Assembly: GCA_027623655.1 (NCBI GenBank)
Contig: JAQBVG010000007.1
Span: 1 to 48,066, forward strand
Direction of reading: 5' to 3'
Source of the DNA: Chloroflexota bacterium
GTDB taxonomy: Bacteria; Chloroflexota; Dehalococcoidia; Lucifugimonadales; Lucifugimonadaceae
DNA: 48,066 nt
Position numbers and translations under genes: made by a program
Part shown: in pieces, positions 1 through 48,066 of the stretch
How the letters are laid out: each line of letters opens with the position of its first letter
Numbering within the stretch: the first letter of the stretch is position 1
Notes under the pieces: model-generated
The model's input: the letters and a program-made list of their open reading frames with translations, nothing else
Told to the model about the DNA's origin: nothing
The model's database searches: none

Positions 1-183
1 GAGCCACGCCTCGCGATTTTTGATGTAGACATAACCTTCGCCGATGTTTATTCGACCTTCTCGCGCGGACTTTATTTCTGAGCCGCGCAGCACCATGCCC
101 GCTTCGAACGTTTCACTGATGAAGTAGTCGTAGTGGGCGCGTCGATTCGTTGCGAGTGCGCGTTTGATGTCGGTGTCGGCCAT
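1..183 (-). CDS. smpB: SsrA-binding protein SmpB (partial, C-terminus beyond the window)
   Basis: Reverse-strand translation from ATG at 183: MADTDIKRALATNRRAHYDYFISETFEAGMVLRGSEIKSAREGRINIGEGYVYIKNREAWL; SmpB hallmark N-RRAxxDY and GxVLxGxEIKSxRxGRxNxxxxYV. Not in the supplied ORF track because it runs off the edge. Confidence 0.95.
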   Translation of the reverse strand, partial: MADTDIKRALATNRRAHYDYFISETFEAGMVLRGSEIKSAREGRINIGEGYVYIKNREAWL

Positions 184-379
184 ATTTCAAGTCTAAGCAA
201 TTCACATAGACCAGTCTGCCTGTGTGGCTACTTATATTTGGGGCCTCAGGCTACGGGCGAAGGATATCGCAGGGGATCGCGTCGTTTAACATCTGGCTGG
301 CATTCTCAAGATTGCAGCCGAACCGGTTCACGAGCAAGCGATCGTAGATCCACGCCGTGGGCAAGCCCTTACACGAGCG

Positions 380-1714
380 CTACTTGGCGCTGGCGAGAGC
401 AGCCACCTGGAAGTCGAGTTGTTTGATAGCAGCTTCGATCTGCGGGTCGCCGCCTTCGTTGGTTTGAGGGTTGGCCCCCCCGGTGTCAAGTTTGTACTCA
501 ACAACCACATCGGGGTCGATTCCGATGTCCTCGATCGCGCGTCCGTTCGGTGTGTACCATCGGCCGATTGTCAGGTACACGCCACCACCGTTCGAGAGTC
601 CGCGCAACAAATTCACGCTGCCTTTACCGAACGTATTCGTGCCGATAACGACTGAACGGCCGTAGTCCTGCAGGGCGCCGGTCAAAACCTCGGACCCACT
701 GGCAGAGAAATTATCTACAAGCGTAACGAGAGGAATATCGGGGAAGTGTCCGCCTTTTTTCACTTTCCAGTCTTCACGTCGGCCCCGAGAGTTGACTTCA
801 TATGTCACCAGTCCTTCGGTCAGGAACTCTGAGGCTACGTCAACGGTGGCCGAGAGCAGGCCACCCGGATTACCACGAAGATCGAGGATTATTCCCTGGG
901 CACCACCGTCGATGAGCTGCTGCACGCCCTCACGGACTTCCTTTGCGGTTTCGGCCGTGAACGTGTCTATCTTCACTCGCCCGTATGGCGTGTCGGCAAC
1001 CCGTCGAACTTCCACACTGGGATCGTCGATCGTGTCTCGAATAATTGTTATGTCAACTGGATCCAAACTTCCGACGTGCTCGATGGTCAGCACGACCGGA
1101 GTGCCCTTTTCGCCTCGAATCTTGTTTACAGCTTCGAGCACGCTCCAGCCCGTTGCATCTTCACCATCAACTGCCAGGATCCTGTCGCCGGCCCTGATAC
1201 CTGCTTTCTCGGCAGGAGTACCGGGCAATGGCTTGGTGACAATCACGCCTTTTCGGTCAGGTGACGCTTCGACCTGGGCGCCGATACCACCGAAATTACC
1301 CTGAAAGCCAGCCTGGTCGATCTTGAAACTGGATGGCGGTATGTAGGCCGTGTACCGGTCGTCCAGAACGTCGAGCATGCCGATAACCGCGGCCTCCGCA
1401 AGTACGTCCGGATCGATTTTGTCCCTGACCACATATTCTCTGACCAGGATCGAGTACGTTTCCCAGACGATCTCAAGGCCGTCAGGAACGGCTGCAGGCT
1501 GGTCGGCTATAGGTTGGGCCGTCGGAGTCGGTTGCGTGCCGTCTGAGAGGATTATGGGTCCTGCATTTCTCGTCGCAGGAGTTTCTTCGCCGCTGCACGC
1601 TGTCAAAGCTACGATCGCGACTGCGGAGACGATCAATAACGAGCGGACTCTAAACAGGTCGAACCGGTTGAGGAAAATCATATTGAACTGGGTGGCCGGG
1701 AAGTTGAATCTCAC
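380..1714 (-). CDS. S41 family C-terminal processing peptidase, predicted lipoprotein
   Basis: Lipobox-like LTAC near the N-terminus, PDZ domain (GIGAQVEAS...AGIRAGDRILAVDG), S41 core (LRGNPGG; SASGSEVLTGALQDYGRSVVIGTNTFGKGSV). True start may be an internal Met. Confidence 0.93.
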   Translation of the reverse strand: MRFNFPATQFNMIFLNRFDLFRVRSLLIVSAVAIVALTACSGEETPATRNAGPIILSDGTQPTPTAQPIADQPAAVPDGLEIVWETYSILVREYVVRDKIDPDVLAEAAVIGMLDVLDDRYTAYIPPSSFKIDQAGFQGNFGGIGAQVEASPDRKGVIVTKPLPGTPAEKAGIRAGDRILAVDGEDATGWSVLEAVNKIRGEKGTPVVLTIEHVGSLDPVDITIIRDTIDDPSVEVRRVADTPYGRVKIDTFTAETAKEVREGVQQLIDGGAQGIILDLRGNPGGLLSATVDVASEFLTEGLVTYEVNSRGRREDWKVKKGGHFPDIPLVTLVDNFSASGSEVLTGALQDYGRSVVIGTNTFGKGSVNLLRGLSNGGGVYLTIGRWYTPNGRAIEDIGIDPDVVVEYKLDTGGANPQTNEGGDPQIEAAIKQLDFQVAALASAK

Positions 1715-1975
1715 AGTGACTCGTCAGCCAGGAACCACGGTGGTCTTAAATATCTTCTGGTCGAGCATACGCCGATGAAGTATGGGTCGATGTACTGATT
1801 TACACGCAAATTTGAAGCAGGCAGGGCAGTCGAGCAATAAATAACGACTTTTCGGCATGCTTCTTACTTTACATAACAATGATAGTGCGACGTTGGATAT
1901 TGATGATTTCAAACTCTCCGCCTCTGCCCCGCGGTTGGCTGAATCGGGAAGATTTGTCAGAAATCGACTATCGGG

Positions 1976-3145
1976 TTAGATAGTTACTTCAGCGACGGAT
2001 CCGAGATCGCCGGTCGCTAGCTCGGCGTCAATAGCATCCCGGAGGTCGCCGATCCCCCAGTTGAGGGTCGCTGACGTTGTGACGACGCGTTTGAACTCTG
2101 AAATGTCCGTCTGGTCCAGAATATCCAGTCTAAGCGGTTCGTCCGGCGACTCAACGATAAGGTCCATCTTGTTCAATACAAGTATTCTCGGCGTGTCACC
2201 AATGCTCATATCGTTTAGCTGGTCCGAAACTACCCGGGCCTGCTCGGCTGCATATGGACTTGAAATATCAACGACCTGAACGAGCAGGTCGGCTTGCAGG
2301 GCCTCATCAAGCGTTGCTCGGAAGGCCGCGACCAACACCGGCGGTAGTTTGTGAACAAAGCCGACGGTGTCGCTGAGCGTAGCGGACCCTCCCGAATGCA
2401 GGTACAAACGGCGTGTTGTCGTGTCGAGTGTCGAGAAAAGCTGGTTCCGTTCAATAACGACGCTCGAGGTAATTTTGTTGAAAACGGCTGACTTGCCAGC
2501 GTTTGTGTATCCGACCAGCGACACGGTCTTCGATTGTCCGATCGTCCTGGCCTGTCTTTGCTGGTCGCGCTGCAACCGTACCTGATCGATTTCTTTCTTT
2601 ACTCGGGACAACTTTCGCCTGATCAGCCGGCGGTCAGTTTCAATCTGGCTTTCGCCCGGCCCCCTCGTGCCGACTCCTCCACCAAGGCGTTCGAGGTGCG
2701 ACCACTGGCCGGCCAGTCTCGGCAGGAGGTATTCGGTTTGCGCCAGATCAATCTGCAGTCGACCTTCACGCGTTCGCGCACGCCTGGCGAATACGTCGAT
2801 GATCAGCGCAGTGCGATCTATTACTTTTACCTTGAGCTTGTCTTCCAGGGCTTTTTGCTGGCCGGGAGTGAGCTCGTCATCAAAAATGGCCGTGTCGATT
2901 CGCTCTCGCCTGATGGCCAACTCAAGTTCCTCGATCTTGCCGCTACCGACGTACGTAGGTGACGGCTTATTCAGGGACTGCTTAAACCTGGCGACTGGAT
3001 TAGCCCCTGCGGCTCGCGAGAGTTCGGAAAGTTCGGTGAGCGAGTCGTCCAGAGACCAGTAGTCATCCCTCGAGCGCACGCTCACTCCCACGAGGATCGC
3101 GCGTTCACGGAACGGTCCTGTGGAATATGTGCTTTTTTTGGGCAT
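1976..3145 (-). CDS. hflX: GTPase HflX
   Basis: GGGVGTRGPGESQIETDRR HflX signature plus G1 GYTNAGKSAVFN, DTVGF and NKMD. Confidence 0.95.
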   Translation of the reverse strand: MPKKSTYSTGPFRERAILVGVSVRSRDDYWSLDDSLTELSELSRAAGANPVARFKQSLNKPSPTYVGSGKIEELELAIRRERIDTAIFDDELTPGQQKALEDKLKVKVIDRTALIIDVFARRARTREGRLQIDLAQTEYLLPRLAGQWSHLERLGGGVGTRGPGESQIETDRRLIRRKLSRVKKEIDQVRLQRDQQRQARTIGQSKTVSLVGYTNAGKSAVFNKITSSVVIERNQLFSTLDTTTRRLYLHSGGSATLSDTVGFVHKLPPVLVAAFRATLDEALQADLLVQVVDISSPYAAEQARVVSDQLNDMSIGDTPRILVLNKMDLIVESPDEPLRLDILDQTDISEFKRVVTTSATLNWGIGDLRDAIDAELATGDLGSVAEVTI

Positions 3146-3153
3146 ATGCAGGT

Positions 3154-4326
3154 TCAGGTACGGGCGTCGATGCTGAACCTCGAAAGTCTCCGCAATCCTT
3201 CATCGATCTGGTCGTCAGCGATTGTCAGTGAGAGTCGAATATATCCCTCTCCCCCGGGACCGTACCCGTTGCCGGGAGTGACCACCACGTTGACTTCGTC
3301 CAGAAGTTTTTGTGCGAACTCGGCAGAAGTGTAGCCTTTTGGAACGGGTGTCCAGATGTACAGGGCACCCTTTGGAGCCACCGCCGGAACGCCGATCTCG
3401 TTCAATACAGAGACTACCTTGTCACGGCGTTTCCGATATACCTCGTTATTGTTATCGAGCCATTCGGTAGGCATTTCCAGGGCAGCTATACCCATTTCCT
3501 GGTTTGCCTGCGAGAGCCCGGAATCAATATTCGACTTGACCCGCATGAGCGCGTTGACCATGTCGGGATTTCCAACTGCCATCCCAACCCGCCAACCAGT
3601 CATATTGGCCGTTTTCGACAGCGAATGGAACTCCATGGCCACATCCATTGCGCCATCGACCTGCAAGACACTTGGCGCAACGAAGCCATCGTATGTCACC
3701 TCGGTGTATGCGGCGTCGTGCAGCAGTGCGATGTCGAACTCTTTGCAGAAAGCCACCGCTTCTTCGAAGAAGGACAGCGGGGCGATCGCGCCAGTCGGGT
3801 TGTTCGGGTAGTTGATCCAGAGTGTCTTGGCTTTCCTAGCCACGTCGGTTGGGATATCGGAAAAGTCGACCAGGTATCCGTTTTCCTCTCTGAGTGTCAC
3901 ATAGTGGGTTGTGCCGCCAGCAAACATAGTTCCGATCGCGTACACCGGGTACGCAGGATCCGGGCTGATCGAAACGTCCCCCGGATCTATGAAGCAAAGG
4001 GCCGCGTGCGCAATGCCCTCTTTGGCACCAATCAGGTTGATGACTTCGGTCGCAGGGTCAAGTTTCACCTCGAACCTTCGGTAGAAAAAATCTGCGACTG
4101 CCGATCGGAATTCGGGTAGCCCTTCACTCTCAGGGTATCGGTGATTTTCAGGCTTGCGAGAACCTTCGATCAGTGCGTTCAAGACCGGCTCGGGGGTTGG
4201 CATGTCAGGGTCGCCGATGCCGAATGAAATGACGTCAATCCCCTGCTTCTTTTTCGCTGCTATGGCACGGGATATACCTACGAAAAGATAGGGTGGAAGA
4301 TTTTCAACACGATTCGCAAATTTCAT
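3154..4326 (-). CDS. dapL: LL-diaminopimelate aminotransferase (class I/II PLP aminotransferase)
   Basis: MKFANRVENLPPYLFVGISRAIAAKKKQGIDVISFGIGDPDMPTP...; PLP-Lys region HSLSKTANMTGWRVG; adjacent to dapF. Start set at Met 4326 (ORF track extends to 4401). Confidence 0.88.
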   Translation of the reverse strand: MKFANRVENLPPYLFVGISRAIAAKKKQGIDVISFGIGDPDMPTPEPVLNALIEGSRKPENHRYPESEGLPEFRSAVADFFYRRFEVKLDPATEVINLIGAKEGIAHAALCFIDPGDVSISPDPAYPVYAIGTMFAGGTTHYVTLREENGYLVDFSDIPTDVARKAKTLWINYPNNPTGAIAPLSFFEEAVAFCKEFDIALLHDAAYTEVTYDGFVAPSVLQVDGAMDVAMEFHSLSKTANMTGWRVGMAVGNPDMVNALMRVKSNIDSGLSQANQEMGIAALEMPTEWLDNNNEVYRKRRDKVVSVLNEIGVPAVAPKGALYIWTPVPKGYTSAEFAQKLLDEVNVVVTPGNGYGPGGEGYIRLSLTIADDQIDEGLRRLSRFSIDART

Positions 4327-4452
4327 TCGTTTGGTTCCGTAGGTTACGCTGTTTTCAGTTGGTTTTGAGTTTTCGTAGCCTCGCCGATCGAGGTGGCACA
4401 ATCGTAGACCAGTGGGCGTCTTCGGTGCAGGCGATATTCTCCGCCTCGAGGT

Positions 4453-5313
4453 TCAATCGGGCCAGATACCGGTGAATACTTCTACGGCCGGGCCCTCAAG
4501 AAATGCTTCACCTGTTGCGTCCCACGATATTTTTAGCACGCCACCGTCTACAATCACGTCGACGTTGTCGTCTACCAGTCCGTGCGCCCTTGCCGCACTC
4601 GCTGCGGCTGTGCTCCCGGTCCCCGAAGACATCGTCTCACCTGCTCCGCGTTCGAAGATGCGCGCACGAATGTTGGATCGATCGATCACGTTTACTATTT
4701 CGAAATTGATTCGATTTGGGAACAGTTTGTGATGTTCCACCTTCGGGCCGATCTCAAGGAGTGGGAATGTCTCCACCGATTCTTCCATGATGGCAACCGC
4801 GTGGGGATTTCCGACGGATAGACACGTTACGGCGAGGCTACGACCTCCAGCCTGGATCGGGAACGACTTGATTACGTCGAGATCGCCAATCATGGAGGTA
4901 TCGACCGGGATTTCGGCTGGAACGAACGAAGGCACACCCATCGCGACCTTTGCCGCGATCATTTTGTCACCGCTCATCGTCGGCCATACGGTTCGAATGC
5001 CCCCGCCGGTTTCGACCGTGAGGCCATCATCGCCGGATCCTGGAAACGCAATTTTCCTGTCGATGACGAACTTGGAGAATAGCCGAATTCCGTTCCCACT
5101 CATCTCGGCTTCAGATCCGTCGGGGTTATATACCCGCATACGGATTTGTGCTTCGCCCGAGTCCTGAACGAGAACGATTCCGTCGGAACCAACGCCAAAT
5201 GCCAACCTGCTCATGTCGACCGAAAGCGCACCCCAATCCCGATCGATACCTCGCCCGTCAATGGCTATGTAGTCGTTCCCTGCACCATGCAATTTTGCGA
5301 ACTCTAAGGTCAT
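4453..5313 (-). CDS. dapF: Diaminopimelate epimerase
   Basis: FAKLHGAGNDYIAID, NPDGSEAEMSGNGIRLFSKF; second Cys position reads ERGAGETMSSGTGSTAAA (see finding). Confidence 0.9.
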   Translation of the reverse strand: MTLEFAKLHGAGNDYIAIDGRGIDRDWGALSVDMSRLAFGVGSDGIVLVQDSGEAQIRMRVYNPDGSEAEMSGNGIRLFSKFVIDRKIAFPGSGDDGLTVETGGGIRTVWPTMSGDKMIAAKVAMGVPSFVPAEIPVDTSMIGDLDVIKSFPIQAGGRSLAVTCLSVGNPHAVAIMEESVETFPLLEIGPKVEHHKLFPNRINFEIVNVIDRSNIRARIFERGAGETMSSGTGSTAAASAARAHGLVDDNVDVIVDGGVLKISWDATGEAFLEGPAVEVFTGIWPD

Positions 5314-5440
5314 ATTTCTCCCGGACTTCGGCTTCGCGCGGTTCGCCGCGAAACGATTCTATTGATGAATCTGGCAAACTGCGAACACCAGATACCAAAA
5401 CTAATTTAGCGTTGTGTAATGCCTCGTTTGATGGAACTGT

Positions 5441-6403
5441 TCAATCTTTCGCGGCTGCACGCCAATCCTGGGCTATTTCAATTATCGACCGGGTCGTAAT
5501 TGCCGGATCTGTCGTCAGATCAAACCAGCGGATCCTCGGATCGTCACGTTTGAACCAGTTAGCCTGTTGTCGGATCAAACGGTTTGTGGCAACTGCGGTG
5601 AGGCGAAACGCTTCATCAAGGTCGATTCGGCCCTCTAGATGATCAACCATTTGCCGGTAGCCTATTCCGCTCATCGCCCTGTCGTCTGTCGTGTGGCCGG
5701 CGCTCATTAGTCCCTCGACCTCTTCCTTCCATCCCCTGTGAAGCATCGCAGCTAGTCGTTCGAGAACCCGTCGATGCAGAACGGCGCGTTCGGCTTCAAG
5801 TCCGATAATCAACGTGTTATACGGCGGAGTTGCAGCTCTTCGCAGATTCGATTCTGGAGATACGGGTGCGGTTGTGTTCGATCGCACGCGCTCGATCGCC
5901 CGGATAACCCGTCTCGGGTTTGAAAGATCCGTGTTTTTCGCAGTTTCCGGCGATATGGATTCGAGTTCCATTGCCAGCACCTCCACACCCTGCCCTGCCA
6001 GTCGCTGCTCAAGTTCTGTGCGCAGTTCAATGTCGGGTTCAATCGCAGGCACGTCCCATCCCTCGATGAGCGCCCAGACGTACTGCCCGGAACCGCCGAC
6101 CAGGATTGGTAACTTTCCACGATCTGCAATTTCGTTAATGACCAGCCGCGCTTCATGAAGGTAGCTGGCAAGATCGAAATGTTCATCGGGTTCGAGAATG
6201 TCGATCAGATGGTGCGGGATACCGCTCATTTCGTCCCGGGCTGGCTTCGCAGTGGCGATGTCCATCCCTCGATAAAACAACCTCGAATCGCCGTTGACGA
6301 TCTCGCCACCAAGCGCCAGTGCCAGTCCAACCGCGAGTGCAGTCTTGCCGGTCGCAGTGGCTCCGACTATCGCCAGGAGGTCCTGTTGTGCTGTTGCGCT
6401 CAG
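5441..6403 (-). CDS. miaA: tRNA dimethylallyltransferase MiaA
   Basis: ORF track starts at 6280 but the same frame continues upstream as ..QQDLLAIVGATATGKTALAVGLALALGGEIVNGDSRLFYRGMDIATAKP, containing the P-loop. First usable codon after the in-frame stop is CTG at 6403-6401. Confidence 0.9.
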   Translation of the reverse strand: MSATAQQDLLAIVGATATGKTALAVGLALALGGEIVNGDSRLFYRGMDIATAKPARDEMSGIPHHLIDILEPDEHFDLASYLHEARLVINEIADRGKLPILVGGSGQYVWALIEGWDVPAIEPDIELRTELEQRLAGQGVEVLAMELESISPETAKNTDLSNPRRVIRAIERVRSNTTAPVSPESNLRRAATPPYNTLIIGLEAERAVLHRRVLERLAAMLHRGWKEEVEGLMSAGHTTDDRAMSGIGYRQMVDHLEGRIDLDEAFRLTAVATNRLIRQQANWFKRDDPRIRWFDLTTDPAITTRSIIEIAQDWRAAAKD

Positions 6404-6452
6404 TAATCACGCGCCTTCAAGAGCATAGAATCGCACTCGCAGTTACTCGCTT

Positions 6453-7208
6453 TCACATCGTCGCCGCACTGTGGACGAGCTTAGAAAATTCACTGCCATC
6501 CAGGCTCGCCCCGCCTACGAGTGCCCCATCGATGTCCGGTTGTCCGAGTAACTCCACGACGTTACGTGAATTGACACTTCCGCCGTAGAGGACGCACACA
6601 GATTCGGCCGCATCGGGAGCCAGTTGTCGGATCACACGTCGACACACAAGCGCCATTTCCTGGGCCTCTGCCGATGTCGCTGCTTCGCCCGTTCCAATAG
6701 CCCAGACCGGTTCGTATGCGACGATCAATGAATCCCAGCTGGCGTAACCGACGAGACTTGCACCCAGTTGCTCGGCGACGAATGTCGCCGCGTTTCCCGC
6801 TCGTCGGACTTCCAGCGACTCCCCCACACACAGGATTGGCTTGAGGCCAACATTAATGGCTGTGAGTGCTTTTGCTGCCACGTCATCAGAGTCTTCTCCG
6901 AACATCGACCGCCGTTCCGAGTGGCCGATTATTACGTGTGTGGTTAGACCGACAAGCATCGACGCTGACACTTCTCCGGTGAACGCGCCGTTGACGTTCG
7001 AGTTCACATTCTGGGCGCCTACCTGGATTGAACTTTCGCTGAGCAGCTCGGACACTCTCCCCAGGGCCGTAAACGGAGGGCAAACGATTTTCTCGACGCC
7101 CTCGACGTCATCGCACAGCGTGTGAATCCCCAGTGCAAGTTCCGCCGCCGACTTAATGTCGGTGTTCATTTTCCAGTTGCCAGCGATAACCGGCGTCCGT
7201 GGTGCCAT
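6453..7208 (-). CDS. tpiA: Triosephosphate isomerase
   Basis: MAPRTPVIAGNWKMN, GHSERR, AYEPVWAIGTG, LYGGSVNSRN, GALVGGASL. Confidence 0.97.
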   Translation of the reverse strand: MAPRTPVIAGNWKMNTDIKSAAELALGIHTLCDDVEGVEKIVCPPFTALGRVSELLSESSIQVGAQNVNSNVNGAFTGEVSASMLVGLTTHVIIGHSERRSMFGEDSDDVAAKALTAINVGLKPILCVGESLEVRRAGNAATFVAEQLGASLVGYASWDSLIVAYEPVWAIGTGEAATSAEAQEMALVCRRVIRQLAPDAAESVCVLYGGSVNSRNVVELLGQPDIDGALVGGASLDGSEFSKLVHSAATM

Positions 7209-7253
7209 TTTTTGGATTCCTGTTTTGATTTGGTGATCTGCAATAAACGCAGA

Positions 7254-8432
7254 TCAGTCGGCGTCGTCAAGCGCAGCTATTCCCGGCAGAGATTTACCTT
7301 CCAGAAATTCTAACGACGCACCTCCACCGGTAGAAACGTGAGTCACCTGCTCAGTGAGGCCTAGCGAACCCACGATTTCTGCGGTCGAGCCGCCGCCGAT
7401 GATGGACGTTGCGGCCGCGTTGGAAGCGATAGCCCTTGCCACCGCTTCCGAGCCCGCTGCGAATGCCGGCCATTCGAATACACCCATCGGTCCGTTCCAG
7501 ATCAGCATCTTTGCGAGAGAAATTATTCGTGAATACTCTGCGGACGTTCGCGGCCCAATGTCGAGAATTATTCCCGTCGCGGGCACACCTGATGATTCGT
7601 CCACGCTCGCCTCGGAATCAATTTTGAACTCCACTGCGGTGATGACATCGGCAGGCAAAATAATGTTCGCGTCGGCTGAGTTCAGCAGAGCTCTGGCAGC
7701 GGCCACCTCCTCAACCGTAACCGCAGCGGCCCCTCCCGACCTGCCCTGGGCTACGTAGAAGGCTGCCACCATGCCTCCACCTACGAGGATCGTGTCGACC
7801 CGGGTTGCCAGGTGTTTGAGGACCTGGATTTTGTCAGCAACCTTGGCGCCACCAACGATCGCAATTGCGGGACTCGAAGCTCCGCTGATAGCGTTCCCCA
7901 GCATTGTCAGTTCGCGTTCCATCAGCAGACCGGCTACGGCAGGCAGGTGTTCGGTGACACCGACCGTGGACGCATGTGCCCGATGGGCGGCACCGAAGGC
8001 GTCATTGACAAAGATATCTGCGAGGCTCCCGAGGTGTCTGGAAAAAACACGGTCGTTAGTTTCTTCGCCTGGATCGAACCTCAGGTTTTCGAGTAGCGCG
8101 AATTGTCCCGGGTCGAGTTTGGAAATAACTTGTCCGGGTAGTTCCCCGGCCGGGCCACCAGCATCTTTCACATCGGCCACCAGCAACTCCGATAACCGCT
8201 TCCGCACCGGAGCGAGCTTCATTTCTTCCACTACCTGCCCATTCGGCCTGCCGAAATGCGAACATATCGCAGTCTTCGCACCGGCGCCTCGGAGCAGGTT
8301 CAATGTAGGCAGAGCGGCACGAATACGAGAATCGTCGGCAATTTGTCCATCCCGCAACGGCACGTTGAAGTCGACCCTGACAAGAACAGTTTTTCCCTGG
8401 ATATCTGTATCTCGGATAGAGCGCTTCGTCAT
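7254..8432 (-). CDS. pgk: Phosphoglycerate kinase
   Basis: VLVRVDFNVPL, NDAFGAAHRAHAST, GGAKVADKI, WNGPMGVFE, STGGGASLEFLEGKSLPGI. Confidence 0.97.
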   Translation of the reverse strand: MTKRSIRDTDIQGKTVLVRVDFNVPLRDGQIADDSRIRAALPTLNLLRGAGAKTAICSHFGRPNGQVVEEMKLAPVRKRLSELLVADVKDAGGPAGELPGQVISKLDPGQFALLENLRFDPGEETNDRVFSRHLGSLADIFVNDAFGAAHRAHASTVGVTEHLPAVAGLLMERELTMLGNAISGASSPAIAIVGGAKVADKIQVLKHLATRVDTILVGGGMVAAFYVAQGRSGGAAAVTVEEVAAARALLNSADANIILPADVITAVEFKIDSEASVDESSGVPATGIILDIGPRTSAEYSRIISLAKMLIWNGPMGVFEWPAFAAGSEAVARAIASNAAATSIIGGGSTAEIVGSLGLTEQVTHVSTGGGASLEFLEGKSLPGIAALDDAD

Positions 8433-8467
8433 GTGATGCTCACTGGGTTCGCCATTTTGGACACTAT

Positions 8468-9529
8468 TTACGCCGAACGGATGATCTGCCTGGCGCTCTG
8501 GGTCAGGGCTTCTACGTGCCCGTCGGAGAAACCGGTGTCGGCAAGCGCTGAAATCGCCTGACCGGTGAGGTCGGCGATGCGCTTTTCGGAAAAAGACTTG
8601 CTGTCTGTTTCAGCAAGGATTGTCGTCACTTCGTCCAGGTCGGACAGGTCGAGTACCCGTTTCATAAATATCTCCCCGAGTCGACGACGTGTGCTCGGCG
8701 ACCCGTTCTCTATCGCGTGAGCCGTCGCAATGGATTTCTTCTTCGACTGAAGTCTGCCTCGCTGGACCTCGTCGCGGACGTTTTCCTCGTCAGGCCATAG
8801 CGCTTTCAGATCGATGTTCAGATTGCGTGCGGTGCCTACCGCCACGCCAAACGACTCCAGGGCATTGAGGGCAGCTTCTTCGGATCCTGCCGCTATTCCA
8901 CCTAGTTTGGCGGCAGCTCCCAGCAGCGCACCGTGCTTTCGAGCGACACCAACGATTTCTTCGACCCCAACCGCTGCACGCTCCTGGAACGAAATGTCCA
9001 GATATTCACCCTCGCAGACCTCAAGCGTAGCTGCATCCAGCGACTGCAAGGCCATCGATATCCTTCGAGGATCTGATACCGGAGGTGGTGCATTCCGCTG
9101 CTCAAAGATCGATATCCGCGCCATGGCATGAATACCGTCGCCTGCATTGATGGCCTGTGCGGGACCCCATGACCACCAGATTGTCGGGCGTTTGTTCCTC
9201 TCGGTGTTGGCGTTCTGTACATCTTCGTGAACAAGAATGAAGTTGTGGACGAGTTCGACCGCGATCGCGTACGGCATTGCTGATTCGTTACTTCCACCAG
9301 CGGCTCTGCACGTGGCCAACACGAGGTGGCCGTGCGATCGGTCCTGTGCCGCACTACGTTCCGGTTCACCATTCTGGTTGGCCCAGCCAAGGTGATAGGC
9401 CATCATTTTGTACAGAGGAAGTTCTCTCGCACCCACGAACGTCATGAGGGCCGATTCGAACTGGTCTGAGTCAGCCGCTGTAATACCGGGAATTGTCCCC
9501 GTGAAAGACAATCGAATTCTCCGATGCAT
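8468..9529 (-). CDS. Polyprenyl synthetase family protein with altered aspartate-rich motifs
   Basis: ELVHNFILVHEDVQNANTERNKRPTIWWSWGPAQAINAGD and CEGEYLDISFQER match the isoprenyl synthase fold. Start set at ATG 9529 (9655 in the ORF track overlaps tsaC). Confidence 0.82.
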   Translation of the reverse strand: MHRRIRLSFTGTIPGITAADSDQFESALMTFVGARELPLYKMMAYHLGWANQNGEPERSAAQDRSHGHLVLATCRAAGGSNESAMPYAIAVELVHNFILVHEDVQNANTERNKRPTIWWSWGPAQAINAGDGIHAMARISIFEQRNAPPPVSDPRRISMALQSLDAATLEVCEGEYLDISFQERAAVGVEEIVGVARKHGALLGAAAKLGGIAAGSEEAALNALESFGVAVGTARNLNIDLKALWPDEENVRDEVQRGRLQSKKKSIATAHAIENGSPSTRRRLGEIFMKRVLDLSDLDEVTTILAETDSKSFSEKRIADLTGQAISALADTGFSDGHVEALTQSARQIIRSA

Positions 9530-9599
9530 TCCTGAAGTGGGAGCTTGCGAGATGGTTGCGAGCCAGATAAGGGTAACGGAGATGGGCTCTGTTGAAAGG

Positions 9600-10235
9600 T
9601 TACGTCGCCACGAAGTCACCGATGATATTTCGAATCGAGGTTTCACTAATCGCACCGGTCCTGAGCAACTTGACGTGTGTCGGGCGATTGTCCGCCATGC
9701 TCACGACAGTGCTTGGATCAACATGCTCACCACAGGGTGCGTCCAGGCAGAACGCGATTTTGTCGCGGAACTGCTGAACGATGTCTTGAGAACTTTTCGA
9801 GGGAGGTTGGCCGGTGAGATTGCAACTCGTCCCTGTGACAGGAGTTCCGGCAAGCTCGATCAACTCGCAGGCTAACCTGTGATCGGGGACTCTCAGTCCA
9901 ACAGTGCGGGTCCCGGCGGTGATTGCCTCGGGGACAGCCGACGAGGCAGGCAAAACAATCGTCAGGGCTCCGGGCCAGAACTCCTCGGCGAGCGCACGAA
10001 GGGGCTCCGGAAACTCATTGATGAGGTCCTCAGCCATCGCAACGTGACTCAATAGCAGCGGAACCGGGGTCTGTGGATTTCGACCTTTCGCGGCAAACAC
10101 ACTTTCGACCGCCCGCGTGTTAAGACCGTCCGCACCCAGAGCGTAAAAAGTATCGGTTGGGAAAGCGACCAGTTCGCCGCGCTGGATCGCTTTTGCAGCG
10201 TCCAACAGGTTCTGGACAGACGGAGTAATCAACAT
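9600..10235 (-). CDS. tsaC: L-threonylcarbamoyladenylate synthase (Sua5/YrdC/YwlC family)
   Basis: GELVAFPTDTFYALGADGLNTRAVESVFAAKGRNPQTPVPLLLS; TRTVGLRVPDH; TGTSCNLTGQPPSKS. Confidence 0.93.
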   Translation of the reverse strand: MLITPSVQNLLDAAKAIQRGELVAFPTDTFYALGADGLNTRAVESVFAAKGRNPQTPVPLLLSHVAMAEDLINEFPEPLRALAEEFWPGALTIVLPASSAVPEAITAGTRTVGLRVPDHRLACELIELAGTPVTGTSCNLTGQPPSKSSQDIVQQFRDKIAFCLDAPCGEHVDPSTVVSMADNRPTHVKLLRTGAISETSIRNIIGDFVAT

Positions 10236-10478
10236 GGATTCATATTAACGACCGGCAGGCAGATTCGACCTGCTTTTGGCCACTTTGCCCGGCTTTCGTC
10301 CCGACTGACAACTCAAAACCTGCACATATCCGGAATTGCCGGTGACTCTGTCGGCGGGGAGAGGTAGATTTGTAGCCTGACTTTACAAATGCGACCGGGC
10401 GTTACGTGTGTGAAACGCAGTGCTCTGGCATGGTGTCGAGTTTGAGTTGTCACTTCTGCCTGACTTACCGGGGGACAC

Positions 10479-12146
10479 ATGACTGAACATTCATCTGGTG
10501 AATCGTCACGGCGCGTCGCGACCTCGGACGACATCGAGGTCGGAACCTATCTCGAAATAGCGCAGGCCGACCGAACTATCGGGGTCAACCCACCGATCGG
10601 CGTCCGAACCCAAACGATCGTCATCGTAGATTTCGGATCCCAGTATTCGCGTTTGATTGCCCGGAGAGTACGCGAATCAAATACATACTGCGAAATAATC
10701 CCACACGACGCAGGCGACGAAATCCTGAACGAGCAGGACGTTATCGGTGTAATCCTTTCCGGCGGACCAAACAGCGTCTACGAACCCGGTGCCCCGATGG
10801 CGCCTGCGTGGGTGTATGAGGCCGGTGTTCCCGTCCTGGGCATCTGCTATGGCATGCAACTCATGGCACACCAGTTGGGAGGGAAGGTCCACGCGGGAAC
10901 TGAGAGAGAGTACGGCCACGCTGTAATCCACAAGGATGGAAAGCACAACATCCTGTTCAATGGACTCGACGATGAGTTGTCCGTCTGGATGAGTCATGGA
11001 GACCGTATAGAGCAGCTTCCTCCGGGGTTTCAGTCAAAAGCACACTCGAAAAACTCACCGTTTGCGGTGATGAGCAACGATGAGGGAACGTTTTTCGGAA
11101 TCCAGTTCCATCCCGAAGTTGCACACACACCACAGGGTCCGGAAATCCTGCGTAATTTCGTGTTCGATGCCTGCAAAGCTAAGGGTGACTGGACACCTGC
11201 AAACTTCGTGACAGACGCTATCGACCGGATCAGGGAGAGAGTCGGTGACGGAAAAGTCATATGTGCGCTCTCCGGCGGAGTAGATTCCACCGTCGCCGCG
11301 GCGTTAATCCACAGAGCGATCGGTGATCGGTTGACCTGTATTTTTGTAGACAACGGACTGATGCGCCGTGGCGAGGCCGACCGAGTTCAGAACGTTTTCG
11401 CCAGTCAACTTGGAGTGAACCTTATTTTCGTGGATGGGACGGAACGATTTCTAAGTGCATTGAAAGGTATTACTGACCCCGAGGTTAAAAGAAAGACGAT
11501 CGGCGAAGAGTTCATCAAGGTGTTTGAGGAGGTAGCAATCGATATCGGCGAAGTCGATTACCTTGCGCAGGGGACCCTGTACCCGGATGTCATCGAGAGT
11601 GTCAGTTCCGAATCGAAGGCGTCGCACAAGATAAAGACGCACCACAACGTCGGGGGACTCCCGGAGCATATGAACCTCAAGCTTGTTGAGCCGCTCCGCT
11701 ACATGTTCAAGGACGAGGTTCGTCGCGCCGGGGCCCAGTTGGGATTAACCCAGCAAAGTGTTAACCGCCAACCATTCCCTGGACCGGGGCTTGCGATCCG
11801 AATCATGGGCGAAGTCACCTACGAAAAACTCGAGATCCTCAGGGCTGCCGATTGGATCGTCATCGATGAAATAAAGGGCGACGATTTATACGACAGGTTA
11901 TGGCAGTCTTTCGCCGTGTTGACCAATACACAGACGGTCGGTGTGATGGGTGATCAGCGTACATACCAGTACGTTGTCGCCATTCGTGCGGTCACAAGCG
12001 AGGACGCTATGACGGCCGACTGGGCGAGGCTTCCGTACGAGACACTTGCGAGGATTTCGAACCGCATAGTGAACGAAGTTCCGGAGGTTAACCGCGTTGT
12101 TCTGGATATCACCAGTAAGCCGCCGGGGACGATTGAGTGGGAATAG
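10479..12146 (+). CDS. guaA: GMP synthase (glutamine-hydrolysing)
   Basis: IVIVDFGSQYSRLIARRVRE, GICYGMQLMAHQLGG, CALSGGVDSTVAAAL, PFPGPGLAIRI, ITSKPPGTIEWE C-terminus. Confidence 0.98.
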   Translation: MTEHSSGESSRRVATSDDIEVGTYLEIAQADRTIGVNPPIGVRTQTIVIVDFGSQYSRLIARRVRESNTYCEIIPHDAGDEILNEQDVIGVILSGGPNSVYEPGAPMAPAWVYEAGVPVLGICYGMQLMAHQLGGKVHAGTEREYGHAVIHKDGKHNILFNGLDDELSVWMSHGDRIEQLPPGFQSKAHSKNSPFAVMSNDEGTFFGIQFHPEVAHTPQGPEILRNFVFDACKAKGDWTPANFVTDAIDRIRERVGDGKVICALSGGVDSTVAAALIHRAIGDRLTCIFVDNGLMRRGEADRVQNVFASQLGVNLIFVDGTERFLSALKGITDPEVKRKTIGEEFIKVFEEVAIDIGEVDYLAQGTLYPDVIESVSSESKASHKIKTHHNVGGLPEHMNLKLVEPLRYMFKDEVRRAGAQLGLTQQSVNRQPFPGPGLAIRIMGEVTYEKLEILRAADWIVIDEIKGDDLYDRLWQSFAVLTNTQTVGVMGDQRTYQYVVAIRAVTSEDAMTADWARLPYETLARISNRIVNEVPEVNRVVLDITSKPPGTIEWE

Positions 12147-12234
12147 TGCCTGACCAGAAGTCTCGGCCACTTCAGTCCGGCGATCATCCCCCGGAATTCC
12201 TCCAATCTGATTTGACCTTCAAAGGGTTACCTGG

Positions 12235-13506
12235 TTGAAAGTGCTGTTGATCGGATCGGGAGGGCGAGAGCACGCAATTGCGTGGAAGCTGGCGCAGAGC
12301 CCGGGAGTCTCCGAACTGATCATAGCCCCCGGCAATGCCGGGACCGCTGAACTGGGCGAAAATGTCGCCGTAGCGGTCGACGATTTTGACGGCATGTTGG
12401 AGTTGGCCCGCCTCCGCGACATTGATCTTGCCATAGTCGCTCCCGATCAGCCCATAGTCGACGGATTGTGCAATCGATTTACCGATGTGGGAATCAAAGT
12501 CTTTGGGCCGTCGGCTGCGGCTGCGCGCATCGAGGGATCGAAGGTCTGGTCAGACGACCTGATGGCAAAATATGGCGTTCCAACTGCGGAATCTCTGGCG
12601 TTCACCGAATCCAGATTGGCGATCGAGTATGGCCGCTCCCGAACGGAAGGTTCGCTTGTCGTTAAAGCAGACGGTCTCGCAGCTGGTAAAGGTGTGCTTA
12701 TTCCCGAAACCTACGACGATCTTGATGCGGCGATAGTCGGGATGCTCGACCATGCGGCGTTTGGATCCTCTTCGGCCAGAATTTTGCTGGCGGAAAGACT
12801 GACAGGGCCAGAGGTAAGCGTCTTCGCGTTCGTCGACGGTGAGTTCGTTTCGTCCGAGATCGCGACGTGCGACTACAAGCGAGTTGGAGACGCCGACGTC
12901 GGCCTGAACACCGGTGGGATGGGCGCCTACGGGCCTCCGGAGTTCTGGACGGAAGAACTTGCCGGTCGAGTGCGCGAGGTAATTCTGGAGCCGGTGGCAA
13001 AGGCACTGGTGAGCGAAAATAGTTCATTTTCAGGGATGCTCTACGCCGGATTGATGATCACCGCTGAGGGGCCCAAAGTTATCGAATTCAACTGTCGATT
13101 TGGTGATCCCGAAACCCAGATATTGATGCCGATGCTCAAGACTGACTTGCTTGATATCTGCCTTGCGGTTGCCGAGGGGCGCCTGTCCGAGCAGGCTGTC
13201 GAGTGGTCAGATATTCCTCATACGTTCGTCGTGATGGTCTCGGAGGGATATCCGGGATCATTTGAGACCGGAAAGATAATCACCGGTGTCGACGAGGCTT
13301 CGGAGCACGGCCTGGTAATCCACGCAGGGACTACGCGGAATGAATCAGGCGAGTTATTCACGTCAGGCGGCCGTGTGCTGGGTGTCGCTGGGTCAGGTGA
13401 GTCAATCAGGGCAGCCCGAGATTCTGCATACGCCGGTGTCGAGCGAATATCGTTCGAAGGTGCACGTTACAGGCACGACATCGCCGCCCGTGCGGTCAAA
13501 GGCTGA
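12235..13506 (+). CDS. purD: Phosphoribosylamine-glycine ligase
   Basis: TTG start; MKVLLIGSGGREHAIAWKLAQSPGVSELIIAPGNAGT, NTGGMGAYGP, EFNCRFGDPETQ. Confidence 0.97.
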   Translation: MKVLLIGSGGREHAIAWKLAQSPGVSELIIAPGNAGTAELGENVAVAVDDFDGMLELARLRDIDLAIVAPDQPIVDGLCNRFTDVGIKVFGPSAAAARIEGSKVWSDDLMAKYGVPTAESLAFTESRLAIEYGRSRTEGSLVVKADGLAAGKGVLIPETYDDLDAAIVGMLDHAAFGSSSARILLAERLTGPEVSVFAFVDGEFVSSEIATCDYKRVGDADVGLNTGGMGAYGPPEFWTEELAGRVREVILEPVAKALVSENSSFSGMLYAGLMITAEGPKVIEFNCRFGDPETQILMPMLKTDLLDICLAVAEGRLSEQAVEWSDIPHTFVVMVSEGYPGSFETGKIITGVDEASEHGLVIHAGTTRNESGELFTSGGRVLGVAGSGESIRAARDSAYAGVERISFEGARYRHDIAARAVKG

Positions 13507-13507
13507 C

Positions 13508-14065
13508 GTGAAAGTTCCCGACATTGACCCCGCAGACTTTCCCAATCTGTTTCGGCCAATCCACTGGGCATGGGGTCCTATCGACGCCCAGTTCGAACTC
13601 ATCGATGGTGGTCTGGACGAATCGCTAATCTCGAACGTCCGCATTGCCGCGTTTTCAGGCAAATTTGCTGTTGCAATTCGACACAGTAATGGAGATTGGG
13701 ATCACCCGGGAGGAGCCCTTGAACCCGGCGAATCGTACATGGCTGCTGCCGAACGCGAGCTAGGTGAGGAAGCGGGAGCAGAATTACGCAGGTTTACCCC
13801 GTTCGGTGTGTTCAAATGCCGGTCAGAACGAGTATCGCCATATCGTCCCCACTCACCTCACCCGTATTTTTATCAGCTGGTCGGATTCTCCGAAGTTGAA
13901 ATCAATTACCGACCGACCAATCCCCCCGAAGCTGAGAATATTGCGGAGGTGAGGTTGGTGGACGTAAGTGCACTGCGGGATTTATTTGCCAGTCGGGCTG
14001 GCGATGACGGACAGGTGTGGGCGGAAATGTACGAACTGGCGGATTTAATCAGGAGTCGATCGTAG
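13508..14065 (+). CDS. NUDIX hydrolase
   Basis: Likely GTG start at 13508; NUDIX box GGALEPGESYMAAAERELGEEAGAEL. Confidence 0.88.
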   Translation: MKVPDIDPADFPNLFRPIHWAWGPIDAQFELIDGGLDESLISNVRIAAFSGKFAVAIRHSNGDWDHPGGALEPGESYMAAAERELGEEAGAELRRFTPFGVFKCRSERVSPYRPHSPHPYFYQLVGFSEVEINYRPTNPPEAENIAEVRLVDVSALRDLFASRAGDDGQVWAEMYELADLIRSRS

Positions 14066-14757
14066 TGACTCCGATTCACCTGGTGTGTGATTTCGACAGC
14101 ACACTGGCAACATCTTTCGTGGCTGGTGACATGTACCGCGATCACGCGCCGCCGGAGCAAGTCGCCAAGCTACGCATGTGGTTTTTGGACGGTGAAATTT
14201 CATTCAGGGCATACCAGGAGGAAGTATTTGATCTGGTTGACCAATCGACCGCTGAAATGTCAGCGAGAGCGATGTCAGGCACTTCTGTACGGAATCTTGC
14301 CGGGGAACTGTTCGCTGAGATTTGGAAGCACGGAGGGACGGTCACAGTCGCCTCCGCAGGGTTGAATTTCTATATCGAACCTGTGCTGGAAAATGCCGGG
14401 TTTGAACATGTTGATATCGCCTGTGGAATCGTCCTATCCGATCCAGCGGAACTTCCTCCATTTCGGTACGATTACCCTTCTGCCGGAAAATCGTGCATAG
14501 GTGATTGGGTTACCTGTAAGTGCGAGGTGATCCGCGATCGAAGACAGGGTTGCGATCAGAGCGAGATTATTTTCGTCGGAGACGGCCTGTTGTCAGACTC
14601 CTGCGCCGCTCGTAACGAGGCGGACACGGTCTTCGCGACCGGCAGGCTGCTTGAGTTCTGCAACGAGAACGGTATCGAAGCAATCGAGTTCGATAAGGAT
14701 TTTGGCCCGGTGCTGGAGTACTTGGTAAAGAAAACGTCGACGAACGGAGATCACTGA
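14065..14757 (+). CDS. HAD-superfamily phosphatase, MtnX-like
   Basis: GTG start at 14065, 1-nt overlap with NUDIX stop (TAGTG); HAD motif I CDFDSTLA, motif IV-like FVGDGLLSDSCAARNEADTVFATGRL. Confidence 0.75.
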   Translation: MTPIHLVCDFDSTLATSFVAGDMYRDHAPPEQVAKLRMWFLDGEISFRAYQEEVFDLVDQSTAEMSARAMSGTSVRNLAGELFAEIWKHGGTVTVASAGLNFYIEPVLENAGFEHVDIACGIVLSDPAELPPFRYDYPSAGKSCIGDWVTCKCEVIRDRRQGCDQSEIIFVGDGLLSDSCAARNEADTVFATGRLLEFCNENGIEAIEFDKDFGPVLEYLVKKTSTNGDH

Positions 14758-14761
14758 AGCG

Positions 14762-16078
14762 ATGATCCCTCGATACTCGCGACCCGAGATGAGCGCCATA
14801 TGGTCGGACGACAACAACTTCGATCTCTGGCTCAAAGTCGAAATCGCTGCCGCCCAAGCGTGGACCGATCAGGGTGTGATTCCTGAAGACGACATGGTGA
14901 AGATCAGGGCGGCCAGCTTTGATCGTTCGGCTTACGACCGCTGGTTCGACGAAACCAAGCACGACCTTGTTTCTTTTACCAGGGCTGTAGGTGAAAGTCT
15001 TGGCCCAGAGGGTCGCTGGCTACATCACGGACTGACGTCGAACGATGTGAAAGACACTGCGCTTAGCATGCAGATGGCACAGTCCTGCGATCTTCTCGAC
15101 CGAGGGCTGGTCGAACTTTTGAACGCACTGCGTATCCGGGCGATTGAGTTCAAAAATACACCATGCATTGGGCGATCTCACGGAATTCATGCCGAACCGA
15201 TGAGCTTCGGGATGAAGCTTGCCCTCTGGTTCGCTGAAATGAAGCGGAACCGTACGCGCCTCGCGGCCGTCAGGACACGGGTCGCCGTGGGAATGATTTC
15301 CGGTCCGGTCGGGACATTCGCATCGGTACCACCGGTTATCGAAGAGTCCGTTTGCCGTCAACTGGGTCTGTCGCCCGCGGAAGTTTCCAACCAGATAATC
15401 CAGAGGGATCGACACGCCGAATATGTCCAGGTAATGGCCCTGATCGCCGCCACCCTCGAAAAAATGGCGACTGAGACCAGGGGACTCCAGCGGACCGAGA
15501 TCCGAGAAGTTGAAGAACCGTTTGGCACACCCGGGTATGTCACCAAGGGCTCGTCGTCGATGCCCCACAAACGAAATCCCGAGTTGGCCGAGCGTATATG
15601 CGGGCTCGCCCGTCTAATACGGGGTCATTCGGTCACAGCACTTGAAAATGTGGCTTTATGGCATGAGCGCGATATCTCTCATTCGTCGGCCGAGCGGATG
15701 ATCCTCCCGGACGCCACACTTGGGACCGACTACATGCTGAGCCTTATGACCGGGATTATTGCGGGCATGACGGTTCATGTAGACCGAATGATGGTGAACC
15801 TTGAGTCGACCCGGGGACTGGTGTTTTCGCCGCGTGTCATGTTGCTGCTGATCGAAAAGGGAGTCGAACGGACTGAAGCCTACGACGCAGTCCAGCGAAA
15901 CTCGATGCGATCGTGGGATGAAGAGCTCGACTTCCGGGATTTGATCAAAACCGACCCCACGGTGTCTGCGAAAGTCAGCGCGAGGGACCTCGACGACCTG
16001 TTCGACTACAACTTCTATCTTCAATATGTCGATCACATATATCAACGAGTCGGGATCTCGGAGACAGCCGTTGGTTGA
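14762..16078 (+). CDS. purB: Adenylosuccinate lyase
   Basis: MIPRYSRPEMSAIWSDDNNFDLWLKVE, HHGLTSNDVKDTA, GSSSMPHKRNPE signature. Confidence 0.97.
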   Translation: MIPRYSRPEMSAIWSDDNNFDLWLKVEIAAAQAWTDQGVIPEDDMVKIRAASFDRSAYDRWFDETKHDLVSFTRAVGESLGPEGRWLHHGLTSNDVKDTALSMQMAQSCDLLDRGLVELLNALRIRAIEFKNTPCIGRSHGIHAEPMSFGMKLALWFAEMKRNRTRLAAVRTRVAVGMISGPVGTFASVPPVIEESVCRQLGLSPAEVSNQIIQRDRHAEYVQVMALIAATLEKMATETRGLQRTEIREVEEPFGTPGYVTKGSSSMPHKRNPELAERICGLARLIRGHSVTALENVALWHERDISHSSAERMILPDATLGTDYMLSLMTGIIAGMTVHVDRMMVNLESTRGLVFSPRVMLLLIEKGVERTEAYDAVQRNSMRSWDEELDFRDLIKTDPTVSAKVSARDLDDLFDYNFYLQYVDHIYQRVGISETAVG

Positions 16079-16982
16079 AGCTGTCTTTGAGACAAATCTC
16101 CCCGGATTGCTTCACAGGGGAAAGGTTCGAGACACGTACGACCTCGGTCACGGCCTGTTGTTAATGGTCGCATCCGATCGGATTTCGGCTTTCGACGTGG
16201 TCATGGATCAGCCGATTCCCGGGAAGGGTGTGATCCTCACCCAGATGTCATCTTTCTGGTTTGGAGTCATCGATCAGGTGATGCCGAATCATATGGTCGC
16301 CACGGCCGATGACGATGCAGCGATGGCCAATATCGAAAAAACAGGCGCATTGAGAAAACTGACTCCCGAGCTTGCCCGTAGATCAATGGTGATAAAAAAG
16401 GCTGACCGATTTGATATCGAGTGCGTCGTCAGAAACTATATTGCTGGTTCTGCGTGGGCCGAATATGAACGCTCGGGAACGATGAACGGTGAACCCTTGC
16501 CAGCGGGTTTGAGAGCGGCCGAAAAATTCTCGGAGCCGGTGTTCACACCGTCGACGAAAGCATCTTCCGGGCACGATGAACCGTTGACTCGGGCGGAGGC
16601 ACAGGATCTCATTGGAGTCGAAATGCACCGACTGCTCGAAGAGAAGAGTATTCGGGTATTCGAGGTCGCACACGAGCACGCCAGGGAACGCGGCATGATT
16701 CTCGTGGACACAAAATTTGAATTTGGTCTCGTTGACGGACAACTGACGCTAATTGACGAGGTGTTGACGCCCGACTCGAGTCGGTACTGGGACATAGACG
16801 ATTGGGAGCCCGGGAATTTCCCGCCTGCGTTCGACAAACAATTTTTACGCGCCTGGCTGCTCGACACCGACTGGAATCGTGAACCTCCTCCTCCAACCCT
16901 TCCGGGCCGGATAATTGAGCAAACGAGGGAACGATATCTTCAGGCGTATCAGCGACTGTCAGGCAAGTCGCTGATACTGTAG
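16071..16982 (+). CDS. purC: Phosphoribosylaminoimidazole-succinocarboxamide synthase
   Basis: HRGKVRDTYDLG, VASDRISAFDVVM, EFGLVDGQLTLIDEVLTPDSSRYW. TTG at 16071 preceded by GGAG is the preferred start; ATG 16026 would overlap purB by 53 nt. Confidence 0.92.
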   Translation: MVEAVFETNLPGLLHRGKVRDTYDLGHGLLLMVASDRISAFDVVMDQPIPGKGVILTQMSSFWFGVIDQVMPNHMVATADDDAAMANIEKTGALRKLTPELARRSMVIKKADRFDIECVVRNYIAGSAWAEYERSGTMNGEPLPAGLRAAEKFSEPVFTPSTKASSGHDEPLTRAEAQDLIGVEMHRLLEEKSIRVFEVAHEHARERGMILVDTKFEFGLVDGQLTLIDEVLTPDSSRYWDIDDWEPGNFPPAFDKQFLRAWLLDTDWNREPPPPTLPGRIIEQTRERYLQAYQRLSGKSLIL

Positions 16983-17032
16983 ATAGCTATTGAAATTACT
17001 GGCGCACCTGATGGTGCGACATCCGAGATTGC

Positions 17033-17716
17033 ATGGCAGAACAAAAGCGAAAAGCATCCACCCGTCCAGATAGTCGCCGTGGCATGACCAAGGGTCAGAT
17101 TCGCGAAGAACGTCGCAGCCGCAGCAAGACTCGGGCTCGGCGAAAGCGGTCGCTCTACATGTTTGGTGGAATAACTTTCGCCATCGTGTTTATTGCTGCT
17201 CTTGTCGTTTCTCCGAACCTCAATCCCCAGAATTCTGGAGGGAGTGGAGGTGTCAACACAGGCGGGCACATAGAGCTCGACCCCGATGACGGCCGGACTC
17301 ACCTTGAAGGGAATATACCCAACCTGGATCCGTACTCGGTCACACCGGCAACCTCGGGGCCGCACTGGTTTGGAACAAGCACGCCTGCCGGAGTTCCTTC
17401 CCCCGCCAGATGGGGTCGTTACGAACAATTCTTACCTGACGAGGTCCTGATTCACAATCTGGAGCACGGTGGAATTGGGCTCCATTACGATTGCCCTGAC
17501 GGCTGCCCGGAAATTGTGAAGGCTCTCGACGACATCATTCCGCGCAGCCCTTCCCTGTACATCATGTCCCCGTACCCGAATTTGCCGAGCAAAATCGCCA
17601 TCACCGCATGGCGGCATCACCTGTATCTGGACGAAGTTGACGAGGACGCAATCAGGCGTTTCATTGATGAGTACCAGGACCGCGCACCCGAAAGTGTGCC
17701 GCAGAATTCGTTCTAG
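17033..17716 (+). CDS. DUF3105-type protein with one N-terminal transmembrane helix
   Basis: Basic N-terminus, TM helix (LYMFGGITFAIVFIAALVV), then YSVTPATSGPHW..., LIHNLEHGGIGLHYDCPDGCPE typical of DUF3105. Confidence 0.78.
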   Translation: MAEQKRKASTRPDSRRGMTKGQIREERRSRSKTRARRKRSLYMFGGITFAIVFIAALVVSPNLNPQNSGGSGGVNTGGHIELDPDDGRTHLEGNIPNLDPYSVTPATSGPHWFGTSTPAGVPSPARWGRYEQFLPDEVLIHNLEHGGIGLHYDCPDGCPEIVKALDDIIPRSPSLYIMSPYPNLPSKIAITAWRHHLYLDEVDEDAIRRFIDEYQDRAPESVPQNSF

Positions 17717-17726
17717 GAATTCGCCG

Positions 17727-17975
17727 ATGTTTCTCGCAAAAGTCCACGTCATGCTCAAGCCGACGGTAAACGATCCACAGGGTCTTACGATCGCACGCGC
17801 ACTTGGACGTCTGGGATTCGACTCTGTGAATTCGTTGAGAGCAGGGAAATACTTCGAACTTAAGATCGAAGGAGACGACATCGTTGCTGCCGAGGTCGAT
17901 GTTAAGTCGATGTGCGAGAAACTGCTCGCCAATCCGGTGATCGAAACGTTCACGTACGAACTGCGCGCTTTGTAG
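17727..17975 (+). CDS. purS: Phosphoribosylformylglycinamidine synthase, PurS subunit
   Basis: MFLAKVHVMLKPTVNDPQGLTIARALGRLGFDSVNSLRAGKYFEL...CEKLLANPVIETFTYEL. Confidence 0.93.
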   Translation: MFLAKVHVMLKPTVNDPQGLTIARALGRLGFDSVNSLRAGKYFELKIEGDDIVAAEVDVKSMCEKLLANPVIETFTYELRAL

Positions 17976-17982
17976 GACCGCC

Positions 17983-18004
17983 CTATCGCTGCACGATAGT
18001 TTTT
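17983..18004 (+). terminator. Rho-independent terminator after purS
   Basis: CTATCG-ctgca-CGATAG followed by TTTTT. Confidence 0.75.
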
Positions 18005-18021
18005 GCCGCCTGGGCGATGGC

Positions 18022-18627
18022 CTAATCGGTCAGGGTGCCTTTTGTGCTTGGCACAGCGTCAGGATTTCGCTCGTCAATACGCGTTGCGTCTCGTAGACAC
18101 CGCGCGAATGCCTTGAACGCAGATTCGATCACGTGATGCTCGTTCTGCCCTGCCAACACTCTGATGTGAAGGCAAAACCTACCTTCCACAGCCAGCGCCT
18201 CGAAGAAGTGGCGCGCAAGGTCGGCAGGGAATTCACCGACATTGTTATCGATCCCCATGTTGACTACTGCGTAACCGCGGCCGGAAAGGTCCAGCACTGC
18301 CTGGGTCAATGCCTCATCCAGGGGGCATGTCCGATCGGCCATGCGAACGATACCTTTTCGGTCGCCAAGGGCCTGGTCGATGGCTCGACCGAGCACAATC
18401 GCCGTGTCTTCGACCGTGTGGTGTGCGCCTGTCTCAAGATCGCCGTTCGCCTCGACTTTAAGATCGATCAGGCCGTGCCTAGCGATCTGGCTCAGCATGT
18501 GCTTGAGAAAGCCGACAGGAGTGTCGATCTCTGCAATACCCGTTCCATCAAGATTGACGGTCACAGCGATTTTGCTTTCACCAGTCTCGCGGGCAATTGT
18601 CGCCACGCGAGCTTCGTTGTCTGCCAT
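18022..18627 (-). CDS. hisB: Imidazoleglycerol-phosphate dehydratase
   Basis: GVGFLKHMLSQIARHG-type region (GFLKHMLSQIARHGLIDL), GAHHTVEDTAIVLGRA, NEHHVIESAFKAFARCLRDA. Confidence 0.96.
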   Translation of the reverse strand: MADNEARVATIARETGESKIAVTVNLDGTGIAEIDTPVGFLKHMLSQIARHGLIDLKVEANGDLETGAHHTVEDTAIVLGRAIDQALGDRKGIVRMADRTCPLDEALTQAVLDLSGRGYAVVNMGIDNNVGEFPADLARHFFEALAVEGRFCLHIRVLAGQNEHHVIESAFKAFARCLRDATRIDERNPDAVPSTKGTLTD

Positions 18628-18690
18628 TCATGTGCCCTTGATACAGATTCAATCCGACTGCTAGATCGATGCTAACCGTGGCAGTGGTTA

Positions 18691-19782
18691 CTAAACAACG
18701 CTTCTGAGGGCGTCGATCAACCGGTCTGTCTGTTCGGGGGTCCCTGAACTGATCCTCAAAGAGTTGCTAAGGACCGTCTGCGGAAACTTCCGCACGAAGA
18801 TCCCGTGTCGAGCCAGCCCAACGTAAGCCTCCTCGGCGGTGAGTCGTTCAAACCGACAGAGTAAGAAATTGCCCCTTGATGGATAGTACGAAACGCCATC
18901 GGTGTCATCCAGAACAGATTCGAGCCGCTGGCGTTGTTCGATCAAGATCGCCGCACGTTCGAGCAGTTCGCCCTGGTGCCTGAGAGCAGCAAGCACAGCT
19001 GCCTCGCCTGCAATATTTATGTTGTACGGCTGCTTGATGTCCATAAGGTGGCTGATCAGCCTGGCCGACGCCAGCGCGTAACCGACTCGCAGACCCGCAA
19101 TCCCGGCCCACTTGCTGAACGATCGCAGTATCACAAGGTTTTCGTACTCTTCGAGCAGCGGGGCGAGTGTGCTGTTCGAGAATTCGTAGTAAGTCTCGTC
19201 GACACACACGACCAGACCTGTTTCGAGCAGAGCTCGAGCGTCTTCCTCCGTAAGCAAATTTCCTGTTGGATTGTTCGGCGATGCCAGGAAAACTATTCGG
19301 GCCGAATCGTCGATGGCTTCGAGCATCGCCTTGATGTCGATGTCCCAGGTTTCGTTTCTCGGTACCGACGCTATGACTGCATCGGCCTGGCGCGCCGAGA
19401 ATGCGTACATTCCGAAAGTTGGCTCGCAGTCGAGCACTTTCTGACCGCGCTCAACGAAAAGACGCATCAGAAGATCAATTATCTCGTCACCACCGGCTCC
19501 CGCGATAATCCGCTCGGCTGGCTGTCCCGTGTACTCACTTAGCGCCGACCGCAATTTGCGCTGGTTGGGATCGGGGTAAAGGTGTAACGGCAGACCAGAG
19601 AGGGCTGCTGAGATTTTGTCCAGAGGGCCGTACGGATTTTCGTTCGCGTTCAGGCGGATTACATCTTCCGGTTTGATCCCCGCAGATCGAGCCAACTCCT
19701 CCGAAGGATCAACCCCGTGATATGTCGCGATCTCGGCCATGTGGGGCCGCATGAGTTTTTCGAGTCGTGATTCTGGAGGCAT
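18691..19782 (-). CDS. hisC: Histidinol-phosphate aminotransferase
   Basis: RLNANENPYGP, LASPNNPTGN, RSFSKWAGIAGLRVGYALA; within his cluster. Confidence 0.93.
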   Translation of the reverse strand: MPPESRLEKLMRPHMAEIATYHGVDPSEELARSAGIKPEDVIRLNANENPYGPLDKISAALSGLPLHLYPDPNQRKLRSALSEYTGQPAERIIAGAGGDEIIDLLMRLFVERGQKVLDCEPTFGMYAFSARQADAVIASVPRNETWDIDIKAMLEAIDDSARIVFLASPNNPTGNLLTEEDARALLETGLVVCVDETYYEFSNSTLAPLLEEYENLVILRSFSKWAGIAGLRVGYALASARLISHLMDIKQPYNINIAGEAAVLAALRHQGELLERAAILIEQRQRLESVLDDTDGVSYYPSRGNFLLCRFERLTAEEAYVGLARHGIFVRKFPQTVLSNSLRISSGTPEQTDRLIDALRSVV

Positions 19783-19809
19783 GGTTGGAAAATTTGAACT
19801 GTTTAGTTG

Positions 19810-21129
19810 TTATTCGCCAATTATCTGACGCCGTCGATATTCCGATGCAGAGGCATGTCCCTGGAGACCTTCGATTTTTGCCAGCGATTCCGCGTGCACT
19901 GAAAGTTCAAGGAACGTTTCGGAATCGAAGTTAAGAACGGGTGTTACGCGAACAAAGTTCCTGACCGAAAGCGCGGACGAAAACCGGGCTGTGCCAGCCG
20001 TCGGCATGACATGTGAGGGACCGGCAACATAATCGGCCATTACTTCCGCCGACCACTCTCCAATGAACAGTCCCCCGGCGTTACGTACCATTTCCGCAAG
20101 CTCAGCGGCATCGGAGGTGATAATACACATGTGCTCGGGTGAAGCTGCGTTCGCGACGTCGATCGCTTCCGCGGTGTTGTTCACAACCACCGCTACCCCG
20201 CGATTATCGATTGCGGCACTCGCGATATGACCGCGAGGCAGACTTTCCAGCTGGCGTTCGATCTCCACTTCAATTCTGTCCACGATCTCTTCCGACAGCG
20301 CGATCAGGATCGGCAGGGCAACCACATCGTGCTCTGCCTGCGCGATCAAATCGGATGCAGCAAATTGCGGGTTTGCCGATTCGTCGGCGATCACCAGGGT
20401 TTCAGTTGGACCGTACAGGCCGTCAATACCGACATCGCCGTAAACCTGTTTCTTTGCAGCAGTTACCCAGGCGTTACCCGGTCCACAGATGAGATCGACT
20501 GCAGGGACTGATTCCGTTCCGTATGCGAGCGCGGCGATTGCCTGGGCACCGCCGATTTTAAACACCCGGGAGGCGCCAGCGATTTTTGCGGCGGCCAGGA
20601 TGGCATCGTGAGGCATCGATTCGCCTGCCGCAGGGGTCGCCACAATGATTTCACTGACGCCGGCGACTACCGCCGGTACAACCGTCATTATGACCGTTGA
20701 CGCAAGCGGTGCGGTGCCACCCGGCACGTAGGCCGCCACCGAGTGTAGCGGTGTGACTTTTTCGCCGAATTCTCCGGTACCGTCACTCCAGCTCTTCGGG
20801 AGTCCCCTGATCTGGAATTTTCGGACTCTATCAGCGGCCAGTTCCAATGCTGTACGGGTAGCGGGATCGAGGTCTTCGAGTGCCGAATCGATTTCAGATT
20901 GGGGAACTTCCAATATGCCGGGTGAAGTTCCGTCGAGAGCCGCACTGATCCGGCGTAGTCCGCGGTCACCCTCGCTGCGGACGATCTGAATAACCCTGGC
21001 GGCGAATTCATCGGGAGGAACTTTATCGGCGAACAGCCCATTCCCGTCCGATAAAACCGTCGCTGTCGGCACTTTGCGTTCGCGGCGGAAGTATTCGATA
21101 CCCCTGGCGGCTCCAATGACACGTTTCAC
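19810..21129 (-). CDS. hisD: Histidinol dehydrogenase
   Basis: AAYVPGGTAPLASTVIMTVVPA, CGPGNAWVTAAKKQVYGDVGID, AEHDVVA, GPSHVMPTAGTARF. Confidence 0.96.
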   Translation of the reverse strand: MKRVIGAARGIEYFRRERKVPTATVLSDGNGLFADKVPPDEFAARVIQIVRSEGDRGLRRISAALDGTSPGILEVPQSEIDSALEDLDPATRTALELAADRVRKFQIRGLPKSWSDGTGEFGEKVTPLHSVAAYVPGGTAPLASTVIMTVVPAVVAGVSEIIVATPAAGESMPHDAILAAAKIAGASRVFKIGGAQAIAALAYGTESVPAVDLICGPGNAWVTAAKKQVYGDVGIDGLYGPTETLVIADESANPQFAASDLIAQAEHDVVALPILIALSEEIVDRIEVEIERQLESLPRGHIASAAIDNRGVAVVVNNTAEAIDVANAASPEHMCIITSDAAELAEMVRNAGGLFIGEWSAEVMADYVAGPSHVMPTAGTARFSSALSVRNFVRVTPVLNFDSETFLELSVHAESLAKIEGLQGHASASEYRRRQIIGE

Positions 21130-22157
21130 TGCTGGCCACTCAACGCCATTTCAGGAAACCGTTGCAAATTTTCGACCAGCTGATCGTACGAATCGCACGT
21201 ATCTCGGTAGACGTACTGCACATCGTTCGCTGCGATCCCGATGCCACCAAGATCACGAAAGTGACTGACAACCTCGGCGAGATCAGTTTTTCGCACCAAC
21301 ACCTGAACCGTGAACCAATTGCTGGATTTTCCGGTGTGCACCGCTGAAATTGTTGGTCCATCAAGGCCACCGAGTTCGCGTCTTGTCATCACCTGGCGTG
21401 CGACTTCAGCTTCAGATTCACCCTTCAAGTCGCCGGTCACTCGCTGGTATTTGTCTGCCCGCAGGTTGGCCTCGATTTTTTCAAGCATCTGCCTGGTGAG
21501 GCTCAACTTTTCCGGGTCGGCAGCCAGCGCTCGACCATTTCCGACGATAACCGCCTGGGACTCCGCCACAATCCCATCGACCAGGATGCGCAGGCCATTC
21601 TCACGGAGTGTTGCTCCAGTCGCCGTAATGTCAGCGATGACATCGGCGTAACCCATAACGGGAGCAGCTTCGAGACCGCCCGAAACTGAAACCATTGAGA
21701 CGTAGTTCACGCCATTTTGATTCAGGAACCGTTTTACCAATCGCGGGTATTTCGACGCGATTCGCAGGTCGTGGCCTTTACCTCTGAACTCCAGGGCGAT
21801 GTCCGCCAGGTCCGACATACTGGTTACGTCGAGCCACGAGTCAGGAACTGCGATCACGAGCTTTGATTCACCAAACCCGAGCCCGCTGTGGACCAGTACA
21901 GTGTCGCCGCGTTCAAGGCGAGATTCGGCATAGCGGTCGAGACCAACTATTCCGATATCGGCGCTTCCGCCATCGAGTTCGACTGTGATATCAGACTGCC
22001 GTTGAAACAGGACATCGACTCCCGGCAGAGACGGAATATCGGCCGTGTATCGCCTGGAGTTTGCACGTCGGACACCAAGCCCACAATTAGATAGCAGTGA
22101 GGCCGTCCCATCGAACAGTGCTCCCGTTGACGGAAGCGCGAGGCGAAGACTGCTCAT
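21126..22157 (-). CDS. hisG: ATP phosphoribosyltransferase with C-terminal regulatory-type domain
   Basis: LRLALPSTGALFDG..., DIGIVGLDRYAES, DVIADITATGATLRENGL; C-terminal GGLDGPTISAV...WFTVQVLVRKTDLAEVVSHFRDLGGIGIAANDVQYVY. Confidence 0.92.
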   Translation of the reverse strand: MSSLRLALPSTGALFDGTASLLSNCGLGVRRANSRRYTADIPSLPGVDVLFQRQSDITVELDGGSADIGIVGLDRYAESRLERGDTVLVHSGLGFGESKLVIAVPDSWLDVTSMSDLADIALEFRGKGHDLRIASKYPRLVKRFLNQNGVNYVSMVSVSGGLEAAPVMGYADVIADITATGATLRENGLRILVDGIVAESQAVIVGNGRALAADPEKLSLTRQMLEKIEANLRADKYQRVTGDLKGESEAEVARQVMTRRELGGLDGPTISAVHTGKSSNWFTVQVLVRKTDLAEVVSHFRDLGGIGIAANDVQYVYRDTCDSYDQLVENLQRFPEMALSGQQ

Positions 22158-23530
22158 TTCGCCCCCTTGCCTTTTGCTCGCGTCCGTTTTGACGAGGCTG
22201 GATCCTCAAAATTCACAGCCGCCCGCTTGCCCTGCGCTCGAAGCTCTCGCGCCGACTCCACTGCAGCCCTTACAGAGCCGGAATCGGACGGTGAGATAAG
22301 TTCAAGGTGACTGATCCCGTCGCCGCCACGTGCAAGGAGCGCCGTCACCGCGTCGAGGTTGTAGGCAAATCCAAGTGCTGGCACATCGCGATCGTATCCG
22401 AGTGCCCTCGTGAGACCGTCGTACCGTCCACCGCCGCCAAGCGTTTGCTCGCTGGCGTCGTCGGCGTAGATGTCGAACAACATTCCCGTGTAGTAGGCAA
22501 TCCCGCGCGCACGACCAAAATCGACGGACATCCGACCGGGCTTCACACCTTCTATTTCTGCCGCTGAAAGAACATCGGTTAAATTGGATACAAGTTCGAC
22601 CGAAATTCCGCTTTTCGAAAGAACGTTCCTGGCTGCACCGACAGCAGATTCAACCGACCCGCTGACGTTCGATAACAGGGTCAGCATGTCCAGTGCACGC
22701 CTGAACTCCTCTGGACTATCGACCTGAGACATCTTTCTTGACAGGCGGTCAATGATTTCCTCTGGTGTGCGTGATCCAGTGTTTTGCCCGAGTTGCACGC
22801 CAATACCTGCGGCCATGACCTGCCTGATCGTTGCAGCTAGTCGTTCTCGGTCGGCACTTTCCGGGGTGCCAAGAGTAGTGGCATCGCTCAAAAAACCCAG
22901 TGTTGCGGCCTGCTGAGAAACTTCTTCAACCTGGCCACGTTTGAGTTCTTCGATGCGTTTGACGAGAAAGAGCCTGGCCCGTTCAGAGAGCTGGTATTCA
23001 GCAAGAGCTGCAAGTACAACACCAACGTGGCCGACGACGACCCTGGCACTGGCAATTCCTGATTCGCGGAGGCCTTCCAGCGCCATCGCGATGATTTCGC
23101 CATCAGCCGATGGCGCAGGCGGCCCGATCAACTCCGCGCCGAGCTGGGTGAACTGGCGAGTCTTGTCACCGTCTTCTTCATCGGGACCGGCATATCTAAA
23201 AACCGGACCGTCGTACATCAATCTGATTGATTTGCCGGGTCTGTCGAGATCGAGGGCGTACCGGACTATTGCCGAGGTGAACTCCGGGCGAAGACTTACC
23301 TCATATCCACCTGGTTCAACGAATCCATACAGGCGGGACGAAAGCGCACCGCCCGATTTCCTTAGATATAGCTCTGTCTGTTCGAGGAACGGAGTTTCCG
23401 CGCGATCGTACCCTCTCAGGCGGAAGATCTCGCGCAATCTCGCAGTGACAGAGTCACGTGCAGCGAGCTCCGCAGGACCGGAGTCTTGCATGTTTGGGAG
23501 CCTCGGGACAGGCTCGAACTGAGAATTCAT
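22154..23530 (-). CDS. hisZ: HisRS-like ATP phosphoribosyltransferase regulatory subunit
   Basis: Class II HisRS-like fold (SLRPEFTSAIVRYAL, RGIAYYTGMLFDIYADD, LGGGGRYDGLTRALG) with only a short residual C-terminal segment; first gene of the his cluster, ATGA overlap with hisG. Confidence 0.82.
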   Translation of the reverse strand: MNSQFEPVPRLPNMQDSGPAELAARDSVTARLREIFRLRGYDRAETPFLEQTELYLRKSGGALSSRLYGFVEPGGYEVSLRPEFTSAIVRYALDLDRPGKSIRLMYDGPVFRYAGPDEEDGDKTRQFTQLGAELIGPPAPSADGEIIAMALEGLRESGIASARVVVGHVGVVLAALAEYQLSERARLFLVKRIEELKRGQVEEVSQQAATLGFLSDATTLGTPESADRERLAATIRQVMAAGIGVQLGQNTGSRTPEEIIDRLSRKMSQVDSPEEFRRALDMLTLLSNVSGSVESAVGAARNVLSKSGISVELVSNLTDVLSAAEIEGVKPGRMSVDFGRARGIAYYTGMLFDIYADDASEQTLGGGGRYDGLTRALGYDRDVPALGFAYNLDAVTALLARGGDGISHLELISPSDSGSVRAAVESARELRAQGKRAAVNFEDPASSKRTRAKGKGAK

Positions 23531-23702
23531 CTTGAAATGGCTATATATCGACTTGAAAACCGATCTTATTTGATCGAATGGACATCCACCGGTGAACGAT
23601 CAATTCTAATCGAGTTTGCGGCAACTACCCCAGTACTGTAACCGTGTAATCATTGAACCTGGCGGTGGTCTTACTCATAATCCACCTGGGGCTACTGGAT
23701 TT

Positions 23703-24569
23703 ATGACTGTCGAAAATACGCTAGTTAGTGTTGTGACCGACTCGGCTGCTGCGTTGTCACCGGAGTTGATAGCCGAACTCGGAATTTTCGTGTCGCGTAT
23801 GGAAATCACGATAAACGGCAGGACATACGCGGATGGTGCTGGCGGCGACATTGATGACTTCTACTCCGAACTGAAGAGGTCGACCGAGACTCCAACAACA
23901 TCCGCTCCGAAACCGGCTGAATACCTGGAACAGTACCGGGCGGCAGCCGATCGAGCCCCAAACATTTTTTGCGTTAGCCTGTCAGCGAGGCTCAGCGCCG
24001 CATACGACTCTGCGAAAGTGGCCGCCGAAATGCTTGAGCTTGAACGTCCCGGTACGAAAATTACCGTGTTCGATTCAGAAACCGCTGCCGGGTCGCAGGC
24101 ACTTATTGCGCTCGCCGCTGCCCGTGCCGCGTGCGCCGGAAAATCTTTTTTCGATGTCGAACAGAGTGCCCGCGAGGTCGCCGGCAAAGTCAGGTTACTG
24201 GCGATCCTCGACACACTTCGTTTTATCCATCGCAGCGGTCGGGTACCGAAAATCGCATTGTGGGCGACCTCTGCGCTAAACATCAAGCCGGTGATGGAGT
24301 ACTCCGTGGAGAAGATCGGCGCAATCGCCCGTCCAAGGTCGATCAACAAGGCGCTCAGGAGACTTCAAGTTGAGATGCTCAAGGATATCGATGGTCGGGT
24401 TGCACACGTCAATGTGATGCACGCAGGGTCAGCCGAACGGGCGGCTGAACTGGAGCACTGGGCCTCGCAGAATCTTCAATGTGCGGAGTTGTTCGTCACC
24501 CAGTTTCACCCATTCATGGGAGCGCACACCGGACCCGGCCTCGTTGGTGCCTCCTGGTGGGCCGAGTAG
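23703..24569 (+). CDS. DegV family (fatty-acid binding) protein
   Basis: VVTDSAAALSPELIAELGI, TSAPKPAEYLEQY, FDSETAAGSQALIALAAARAA, FIHRSGRVPK; ATG at 23703. Confidence 0.88.
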   Translation: MTVENTLVSVVTDSAAALSPELIAELGIFVSRMEITINGRTYADGAGGDIDDFYSELKRSTETPTTSAPKPAEYLEQYRAAADRAPNIFCVSLSARLSAAYDSAKVAAEMLELERPGTKITVFDSETAAGSQALIALAAARAACAGKSFFDVEQSAREVAGKVRLLAILDTLRFIHRSGRVPKIALWATSALNIKPVMEYSVEKIGAIARPRSINKALRRLQVEMLKDIDGRVAHVNVMHAGSAERAAELEHWASQNLQCAELFVTQFHPFMGAHTGPGLVGASWWAE

Positions 24570-24599
24570 AACCGGTACCTATTTGTTCGAAGGCCCTGG

Positions 24600-25385
24600 C
24601 TAGTCGTCGAACCCCCAGACACGGGCGGCAGTTTTTCCCAGTACCCAGTCGATATCGTCGCCGTTTGAGAATGCTGGATGACTTCGGACACCCTCAAGGG
24701 TGTTCCAGTAGCCCTCGCGACCGGCACTTGGTGGAAAGTCGCTCCCCCACATCATCCGGTCGGCCCCGAAAGCCTCGTAGGCCATCTCGAAAAGTGGAGG
24801 AATATTTTCAAACCGGAACTGTGGCAACAGTCGTGGAGGCCGGACCGTAATCTCGCCAAGACCGGGAACTTTGATCGTCGTGTTTGGCCGGCATGCGCAC
24901 TCAAGCGCCGACCTGTAATCGGTGTATGGCTCGTCGGCAATGCCAACGCCAGCCAGGTGTTCGATCACGATCTGGGTTTCCGGACAATCATCGATAATTC
25001 GTTTGAAACTGGCATTCGAAAATCTTTTGGCGTCGCCGAGCGAGCTTACGACCAAACCTAACTCACCTGCCCTGCGCCAGATGTCGGTAACGTCCGACAG
25101 TGCGCTAAACCGACCATCGGGAGCTATTCGAATCCCGGCAGCTCCTTGTTGAGCCAACTGTTCCAACTTTCCCAGCGGATCGGGGCTTTCCGGGTCGACC
25201 AGTACGACTACTTTGAAACGGCCGGGCCTCTTGCCTGCTTCCGTGAACAGGTACTCGTTGTCATATGTTCCGCCGTGCTGGATCAGGACGGCAGCATCGA
25301 CACCGGCCTGGTTCATTTCGAACTCAAGGGTTTCGATGGGTTGGAACCAGTTTCTACCGGCGTGGCAATGGGTATCGATGATCAT
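24600..25385 (-). CDS. Amidohydrolase family 2 metal-dependent hydrolase (possible lactonase)
   Basis: MIIDTHCHAG (HxH), VIEHLAGVG, MWGSDFPPS; canonical amidohydrolase_2 residues. Confidence 0.85.
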   Translation of the reverse strand: MIIDTHCHAGRNWFQPIETLEFEMNQAGVDAAVLIQHGGTYDNEYLFTEAGKRPGRFKVVVLVDPESPDPLGKLEQLAQQGAAGIRIAPDGRFSALSDVTDIWRRAGELGLVVSSLGDAKRFSNASFKRIIDDCPETQIVIEHLAGVGIADEPYTDYRSALECACRPNTTIKVPGLGEITVRPPRLLPQFRFENIPPLFEMAYEAFGADRMMWGSDFPPSAGREGYWNTLEGVRSHPAFSNGDDIDWVLGKTAARVWGFDD

Positions 25386-25430
25386 CTGTTTTCTCGGTTA
25401 CTTTCTCTTGAAGGGAAAAATCGTGCGCCA

Positions 25431-26432
25431 CTACGTAGCGATTGCCATGCCCGGGGTGCCCACGCCCGATCCCTCGCCCAGGACGAGGTCATCGATCTGT
25501 TTTTTGAGTTCGGGTGACATTTGCCAGTCACCACCGAGGTTCTCTGTGGCTTCGGCGGGTGTCACCGAACCAGCGAGTGCAACACTGACCGTTTCATTGG
25601 CCAGCACCCAGGCAATTGCGAGTTGCGGGATTGTTTTTCCGTGATCGGCTGCAATCACCCTCAGTTTCTCAACCACCGCGACATTGGCGGCAAGGTTCTC
25701 AGGACCCCACGACTTGATCCCAAAATTCGCTCCACCGCGGCGCCAGTCATCATCACCGAAGGTCTTGTCCGGTCCCCATGTGCCGGTGAGCAATCCGTGC
25801 GACAGCGAACCGTATGCCATGATCCCCATACCGTTACTCTTCACGAACGGCATCACCTCTGCTTCCGGTCGTCGATCAAAGATGTGATAGCCGATCTGGT
25901 TCGTCACAATCGGACTTGACTGGCGGCACTCCTCCATCATTTTCACTGAGAAATTAGAAACACCCGAGTTGCGGATTTTTCCCGCCTTTTTTGCCTGTTC
26001 AAGCGCCTCCATTGGCTCCGAGAAGGCGCGGTTGTGATCGGGCCAGTGGATCAGGAACAGATCAATGTAGTCGGTCTGCAATCGTTGAAGCGATTCATCG
26101 ATCGATTCCAGCAGCCGCTTCGGGTCGGAATTAGAAACCGTTGCTGCGCGGCGATCGGGATTGTCTCGGACCCACTCGCGGGCACCCTTGGTTACGAGGA
26201 CCACATTTTCACGGATGCCCTTGAGTGCCTTTCCCATCAACTCTTCGCCATAGCCCCAGCCGTAAACGGCAGCTGTGTCGAACAGCGTTATCCCGTTCTC
26301 GTAAGACGTTCGGGCTGCCGCGACCGCTTCGTCGTCGTCGAAATCGCCGTACATGCCCCGGCCCATCGGCCATCCACCGTACCCGATGACCGAGGTCTCA
26401 AGTCCAGATGTGCCAAACATTCTTTTTCGCAT
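25431..26432 (-). CDS. Aldo/keto reductase
   Basis: FGTSGLETSVIGYGGWPMG, DTAAVYGWGYGEELMGKAL, VTKGAR, LIHWPDHN, GVSNFSVKMM. Confidence 0.92.
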   Translation of the reverse strand: MRKRMFGTSGLETSVIGYGGWPMGRGMYGDFDDDEAVAAARTSYENGITLFDTAAVYGWGYGEELMGKALKGIRENVVLVTKGAREWVRDNPDRRAATVSNSDPKRLLESIDESLQRLQTDYIDLFLIHWPDHNRAFSEPMEALEQAKKAGKIRNSGVSNFSVKMMEECRQSSPIVTNQIGYHIFDRRPEAEVMPFVKSNGMGIMAYGSLSHGLLTGTWGPDKTFGDDDWRRGGANFGIKSWGPENLAANVAVVEKLRVIAADHGKTIPQLAIAWVLANETVSVALAGSVTPAEATENLGGDWQMSPELKKQIDDLVLGEGSGVGTPGMAIAT

Positions 26433-26477
26433 TGTTGATCCTATTCCAGGTGTTTGCGTTGACGTTGATATGAATCG

Positions 26478-27581
26478 TTACTCGACCAGGACGGAGGGCT
26501 CTTCGAGCGTCACATTACCCTGTGGGTCGACGCGCGTGACGGTTCCGTGGCCGGTAAACGGGCCGGCTTTGATCGACACCGATACCGCCTGCCCTGCACG
26601 TATGTTGAACGCAGTACCGTTTTCCTGGGCCTGGGCGATGCCCCCGTTGCCGAAACTGGTGCACGGTTCAAGTCCGGCGTTGTAACACCTGCCGTACCAC
26701 GGGTAGCCATAACCACCACCAAAGTTCCGCCAGTACCAGAGATACTTGAACACATCGACCGGGTAACTGACTGCCCAGCCGAGATTTGTCTCCTCGTTCA
26801 ACAACGCGTACCAACCCTCCGACATGCCGGTCATGTAGGCCATGTCGAGCGATCGGTCTTCTTTCGCAGGTACATATGTGAAATCCAGGACCGAGCCGTC
26901 GATTGCGTTTACGTTCGGCCACTCTCCTTCGAAACTCGGCTCCAGTTTCGAGTTCTGGTCGATGCTCTCAGGATGGCTCAACACGCGTGACGCTGGCACG
27001 AATAATCGAGACTTGCCGGAAAGAACCGGAGGCCCGATCGCAATATGCTCAAGCCATACGAAATCGAGGTCCTGCTCACCTTCGTTCATGACCGTTTCTT
27101 CGACGCTGAGAATCGCTGAGCCAGCTGCCAGCGATAGCGTTTTCGTGACGGTCATCGGCATGCGAACACTTTTTGCCTTGAACATGGCGCTGACACGCTC
27201 TGGGGCGTCTTCCACGATTGCCGCGTCCCAGGGAATCGTGTTCACGTCACCGTGAATCCCGAAGTCGGCACCGTAAACCCTGTCAGCGTATCCGCCGTGT
27301 GGGACAACTGTTTGCCAGCCACCTTCGTAATGATCCAGCCAGACCGAAGCTGCGTCTCCGGTTGGCGACTCCGCAAGCCTGGGATCGCGAACGCCCCAGG
27401 GAGTACGCCACATAAAATCCGTGTCGGTTGGCTTGTGGACGAAACTGTAGATATCGGCGCCCTTGTCAGCCAGTACCGTGACGCGGACCAACTCGTTCTC
27501 AAGGACGATCGTTTTCAGACCGCGGTATCCCCATGAGTCGGAAATTCGACATCCGCTGGTCCGCTCTTCCTGGTATTGCAT
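26478..27581 (-). CDS. DUF4432 / aldose-1-epimerase-like protein (copy 1)
   Basis: RISDSWGYRGLKTIVLENELVRVTVLADKGADIYSFVHKPTDTDFMWRTPWGVRDP...; paralogous to 30116-31216. Confidence 0.78.
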   Translation of the reverse strand: MQYQEERTSGCRISDSWGYRGLKTIVLENELVRVTVLADKGADIYSFVHKPTDTDFMWRTPWGVRDPRLAESPTGDAASVWLDHYEGGWQTVVPHGGYADRVYGADFGIHGDVNTIPWDAAIVEDAPERVSAMFKAKSVRMPMTVTKTLSLAAGSAILSVEETVMNEGEQDLDFVWLEHIAIGPPVLSGKSRLFVPASRVLSHPESIDQNSKLEPSFEGEWPNVNAIDGSVLDFTYVPAKEDRSLDMAYMTGMSEGWYALLNEETNLGWAVSYPVDVFKYLWYWRNFGGGYGYPWYGRCYNAGLEPCTSFGNGGIAQAQENGTAFNIRAGQAVSVSIKAGPFTGHGTVTRVDPQGNVTLEEPSVLVE

Positions 27582-27618
27582 TCGATATTCGAGTCCTTGT
27601 CGGCGGTTACCCGGTCAA

Positions 27619-28680
27619 CTACGTACCGGGTTGGATAACTATGCGGAAAACGTCCTTGTTGGGATCCAGCATTCGGTTGAATCCATCTTCGATCGCACGG
27701 CTCAGCGGCACGACTTTTGATATCAACGGTTTCACGTTGATCTTTCCCTGCGCCATGAGCCTTACAGTAGCTTCCATGTCGCCAGGCGAGGTCGCTACTG
27801 AACCCAGCACTGTGACCTCGGGCCCAACAACGCTGTTGAAATCGATTTCGGGTTTCGCCGAGTAGATCCCGATTAGCAACACCGTACCACCTCGGCGTAC
27901 CCACTCGATCGCCATCCGGGGAGTCTCTCTGGCTCCCGCTGATTCGACTACGATATCGGGACCTATGCCGTCGGTGAGTTCGCGAAGTTTCGTGGCGGCA
28001 GCCTGTTCATCAAGCGAATTCAGAACCTCGTCTGCACCGAGTTGCAGGGCGAGATCCAGGCTCTGTTCGCGGACGTCGATCGCTATGACACGCGCTCCGG
28101 CAGCCTTGAACGCCTGGAGCGTGAGCAGACCGACCGTCCCGCAACCGATCACCGCAACGTTGTCGCCAGGCCTAACACCCGAGCGGCGTACGCCGTGCAC
28201 GGCGACGGTGGCCGGTTCAATCAACGGACCCTCGACGTCGGAAATGCTTTCGGGCAACACGATGACATGATCGCCAGGCCAGACCATGTATTCCTGCAGT
28301 CCGCCATCGGTCATGAACCCCGCCACAGCCATGTTCGGGCACACGGCTTGCTGGCCTTTCTGACACCAGAAACACGTTCCGCAGGTGATGACGTTGTTGA
28401 CTACCACCCTGTCACCGACCTTCACAGAATCGACATTCCGGCCGAGTTCAACGACGTGTCCCGATATTTCGTGACCCAGAACCAGTGGAGTCTGCCTGCC
28501 GGTAAGCGCGTTGGGTGAGCCGTGCTGTACCCAGAGCGGACCGAACTGCCACTCTTCAATGTCCGTCGCACAGATGGAGGCATTCGTGATTCGGAGTTTG
28601 ACTTCATTCGGCCCCGGCACGGGTTCTGGAATGTCTTCGAGCCGTATGTCCTTGTTGTCGTGATAGACGATAGCTTTCAT
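27619..28680 (-). CDS. Zinc-dependent alcohol (polyol) dehydrogenase, MDR family
   Basis: MKAIVYHDNKDIRLEDIPEPVPGPNEV, GHEISGHVVELG, CGTCFWCQKGQQAVC, VIGCGTVGLLTLQ. Start set at Met 28680. Confidence 0.92.
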   Translation of the reverse strand: MKAIVYHDNKDIRLEDIPEPVPGPNEVKLRITNASICATDIEEWQFGPLWVQHGSPNALTGRQTPLVLGHEISGHVVELGRNVDSVKVGDRVVVNNVITCGTCFWCQKGQQAVCPNMAVAGFMTDGGLQEYMVWPGDHVIVLPESISDVEGPLIEPATVAVHGVRRSGVRPGDNVAVIGCGTVGLLTLQAFKAAGARVIAIDVREQSLDLALQLGADEVLNSLDEQAAATKLRELTDGIGPDIVVESAGARETPRMAIEWVRRGGTVLLIGIYSAKPEIDFNSVVGPEVTVLGSVATSPGDMEATVRLMAQGKINVKPLISKVVPLSRAIEDGFNRMLDPNKDVFRIVIQPGT

Positions 28681-28770
28681 TCGGCGGCCGGACTCACTTC
28701 GGAATGTTGTTGAATTTCGTCGGGATTCTACACTCCGTGTAATTGTGTGCAATCGCTCTTTGCGGGTCCA

Positions 28771-28794
28771 GTTAGCACCCACTTGCGTGCTAAC
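28771..28794. promoter_or_regulatory. Candidate operator in ADH/enolase divergent promoter
   Basis: GTTAGCAC-ccacttgc-GTGCTAAC, perfect 8-bp arms. Confidence 0.55.
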
Positions 28795-28881
28795 ATCTCA
28801 CCGTGAATTCGATTCAAATCGGGCGTTTCCTGTATGCGCCTGAACCTCAAATGGACCTTTTGAAGCCTCCTGGAGCCAGCG

Positions 28882-30054
28882 ATGAAAGCAAGCCCGAAGA
28901 TCACTAAAGTCTCTGTGACCACGTTTGAGCACGAACTCGAGAACGTTGGCAAGGACTACAACACGTTCAATATGGTCTACAAGGCCGGTTCGAAACTGAA
29001 GCAAAAAGGCACGGTCCTGCAGATTCATACCGATCAGGGGATCGTCGGTGAGTACCCGGAGATCGGGCGGGCGATTGGCGATGTCCAGACCGTCGCAGAG
29101 TACTTGATTGGGAAAGACGCCCTGGCACGGGAGTCGATTTATAACGACACCAAGCGAGGTCTACGTCACGGTGCGCAACTTGGCGTCGGCGTGATCGACA
29201 TCTGCCTCTGGGACATCGCGGGGAAACTCTACGACGAGCCTCTCTATCGGTTGTTAGGCGGCGAGAGAAAGCCGCTCCCTGCGTACGCGTCGACGTTGCA
29301 CGGTGATGAAAACGGCGGACTACAAACTCCGCATGATTTTGCCGATTTCGCCGAGCAGTGCTACGGAATGGGCTACAGGTCGTTCAAAGTCCACGGCTGG
29401 GGTCTTGCTCGGGACAACATCAAAAGAGAAGTCGACAACGTCCTAAATCTTGGAAAACAGTTCGAAGGAAGGATGGACCTCCTGATTGACCCCGCCTGTG
29501 AGATAAAAAATTTCGGCGATGCTCTCAGACTTGGCAAGGCATGTGACGAGGCCGGGTTCTTCTGGTGGGAAGACCCTTACCAGGACGGAGGCGTATCCCA
29601 GTTTGCCCACAGGAAACTTCGCCAGATGGTCAAGACCCCGGTGTTGCAAACCGAACACATTCGCCTGCTCGAACAACACGTCGATTTCATAGTTGCTGAA
29701 GGCACGGACTACGTTCGTGCAGGAGCACACGAGGATGGCGGTGTGACGGGCGCAATGAAGATAGCGCACGCCTCTGAAGGGTTTGGACTCGATATGGAGT
29801 TGCACGGCCCCGGACCCGTACACCGACACATAATGTCGTCGATCCGCAACACGAACTTTTTCGAGCTTGGTCTGGTACACCCGAAGGTAAAAACGACGAA
29901 AGCGCCGGTCTACCTGGGCTACAACGACAACCTGGACGGAATCGATAAAGACGGCAATGTCTACGCACCCGAGGGCCCGGGAATAGGTGTACCACTCGAC
30001 TGGGACTGGATCCGCGCGCATCAGACCGACGCGGGAGTTCTCGCAGAGGCGTGA
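28882..30054 (+). CDS. Enolase-superfamily (mandelate racemase/muconate lactonizing-like) protein
   Basis: LGVGVIDICLWDIAGKLYDEPLYRLLGG, metal-ligand-like LIDPACEIK / WWEDPY / QTEHIR, GGVTGAMKIAHASEGFGLDMELHGPG. Confidence 0.9.
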   Translation: MKASPKITKVSVTTFEHELENVGKDYNTFNMVYKAGSKLKQKGTVLQIHTDQGIVGEYPEIGRAIGDVQTVAEYLIGKDALARESIYNDTKRGLRHGAQLGVGVIDICLWDIAGKLYDEPLYRLLGGERKPLPAYASTLHGDENGGLQTPHDFADFAEQCYGMGYRSFKVHGWGLARDNIKREVDNVLNLGKQFEGRMDLLIDPACEIKNFGDALRLGKACDEAGFFWWEDPYQDGGVSQFAHRKLRQMVKTPVLQTEHIRLLEQHVDFIVAEGTDYVRAGAHEDGGVTGAMKIAHASEGFGLDMELHGPGPVHRHIMSSIRNTNFFELGLVHPKVKTTKAPVYLGYNDNLDGIDKDGNVYAPEGPGIGVPLDWDWIRAHQTDAGVLAEA

Positions 30055-30069
30055 GTTTCGTTCAGTGCA

Positions 30070-30098
30070 GGTCCTGCGGCTCACCTGGCCGCAGGACC
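30070..30098. other. Strong perfect hairpin between convergent genes (candidate bidirectional transcription barrier)
   Basis: GGTCCTGCGGC-tcacctg-GCCGCAGGACC, 11-bp perfect stem, no T-tract on either side. Confidence 0.6.
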
Positions 30099-30115
30099 GA
30101 CGGTCAATGCGGGAA

Positions 30116-31216
30116 TTACCCGACCGGCTGGTTACGCGGCACGATGGTCGTAACCTTCCCGTCCCTGGTGATACGAGATACGCCTGTCGTGCTTTCGTAA
30201 ACGACAGCCTTAACAGTTGCCGTCTTTGTTTCCCCGGCCTTGAAGATCATCGAAGTACGCCGGTCGCTGCCCTGTTCAGGTTTTCCGGCTGGCAGACTTG
30301 TAAATGGTTCGAGGCCGATGTTGTATGTCCGGCCGTACCACGGGTAGCCCATACCTCCACCAAATACTTGCCAGTACCAGAGGTATTTGAAGATATCGGT
30401 CGGATAGGTGACGCCAAACCCGATTCCTACATCCGGGTTTGTGACTGCGTACCAGCCATCTTTCTGGTTCTTGAACGCTGCAAAACCCTGTACTCGGTCG
30501 GATTTCGGGGGGAATGTCCGGAGATCGGCCCCATGGTTATCGTTGCCAAGAGCCGTTGGCCACGAACCGACCTGCCCCGGCTTTAGCCAGGAAGATTCAC
30601 CGCCGGCTGGCACCATGAAATCGGATTCTGGCATGTCGAGACGGCAGTTCGGAGTGAGAAATGGCTCACCCAGGGCGATGTGCTGCCCCCACTGTGCTTC
30701 CGCCTGCTCCTCTGCCTGGTTGGTCAGCGAATCCGTGACAGTGACGATCGGACTGTTCGTTTCGAGGGTCACAACTTTTTCAATCCAGAAAGGTGTTCGG
30801 ATAGTTCTGACAGTGAACTTGGCGCTGACCCGCTCAGGAGTATCCTCGATTATCACTGCGTCCCAGGGCATCAGGGTCGCTTCCGTGTGTTGACCAATAT
30901 CGGCGTTTGCATATTTTTGTGGAGGCCCGCCGGTTGGGGCGATCGTCTGCCATCCGCCGATGTATGCATCATGCCAAGTGTTGTCACCATCTCCAGTCGA
31001 CGGGGTGTACAGACTGGGATTTCTGACGGACCAGGGTGTCCTCCACATGAACTCGGTGTCAGTCCGTTTGTGAGTCAACTCAAAAACATCTGCGCCTTTG
31101 TCCGCGATTATCGATACCCGAAGAAGTTCGTTTTCTAAAACCACTGTCTTCAAACCGCGGTATGTCCATGAATCGGAGATCCGGCAACCGTTGGTCCGTT
31201 CATCTTGATAGTGCAA
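30116..31216 (-). CDS. DUF4432 / aldose-1-epimerase-like protein (copy 2)
   Basis: RISDSWTYRGLKTVVLENELLRVSIIADKGADVFELTHKRTDTEFMWRTPWSVRNPSLYTPSTGDGDNTWHDAYIGGWQTI; strongly similar N-terminus to copy 1. Confidence 0.78.
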   Translation of the reverse strand: MHYQDERTNGCRISDSWTYRGLKTVVLENELLRVSIIADKGADVFELTHKRTDTEFMWRTPWSVRNPSLYTPSTGDGDNTWHDAYIGGWQTIAPTGGPPQKYANADIGQHTEATLMPWDAVIIEDTPERVSAKFTVRTIRTPFWIEKVVTLETNSPIVTVTDSLTNQAEEQAEAQWGQHIALGEPFLTPNCRLDMPESDFMVPAGGESSWLKPGQVGSWPTALGNDNHGADLRTFPPKSDRVQGFAAFKNQKDGWYAVTNPDVGIGFGVTYPTDIFKYLWYWQVFGGGMGYPWYGRTYNIGLEPFTSLPAGKPEQGSDRRTSMIFKAGETKTATVKAVVYESTTGVSRITRDGKVTTIVPRNQPVG

Positions 31217-31294
31217 AGAGGTTCTCCACCTGGGCTGGGAAAAAGTTGTTTTTTATTTTAATGCGACGACGATTATGCTGACCCGTAGCGAATA

Positions 31295-31310
31295 ATGTAT
31301 CTGGATACAT
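31295..31310. promoter_or_regulatory. Candidate operator, perfect inverted repeat
   Basis: ATGTATC-tg-GATACAT, about 80 bp upstream of the DUF4432 copy 2 start. Confidence 0.45.
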
Positions 31311-31420
31311 ATCCTGGGTGCAAAGTAAACCAAATTGTGGAAGAATCAGTTTGATGGCTCCGAAAGTCGTCGAATTAGCTTCCGACTTGCGAATCCTAAA
31401 TCTGTAGGGGTGTTGGTTAA

Positions 31421-31807
31421 TTGGCTCGAATACTTGTGGTCGACGACAGCTCTGACGTACGGCTGGCCCTCGCAACCATCTTGGAAGATGCGGGCCACGA
31501 CGTAGTTGAAGCGGAAGATGGCGACCAGGTATTCGATCTGGCTGTTTCCGAGTCTCCTGACCTAGTGCTTCTGGACGTCATGATGCCCAGGGTCAACGGA
31601 TTTGACGCACTCGCAACCCTGAAGGCGGATACACGCACCAGTCCCATCCCCGTCATCATGGTCACTGCAAAGGGTCGCCCTGAAGATATGGCGATGGCTC
31701 GCTCACTGGGGGCCGTCGAGTACATCACGAAACCCTGGGCAGATGGTGATGTTGAGCTTCGAGTCGACTGGGCCCTGGCGGCCGATCACGAACAGAAGAG
31801 CCGCTAA
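31421..31807 (+). CDS. Receiver-domain-only (CheY-like) response regulator
   Basis: TTG start; ILVVDDSSDVR, LVLLDVMMPRVNGFDAL, VIMVTAKG, YITKPW; no output domain. Confidence 0.92.
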   Translation: MARILVVDDSSDVRLALATILEDAGHDVVEAEDGDQVFDLAVSESPDLVLLDVMMPRVNGFDALATLKADTRTSPIPVIMVTAKGRPEDMAMARSLGAVEYITKPWADGDVELRVDWALAADHEQKSR

Positions 31808-31832
31808 TTCTTAGTCTTCCCGGGCTGCTGCA

Positions 31833-32711
31833 ATGACCGGTCTTGCGATTGTACTGGTAGTCATTTCCGCGTTCGCGCACGCTTCCTGGAACCTGATGGT
31901 CCGGCGTTCAGGCAAACCTGAGCTTACCAACTGGATGATGGCGGGTGCGGGAGCTCTGCTTGCCTCACCGATCGCGATTTACCTGTGGATCACAGACCCC
32001 CCCGATCCGGTCGGTTGGTGGTTCATCGCGGGAACAATCAATCTGCATATCGCTTATTTTTTTACCCTGGGACGTGCGTACAAATACGGCGATTTGTCGG
32101 TCGTTTATCCCGTCGCTCGTGGGCTTGGACTGGCACTTATTCCAATTATCGGAGTCACAGTGCTGGCTGAATCGGTATCACTCCTCGGAGCGCTCGGGAT
32201 CGCTGCGATATTCATCGGAGTTGTCACCGTCGGCTCATCATCAGGTGGTGGTTTGAGAGTTTTTCTGAATTTCAGATCACTGCTCGCGGACAAGGGTGTG
32301 CTTTTTGGAGTGATGACCGGCCTAGTGATCGCCGCCTATTCAACCCTCGATAAGCGAGGGGTCGATCACGTTCAGCCGATCTTCTACATGTTCATGCTGC
32401 AAATAGGTGGGGCGATAGGTGTATTGCCATTTTTGAAGCAGAGTTACAGCAGACAAGAGTTTGCTCAAGAAATTCGCCTCAACTGGAGACTGGGATTGCT
32501 CGGCGGAGCGCTCCAGTTCGTGGCATATACCCTGGTCCTAAGTGCGTTCAGGCTCTCACCGGTCAGTTACGTCGGGCCGTTCAGAGAAATTGGCATTGTG
32601 TTCGGTGTGGCCATGGCCGCGCTGGTCCTGAAGGAGTCGGTCACACGAAACCGGGCTATCGGTGCCGCCGCAATAGGAGCAGGTGCCGTACTGGTTGCGC
32701 TCGCACCTTGA
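31833..32711 (+). CDS. EamA/DMT-family membrane transporter
   Basis: About ten hydrophobic segments; HASWNLMVRRSGKPE, VYPVARGLGLALIPI, SPVSYVGPFREIGIVFGVAMAALVLKE. Confidence 0.88.
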   Translation: MTGLAIVLVVISAFAHASWNLMVRRSGKPELTNWMMAGAGALLASPIAIYLWITDPPDPVGWWFIAGTINLHIAYFFTLGRAYKYGDLSVVYPVARGLGLALIPIIGVTVLAESVSLLGALGIAAIFIGVVTVGSSSGGGLRVFLNFRSLLADKGVLFGVMTGLVIAAYSTLDKRGVDHVQPIFYMFMLQIGGAIGVLPFLKQSYSRQEFAQEIRLNWRLGLLGGALQFVAYTLVLSAFRLSPVSYVGPFREIGIVFGVAMAALVLKESVTRNRAIGAAAIGAGAVLVALAP

Positions 32712-32756
32712 CCCTGCGCGGTTGGCCACAACCGATGCAACCCGAGCTTTGCTGGA

Positions 32757-33560
32757 CTAAAACCCGAGGAGGCCCTGCAGGTTTCCACCTTTGACCTTTG
32801 CCCTGTCGGCTTCGCTCCAGTGCGAAAGGTGAGCGTCGACTATCCGGGGCGATCCGCTCCCCCATACCATTCGTTCCGGTCCAAAGCAGTCGGCAATCCA
32901 TCGGCTGAACGGGATCACGCTCTCGTACAGAGGTCCGTCGTCTGCATAGTGATTGAGGCCGGAGAGCTTCATGTAGACGTTCGGCAACTCGCTCATGCGT
33001 ACAACGTCGGAAAAGCCGGGGCCGGAACTGTATTTCGCCTCCGCCATGTGATCGATCAACACTTTGAAGTCGGGATACTGACGCGCAAGGACCGCAGCCT
33101 GAGCTGCGTAATCTGGACCGATGTGCAGTTCAATTATCAGTCCCAACTCACCGGCGGTCTTCCAGAGTTTGCACACATTCGCATCGGAGAACGAGTCGAG
33201 ATATGTACGTTTTCCCTCATGCGCGTGGAACCGGAACGCTACTATCGCCCCCGAATTGTTAGCCACGAGTTTTTTGAGCCGCTGAGGTGCATCGCTATCG
33301 CCGGGATAGTAAAGCGCAGTAGTTTTGAACAGATCCGGTCGTGCCGCAACGCAATCGAGCACCAGGCGGTGATCGTCCCCATACGGTTCAGGATGCACAA
33401 GTACTGCGCGGTCGATCCCTTCCTGTTTCATCCTGGTGATGTACTCATCCAGCGGATCGTCAGAACGCATTTCGGGGTGAGGAACGTACGCAGCCCTAGG
33501 GTGGAACGGGAATCGCGCTGTGTCGGAACTGAACATGTGAGCGTTCCATTCAATAATCAA
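32757..33560 (-). CDS. Amidohydrolase-fold protein with noncanonical metal-site residues
   Basis: MIIEWNAHMFSS...DPLDEYITRMKQEGIDRAVLVHPEPYGDDHRLVLDCVAARPDLF; VLIDHMAEAK; VWGSGSPRIV. Confidence 0.78.
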   Translation of the reverse strand: MIIEWNAHMFSSDTARFPFHPRAAYVPHPEMRSDDPLDEYITRMKQEGIDRAVLVHPEPYGDDHRLVLDCVAARPDLFKTTALYYPGDSDAPQRLKKLVANNSGAIVAFRFHAHEGKRTYLDSFSDANVCKLWKTAGELGLIIELHIGPDYAAQAAVLARQYPDFKVLIDHMAEAKYSSGPGFSDVVRMSELPNVYMKLSGLNHYADDGPLYESVIPFSRWIADCFGPERMVWGSGSPRIVDAHLSHWSEADRAKVKGGNLQGLLGF

Positions 33561-33772
33561 TATTTTCGCTCCTCGATCAGGCTGGCTCAGGTTGTTTTCG
33601 GTATGCTGGAATTATTCTGCACGCGACGGGTTCGAATTGTCGGCATTATGGGATTATTCGAGTTCGCAAACTGAGAGGGCGCTCTGCGAATCTAAACCAT
33701 CTTCCATTCAGTTGTGGGAAGTAATCGGACACATTCGGCTGTCTGCTGGTCGTGTTCGAACTGGTTTAGATC

Positions 33773-34078
33773 ATGTTGCAAATTAACGGGATTACCAAGT
33801 CACTTGGCCCCAATGTTGTCCTCAAAGATCTTTCGTTCCACGTAAATCCCGGCGAGCCGCTAAACCATCTCGACATCCGTCGAGAGCGGTTCGAGGAGGC
33901 TCTTCAGCAATATCCGGGCACCATGATCACGGCCACCCACGACCGAACCTTCGTCGATAACTTTGCAACCTCGATATTGTGGATTGACGTCGATGACCGT
34001 AAACAGGGCGAACGATCAAGCCGGCTGACAACGTTTTTAGATCGGCGAGGATTGATTTCGAGAGGCGTATCGATGTAA
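33773..34078 (+). pseudogene. Internally deleted ABC-F ATPase remnant
   Basis: MLQINGITKSLGPNVVLKDLSFHVNPGE joined directly to PLNHLDIRRERFEEALQQYPGTMITATHDRTFVDNFATSILWIDVD; Walker A through signature motif missing. Confidence 0.75.
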
Positions 34079-34142
34079 TCGCGGGTACGACGGGATTTCG
34101 CATACTCCCGAGTAGGAGAGTAGTCATTTTTGGTACCCGCGA
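34079..34142. repeat. 64-bp element bounded by perfect 10-bp inverted repeats
   Basis: TCGCGGGTAC ... GTACCCGCGA with an inner hairpin-forming tactccc..gg(a)gagta. Confidence 0.6.
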
Positions 34143-34348
34143 GTGCGCTGTCAGATTGACGGTTCCGACTCTCAGTCCTAATATGGTTCTTAGTTCTACT
34201 CCCTGTTCAGTTTCAGATCTACCAAGTGAAACGGACAGGTTGTCGGTGAATCAGCGAGCTTCGGATCAAGAGCTGCTGCTGTCACTCCCGGCTGGACTGC
34301 CGGAAGTGATATTAGTAACTCTTTCCGTCGAGAGGTCCAGCAAAGAAA

Positions 34349-35578
34349 TTGCCAAACGTCCAGTCCCTGCGCTGCAAAGAGTGTGGTCGTGACTACCCCC
34401 TGGAACCGATCTACGTCTGCGACTTTTGTTTCGGGCCATTGGAAGTTGCCTACGACTACGATGCCGTAGCCAAAAACATGAGCCGCGAGTCTATCCAGGA
34501 CGGTCCACTCACCATATGGCGATATGACCAGCTCCTGCCAGCCAGTCGAGAAAACGCCGTAGACATTGGCGCGGGAATGACGCCACTGCTAAAGGCAGAC
34601 AATCTTGGTCGTGAGCTGGGCCTCAACAATCTCTGGATAAAGAACGATTCGGCCAACCCAACACATTCATTCAAAGACCGTGTGGTATCGGTTGCGACCA
34701 CCAAGGCGCTTGAGTTCGAATTCGATACGATCGCATGTGCTTCAACAGGAAATCTTGCAGGCGCAACCGCTGCTCATGGAGCCAAAGCTGGCATGAGAAC
34801 GATAGTGTTCCTTCCCGCCGATCTCGAACGAGGCAAGATACTCGGCGCTGCTATATTCGGTTCTGTGGTGCTCGTAAATGGGAACTACGACGACGTGAAC
34901 AGACTCTGCTCGGAACTCGGTGATGACCGTCGGTGGGCGTTCGTAAATATCAACATGCGCCCTTATTACTCCGAGGGGAGTAAATCGCTGGGTTTTGAAC
35001 TGGCCGAACAACTTGGATGGCGTGCGCCTGAACACGTCATCGTCCCGGTTGCGTCGGGGTCGCTGTTTACGAAGGTGTACAAAGGCCTGCAAGAGTTTGC
35101 ACAAATAGGAATCATCGACAGCGCCGATACAAAGATGCACATTGCTCAACCTGCAGGTTGTTCGCCAGTTGCGACCGCCTTCATAGACGGCCAAACGCAT
35201 CCAAAACCCGTAGTTCCCAACACTGTTGCCAAGTCCCTCGCAATCGGCAGTCCGGCAGACGGCTACTACTCTGTCGGCATTGCCAACAAGACCGGCGGGT
35301 CCGCGACCATCGTACCGGAGAGTGAAGTCGCTGAAGGAATGAAACTCCTTGCACAGACCGAGGGAATATTCACCGAGACCGCTGGTGGGGTGGTTATCTC
35401 GGCATTACGCCGCCTGGCACGAGATGGCGTGATTGGCCGTGACGAAAAAACGGTGGCGCTGATAACCGGCACCGGCCTCAAGACCCTTGAGGCTATTGCC
35501 GACTCTGTTGAAACCAAAACGATTGAGCCGACCGTCAGATCGTTCGACGAGATCGTGATGGAAACGGTGGTCAACTAA
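34349..35578 (+). CDS. thrC: Threonine synthase-family PLP enzyme
   Basis: TTG start; N-terminal CKECGRDYPLEPIYVCDFCFGPLEVAYDYD, PLP lysine NPTHSFKDRVV, STGNLAGATAAHGAKAGM. Exact reaction not proven. Confidence 0.85.
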   Translation: MPNVQSLRCKECGRDYPLEPIYVCDFCFGPLEVAYDYDAVAKNMSRESIQDGPLTIWRYDQLLPASRENAVDIGAGMTPLLKADNLGRELGLNNLWIKNDSANPTHSFKDRVVSVATTKALEFEFDTIACASTGNLAGATAAHGAKAGMRTIVFLPADLERGKILGAAIFGSVVLVNGNYDDVNRLCSELGDDRRWAFVNINMRPYYSEGSKSLGFELAEQLGWRAPEHVIVPVASGSLFTKVYKGLQEFAQIGIIDSADTKMHIAQPAGCSPVATAFIDGQTHPKPVVPNTVAKSLAIGSPADGYYSVGIANKTGGSATIVPESEVAEGMKLLAQTEGIFTETAGGVVISALRRLARDGVIGRDEKTVALITGTGLKTLEAIADSVETKTIEPTVRSFDEIVMETVVN

Positions 35579-35820
35579 TGCCTCTTCGCAGAGTTACATT
35601 TGTGTTCAAGACCGAACTCATTCGACGACCGGTTATCTACGAGCTCGGTAAGAAGTTCGAGATCGTAACCAATATTCGCCGTGCGGAAGTTGGACAGGAA
35701 GACGGCTGGGTAGTTCTGGAACTGGAGGGAACACTCGATGAAATCGATCGCGGCCTGGAGTGGGTCACCGCACAGGGTGTAGGGGTCAGTTCAATCGACG
35801 GCGATATCCTCGCCGGGTGA
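35578..35820 (+). CDS. NIL-domain protein
   Basis: VTFVFKTELIRRPVIYELGKKFEIVTNIRRAEVGQEDGWVVLELEGTLDEIDRGLEWVTAQGVGVSSID; stop/start overlap TAATG with thrC. Confidence 0.85.
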   Translation: MPLRRVTFVFKTELIRRPVIYELGKKFEIVTNIRRAEVGQEDGWVVLELEGTLDEIDRGLEWVTAQGVGVSSIDGDILAG

Positions 35821-35987
35821 GTTTCGTTGATATGTGTTCAGTAATGATCTACTGATAACGTATCGCCAGAAAACGCAGCACCGCACCGCCCGTATTTGCG
35901 TCTAACATAACTGCAGAAACTTGACGTTGTGACTTTTCAACGAACCGCTGAGCTTCACCAGTCATACCGTGAGAAACAGGAAACTTG

Positions 35988-36269
35988 ATGTCCGTAACCG
36001 TAAAAATTCCAACACCGCTCAGGAAACTGACGAACGGCGAAACCAGCGTCGATGTAGACGGAGCGACCGTAAAAGCTGTCGTCGAGTCGCTTGAAAGTTC
36101 GTTTCCAGGGATGCGTGATCGGCTTATCGACGAATCGGGCGGCCTTCGTCACTTCGTCAACATCTACCTGAACGGTGAAGACGTTCGATACCTCGAAGGT
36201 CTCAACAGCCCTGTGGGTGATCGTGACGAACTGAGCATCGTTCCCGCGGTGGCCGGTGGTCTGAGATAA
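35988..36269 (+). CDS. CysO/MoaD/ThiS-type ubiquitin-like sulfur carrier, C-terminus ...AVAGGLR
   Basis: MSVTVKIPTPLRKLTNGETSVDVDGATVKAVVESLESSFPGMRDRLIDESGGLRHFVNIYLNGEDVRYLEGLNSPVGDRDELSIVPAVAGGLR; AGGA upstream of ATG 35988. Confidence 0.9.
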   Translation: MSVTVKIPTPLRKLTNGETSVDVDGATVKAVVESLESSFPGMRDRLIDESGGLRHFVNIYLNGEDVRYLEGLNSPVGDRDELSIVPAVAGGLR

Positions 36270-36313
36270 GCAACCCGCGGTCGTAGTTTCGACTACTTGG
36301 AACAAAAATAACG

Positions 36314-36347
36314 CACCCTTCTCAGGTCATCCGAGCAGGGTGTTTTT
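36314..36347 (+). terminator. Rho-independent terminator after the CysO-like gene
   Basis: CACCCT...AGGGTG stem (inner ctc/gag pairing) followed by TTTTT. Confidence 0.75.
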
Positions 36348-36361
36348 ATATATCGACTCCA

Positions 36362-37111
36362 ATGAGAACACTACTCGCTTCGATAAATTGCCAGAAGGCC
36401 GAGATCGATGTGAACATTGCCGCCCACAGGGCAGTCATTCTTGAAGCTCGGAGTTTGCGGAGCGATCTGGTTGTGTTCCCTGAAATGTCGCTGACCGGGT
36501 ACCTCAGCCCAGCTGTGCATGGCGACCATTTCCTCGACCTCGACTCGTCGTATATCAGCGAATTAATTGAATTCGGTTCTGCTAACTCGGTCGATTTACT
36601 GTTCGGGATCGTTGAGCGTAATCCGACAGGCCAGCCGTTTATCACCCAGGTCCATGCATTGAATGGTTCGATAGCAGGTGTGTACCGAAAGCGGCACCTG
36701 GCGGAAGATGAGACATTGTTCTCTCCCGGAGCACATTCATATCAGGGAAGCGTCGCCGGAAGTTTTTTCGGCGTTGCAGTATGTGCTGATCGATCAGTCG
36801 CAGACGAATTCGTCGCCGCGTCTGAATCAGGCGCCAGAGTATTATTCCATCCGTCGGCACCCGGACTCTACGGCCCTCGCAGGTTTGACGACGCCAGTTG
36901 GAAACGCGGATTCGATTGGTGGAGAGAATCCTGTATCGAGCTCCACAGTCAGCGGGCCGTCCAATACGGTGTGAGCATCGCCGTGTGTACCCAGGCAGGC
37001 GCGACGATTGATGAAGACTTCCCCGGTTGGGCTGCGTTATTTGGCCCAGATGGCAAGATTGTGGTCGAACTGCCGGACTGGAACGAAGGTACGTTGCTGA
37101 TCGAAGTTTAG
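36362..37111 (+). CDS. Carbon-nitrogen hydrolase (nitrilase superfamily)
   Basis: Glu-Lys-Cys triad contexts FPEMSLTGY, YRKRHL, VAVCADRSV. Confidence 0.88.
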   Translation: MRTLLASINCQKAEIDVNIAAHRAVILEARSLRSDLVVFPEMSLTGYLSPAVHGDHFLDLDSSYISELIEFGSANSVDLLFGIVERNPTGQPFITQVHALNGSIAGVYRKRHLAEDETLFSPGAHSYQGSVAGSFFGVAVCADRSVADEFVAASESGARVLFHPSAPGLYGPRRFDDASWKRGFDWWRESCIELHSQRAVQYGVSIAVCTQAGATIDEDFPGWAALFGPDGKIVVELPDWNEGTLLIEV

Positions 37112-37128
37112 GCCGAGCCAGAAAAAGG

Positions 37129-38241
37129 CTACCTGAGAATCGCTTCGACAGCATCCAGAACCATGTCGTCTGGGACATCGCGTCGGGTAGTCGCCTGACC
37201 GGGGCCATCGAGCAGCACCCAGCGAATCGTTCCACCGCGTGACTTTTTGTCGCTCTTTGTTGCGTTGATCAGATCTTCAGCCCGTAAACCGCTTGCCGTG
37301 ACCGGCAGGTTGTAACTTTCAAGCACTTTTCGCTGTCGACCGACCAGTTCGGAATCGATCATCCCCAGGCGCTCGGCGATTCCCGCCGCAGCCATCATCC
37401 CGATAGAGACCGCTTCACCGTGCAGGTATTTTCCGTACCCGGAAACCGTCTCGATTGCGTGGCCTACTGTGTGTCCGTAGTTCAACAGAACCCGACGATC
37501 ACCTGTCTCGTACTCGTCCTCTGAGACGATCTCAGCTTTGATCGCGACGCTTCTTCGTATCGCTTCGACCGGGGCATCACCTTCGAGTTTGATCAGCTGC
37601 GGCGTAAACCGCTCGAACTTGTCCAGCAGGTCAGCGTCGAGAATCAGGCCGTGTTTCACGGCCTCGGCCCATCCGGCTGCCATTTCACGCGGTGGAAGCG
37701 TAGACAGGTGTCCGATGTCCTGTACTACCAGTTTCGGCTGGTGAAACGCGCCCAGCAGATTCTTGCCTTTAGGTATGTTCACACCGGTCTTTCCGCCGAT
37801 AGAGGAATCGACCATTGCCGCAAGACTGGTCGGTACGTGTACGACTGGAACTCCCCTCAGCCACGTTGCCGCCGCAAAGCCAACCAGATCACCGGTGACA
37901 CCTCCCCCCATGGCTACAAGGATGTCGCCTCGCTCTGCACGTTGATCCGCGAGCCAGGAATAAACGATTTCGACCGTCTGCAGGTTCTTGTTTGATTCGC
38001 CGATTTCAAGCGCGAGGACATGTGTTTCGTACCCCCCACGCTCAAGAGCTTCCTGCGCCCTTCGAATCGGGTTGGGGAACATCACTTCGTCGGCGACCAG
38101 AAAAACTCTGCCGCGTAGTCCAGTGGACCGGAGCTCGAATCCGAGATCGTCCACGATATCCCGGCCGACGAGTACCCGGTAGCTACCCTGGCTGGTGTTT
38201 ACTACAGCGGCGAGGTTTGTGTCCTGCATGCTCTCAGGCAC
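37129..38241 (-). CDS. aroB: 3-dehydroquinate synthase
   Basis: AMGGGVTGDLVGFAAATWLRGVPVVHVPTSLAAMVDSSIGGKTGVN; LNYGHTVGHAIE. Confidence 0.97.
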   Translation of the reverse strand: MPESMQDTNLAAVVNTSQGSYRVLVGRDIVDDLGFELRSTGLRGRVFLVADEVMFPNPIRRAQEALERGGYETHVLALEIGESNKNLQTVEIVYSWLADQRAERGDILVAMGGGVTGDLVGFAAATWLRGVPVVHVPTSLAAMVDSSIGGKTGVNIPKGKNLLGAFHQPKLVVQDIGHLSTLPPREMAAGWAEAVKHGLILDADLLDKFERFTPQLIKLEGDAPVEAIRRSVAIKAEIVSEDEYETGDRRVLLNYGHTVGHAIETVSGYGKYLHGEAVSIGMMAAAGIAERLGMIDSELVGRQRKVLESYNLPVTASGLRAEDLINATKSDKKSRGGTIRWVLLDGPGQATTRRDVPDDMVLDAVEAILR

Positions 38242-38791
38242 CCGAAGCCGTCATTTCACTTGCTCTCCAGGCGTCGGCGACCGCCTGTGCGACATCGTCG
38301 TGGGATTTCCCTTCAGTATCCACGGCGATATCCGCTATGGCGTAGAACTCTTCACGTTCAAGCAGCATTTCGCGGATCTTTTCCAGCGGTGCGTCGTCAC
38401 CCAGGAGTGGTCGAAGGATGCGACCTCGCTGTGGTGCTGCGCTTACGAGTCGACGGTGGATAACTTCGGGTCTGGCGTTCAATCGAATTACCAGCCCCGA
38501 TCTCGTCATGATATTACGGTTCTGCTCCCGCACTGGTGTACCGCCGCCAGTTGAAACTACCCGTCCGCCCCGTGCAGCAACTTCTTCAAGGATTTGAGAT
38601 TCAAGATCGCGGAAGTACGACTCGCCATTCTCTTCAAATATGCGTGGTATCGGTTTCCCGGCTCGGTCTTCAATGACGCCGTCGAGTTCAACAAACGGCC
38701 ATTCGAGAATTTCTGCGGCGCGCCTGCCCGACCTGGTCTTTCCGGTGCCGGAAAGACCAATCAGGTAGATATTTGGTTTCGAAGAAGCCAA
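38234..38791 (-). CDS. aroK: Shikimate kinase
   Basis: IYLIGLSGTGKTRSGRRAAEILEWPFVELDG, IFEENGESYFRDLE, VVSTGGGTPV; overlaps the aroB start. Confidence 0.94.
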   Translation of the reverse strand: MASSKPNIYLIGLSGTGKTRSGRRAAEILEWPFVELDGVIEDRAGKPIPRIFEENGESYFRDLESQILEEVAARGGRVVSTGGGTPVREQNRNIMTRSGLVIRLNARPEVIHRRLVSAAPQRGRILRPLLGDDAPLEKIREMLLEREEFYAIADIAVDTEGKSHDDVAQAVADAWRASEMTASGA

Positions 38792-38836
38792 TCCGGTCGA
38801 TTCTCCCGCCAGGACGTTTGCATTTGACCGCTTCTG

Positions 38837-40018
38837 CTATCGCGGTCCGAATTGTTGATGTGACTCCACATACCCGGCATAGTTGCGTTTGATTTCATCC
38901 AACGAATCGCCGCCGAATTTCTCGAGGAACGCATCGGTGAGTACCAGCGCCATCATTGCTTCACCCACCGGGCAAGCTCGGGCAACCTGGCAAATGTCAC
39001 TTCGATTGTAGGCCGCTTCGACAACTTCGCCCGTATTGATGTCGACTGACGGCAACGGCCTGGTCATGGTGGCGATAGGTTTGATAGCCACGTTTGTGAC
39101 GATTGGCTGCCCATTCGACATCCCGCCTTCGATTCCGCCAGCATGATTGGATGTCTGGCTGAACTTCCGCGGATCAGCGGGGTTGGGAACAATTACATCA
39201 TGTACTTCCCTCCCCGGCTTTCGAGTGTTGGCGAAGCCGGTGCCGATCTCGACGCCTTTGACGGCGTTTATGCTCATCATTGCCTGCGCCAGTCGTGCGT
39301 CTAGCTTTCGATCCCAGTGAACGTAACTCCCAAGCCCCACCGGTGCTCCAAACGCCACGACCTCGAATACCCCGCCGATAGTCGTACGGTCATCTTTCGA
39401 TTTGTCGATAGCAGCTTTGAATCGCGCATCGGCATCCGCATCGGAGGCTCGAACTTCCGACGCCTCGACTGCTTCCCAGTCGACATCTTCAGTCGCCACC
39501 GAGCGTCCATCTTCACTGCCGGTCGCAACCGCCCGCGAGTGGATCGAGATCCCGAACTCGTCTAGCAGACGCCGGGCCACGGACGCGGCCGCGACACGGG
39601 CTGCGGTTTCGCGCGCACTCGCCCGTTCAAGCACATTTCTCAGATCGTGCTGTACATATTTCAACGCTCCGGGGAAGTCGGCGTGCCCGGGAACGACCCT
39701 GGTTTGAACTTTCTTGTCGATATCGTCAGCGACCGGAGCGACCGACATCGCATCGGTCCAGTTGGCGAAATCGCGGTTCTCGATCCACATGGCGATCGGT
39801 GAGCCAAGGGTTATGCCATGCCGGACGCCCGACCTGATGTCGGCACGATCCTTCTCGATCTTCATCCGGCCGCCAGAGCCGTAGCCCTTCTGACGACGAG
39901 ACATTTCTGCCTCGATGTACTTTTCGGTCAGTGCGAGGCCAGCCGGCATGCCTTCCACGATCACAGTCAGGCCGGGCCCGTGTGATTCCCCTGCGGTCAG
40001 GTAGCGGAATACTGTCAT
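38837..40018 (-). CDS. aroC: Chorismate synthase
   Basis: RYLTAGESHGPGLTVIVEGMPAG, RRQKGYGSGGRMKIE, GGIEGGMSNGQPI. Confidence 0.97.
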   Translation of the reverse strand: MTVFRYLTAGESHGPGLTVIVEGMPAGLALTEKYIEAEMSRRQKGYGSGGRMKIEKDRADIRSGVRHGITLGSPIAMWIENRDFANWTDAMSVAPVADDIDKKVQTRVVPGHADFPGALKYVQHDLRNVLERASARETAARVAAASVARRLLDEFGISIHSRAVATGSEDGRSVATEDVDWEAVEASEVRASDADADARFKAAIDKSKDDRTTIGGVFEVVAFGAPVGLGSYVHWDRKLDARLAQAMMSINAVKGVEIGTGFANTRKPGREVHDVIVPNPADPRKFSQTSNHAGGIEGGMSNGQPIVTNVAIKPIATMTRPLPSVDINTGEVVEAAYNRSDICQVARACPVGEAMMALVLTDAFLEKFGGDSLDEIKRNYAGYVESHQQFGPR

Positions 40019-40126
40019 TTGTCCTGTTTCTTGTTACGCCCAGCAGACCGATTACCCCGGTCAGTGGAATCGAATCCCGACACCGGGGATGAATTTCGAA
40101 CCTCGATTATAGGCAGTTACAGCCAG

Positions 40127-40978
40127 CTAACCAGATTTAAGCGCCTGCTCGATTGCCGAAAACATTGTTTCGACCGGTGCTTTTTGCCCGGTTGCCATCT
40201 CAAACCCCTCAATTCCCTGGAACACGAGCATTGTGATTCCGCCCGCGCTACGGCCTCCGGCGTTTTCTACTTCGGTCAGGAACGGGGTCATGGGCGGAGC
40301 ATAGACAGCGTCGTAACCGACTGCATCGGCAGAAATCATGTCCGCCGTGATCGGAGTGGCGAATTCTGCGGGGCCACCGGCCATACCAAGCGATGTTGTG
40401 TTCACGAGAAGTGTCGCGTACGGAACGTAATCGACCAACTCGTCACGACTCATCCCGATGGCATTTGGTTTGAACCGACCTTCTGAAAAATGGGACGCGA
40501 GGGCCTGTGCCTTTTCGAGGGTCCTGTTCGCTATTGTGAGACGGCCAACGCCCGCTGTCTTCAGCGCGTAGACGATCGCCCTCGCCGCACCGCCGGAGCC
40601 GAAAACGACAGCGTCGACACCCCCGGGGTCGAACCCAGCTTTTTCACGTAGAGCCCTGATAAACCCGGTTCCGTCGGTGTTGTGCCCAACGAGTTTTCCG
40701 TTTCGGTTAAATATCCAGTTGACGGCTCCGACAGCCTGGGCAGCCTCGGTGAGCTCATCGACCAGCGGAATCACTGCCTGCTTATGAGGCAAGGTCACGC
40801 AGGCGGCAAGAAAACCTTCGGCCCTGAAGGTTTTGACTTTTTCTTCCAGCTCATCGGGAAGTACGTCCCAGGCCTCGAACTTCTCATCAATGCCAAGTTC
40901 GTCCAGGCCCGCCTGCTGGAACACCGGCGATTTCGTGTGTCCGATCGGATGGCCCATCACGCCAATATTGCTACTCAT
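40127..40978 (-). CDS. aroE: Shikimate dehydrogenase
   Basis: GVMGHPIGHTKSPVFQQAG, VTLPHKQAVIP, GSGGAARAIVYAL, TNTTSLGM-type VNTTSLGM. Confidence 0.95.
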   Translation of the reverse strand: MSSNIGVMGHPIGHTKSPVFQQAGLDELGIDEKFEAWDVLPDELEEKVKTFRAEGFLAACVTLPHKQAVIPLVDELTEAAQAVGAVNWIFNRNGKLVGHNTDGTGFIRALREKAGFDPGGVDAVVFGSGGAARAIVYALKTAGVGRLTIANRTLEKAQALASHFSEGRFKPNAIGMSRDELVDYVPYATLLVNTTSLGMAGGPAEFATPITADMISADAVGYDAVYAPPMTPFLTEVENAGGRSAGGITMLVFQGIEGFEMATGQKAPVETMFSAIEQALKSG

Positions 40979-41018
40979 TCATCTCCAATTGCAGCCGGTC
41001 CGGCCACGGGTCATTTGA

Positions 41019-41435
41019 CTAAATTCGCACCGAATGCATGTACGCATTAAGAATTATCGCGGCGGAAGCTGAATCGATCTTTCCGCGATCCGCGCCACGT
41101 GCTTTCGTGGGAGATTTCCCTGCTGCCCTCAGCAGCGACTGCGCCTCGAGAGTGGTCATGCGTTCGTCCCACAGAGCCACTGGTATGTCGGTAACCGCTC
41201 GAAGTCGACTGCAGAACGCATTCACTTTCTTTGACGCGGGCCCGTGGGTTCCGTCGAGCGATAGCGGAAGTCCGACCACGATCTTGATTACACCGTTCTC
41301 AGTCGCGATTCGTGCGACGCGTAGTGCATCATCTTTTCCGGCCGCCGGTATCGCACTGATCGGAGTTGCAATCGTGCCGGTAGGATCACTCAGCGCGAGT
41401 CCAATCCTTACTTCACCGTAATCGACACCGAGCAT
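41019..41435 (-). CDS. ruvX: YqgF/RuvX-family putative Holliday junction resolvase
   Basis: MLGVDYGEVRIGLALSDPTGTIATPI, VVGLPLSLDGTHGPASKKV, WDERMTTLEA, DSASAAIILNAYM. Confidence 0.94.
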   Translation of the reverse strand: MLGVDYGEVRIGLALSDPTGTIATPISAIPAAGKDDALRVARIATENGVIKIVVGLPLSLDGTHGPASKKVNAFCSRLRAVTDIPVALWDERMTTLEAQSLLRAAGKSPTKARGADRGKIDSASAAIILNAYMHSVRI

Positions 41436-41503
41436 TCGTCTATTTTCAGGTGAATGGTGTTCCGATTCCCGGCGACCGTCTGATATTGATGGGGGCGCGG
41501 CGA

Positions 41504-44350
41504 TTACTTACTCCCGGATCCATTTTTCAGGGAAGAACGAATGATTTCCTCGGCCGAGTTCAGTGCGGCGGTCAGTTGATCTGCATGCTTGCCACCGGCC
41601 TGCGCAACGGCTGGGCTGCCACCACCACCGCCACCCATCCTGCCAGCGATATCCCTGGCGATATTGCCGGCGTGAATACCAGCTTTGACACTGTCCTCTG
41701 TCGCCATGACGACAACCATTGGGCGGCTCTCGATGACACTTCCCAGTATCACCACGCCGTTGCCGATCCGGTTCTTGAGATGGTCGCCCGTTTTTCTCAG
41801 AGCATTTACGTTCGACGCCGGTATTTCGCTGACTTCGATGTGGATGGTAGCGCCGTTCGACTCGATATCGAATCCGACGGTCTTACCGCTCGAACTGCCG
41901 CCGCCGACGCTCGAGTCGAGCAGTTGTTGCTCCAATTGCGAAACCTGTTTGCGGGCTCGCTCAAGTTCCTTCGACAGTACATCAACCCGGCTACTCACTT
42001 CGGAAACAGGAATGCGTAACCTCGAAGCAACTTCGTCGAGCGTGCCAAAGCGTTCGAAAATCGCCTGTTCAGAGGCCAGTCCCGTGATTGCCTCCATCCG
42101 TCGCATGCCAGAGCCAATCCCGGTTTCAGAAACGATCACGAATGTCCCGATCCCGCCCGTGTAGTCCATGTGGGTACCGCCGCAAAGTTCGTAACTCCAC
42201 GGTGCATCGATTTTGATCGTGCGGACTTCGTTGTCGTAGGTGTCACCGAAGAAGGCGAGAGCTCCCTCTTCGACAGCCTCTCCGTAGGTGGTGAAATGGA
42301 CTTCGACGGGACGGTTAAGTCGAATTTTCTCGTTCACGCGGTCCTGAACAGCCCTGATCTGTTGCGGGGTCAGGGCTTGCATGTGCGTGTAGTCGAACCG
42401 GAGTCGGTCTGCGTCAACAACCGAGCCCGCCTGTCGAACGTGGCTGCCGACAATTTCACGCAGCGCGGCGTGCACGAGGTGAGTTGCAGTGTGGTTCCGG
42501 CGGATACGCTCGCGCCGTTGTCCATCGACCGTGGCAGTCACTGAGGCGTTTGTGGAAACGGTACCAGACGTGACAGTGCCGAAATGAACGTTTACATGAC
42601 CGTAAGGCGCCTGGGTGTCTGTCACATTGAACACGGATCCGTCACCTGAAATTACGCCGGTGTCACCAACCTGCCCCCCCCGGGCCGCATAAAAAGGCGT
42701 CTCGGCAAGGACGATCTCGATTTCGTCGCCTTCGCTGGCTGATTCAACAGCTTTGCCGCTTTTTACGATCGCGGTAACGGAAGTTTCTGAGCTCAGCGTT
42801 TCATATCCAAAAAAGGGGGTGTCCTCCAGGCTCAGTTCCTCGTAGACACGGGTTCCGTTTTTGTTTCCGCCGAAACCGCCAGCAGAACGACCACGCTCCC
42901 GCTGGGCCTCCATTTCTCGTACAAACCCGTCGCGGTCAATGGCGAGGTCGGCTTCACCTGCGACCTCTTCCGTAACCTCTATTGGGTAGCCGTACGTGTC
43001 ATACAGCACGAAAGCCTCTGAGCCTGAAACACGATTACGCCAGGCATCGGAATTTTGTGTGTCTCCGGCCAACACCAATCGTTCGATTTCCTCGATTGCC
43101 AGCCGCGTACCGACGGAGTGACCGTCATCGCCATTGGGCAGAGCGGGAGGATCACCAGTTCTGAACTTTTCTCCTGCGTCAGGATTACCCACTCGGTAGT
43201 CAATCATCCCGGAGAGAACAGACGCCCCGAATTCGAGTGTGCGTGAGAAGCTATTTTCTTCCTGCTCGAGGACGTCTTTGATAAATCCCTGATTGCTGAT
43301 CAACTCGGGGTAAACATGCCCCATCCGGTCGGTCACCGATTGAGCGACAGCCGACAGCATAGGCGTTTCCATTCCAAGTTCACGGCCGAACAACATGCCC
43401 CGGCGTATTAGTCGTCTGAGGACGTAGCCACGACCAGAATTGCCGGGTATGACGCCATCACCGATCAGGAATGAGGCAGAGCGGGCGTGTTCAGCGACTA
43501 CGCGAATAGCTGTGTCGGTCTGTTTATCCTGTCCCCACTCTTTTCCACATAGTTGTTCGACTCGTGCAATTATCGGACGGAACGCATCGGTTTCGTAGAT
43601 GTTTGACACTCCCTGTAATACCGCCAGCATGCGCTCGAAACCCATGCCCGTATCGATGTTTTTTGCGGGAAGCACCGTGTCGTTGCCGTCGAGGTCCCGG
43701 TAGTACTGTGTGAATACCAGGTTGTAAAGTTCCACGAAATCGTCGTGGTAGTTGGGACCCCACCTGTCAGTTCGGACCGGGTCGTGGACGGCAGGTACAT
43801 CGTCGAGCGAACCACGATAGTAGTTGATCTCGGAACTGGGCCCACATACGCCTTCGTCTCCGGCGGGGCCCCACCAGTTGTCTTCGTCGCCGAACCTGTA
43901 GATTCTTTCAGGTGGAATTCCGAGATCGAGCCATATCTGTTCGGCCTCGTCGTCGGTGTCGTAAACGGTGTAGTAAAGGCGTTCAGGATTAAGGCCGAAT
44001 TCATTGACCAGGAGATCGAGTGCCCAGGCGCAGGCCTCCCGCTTGAAGTAATCGCCGAAGCTGAAATTACCCAACATTTCGAACATCGTAAGGTGGGTAT
44101 CGTCCCCGACTTCTTCGATATCCGTCGTACGGAAACACTTTTGTGACGTCGTTATCCGTGGGTGTGGCGGCTCCTTCTCTCCCGAAAAATATGGCTTGAA
44201 CTGAGCCATGCCCGAGTTCGTTAGCAGAAGAGTCGGGTCGGCCGCCGGTATCAGCGATGCGGATGGCATTCGCAGGTGGTCGTGACGTTCAAAGTACGCT
44301 AAAAACGCCTCGCGTAAATCGTCAGCAGTCTTCGGTGGACTCGAACTCAT
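41504..44350 (-). CDS. alaS: Alanyl-tRNA synthetase
   Basis: LLLTNSGMAQFKPYFSGEKEPPHPRITTSQKCFRTTDIEEVG, NHTATHLVHAALREIVG, CGGTHMDYTGGIG, GGGGGGSPAVAQAGG. Confidence 0.98.
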   Translation of the reverse strand: MSSSPPKTADDLREAFLAYFERHDHLRMPSASLIPAADPTLLLTNSGMAQFKPYFSGEKEPPHPRITTSQKCFRTTDIEEVGDDTHLTMFEMLGNFSFGDYFKREACAWALDLLVNEFGLNPERLYYTVYDTDDEAEQIWLDLGIPPERIYRFGDEDNWWGPAGDEGVCGPSSEINYYRGSLDDVPAVHDPVRTDRWGPNYHDDFVELYNLVFTQYYRDLDGNDTVLPAKNIDTGMGFERMLAVLQGVSNIYETDAFRPIIARVEQLCGKEWGQDKQTDTAIRVVAEHARSASFLIGDGVIPGNSGRGYVLRRLIRRGMLFGRELGMETPMLSAVAQSVTDRMGHVYPELISNQGFIKDVLEQEENSFSRTLEFGASVLSGMIDYRVGNPDAGEKFRTGDPPALPNGDDGHSVGTRLAIEEIERLVLAGDTQNSDAWRNRVSGSEAFVLYDTYGYPIEVTEEVAGEADLAIDRDGFVREMEAQRERGRSAGGFGGNKNGTRVYEELSLEDTPFFGYETLSSETSVTAIVKSGKAVESASEGDEIEIVLAETPFYAARGGQVGDTGVISGDGSVFNVTDTQAPYGHVNVHFGTVTSGTVSTNASVTATVDGQRRERIRRNHTATHLVHAALREIVGSHVRQAGSVVDADRLRFDYTHMQALTPQQIRAVQDRVNEKIRLNRPVEVHFTTYGEAVEEGALAFFGDTYDNEVRTIKIDAPWSYELCGGTHMDYTGGIGTFVIVSETGIGSGMRRMEAITGLASEQAIFERFGTLDEVASRLRIPVSEVSSRVDVLSKELERARKQVSQLEQQLLDSSVGGGSSSGKTVGFDIESNGATIHIEVSEIPASNVNALRKTGDHLKNRIGNGVVILGSVIESRPMVVVMATEDSVKAGIHAGNIARDIAGRMGGGGGGSPAVAQAGGKHADQLTAALNSAEEIIRSSLKNGSGSK

Positions 44351-44569
44351 TTTTCTCCGAACAGTGAGGTAGCCGGTGTCTGGATTGAATCAAACGACTG
44401 ATTTTAATTAGCGTTCAATTTATGTGTCAAAGCTGAAATACAGTCATACAGTTTTGACGCTGCACCTGCCGGGTGATTGAATTTAGACAACAAACCGTCG
44501 GTACCAGGTGACCACTGTTACAACATTATCTTGTTAAGCAGGGTAAGGATCAACGGCAGGACGCATTCC

Positions 44570-46171
44570 ATGGCTCAACTGAGCGGTGATTCTACTTCAC
44601 GATTACCCGGCCATTCACAGAGTTCGGAAATTTTCGACCTCGCTCAGGAACTGACTGCAGGGCGCAAAGTAATAGTCGCCTCAAACCGCGGTCCGCTCAG
44701 TTTCACCATGGAGCATGCCGGAATCGGTGAGAATCCGGGACAGCTCAACGCCCGTCAGGAAAGCAATCGAACAGTCGAAATATTCAGTACGCTTGCCGAT
44801 TTCCCAGTTACGTGGATTTCAGCCTCGGCAAACGCTGCCGATAGAGCTGCCATGGAGTCGCTCGCCGGGGAAAATGGGATTCACAGCGAGGTGTTGCCCG
44901 TCGGCTGGTCGGTTCGTTTTGTGTCTACCGCGCGGAGAGTGCCGCACAGGTTCTACAACGTAATCTGCAATCCGTTGTTGTGGTTTTTGCTTCACCGTTC
45001 GTGGAGTCCGACGTTCACCCCGGCAATGGGGCCGCATGAACACGATGCCTGGGACCGCGGGTACGTCACGGTGAACCGAATGTTCGCAGATGAGATCGCT
45101 CATGCTGCGAGGATCAGCGAGTCCCCGCCGACCGATCAAACGAACCCAGGGCGACCCATCGCTCTCGTAGTTCGCGACTACCAGTTGATGCTGGTGGCCG
45201 GAATGGTACGGAAGGATCACCCCAAAGCCATTATTCACCAGTCATTTGAGACTCCCTGGCCCTGGCCATCCGATCTCGAGATCCTGCCCGAGGAGTGGCG
45301 AACTTCGATCTTCGACAGTTTGTTGAGCGCTGACGTCGTAGCATTCCCGACAGCACGTGACATCAGGGCATTTGTCAGCGGACTCGGCGAGTATGTCGAC
45401 AACGCGGTGATTAGCGCTGACGGGCGTCAAATTGCTCATATGGGCAGGATTGTTCGACTGGTTATCTCAGGACCGACCGTACGCACAGAGCAGATCCTGC
45501 GCGTGAGGGAGTTCAGTTCGACACAGCGGCTGATTGCCGAGCTTGGTTCCGGTGGTGATCCTCATGTGTTCGTGACTGTCGACCGGGCTGAACCAAATAA
45601 GAACATCATCCGATCGATAGAGGCGTTTGATGAGCTGCTCAAACAAAACGCCGATCTCGCAGGTCACGCCCGTTTCCTGCTGGTGCTTACGCCGGGCCCG
45701 TCTCATATATCCGGTTATCGGAGACTCTCGGACGAGATTGAGCGGGCCGCCAGAAGGGTCAATGATCGAATATCCGGCGACAGCCCGGTGCGAGTATTTT
45801 TAGAGAACAATTTTTATCGAACCGTCGCTGCGCTGGCCGTCTACGACACTCTGGTTTCGGTGCCGGTTGTCGATGGTCTCGGAAGATCGGCGATGGACGG
45901 ACCTGTAATTAACTCGGTCTCGGGCAACCTGATACTTAGCGACACCAATCCAGCGGCGGAACTTTTCGGCGACAGCGTTTTTCTAGTGGCTTTCGCCGAT
46001 ACCGTCGCAATTCGTGACGCGATGGCTGCAGCAATAGCGCAAACGGATGCCGATCGAAGGCGATCTGCCGGCGAGTTGAAGGCAATCGTCGATGCCCTGA
46101 AGATCGAAAACGCAGCTCAGCAACTACTCGGCGAGATGCTGGCAATCGACAGCTCGACAGGCGTCAGCTAA
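44570..46171 (+). CDS. GT20 family (trehalose-6-phosphate synthase/OtsA-like) protein with altered active-site motifs
   Basis: VIVASNRGPLSF, VVRDYQLMLVAGMVRKDHP, VTVDRAEPNKNIIRSIEAFDELL, VPVVDGLGRSAMDGPVINSVSGNLILSDTNPAAELFG. Start set at ATG 44570. Confidence 0.78.
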   Translation: MAQLSGDSTSRLPGHSQSSEIFDLAQELTAGRKVIVASNRGPLSFTMEHAGIGENPGQLNARQESNRTVEIFSTLADFPVTWISASANAADRAAMESLAGENGIHSEVLPVGWSVRFVSTARRVPHRFYNVICNPLLWFLLHRSWSPTFTPAMGPHEHDAWDRGYVTVNRMFADEIAHAARISESPPTDQTNPGRPIALVVRDYQLMLVAGMVRKDHPKAIIHQSFETPWPWPSDLEILPEEWRTSIFDSLLSADVVAFPTARDIRAFVSGLGEYVDNAVISADGRQIAHMGRIVRLVISGPTVRTEQILRVREFSSTQRLIAELGSGGDPHVFVTVDRAEPNKNIIRSIEAFDELLKQNADLAGHARFLLVLTPGPSHISGYRRLSDEIERAARRVNDRISGDSPVRVFLENNFYRTVAALAVYDTLVSVPVVDGLGRSAMDGPVINSVSGNLILSDTNPAAELFGDSVFLVAFADTVAIRDAMAAAIAQTDADRRRSAGELKAIVDALKIENAAQQLLGEMLAIDSSTGVS

Positions 46172-47643
46172 TCGTTGTCGGCGGTTTCCATCAACAATGA
46201 GCGTGAACGGGTGCTGGAACCAACGTCACTCATCCTGGCCTGTGTAGCCATAGCGATTACCGCAAGCATCTCTTCCCGCATCGCTGGTGTTATGGGGATA
46301 CTGAGTTCAGACCCGCCACCAGGCAAACCCGGTGCCACACCTTCGGGTTGCACAGGAGTTGTGACGCGTGTTTGAACTTGATCTGCATCGCGTGGCTGTC
46401 CTGTCGTCTCCGGAGGGCCTACGACACTTGCCATCTGCGCAGGGGTGTGGTCAGTTCGGAACGGCGGTTGAGCTTCGCCCCAGTAAATCGTCTGATGGGG
46501 GAACGGGATTTCGATGCCTTCTGCGTCGAACCTGATTTTGATGCGTTTTCGCATCTCACCCATTATTTCCCACTGTTTCATCGGCTTGCAATCGCCCAGC
46601 ATCTTGAACGTTACTGCCGAATCGTCGAATGAATTCAGTCTTAGCACCTGCGGTGGGGTTATCAACATCAGGCCGTAGTACGGATCGCCTGCAATCTCGT
46701 TGCCGACATCGTTGAGCACCTCCCTGACCCTGACAACATCCTCTTTATAAGCAACACCGATGTCCAGATTGATTCTTGACCAGTACTTGGTCTTGTTGGC
46801 GGCAACTGTGATTTCGCCATTCGGGATCACGTGTACCTGTCCGTCGAGATCTCGAAGGACTGTGCGGCGAAGGTTGATCGACTCGACAAGTCCTGATACT
46901 CCAGCGATCGTAACCACATCACCGGTCCGGTACTGATTCTCAGCAAGAATGAATACACCGGAGATAAGGTCCCGCACAAGGTGCTGTGCTCCGAAACCTA
47001 CTGCAATACCCGCAATCCCAAATCCACCGATGACGGGTCCGATCGGCACTGCAAGCACGCTCAATACCGTGAAGAGCGCAAGAATGTAGATAAGCGCGAC
47101 AACCGCACCAACAAAGACACTCGACAGTGTCTGTGAACGCTTCAGAATCTCGTCATGGTCAGCGGTCGATGCCTGACCAAGCATGACCGATGACAGAACC
47201 CTCGGGATGACTCGTCGGGAAACCCTTGTAGCTACCCAGCTAAGAAACAGGATAAGCAAGATGCGCAGTCCATCTGTCGCAAGCCACGTCCCTATCGATT
47301 TACCAACGGTCTTCAGATAATCGATCGCGGGATCGATGTTGTTTCCGAGTACCCACAGAATGGAAAGTGCTGCTACAGCGACGAATACTCCGGCCAACAG
47401 AAATGTCGTTACCCAGGAATCGGCAGCCTGTACAGCCATTCCCACATCGGCGGTCGCCTCGTGTTGATCGAGTCCCCTGATCGCCTGTTTGAGTCCGCGC
47501 CGCATGGCCCTGCGAACGAACCACCACCCAAGGACAGCGCCAAGCGCGATCAATAGAGCCCAAATACCGCCGTCTGCGGCCCAGTCTAGAAAACTGCCGT
47601 CGGCGGGATTGCCTAATATCGTGTGGAAAAAATTGTCGCCCAT
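46168..47643 (-). CDS. MscS family mechanosensitive ion channel
   Basis: GFGIAGIAVGFGAQHLVRDLISGVFILAENQYRTGDVVTIAGVSGLVESINLRRTVLRDLDGQVHVIPNGEI. Confidence 0.95.
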   Translation of the reverse strand: MGDNFFHTILGNPADGSFLDWAADGGIWALLIALGAVLGWWFVRRAMRRGLKQAIRGLDQHEATADVGMAVQAADSWVTTFLLAGVFVAVAALSILWVLGNNIDPAIDYLKTVGKSIGTWLATDGLRILLILFLSWVATRVSRRVIPRVLSSVMLGQASTADHDEILKRSQTLSSVFVGAVVALIYILALFTVLSVLAVPIGPVIGGFGIAGIAVGFGAQHLVRDLISGVFILAENQYRTGDVVTIAGVSGLVESINLRRTVLRDLDGQVHVIPNGEITVAANKTKYWSRINLDIGVAYKEDVVRVREVLNDVGNEIAGDPYYGLMLITPPQVLRLNSFDDSAVTFKMLGDCKPMKQWEIMGEMRKRIKIRFDAEGIEIPFPHQTIYWGEAQPPFRTDHTPAQMASVVGPPETTGQPRDADQVQTRVTTPVQPEGVAPGLPGGGSELSIPITPAMREEMLAVIAMATQARMSDVGSSTRSRSLLMETADND

Positions 47644-47783
47644 ATGTTGTGGTTCGGCTCACCTGATCCGACTTCGACAGTTCCAGAGTTGAAACGGGCG
47701 GGACGACTGGCCCGCGACCGTGATTACTCAGAAAGCTGCGGCAATACGATACAGTTCGGTCGAGACGGCGAACTTAGAGGGCT

Positions 47784-48047
47784 TTAGTTCCCGCTACTTT
47801 CCCAGATAGTGACGTACTGGGCGCCCTTACCTGAGATCAACCCCGCGATGTCCTGTCGGGTTGTGTCTGTGGTCATTCGGCGCTCTTGAGTCGTAAGCTC
47901 GACAATCCGGTCAGTAAGTAGCTCTAGCGTCTTCGGACCGAGCTTGTTGCTGAACAGCTCGCGAATCGCTTCACGTAGATGTGAGTCGTCCATGCTGATG
48001 AGTGATCCCGAGAAGAACAGGGTGAATTCAATCGGTCGTCGCAACAC
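47784..48047 (-). CDS. Hypothetical protein (start possibly at 47993)
   Basis: ORF MDDSHLREAIRELFSNKLGPKTLELLTDRIVELTTQERRMTTDTTRQDIAGLISGKGAQYVTIWESSGN; no family recognised. Confidence 0.45.
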   Translation of the reverse strand: MLRRPIEFTLFFSGSLISMDDSHLREAIRELFSNKLGPKTLELLTDRIVELTTQERRMTTDTTRQDIAGLISGKGAQYVTIWESSGN

Positions 48048-48066
48048 CTTAGAGATGGAGGTGTTT

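Follow-up and report, generated by a model that had tools for sequence, protein, structure and literature searches.

A threonine synthase-like enzyme, a small NIL-domain protein and a sulfur carrier encoded together in a Lucifugimonadaceae genome: a probable methionine-pathway operon of the MetM/MetO kind

The window analysed here is a 48,066-nucleotide stretch of DNA from a Chloroflexota bacterium of the class Dehalococcoidia, family Lucifugimonadaceae (GenBank assembly GCA_027623655.1, contig JAQBVG010000007.1). It contains three genes in close succession, which encode a ThrC-like pyridoxal phosphate (PLP) enzyme, a small stand-alone NIL-domain protein and a ubiquitin-fold sulfur carrier (Table 1). 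The stop codon of the enzyme gene and the ATG of the NIL gene overlap by one base within TAATG. An earlier sequence-only reading had described these genes and their overlap, and the open reading frames and profile matches agree with it on every position. The Pfam matches are PALP for the enzyme (227 bits), ThiS PF02597 for the carrier (57 bits) and PF09383 for the NIL protein (45.7 bits against a cut-off of 24). The natural start of the carrier is probably the second M of its reading frame. A terminator had also been proposed behind the carrier gene. A hairpin with a T run does lie there, but terminator-like sites around the locus number 4 against 2.7 expected from shuffled sequence, which is not a clear excess.

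Table 1. Features at and around the three-gene locus (positions within the window)
Feature	Position	Strand	Remarks
ORF of 101 aa	33773-34078		match limited to a short internal segment of ABC-F ATPases; resembles the remnant of a longer gene
ThrC-like PLP enzyme	34349-35578	+	TTG start, 409 aa
Small stand-alone NIL-domain protein	35578-35820	+	80 aa
CysO/SAMP/MetO-like ubiquitin-fold sulfur carrier	35985-36269	+	94-aa ORF
Terminator-like hairpin with T run, 3' of carrier gene	36328-36342	+	weak
aroB, aroK, aroC, aroE, ruvX, alaS run	37129-44350	-	named by eye from translations

The window enzyme is a fold type II protein with an N-terminal CxxC...CxxC zinc-ribbon-like segment. Threonine synthases are its closest relatives in sequence, and it passes the TIGR00260 profile (257 bits against a cut-off of 167). 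Its match to the cysKM profile is 36 bits against a cut-off of 344, which places it outside the CysK/M family. The source genome (G000), a metagenome-assembled genome (MAG) that is 91% complete, encodes four ThrC-like proteins. One of these, located elsewhere, is a canonical ThrC: it scores 321 bits to TIGR00260, shares 57-62% identity with threonine synthases of Bacillales and actinobacteria, and is encoded directly 3' of a homoserine dehydrogenase gene. In a tree of 48 proteins built by a quick method, 31 rows that include the window enzyme and a Nonomuraea protein (L152) are split from canonical ThrC with an SH-aLRT of 100. The Nonomuraea protein serves in this tree as a stand-in for Streptomyces MetM, as there is no S. 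albulus MetM row. Actinobacterial, cyanobacterial, Nitrospirota and Aquificaceae proteins also belong to this clade. The two groups are near-fixed for differing residues at 26 diagnostic columns; at four of these, where Thermus ThrC has S155, N157, R160 and N188, the window enzyme has N, R, Y and S. We take S155, R160 and N188 to be contacts to the substrate phosphate. Because these candidate phosphate-site residues are replaced, the enzyme may not bind O-phosphohomoserine, although there is an Arg three positions earlier. Identification as a canonical threonine synthase was rejected because the diagnostic residues are replaced and the protein falls outside the canonical clade. The window enzyme is not the threonine synthase of its genome, and a second ThrC is likewise found in 10/10 cyanobacterial genomes that have the ThrC-like/carrier pair (one split over contigs, one more divergent).

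The carrier has the ThiS/MoaD fold, and its nearest solved structures are CysO of Mycobacterium tuberculosis (3dwg, 6e-22) and chain B of 4n6e. Its C-terminus reads VPAVAGG-LR, a GG followed by two residues, and these two residues are predicted to be removed before thiocarboxylation. GG is at or near the C-terminus in 89 of 91 neighbouring carriers, with 0-7 extra residues: GG is the exact terminus in 52, and the other 37 extend beyond it by one to seven residues, so that many of them would need trimming by a protease. The source genome encodes one E1 of the ThiF/MoeB type, adjoining CysK/M, and two JAB proteins. In the related locus of genome G078 (L064), the genes for ThrC, NIL, CysO, a ThiS/ThiF fusion, CysM and JAB stand in a row. 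A Prok-JAB protein is present in 82/88 genomes with NIL and without HcyBio (DUF39), against 2/48 genomes with HcyBio; because of the shared descent of these genomes, a Fisher test on the counts is a guide only. The source genome also has a fourth carrier of the ThiS fold (96 aa; C55:3039-3260; L021, L215), which is divergent and is encoded beside a molybdenum enzyme gene of the xanthine dehydrogenase type.

The arrangement of the three genes is conserved far beyond chance. Of 20 loci with a small NIL gene from other families of the class, 19 have the ThrC-like gene adjoining NIL (56-65% identity to the window enzyme). The carrier is also present in 15 of these 19, with strand and gene order shared, and a 16th is cut by a contig end; no other neighbour is conserved. 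The exception, G120, has the carrier and NIL, with no ThrC-like gene at that place. ThrC-like and NIL genes occur together in another 17 families of the class as well as in Nitrospirota, Nitrospinota and Methylomirabilota, mostly accompanied by the carrier gene; ThrC-like and carrier genes occur without NIL in Cyanobacteriota, Actinomycetota and Aquificota. Across 80 loci in a scan of public genomes, the carrier lies beside the ThrC-like gene in 74 and NIL in 42 (Table 2). The orders ThrC-NIL-carrier, ThrC-carrier-NIL and NIL-ThrC-carrier were all seen, and this variation argues for a shared function rather than only the inheritance of one block.

Table 2. Carrier and NIL genes beside the ThrC-like gene, by phylum
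Phylum	Carrier	NIL
Chloroflexota	26/32	31/32
Cyanobacteriota	24/24	0/24
Actinomycetota	11/11	0/11
Nitrospirota	8/8	8/8
Methylomirabilota	2/2	2/2
Nitrospinota	2/2	1/2
Aquificota	1/1	0/1

Regulation of the homologous operons provides independent support for a role in homocysteine synthesis. In approximately 580 kb of scanned related loci, all 17 SAM-I riboswitches are directly upstream of the ThrC-like operon, and there is no other SAM-I match. They are found in 11/11 Actinomycetota MAG loci, in Nonomuraea, in two Methylomirabilota loci (L110 and L128, with the order riboswitch-NIL-enzyme-carrier) and in three Chloroflexota loci (L057, L063 and L088). In Nitrospirota L118 (2346-10035), a SAM-II riboswitch precedes metK, ahcY, cysK, E1, ThrC-like, carrier, NIL, E1 and JAB genes, a run that amounts to a whole sulfur amino acid operon. 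No SAM riboswitch was found at the window, even at E<=1. The riboswitch is also absent in Microcystis (PMC12172450) and for this reason was not counted as a defining feature of MetM/MetO.

The source genome encodes a core methionine synthase (core-MetE), and no other known route to homocysteine was found in it. A MetB/MetY/MetC-family PF01053 enzyme was not detectable in this 91% complete MAG, whose PF01053 matches are SufS, aminotransferases and similar proteins; a search for HcyBio also found none. Among the 148 genomes surveyed in the class, 74 have NIL but are without both HcyBio and PF01053, 48 have HcyBio, 14 have NIL and PF01053 without HcyBio, 7 have PF01053 without NIL, and 5 have none of the three. 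In these class-wide counts the presence of NIL is a proxy for the operon, which was read directly only in the fetched loci. The five genomes without an NIL operon, HcyBio or a strong PF01053 match (G009, G077, G087, G099 and G141) could have another homocysteine route, auxotrophy or assembly gaps. Genomes with both HcyBio and PF01053 have a different group of genes, in which a cystathionine-synthase-like enzyme, a ThrC-like protein and NIL are followed by a cysteine desulfurase, an E1 or an AIRS-family protein (L191-L200). This group mostly has no carrier beside it, and a weak carrier match is present only in L193 and L194.

Taken as a whole, the locus is very probably a MetM/MetO-type operon of the methionine pathway, with homocysteine as its product. 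Its enzyme-carrier core is already known. As published, the MetM/MetO methionine route of Streptomyces consists of a ThrC-homologous enzyme and an adjacent sulfur carrier with a SAM riboswitch upstream (Hasebe et al. 2024, AEM 90:e01247-24; PMC12172450). The window likewise has a PLP enzyme homologous to ThrC, which shares a clade with that of Nonomuraea L152, and an adjacent GG carrier, although an exact GG terminus would require trimming; its genome is without a PF01053 sulfhydrylase or synthase and without HcyBio. The Nonomuraea locus has the order SAM riboswitch-enzyme-carrier, and its carrier ends in AVAGG. The window differs in its additional NIL gene overlapping the enzyme gene, in the two residues after the carrier GG, in having no riboswitch and in its phylum.

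Other carrier- or NIL-based systems resemble the locus in part. The CysO-CysM-Mec+ system of Mycobacterium shares a CysO-like carrier, and CysK/M, E1 and JAMM-family genes are present in the source genome and lie beside the operon in relatives. However, the PLP partner at the window belongs to the threonine synthase family rather than being a CysM, and its low cysKM score led us to reject this assignment. HcyS/HcyD of Wolinella uses a MetY-type PF01053 enzyme. The sequence-only reading had drawn a parallel to it, which holds in that a thiocarboxylated carrier is the proposed sulfur source for homocysteine and a JAMM-family protein is encoded in the source genome, but fails for the PLP enzyme, which is of another family; assignment to this system was rejected because the PF01053 sulfhydrylase partner is missing. 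The DUF39/NIL-ferredoxin pathway of Desulfovibrio and methanogens (PMC5764234) also ties an NIL domain to homocysteine synthesis. This assignment was rejected because both HcyBio and a ferredoxin-fused NIL are missing, the window NIL protein having no ferredoxin part.

The reaction, the sulfur transfer and the function of the NIL protein we infer as follows. A JAMM protease would first remove the two extra residues of the carrier, after which the E1 encoded beside the CysK/M gene would activate the terminal GG by adenylation for sulfuration. The ThrC-like enzyme (MetM) would eliminate phosphate from O-phosphohomoserine by PLP chemistry like that of threonine synthase. With the carrier thiocarboxylate as donor, it would then add sulfur at the gamma carbon, whereas threonine synthase adds water at the beta carbon. 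By analogy with CysM/CysO/Mec+, the resulting carrier-homocysteine adduct may be freed by hydrolysis to yield homocysteine, which core-MetE would methylate. A probable role for the NIL protein is that of a feedback or partner subunit with methionine, or homocysteine, as its ligand, in the manner of the MetN NIL domain. In outline this is the mechanism that the sequence-only reading had advanced, with the NIL protein as sensor or partner, and its enzyme-carrier part is the one published for another phylum. The findings support it: the gene order extends across the class and into other phyla, a second, true ThrC is present and the phylogeny separates the window protein from it, and searches for PF01053 enzymes and HcyBio found no complete conventional homocysteine pathway.

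Two other functions for the enzyme were weighed against homocysteine synthesis. It could be a plain or bifunctional threonine synthase, able to deaminate threonine, with the carrier and NIL regulating it or acting elsewhere. Its score to TIGR00260 is in line with this, as is its Microcystis homologue: Microcystis ThrC, reported to be 51.6% identical to MetM, acted in vitro as both a threonine synthase and a deaminase and was not fully MetM-like in vivo (PMC12172450). We consider this improbable given the separate canonical ThrC beside homoserine dehydrogenase in the same genome, the distinct clade and residues of the window enzyme, and the SAM riboswitches and metK/ahcY neighbours at homologous operons. 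A second cysteine synthase, which would use O-phosphoserine or O-acetylserine and the carrier thiocarboxylate in the manner of CysM/CysO, is very improbable. Mycobacterial CysO is the closest relative of the carrier, and CysK/M, E1 and JAB genes adjoin the operon in Nitrospirota and G078, but a CysK/M gene is already present in those clusters and in the source genome, the enzyme is closest to threonine synthases, and regulation by SAM is more in keeping with methionine than with cysteine. Counting against homocysteine synthesis as the best explanation are the lack of a riboswitch at the window, the Microcystis activities, the replaced phosphate-site residues, the 14/88 NIL-containing genomes without HcyBio that also have a PF01053 enzyme, the HcyBio genomes whose ThrC-like/NIL group mostly has no adjacent carrier, and the incompleteness of the MAG.

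For the NIL protein itself, the only solved relatives identified with a profile of 21 NIL proteins are C-terminal regulatory domains of MetN, the methionine importer. In a profile alignment to 3dhx/3dhw, Asn32 falls at the position of N295 in E. coli MetN (the marker chain 6cvl has Ala there), and this position is Asn in 70/78 NIL proteins and Ser in the remainder. The N295A substitution in MetN raises the Ki for L-methionine 28-fold (PMC12357092). From these relatives and the retained Asn, our best guess is that the NIL protein acts as a methionine-sensing regulatory subunit. It could instead be a catalytic or sulfur-transfer partner, as NIL-ferredoxin may be in the DUF39 pathway; NIL-ferredoxin adjoins HcyBio in genomes of this same class, and NIL stands beside nearly every Chloroflexota ThrC-like gene (Table 2), including genes with no carrier beside them. 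This we regard as rather unlikely, since the 80-aa protein has no conserved cysteine, its nearest structures are regulatory, and enzyme and carrier occur without an adjacent NIL in Cyanobacteriota, Actinomycetota and Aquificota. Where NIL is not beside the pair, the reaction can presumably proceed without it.

A conserved NIL third component, and the spread of the system to lineages with no other known route, appear to be new; no description of either was found in the literature. Price et al. (2018) concluded that at least one further homocysteine pathway was to be found and named Aquifex aeolicus and Acidimicrobium ferrooxidans (PMC5764234). The clade is represented in MAGs of Aquificaceae and Acidimicrobiaceae and in half of the Dehalococcoidia sampled, where no other known routes are found. 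Given this spread, 'threonine synthase' labels and predictions of methionine auxotrophy are probably mistaken in many uncultured lineages. It is quite possible, though short of what we would expect outright, that all of the following hold jointly: NIL is a dedicated methionine-sensing third component giving enzyme-level feedback in Chloroflexota, Nitrospirota and Methylomirabilota, the system is the main homocysteine route for about half of the genomes sampled in the class, and its NIL-free form fills the gap for relatives of Aquifex and Acidimicrobium. If so, the MetM/MetO pathway would gain an undescribed element, a small NIL partner that senses methionine at the level of the enzyme, and its role is directly testable. 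A small NIL gene also lies near a stand-alone B12-binding (corrinoid) protein in L201, L203 and L204 (by Pfam match in L203 and by similarity in the others), a neighbourhood perhaps linked to methylcobalamin-dependent methionine synthesis.
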